Assembly (NCBI GenBank): GCA_013331925.1
Contig: DUFJ01000041.1
Location: 1 to 6,656 of the forward strand
DNA: 6,656 nucleotides
From: Candidatus Iainarchaeum sp.
GTDB taxonomy: Archaea > Iainarchaeota > Iainarchaeia > Iainarchaeales > UBA10191
Reading direction: 5' to 3'
The notes beneath the pieces are model-generated. The model saw nothing but the letters and a program-made list of their open reading frames with translations, made no database searches and had not been told where the DNA came from. Positions 1-6,656 of the stretch are shown one piece after another. The translations under genes and the position numbers were made by a program. Numbering within the stretch: the first letter of the stretch is position 1; every line of letters begins with the position of its first letter.

Positions 1-1557
1 GTCGTAATTAAGCACCGCAAGCAATTCCCTTGTGAGAAAGCGCGCTGCAAGCCTTGCTTCTATTTTTTTAGAAGCCTGATCAAATAATTTTCCAATCTCA
101 AAGTCTGAAGCAAGCACTCTAGCGTCATATTCTGAAAGCTTGAAATCTTTCATCAGGCGCTTTGCCTTTTGTTCCGGAAGCTCCGGAAGCTGTTGTTTTA
201 TTTCCGCAATTTTTTCTTTGGAGATTGCAATCTTTGTCAGGTCTGGCTCGAAAATATACCCGTAATCCTCTTCTGTCTCTTTGATGCGCAGGCTTTTTGT
301 TTTTCCGCTTGCCTCCTCAAAGCCTCTTGTCTCCCTAGCTTGCCTTTTTCCTTCAGCAATTAATTCTTTCTGGCGTTCTATCTCGAACTTTAACGCGTCC
401 TCAACAGCCTTGAAGCCTGTAACGTTTTTCACCTCAACTCTTTCAAAGCCCTGGATTGAAACATTAGTGTCGACTTTCAAAACGTTTTTTCCAAGCTCGA
501 AAACTTCCAGGTAATTCAGCAGATTAAGCAAGGCATCAAGGAATTCCCTGGCTTCTTGCGGAGTTTCAAGGTCTGGCTCTGTCACTATTTCTAACAAAGG
601 AATTCCAGAGCGGTTGTAATCTATAAGGCAATAATTGCTCTCATGCAATCCTCCTTCATGCACTAGTGCTGCAGGGTCTTCTTCCAAATGCGCTCTTCTT
701 ATTCGGATTTTTTTCCCGTTTTTCAGCAGCAGCTCTCCGCCAACTCCTAGCGGAATTTCATACTGTGAAATCTGGAAATTCTTCGCCAAATCAGGGTAAA
801 AGTACGTTTTCCTGCTGAAATAGAATTCCTCATTGATTTTGCAATTCAACCCTAAAGCTACCTTCAAACCCATTTCGACTGCTTTTTCATTCAAAACCGG
901 CTTGCTGCCTGGCATTCCAAGGCAGGTTGGGCAGGTTCTAGAGTTCGGTAAGTCTTCTATTGCAGGTGCTTTTTCGCTTTTGTTTTCTGTAAATTTTTCC
1001 TTTAGCTTTTCCTCCGAGGAGATGTCTACTTTTTCAAAAGAATCCAGGGATTTCAAAAATTCTCTCGCAGAGATTATTATGCCTGAATAATGGTTTCCTG
1101 CGTTGAAGGAAACTTTTTCATTTTTCAAAAGCTTTTCATCAATTATTTTCTTTATTCCATCAATCGTTGGAGGAACCGCTCCGACAATACAGCCAGTGAA
1201 TTCCAAAACCTCTTCGGGAGTTGCGGGGCGCAAATTTTCTGATTTGAGAAATTCTTTGGCTTTTTTTAAATCCAGCCTTCTGTCTCCTGGAAGCAGGAAA
1301 ATTATTGGCTTTCCATCGCTGGCAAAGACCAAGGCTTTCACAATCTGCTCCGGGGAAAGGTTTCTCTCCCTTGCAGAATCAAAGCATGTCAGGCACAAGC
1401 CATGCTCCAAATATTCAAACTCCAAGCCTTTCTTTTCCAGCAGTTCCTTAACCCAAGCCAATCTTCCAGGCTGTGTTGGGCAATTGCAGAATAGCTTGCT
1501 TTGGGTGTTTAGCTGCAGGTGAATTTCCAAACCAATGACTGGCTTTAGGTCTTTCAT
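1..1557 (-). CDS. gatB: GatB subunit of Asp/Glu-tRNA amidotransferase with inserted YbaK-like editing domain (3' end off window)
   Basis: GatB is the kinase/transamidase subunit of cytosolic GatCAB: it phosphorylates the side chain of Asp-tRNA(Asn) or Glu-tRNA(Gln) and amidates it with ammonia delivered from GatA. The frame is open for 519 codons to the left edge. GatB landmarks: VIGLEIHLQLNT (7-18, with Glu11 and His13 of the catalytic cradle), KLFCNC (21-26), CPTCLGMPG (209-217), YFYPDL (252-257), HLEED (290-294), DYNRSGIPLLEIVTEPDL (313-330), VEVKN (374-378) and FEIERQ (391-396). The helical/YqeY-like tail begins near 445 and is cut off; without the insert the visible part is about 370 residues, so roughly 100 or more C-terminal residues lie outside. 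Residues 31-180 form an extra domain (separate entry). ATG at 1557 is the only canonical start: an in-frame TGA lies four codons upstream and a GGTGA site is well spaced. It is the third gene of gatC-gatA-gatB. GatE was considered, but the CPxCLGxPG segment and the GatA/GatC neighbours indicate GatB. Confidence 0.96.
   Translation of the reverse strand, partial: MKDLKPVIGLEIHLQLNTQSKLFCNCPTQPGRLAWVKELLEKKGLEFEYLEHGLCLTCFDSARERNLSPEQIVKALVFASDGKPIIFLLPGDRRLDLKKAKEFLKSENLRPATPEEVLEFTGCIVGAVPPTIDGIKKIIDEKLLKNEKVSFNAGNHYSGIIISAREFLKSLDSFEKVDISSEEKLKEKFTENKSEKAPAIEDLPNSRTCPTCLGMPGSKPVLNEKAVEMGLKVALGLNCKINEEFYFSRKTYFYPDLAKNFQISQYEIPLGVGGELLLKNGKKIRIRRAHLEEDPAALVHEGGLHESNYCLIDYNRSGIPLLEIVTEPDLETPQEAREFLDALLNLLNYLEVFELGKNVLKVDTNVSIQGFERVEVKNVTGFKAVEDALKFEIERQKELIAEGKRQARETRGFEEASGKTKSLRIKETEEDYGYIFEPDLTKIAISKEKIAEIKQQLPELPEQKAKRLMKDFKLSEYDARVLASDFEIGKLFDQASKKIEARLAARFLTRELLAVLNYD
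1018..1467 (-). other. YbaK/ProX-type aminoacyl-tRNA deacylase domain inserted in GatB
   Basis: This marks residues about 31-180 of the GatB product, an in-frame insertion that ordinary GatB lacks. It begins with a helix (AWVKELLEKKGLEFEYLEHG, 34-53) like the N-terminus of YbaK proteins. Then come SPEQIVKALVF (68-78), where Lys74 aligns with the family's essential Lys (Lys46 of bacterial YbaK), and FLLPGDRRLDLKKAKEFL (87-104). ATPEEVLEFTG (112-122) is followed by the GxxxP motif GAVPP (126-130), then IDE (139-141) and a closing strand/helix NAGNHYSGIIISAREFLKSL (152-171). A charged linker (181-205) leads back into GatB. Members of this family (YbaK, ProX and the editing insert of bacterial ProRS) hydrolyse mischarged aminoacyl-tRNAs. 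The fold assignment comes from the order and spacing of motifs I recognise. The substrate is unknown; removal of Asp from unamidated Asp-tRNA(Asn), or of a wrong amino acid from tRNA handled by GatCAB, is inference. Confidence 0.9.
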
Positions 1558-1566
1558 TGCCGCAAT

Positions 1567-1574
1567 TCACCTTT
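1567..1574 (-). promoter_or_regulatory. Shine-Dalgarno site of gatB (AAAGGTGA)
   Basis: On the minus strand AAAGGTGA ends nine bases before the gatB ATG. GGTGA matches the archaeal anti-Shine-Dalgarno sequence (16S 3' end AUCACCUCC). The TGA within it is also an in-frame stop, so it fixes the gatB start at 1557. It lies in the 43-base gatA-gatB gap and supports independent initiation on a shared mRNA. Confidence 0.75.
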
Positions 1575-1600
1575 TTTCTGATTTCTGGTTTTAAGCTTTC

Positions 1601-3052
1601 TCAACTCATCACCTTTTCTAAAAATTGCGATGCTTGCAGCAGTTCTTTCTCTTTCAAGTGCGCTGCTGTCAGCATCAGGCCTATTGGCATTTTTTCCTTT
1701 TCAGACTTTCCGGCTGGAATGCTTGCATGCGGCAGGCCTGCAAGGTTTGCTGGAACAGTGCAAAGGTCCATTGCGTAATTTTGCAGTGGAGTCAGTTTTT
1801 CAATTTCTGAAAACTTTGGCGCAACGATAGGCATTGTGGGGTTTGCAAGCAGCGAGAATTTCTTGAACGCTTTCTGGAATTCTTCAATCAAAAGCGTGCG
1901 GATTTTCATCGCGCGCAGGTAGTAAGCGTCCCTGAATCCGGACATTCTTGCAAAAGTTCCCAGAATAATCCTTCTTTTTGCTTCCTCGCCGAAAAATTCA
2001 GTCCTAGTTTTTGAAAAAAACTCGTCAAAATTTCCTTCAAGCTCCAGGCTTTGGCCATAACGAAGGCCGCAATACCTTGCAAGGTTTGTTGAGGCTTCGG
2101 TCATTGCAACAAGATAGTAAGCTGCAATCCCGTACTTTGCGTTTAATGGGAGAGAGACTTCTTCGTATTTTATTCCCTCGCTTTCAAGCTTTTTCACCGC
2201 ATTCCAGCATTTCTCGCTGACCTGCTTGTCTATTCCTTTCCCAAAAAATTCTTTCACTACACCAATCCTCAGGTTTTTGCTTTTTTCATTCAAGAGTTTT
2301 GAGTAATCTTCAACTTTCTCCTGAAGGCTTGTTGAATCTTTTCCATCCTTTCCTGCAATCGCCTCTAACAGCAGTGCGGAGTCTTGAATGCTCTGGCTCG
2401 TTGTTCCAATCTTGTCCAATGAATTTGCATAATCTATCAAGCCATATCTTGAAACCCTTCCATAAGTTGGAGTAAAGCCGAAAGCTCCGCAAAAACTTGC
2501 TGGACAGGCTATTGAACCGCCAGTGCTTTCAGCAATCGAAACGTGCGTAAATTTTGTAAACGCTGTAAAGCCTGCACTGCCTCCAGAGCTTCCGCCACAG
2601 CTTCTTTCAGCATCTTGAGGGTTTTTCGGCTTTTCAAACCCTAACCCAACATTATTGCTGAAAGTTCCAAATCCAAACTCGTCCTGGCTTGTCTTTCCGA
2701 TAATTATTGCACCTTCCTGCAATGCTTTTTCAACTACTGTTGCATTGAACAATGGGTTATAGCCTTTCAGGATTGCAGAGCCTGCGGTGCTTTCCATTCC
2801 TTTAACGCAAATGCAATCCTTGACGCTTACTGGAACTCCGAACAATTTTCCGTTTGCTTTTTTCTGCTTTAATAATTTTTCCAACTGCTCTGCCCTTTGC
2901 ATCGCTTCTTTTTCAGCCATGAGGTTGAAGTGGTGGAATTCTTTGTTTGCTTTTTTCGCTTCTTCCAGGATTTTTGCAGTATGCTCCAGAATTGAAAGAT
3001 TGCCTGAAGTAACTTGCTCGTGGAATTCAAGGATGGAAAGGGCTTTTTTCAT
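1601..3052 (-). CDS. gatA: GatA, glutaminase subunit of Asp/Glu-tRNA amidotransferase
   Basis: GatA is an amidase-signature enzyme that hydrolyses glutamine and passes ammonia to GatB. At 483 residues it is of normal family length. The Ser-cisSer-Lys triad is visible: Lys78 in VSVKD, cis-Ser155 in CGGSSGGSAG (152-161), and nucleophile Ser180 in STGGSIACPASFCG (176-189). YGRVSRYGL (197-205) follows. Glutamine-binding residues appear conserved: KRRI (359-362), matching the Arg358 region of Staphylococcus GatA, and Asp429 in DLCTVPANLAGLP, matching its Asp425. Unusual: the normally near-invariant DTGGSIR reads STGGSIA (Ser176 for Asp, Ala182 for Arg), although the triad is complete. There is no signal peptide or membrane segment, so it acts in the cytosol. 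The start codon comes one base after the gatC stop (TGA-A-ATG), which implies translational coupling; the gatB start follows 43 bases after its stop. Confidence 0.97.
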   Translation of the reverse strand: MKKALSILEFHEQVTSGNLSILEHTAKILEEAKKANKEFHHFNLMAEKEAMQRAEQLEKLLKQKKANGKLFGVPVSVKDCICVKGMESTAGSAILKGYNPLFNATVVEKALQEGAIIIGKTSQDEFGFGTFSNNVGLGFEKPKNPQDAERSCGGSSGGSAGFTAFTKFTHVSIAESTGGSIACPASFCGAFGFTPTYGRVSRYGLIDYANSLDKIGTTSQSIQDSALLLEAIAGKDGKDSTSLQEKVEDYSKLLNEKSKNLRIGVVKEFFGKGIDKQVSEKCWNAVKKLESEGIKYEEVSLPLNAKYGIAAYYLVAMTEASTNLARYCGLRYGQSLELEGNFDEFFSKTRTEFFGEEAKRRIILGTFARMSGFRDAYYLRAMKIRTLLIEEFQKAFKKFSLLANPTMPIVAPKFSEIEKLTPLQNYAMDLCTVPANLAGLPHASIPAGKSEKEKMPIGLMLTAAHLKEKELLQASQFLEKVMS

Positions 3053-3053
3053 T

Positions 3054-3347
3054 TCAAACCACTCTAGGGCCTTTGAAATAGCCGTTCTTTTTGTGCTTTG
3101 TTAGAGAGAGCGCTTCCTCTTGTGAAAGGCATTCTTTCACTGCATCCTTTCTCCAAACGTTCTTTTGCTCTAAAGGCTGGAAGCTTGGCTTTGCTTTTTC
3201 AACATTCAACTCGTCAATTTTAGAGAATGCTTCAAGGATTTCCTGCAGTTGGGGAAGGAATTTTTTCACTTCCTCTTCTGAAAGGTTCAAGCGAGCGTTC
3301 TTTGCAACCTTAAGGATTAATTCCTTGTCCACTTTCACTCTAGGCAT
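3054..3347 (-). CDS. gatC: GatC subunit of Asp/Glu-tRNA amidotransferase
   Basis: GatC is the small non-catalytic subunit that wraps around the GatA-GatB interface and stabilises GatA. The 97-residue product shows the family pattern: ILKVAKNARLNLSEEEVKKF (residues 11-30), then LPQLQEILEAFSKIDELNVE (31-50), a Pro/Phe-containing linker (KPSFQPLEQKNVWRKDAVKE, 53-72) and the archaeal-type tail KNGYFKGPRVV. It is the first gene of gatC-gatA-gatB. ATG at 3347 has no Shine-Dalgarno sequence upstream; a TATA-like TTTTTTAA lies 26-33 bases upstream, so the mRNA is probably leaderless or nearly so. The GFKGP-type tail and the gene order argue for an archaeal rather than bacterial origin. I see nothing missing or truncated. 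Confidence 0.95.
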   Translation of the reverse strand: MPRVKVDKELILKVAKNARLNLSEEEVKKFLPQLQEILEAFSKIDELNVEKAKPSFQPLEQKNVWRKDAVKECLSQEEALSLTKHKKNGYFKGPRVV

Positions 3348-3372
3348 TGAGGAAGTTTAGAGAGTAAAAGGG

Positions 3373-3380
3373 TTAAAAAA
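3373..3380. promoter_or_regulatory. Candidate shared TATA box for gatC and the C39 protease gene
   Basis: TTAAAAAA (plus strand; TTTTTTAA on minus) sits in the 55-base divergent intergenic region. It is 23-30 bases upstream of the plus-strand ATG at 3403 and 26-33 bases upstream of the minus-strand gatC ATG at 3347. Both distances suit an archaeal TATA box serving leaderless transcripts, and neither gene has a Shine-Dalgarno sequence. A second AT stretch, TTTATTTT at 3384-3391, could instead act for one direction. This is prediction from position and composition only. Confidence 0.45.
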
Positions 3381-3402
3381 GCCTTTATTTTCCAAGTTTT
3401 CT

Positions 3403-3858
3403 ATGGGGGGAATTCCTTACTACAGGCAGGGGAAAGAGTGGAACTGCGGTGCTGCAGCAATGCGCATGGTTTTGCAAGCCTTGGGCTTTAGAAAATCAGA
3501 GAAGGAGCTTGCAAGGCTTCTTGGAACGAGCAAAAAATCTGGAACAAGAAACAAGGCTTTTGCTGAACTTGGAGAAAAATTAAAGCTCAATTATTGTGTG
3601 AAGAGAAAGAGCTCTTTGAAAGAGTTGGAAAAAATGCTTGATGAAGGCTGGCTTGTTATCTTGGGCTATTTTTTGGAAAAAGAGAAAGAAGGCCATTACG
3701 CTGTTGTGGAAAAAATCTCCAAAGGGAAAATTTTCCTGCTTGATCCAAAGCTTGGAAAAGGCACTAATTACTCGCTCAAGCATTTTGGAAGGATTTGGAA
3801 AAACAACCCTAAAGGAAAGGACAAGGAAAAAAAGTGGCTTATTGCTTTTAAAAAATAG
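3403..3858 (+). CDS. Small cytosolic C39-like papain-fold cysteine peptidase
   Basis: The 151-residue product fits the peptidase C39/C39-like (papain-fold) family. A complete apparent catalytic set is visible: oxyanion Gln9 and nucleophile Cys15 in YRQGKEWNCGAAAMRMVL (7-24), His98 in EGHYAVVEK (96-104) and Asp114 in FLLDPKLG (111-118). IPYYRQ at the start is typical of these domains, which often follow a signal peptide or sit inside larger transporters. Here the domain is essentially the whole protein, with no signal peptide, membrane segment or ATPase, so a cytosolic role is inferred. The protein is Lys-rich and basic towards the C-terminus (KGKDKEKKWLIAFKK). ATG at 3403 is the first start in the frame and lacks a Shine-Dalgarno site; the transcript is probably leaderless. 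It is the only plus-strand gene, placed between the gat operon and aspS. The substrate is unknown; it could cleave a peptide leader or be an isopeptidase-like enzyme. Confidence 0.85.
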   Translation: MGGIPYYRQGKEWNCGAAAMRMVLQALGFRKSEKELARLLGTSKKSGTRNKAFAELGEKLKLNYCVKRKSSLKELEKMLDEGWLVILGYFLEKEKEGHYAVVEKISKGKIFLLDPKLGKGTNYSLKHFGRIWKNNPKGKDKEKKWLIAFKK

Positions 3859-3864
3859 TTTTTT
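3850..3864. terminator. Compact bidirectional oligo-T terminator
   Basis: A6-TAG-T6 lies across the junction of two convergent genes. On the plus strand six T follow directly after the TAG stop of the protease gene. On the minus strand the A run reads as six T a few bases after the aspS TAA. Archaeal intrinsic termination depends mainly on oligo-T in the non-template strand, so one 15-base element could end both transcripts. The A6/T6 arms are also self-complementary, although a 3-base loop of A-T pairs would be weak. Confidence 0.5.
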
Positions 3865-5632
3865 ACTTTTCCAGGTCAAGCTTTAGGTGCAATTCTTTCA
3901 GCTGTTTTTCGCTTACCTCGCTTGGCGCGCTTTCCATTAATGCAATGCCTGACTTGTTTTTCGGGAATGCTATAACATCGCGCAGGCTTTCGGAGCGAGT
4001 CCAAAGCATTGCAATCCTGTCAATCCCTAATGCAATGCCTCCATGAGGAGGAGCGCCTTGCTTGAAAGCCTGCAGCATGAAGCCAAACTTTGCCAACACT
4101 TCCTGTTCCGACAATCCTAGAATTTTGAAGGCTTTTGCCTGCAGTTCAGGCTCGTGAATCCTGATGCTGCCTCCGCCAACCTCAAAGCCGTTCCAAACCA
4201 AATCGTAAATTTTTCCCTTTGCCTTTAAAGGCTCTTTTTCCATTCTTTCAAGGTCCGCATCTTTAGGCCTTGTGAAAGGATGCTGGACAGAGACTATTTT
4301 TTGCTCTTCATCGCTCCAGTCAAATAACGGAAAGTCAACAACCCAGAGCAAAGCGTCCTTGCCTTCGTCAATTAGTTTCAGCTTTTGCCCCAAGAAAAGC
4401 CTTGCCTGGCCTAGCGCAATGCTTGATGTCTTGAAATCATCAGCAACCATTACGATCAAATCGCCTTTTTCTGCGTTTGTTTTTTTCTTCAATCCAGCAA
4501 TTGTTTTTTCGTCAAGGAACTTTTGGATTGAAGAACTTTCAGGCCCTTTTTCAGCGAACTTTACAGTAATTATCCCCTTTGCTTTGTAAACTTTTACGAT
4601 GTCTTCAATCTCTTTGATCTCCTTTTGTGAAAATGCGGCGCAGCCTTTGGCATTCACTGCACGAATTTCCTTTCCAGAATCCAGGGCTTTTTTGAAAATT
4701 TCAAAATCCGTGTTTTTGAAAACTTCAGAAACAGTCTCCAGCTCCAGGCCAAACCTTACGTCCGGCTTTTCAGAGCCAAAGCGCTTTAATGCCTCATCAA
4801 AAGGCATTTTCTCCAATGGAATCTTTAGCTCCTTGCTGCTGCCTACTTGCTTGAAAACATGCTCCATGCAGCCTTCAATCACCTTGAAAATGTCTTCCTC
4901 ATCCACAAAGCTCATTTCAACATCCAATTGCGTGAACTCAAACTGCCTGTCAGCCCTCAAATCCTCATCCCTTAGGCATTTTGCAATCTGGAAATAGCGG
5001 TCAAAGCCTGCAACCATGAGCATTTGCTTGAAAAGCTGCGGGCTTTGCGGCAGTGCGAATACTTTTCCAGGCTGCAGCCTGCTAGGCACTAGAAAGTCCC
5101 TTGAGCCTTCCGGAGTGCTTTTTGCAAGCAATGGCGTTTCAACCTCTATGAAGCCTTGAGAGTCAAAATAATCCCTTATTGCTTTCACAATCTTGTGCCT
5201 TATGAAAATTTTCTCCTGAACTTTTGGAGCCCTCAAGTCCAGATGCCTGTATTTCAGCCTTACCTCTTCTCCAACTGGAACCTTGCCCTCAAGCTCGAAC
5301 GGAAGAGTTTCGCAAGAGTTCAAAATTTTCAAGGAATCTGCAATTAATTCAATCCTTCCTGTCGAAAGCTTTGGGTTTTCAGTTCCTTTAGGCCTTTTTT
5401 CAGCCTTTCCTTCGACCTGCACCACAAATTCTTTCCCGACTTTTTTTGCCTCTTCATGCACTTTCTTGTTTTTTTCAGCATTGAAAACAACCTGCGTTGC
5501 TCCATACCTGTCCCTAAGCTCGAAAAAAGTCAATTCGCCATGGTCTCTGCGCCTTGCAATCCAGCCTTGAAGAATTGCTTTTTTCCCGATGTCTTTTTCA
5601 GAAAGAGCGCCGCAGTTGTGTGTTCTTTTCAA
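3863..5632 (-). CDS. aspS: Bacterial-type aspartyl-tRNA synthetase, predicted non-discriminating (Asp/Asn)
   Basis: This class IIb synthetase charges tRNA(Asp) and, as predicted here, also tRNA(Asn) with aspartate. At 589 residues it matches bacterial AspRS (about 590), not the usual archaeal form (about 430-440). The order is: OB-fold anticodon domain (1-105; [20 protein letters not shown], 23-42), motif 1 ending VETPLL (164-169), flipping loop STPEGSRDF (172-180), QSPQLFKQ (196-203), motif 2 [20 protein letters not shown] (214-233), a GAD insert (about 290-410), Asp-binding [10 protein letters not shown] (486-495), motif 3 [12 protein letters not shown] (532-543) and a bacterial-type tail. 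His31 and Gly83 (in RPKGT) match the His31/Gly81 positions that mark non-discriminating AspRS in Pseudomonas aeruginosa. The start is TTG at 5632; an in-frame TGA lies three codons upstream and KRTHNCG is the expected N-terminus. It follows the glycosylase gene after 33 bases. Transfer from bacteria is inferred. Confidence 0.96.
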
Positions 5633-5651
5633 AAATTCTCACTTTTATTCT

Positions 5652-5660
5652 TGTATTTTA
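5652..5660 (-). promoter_or_regulatory. Candidate TATA box upstream of aspS (TAAAATACA)
   Basis: On the minus strand TAAAATACA lies 20-28 bases upstream of the TTG start of aspS, a spacing that would give a leaderless or very short-leader mRNA. A weak AGTGA about six bases before the TTG could instead be a poor Shine-Dalgarno site if aspS is co-transcribed with the upstream glycosylase gene. The two readings cannot be separated from sequence alone. Confidence 0.4.
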
Positions 5661-5665
5661 TTCAT

Positions 5666-6331
5666 TCAATAAAAGGCTTTTAAACTGATTTTTCCAAACT
5701 CGCACTCACCCTTCAAAAAACACTTTCTGCACAATGGCTTTTTCCTGCAGGCTTCCTTGCAGTGCCTTACAACCAAGGCGTGGAATTCGTTGTAAAGCCT
5801 TGGGCTTTTTGGAAGCGCGCTTTGGAAGAAAGCCTGCAATCGCGCGTAAGTTTCAGCCTTAGGGTTTAATGGAAGCCGCTCATTAAGGCGTTTTGTGTAG
5901 GCATCAATCACAAACATTGGCTTTCCTGCGGCGTAAAGAATTATAGAGTCTGCTGTTTCATTGCCAATTCCATGCAGTGAGAGCAATTCTTTGCGGAGCG
6001 CTAGAACAGGGAGTGAAAAAAGTCTTTGCAATGAGCCTTTGTAATTTTTTTGCACGTATTGGCAGAAGAGCTTGAGGCTTTTTGCTTTTTGGTTGTAATA
6101 GCCTGAAGGCTTTATCAGCCTTGCAATTTTTTCAAGCTTGGAGTCTGCAAGCTTTTCGCATGAGAGCATTTTTGCTTTCTTAAGGTTTGCAACTGCTTTT
6201 TCAACATTGTTCCAGGCAGTGTTTTGCGTAAGGATTGCTCCAACGCAAACTTCAAATCCAGAGTTTGCAGGCCACCATGACTGGCTTTTGTAATTGGCAT
6301 AAAGTTTCTTGCAAAGTTGTAAAGGATTCAT
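5666..6331 (-). CDS. Endonuclease III/MagIII-like HhH-GPD DNA glycosylase with Fe-S cluster
   Basis: This predicted base-excision-repair glycosylase of the HhH-GPD superfamily has 221 residues. Visible parts: FEVCVGAILTQNTAWNNVEK (26-45; the ILTQNT helix is typical), SGYYNQKAKSLK (76-87), the helix-hairpin-helix LLSLHGIGNETADSIILYA (116-134), and VIDAYTKRL (141-149) with catalytic Asp143. The C-terminal Fe-S Cys set is C195-x5-C201-x2-C204-x5-C210. Where bifunctional endonuclease III has its Schiff-base Lys (GVGRKTA), this protein has Glu125 (GIGNETA). It should therefore be a monofunctional glycosylase without beta-lyase activity, closest in style to MagIII (3-methyladenine) proteins; the damaged base removed is not predictable here. 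ATG at 6331 lacks a Shine-Dalgarno site but has a TATA-like box upstream. The aspS start is 33 bases downstream and no oligo-T tract intervenes, so the two may be co-transcribed. The protein is basic, as expected for DNA binding. Confidence 0.9.
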   Translation of the reverse strand: MNPLQLCKKLYANYKSQSWWPANSGFEVCVGAILTQNTAWNNVEKAVANLKKAKMLSCEKLADSKLEKIARLIKPSGYYNQKAKSLKLFCQYVQKNYKGSLQRLFSLPVLALRKELLSLHGIGNETADSIILYAAGKPMFVIDAYTKRLNERLPLNPKAETYARLQAFFQSALPKSPRLYNEFHALVVRHCKEACRKKPLCRKCFLKGECEFGKISLKAFY

Positions 6332-6358
6332 AAAATGATTTCAAGATGCCTGGAAGTG

Positions 6359-6367
6359 TTTTTATTT
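6359..6367 (-). promoter_or_regulatory. Candidate TATA box upstream of the glycosylase gene (AAATAAAAA)
   Basis: AAATAAAAA on the minus strand lies 28-36 bases upstream of the glycosylase ATG, inside the 52-base gap after the preceding gene. No GGTGA-like ribosome binding site separates it from the ATG, which fits a short-leader or leaderless transcript. Prediction from composition and spacing only. Confidence 0.35.
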
Positions 6368-6383
6368 GCTATTTCCAAAAGCT

Positions 6384-6656
6384 TTAAGGGCTTTGGAATG
6401 CCTGAATCATGCACTTGTTCAGCTTGAAGTCTGAATTGTCAGGCATTATAGCATGCAACGCTTCGAAGAGCTTGCTTTCATTCCACCAGAAGTCCGCAAG
6501 AGTTGAATTTGTCGTAAAGCACAAGGCTTCGCTCTGCACCGCATTCAAAATTTCCTGCAAGGTTGAAAGGCTGATGCTTGAATCATAATCCAAAGGCAGC
6601 GGAGCGCTTCTTCCAGTGGCCCGAGAGATGTCATTATTGCCTGTAGGCGTTACTAT
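6384..6656 (-). CDS. C-terminal fragment of an unrecognised protein (5' end off window)
   Basis: The frame is open from the right edge for 90 codons to a TAA at 6384, on the same strand as its downstream neighbours, so this is read as the 3' end of a longer gene. A TTG at 6593 could in principle start a 69-residue protein, but the frame continues upstream without a stop. I do not recognise a family. The fragment begins with a Gly/Asn/Ser/Arg-rich stretch (VTPTGNNDISRATGR). It then has a probably helical part (LSTLQEILNAVQSEALCF), a Trp pair (DFWWNE) and a helical, acidic-to-neutral C-terminus ending MIQAFQSP. Lys content is lower than in the neighbouring proteins. No membrane segment or metal-binding Cys cluster is visible in the part present. 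It ends 52 bases before the glycosylase start. Confidence 0.6.
   Translation of the reverse strand: MVTPTGNNDISRATGRSAPLPLDYDSSISLSTLQEILNAVQSEALCFTTNSTLADFWWNESKLFEALHAIMPDNSDFKLNKCMIQAFQSP

What the first reader, a model, noticed from the sequence alone, without database searches (positions are those of the whole stretch)
1018..1467. A YbaK/ProX-type tRNA-editing domain is inserted inside GatB
Seen directly: one uninterrupted frame runs from canonical GatB N-terminal sequence into about 150 residues with YbaK-family hallmarks and back into canonical GatB. The hallmarks are QIVKALVF with Lys74, LPGDRRLDL, GAVPP as GxxxP, and NAGNHYSG before a final helix. Known: YbaK/ProX/INS-family domains hydrolyse mischarged aminoacyl-tRNAs and occur free-standing or inside bacterial ProRS; GatCAB handles the misacylated intermediates Asp-tRNA(Asn) and Glu-tRNA(Gln). 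Inference: this GatCAB carries an editing centre in cis. It may deacylate Asp-tRNA(Asn) that escapes amidation, reject a tRNA that should not be amidated, or clear a wrong amino acid while the tRNA is held. I know of no described GatB of this architecture.
Basis: partly seen in the sequence, partly recalled or inferred. Interest (0 to 1): 0.93.

Follow-up and report, generated by a model that had tools for sequence, protein, structure and literature searches.

The report
Proofreading domain built into GatB amidotransferase
In some small-genome archaea, GatB, a subunit of the enzyme that likely finishes asparagine-tRNA there, carries a whole extra domain of a family whose known members strip wrong amino acids off tRNA, so this enzyme would have a proofreading step of its own.

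The parts
1..1557 (-). gatB with inserted editing domain, C-terminus cut off by the contig end
   Evidence: NF004012 428.3 bits, cut-off 338
949..1473 (-). whole insert, residues 29-203: INS-type domain plus C-terminal linker
1054..1392 (-). PF04073 tRNA_edit match, residues 56-168
1336..1338 (-). codon of Lys74, the predicted catalytic lysine; Lys in 18 of 18 fused proteins
1168..1182 (-). GAVPP, the GxxxP loop
1096..1110 (-). SFNAG motif; FNAG also in YeaK
1480..1488 (-). CNC, first cysteine pair of the GatB knuckle
916..933 (-). CPTCLG, second cysteine pair of the knuckle
1601..3052 (-). gatA
   Evidence: TIGR00132 485.4 bits, cut-off 481.1
3054..3347 (-). gatC
   Evidence: TIGR00135 87.8 bits, cut-off 47.1
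3863..5632 (-). aspS, bacterial-type AspRS with GAD domain, RRDHG motif
   Evidence: that this motif marks a non-discriminating AspRS is recalled

Best explanation
This GatB contains a complete INS-superfamily (YbaK/ProX-type) domain between the two cysteine pairs of its catalytic half, and it likely works as a built-in deacylase that would strip a wrong amino acid from tRNA-Asn while GatCAB holds it, most probably Asp that was not amidated in time. Shown: the architecture in two layouts, the invariant Lys and GxxPP loop, one clade of GatB-linked domains, the aspS-gatC-gatA-gatB cluster, and no visible AsnRS in carriers. Predicted: the fold. Inferred: AspRS, probably non-discriminating, charges tRNA-Asn with Asp, and GatCAB binds it and normally amidates it. 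If glutamine or ATP is short, or the amino acid is wrong, the CCA end would move from the GatB site to the nearby editing pocket, where Lys74 and the GAVPP loop would place A76 for attack by water, as in other INS enzymes. Freed tRNA-Asn can be charged again, so Asp would be kept out of Asn codons. The module is accessory: close relatives do without it.
Against: No activity was tested and no INS member is known to me to act on Asp. The nearest characterised relative, YeaK, acts on Ser- and Thr-tRNA (PMC11295145), and it shares the Arg at K-9 and FNAG, so these are no sign of Asp specificity. Editing Asp-tRNA-Asn competes with amidation, and on a non-discriminating AspRS it would be futile. Signature-bearing stand-alone copies occur in genomes where only a GatE-sized PF02934 gene was seen, such as G016, G020 and G029. 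The own MAG also holds part of a plain GatB on another contig. The relative position of the editing pocket and the GatB site could not be measured.
Confidence: 0.4

Rival explanations
1. The domain kept a YeaK/ProXp-ST-like specificity and clears Ser-, Thr- or other small-amino-acid tRNAs of broad identity; GatB only brings tRNA to it.
For: Shared His, Arg, Lys, GxxPP and FNAG with YeaK; sister clade 93/86; YeaK-type enzymes have broad tRNA specificity (PMC11295145).
Against: The GatB-linked clade has its own invariant residues: Ser at K-13, Gln-Ile at K-3 and K-2, Gly where the AspRS-linked rows have Ser. Fusion to AspRS and GatB would be an odd choice for a general Ser/Thr editor.
Confidence: 0.25
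2. It removes Asn from tRNA-Asp that GatCAB amidated by mistake, protecting Asp codons.
For: tRNA-Asn of G000 and G012 starts G1-C72, so the U1-A72 mark that bacterial GatCAB reads (recalled) is absent and mistakes may be easier; it would also suit the AspRS fusions.
Against: tRNA-Asp was not found among the tRNA loci read, so no comparison; archaeal GatCABs tell the tRNAs apart by other marks (recalled).
Confidence: 0.12
3. It is a general prolyl-system editor (Ala- or Cys-tRNA-Pro) that happens to be carried by GatB.
For: Same superfamily and fold as YbaK and ProX.
Against: Far below the YbaK cut-off; apart from YbaK, ProRS and ProXp-x (2cx5) in the tree.
Confidence: 0.08
4. It is a tRNA-binding or structural module without catalysis.
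For: Domain can be absent in close relatives.
Against: Lys and GxxPP 18 of 18, while stand-alone copies elsewhere in the order do lose the Lys (3 of 48 distinct rows).
Confidence: 0.1
5. Assembly or binning artefact.
For: The contig begins inside the gene.
Against: Same junctions in other genomes and in database proteins.
Confidence: 0.005

Closest known systems
GatB of GatCAB (solved: 3ip4, 3h0l, 3al0, 4wj3)
   Different: Carries a second, INS-type domain in the knuckle or at the N-terminus; the solved GatBs matched align without it
E. coli YeaK (ProXp-ST1), Ser/Thr-tRNA deacylase
   Same: His, Arg at K-9, Lys, GxxPP and FNAG; neighbouring clade
   Different: Stand-alone; GatB-linked domains form a separate clade with residues of their own; substrate of the latter unknown
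INS domain of bacterial ProRS and stand-alone YbaK, ProXp-ala, ProXp-x (2z0k, 1dbx, 2dxa, 1vjf, 2j3l)
   Same: Fold and Lys/GxxxP chemistry; like the ProRS domain it is inserted in a tRNA enzyme
   Different: Other subfamilies; host is an amidotransferase, not a synthetase; YbaK and ProRS lack the Arg and FNAG
AspRS with C-terminal PF04073 (Patescibacteria; P0006, P0123-P0195)
   Same: Related domain on the partner enzyme of the pathway; same Lys (69 of 71), Arg, GxxPP and FN
   Different: Different clade, different host enzyme and layout; also undescribed in the papers searched
ProXp-ala joined to ProRS in Plasmodium and Trypanosoma
   Same: INS-type domain appended to a tRNA enzyme (PMC11286415, passages)
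   Different: ProXp-ala subfamily, synthetase host, Ala-tRNA-Pro as substrate

Membership tests
GatB | PF02934 catalytic domain and curated GatB model over cut-off | tested here: met
   PF02934 298.4 bits; NF004012 428.3 against 338 and TIGR00133 381.9 against 314.8
GatB | C-terminal GatB_Yqey domain | tested here: inconclusive
   Cut off by the contig end in the window; present in P0001-P0005
GatB | gatC and gatA beside it | tested here: met
INS superfamily (PF04073) | Profile over curated cut-off | tested here: met
   87.6 bits against 25.5
INS superfamily (PF04073) | YbaK/ProX fold | tested here: met
INS superfamily (PF04073) | Conserved Lys and GxxxP loop | tested here: met
   18 of 18
INS superfamily (PF04073) | Hydrolyses an aminoacyl-tRNA ester | not testable with these tools
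   needs an assay
YbaK (Cys-tRNA-Pro deacylase) | Curated TIGR00011 cut-off | tested here: not met
   51.0 bits against 153.25
ProXp-ST (YeaK) | Arg at K-9 and FNAG | tested here: met
   18 of 18 and in YeaK; one YeaK sequence only
ProXp-ST (YeaK) | Lies inside the YeaK clade | tested here: inconclusive
   Sister clade, 93/86; YeaK sits on a long branch (85/68) and only 135 columns were kept
ProXp-ST (YeaK) | Acts on Ser- and Thr-tRNA | not testable with these tools
   needs an assay
Indirect Asn-tRNA pathway | No AsnRS in the genome | tested here: met
   Single PF00152 gene in 7 of 8 carriers, second in G001 an Asp-tRNA(Asn) ligase; carriers are 72-97% complete, so absence is not proof
Indirect Asn-tRNA pathway | AspRS charges tRNA-Asn | not testable with these tools
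   RRDHG motif seen; its meaning is recalled

The most novel reading that the evidence does not exclude
The first tRNA-dependent amidotransferase with its own proofreading centre: a GatCAB that either amidates Asp-tRNA-Asn or destroys it in cis, with an INS enzyme retuned to aspartate, while Patescibacteria reached a like solution by hanging a related domain on AspRS.
Probability: 0.33. Interest if true: 0.92.

Novelty: new variant of a known kind. Interest (0 to 1): 0.76.

Why it matters
The indirect Asn pathway makes a dangerous intermediate, Asp-tRNA-Asn, and is held (established knowledge) to rely on channelling and on discrimination by the elongation factor. A hydrolytic check inside the amidotransferase would be a third safeguard and an unlooked-for home for an editing domain. 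A 2024 review states that, except for the ProRS INS domain, INS members are single-domain proteins (PMC11295145, section read); GatB and AspRS fusions do not fit that. Close GatBs with and without the domain exist in nature, which makes the question directly testable.

Tried and rejected
Arg at K-9 as a mark of Asp specificity: 18 of 18 GatB-linked and 71 of 71 AspRS-linked rows have it, but the control E. coli YeaK has it too, so the idea was dropped.

One origin by plain descent of the whole fused gene: rejected by the GatB-core tree (p-AU 1.2e-154 for the 18 fused rows as one clade, 2.5e-7 for the 8 inserted ones). The domain and core trees of the 18 fused proteins are alike but not the same: domain data lose 44.8 lnL on the core tree (p-AU 0.015) against 392 or more on 20 random trees, and core data lose 258 lnL on the domain tree (p-AU 1.9e-5). 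An old fusion with repeated loss and some exchange fits better than repeated free gain, but this is not settled; the plain GatB in the own MAG shows that paralogues may play a part.

A trade-off between stand-alone signature-bearing copies and fused GatB: the 4 stand-alone PF04073 copies over the cut-off found in carriers (G001, G012, G015, G067) lack the signature, but the numbers are too small for a claim.

Position of the editing pocket against the GatB site: not possible, no model coordinates were laid out. Searches (GatB, zinc, transamidosome, cradle; Diapherotrites, GatB) listed no paper. That the cysteine pairs bind zinc is recalled.

Whether the plain GatB on contig C91 belongs to the same organism: G+C is the same (42.5 and 42.7%), but one other gene of that contig has no match in G001 and has matches in 17 other genomes. 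Undecided.

Rows left out: one search has 55 rows and one search has 49, 31 plain GatBs were picked by hand out of 103 plain among the 120 listed (of 4822 hits). One search uses every second AspRS-linked row, every third and drops 12 long-branched stand-alone rows. One search counts 71 distinct of 74 AspRS-linked and 48 distinct stand-alone rows; not all stand-alone copies were fetched, and 4 further locus rows of fused GatBs were set aside as duplicates of the 18 or as broken.

Full report
Observation. The window holds aspS, gatC, gatA and gatB on the minus strand of an archaeal MAG contig that starts inside gatB. Pfam reads gatB as GatB_N split by tRNA_edit, and the frame is uninterrupted. 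Alignment with GatBs that lack the insert puts the junctions between CNCPT and PNSRTCPTC, so both cysteine pairs stay. The insert is residues 29-203, 949-1473.

It is real and it recurs. A domain search in the 87 held genomes of the phylum finds 19 with a match at E 1e-20 or better; in 8 of the 87 the match is tied to GatB, at 218-253 bits, against at most 110 bits for the stand-alone copies. Four have it inserted (G000, G001, G015, G055). Four have it in front of a complete GatB_N or, in G070, in front of a GatB frame that is broken off from it in the assembly (G012, G018, G067, G070). Protein searches give 18 fused proteins in all, 8 inserted and 10 N-terminal; some are the same genes as in these genomes, and P0001 is the window's own, cut at its N-terminus and classed by its 99% identity to the window. 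17 of the 120 listed best hits to the GatB part of P0002 carry the domain. Named records are two Ca. Diapherotrites, one 'archaeon' and one Ca. Forterrea, which NCBI places in Ca. Iainarchaeota.

Which INS family. The curated YbaK model is far below its cut-off. With E. coli YeaK, YbaK and ProRS as controls, YeaK shares His, Arg at K-9, Lys, GxxPP and FNAG; YbaK has the His and Lys but not the Arg or FNAG; ProRS has the Lys but not the rest; 3op6 has FNAG but not the Arg. In the tree the GatB-linked domains form their own clade (100/99), sister (93/86) to a clade (99/95) with YeaK, 3op6, stand-alone copies from the same order and the AspRS-linked domains. Only 135 columns and long reference branches limit this. 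The inserted form is one clade in both trees but not strongly supported (86/79, 91/78), so the change of layout may have happened once.

Pathway. In 10 genomes checked (8 carriers, 2 non-carriers), PF00152, the model for Asp, Asn and Lys synthetases of class II, has a single gene in 9. G001's second gene is an archaeal-type Asp-tRNA(Asn) ligase (488.4 bits, cut-off 353). So no AsnRS is seen in any carrier, with completeness of 72-97%. The second PF02934 gene is GatE in 7 of 8 carriers. aspS, gatC and gatA lie side by side in 8 of those 10 genomes; in G055 and G070 the contigs do not show it. GatCAB is therefore most likely the Asn enzyme here. tRNA-Asn genes of G000 and G012 have G1-C72 and G73.

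A second, separate link. The one hit of the first protein search that was not a GatB was an AspRS with a tRNA_edit domain (P0006). Searching with that domain gave 74 proteins, itself included, 74 of 74 with PF00152 and PF04073; where an organism is named it is Dojkabacteria, Gottesmanbacteria or 'Patescibacteria group'. Only proteins of 0.55-1.75 times its length that share exact words could be found. P0161 carries the domain on an archaeal-type AspRS. P0193, from a marine eukaryote transcriptome source, has it at the N-terminus. So domains of this kind were joined at least twice to the two enzymes of one pathway. I hold this as the strongest hint that the substrate sits on tRNA-Asn or tRNA-Asp.

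An accessory module. On GatB-core trees fused and plain proteins intermix: 6 changes are forced by well-supported branches and 11. Some pairs are close: P0052 (fused) with P0025 (plain), P0041 (fused) with P0082 (plain). The domain and core trees of fused proteins largely but not wholly agree, which suits an old fusion that was lost many times, with some exchange. Amidation thus does not need the domain, as one expects of proofreading.

Against and open. The own MAG also holds the first 149 residues of a plain GatB at the end of contig C91, 100% identical over 143 residues to P0065, which is 55% identical to P0001 in the core. It may be a second copy or a binning error; no GatE was seen in that MAG. 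In the other seven carriers the fused GatB is the only GatB seen. Signature-bearing stand-alone copies occur in genomes where one search shows only a GatE-sized PF02934 gene (G016, G020, G029), so the wider subfamily is not bound to GatCAB. No INS enzyme is known to me to act on Asp, and the nearest characterised relative acts on Ser and Thr (PMC11295145).

Literature. GatB with YbaK: 8 papers, one seen in passages. GatCAB, editing domain, ProXp: 41 papers with two of the three, 20 listed. GatB, ProXp, INS superfamily, tRNA_edit: 8 papers with two of the four, GatB in none of them. Diapherotrites with GatB: none. AspRS, editing domain, Patescibacteria: none. PMC11295145 was seen in passages and one section, PMC11286415, PMC10164551, PMC3973320, PMC4206432 and PMC3532385 in passages, the others as listings. 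Most subscription journals are not held.

Verdict. A real, recurrent and by prediction intact editing domain inside an amidotransferase. Architecture is near certain, deacylase activity likely (about 0.8), Asp-tRNA-Asn as its substrate a reasoned guess (about 0.35-0.4).

Noticed in passing
L216:6433-6879 (+), G000 contig C91: Start of a second, plain GatB (149 aa, cut by the contig end) in the window's own MAG, identical over 143 residues to P0065 and without the editing domain; no GatE was seen in this MAG.
   Followed up: partly
P0006, P0123-P0195: AspRS with an appended YeaK-like tRNA_edit domain, mostly Patescibacteria where named; C-terminal in those read, N-terminal in P0193.
   Followed up: partly
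window 3403-3858 (+): A C39-type peptidase-like ORF (PF03412, 59.6 bits) on the opposite strand between gatC and aspS.
   Followed up: no
window 5666-6331 (-) and L095: An HhH-GPD DNA glycosylase gene next to aspS, with a 44% identical gene next to aspS in G004.
   Followed up: no
L007:722-1489 (+), L008:2715-3452 (-), L010:2693-3409 (-): An inositol monophosphatase family gene (PF00459) stands before the N-terminally fused gatB in three loci; in the window gatA and gatB are adjacent.
   Followed up: partly
L147:1501-1574 and L146:1501-1574: tRNA-Asn of G000 and G012 has G1-C72, not the U1-A72 that bacterial GatCAB reads (recalled), so the enzyme must tell tRNA-Asn from tRNA-Asp in another way.
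   Followed up: partly
L010:1390-2001 and 189-1520 (-), G070: The N-terminally fused gatB is broken into two frames in this assembly.
   Followed up: no
L138, L140, L144: Stand-alone YbaK-like proteins of the same order in which the catalytic Lys is Met or Arg.
   Followed up: no
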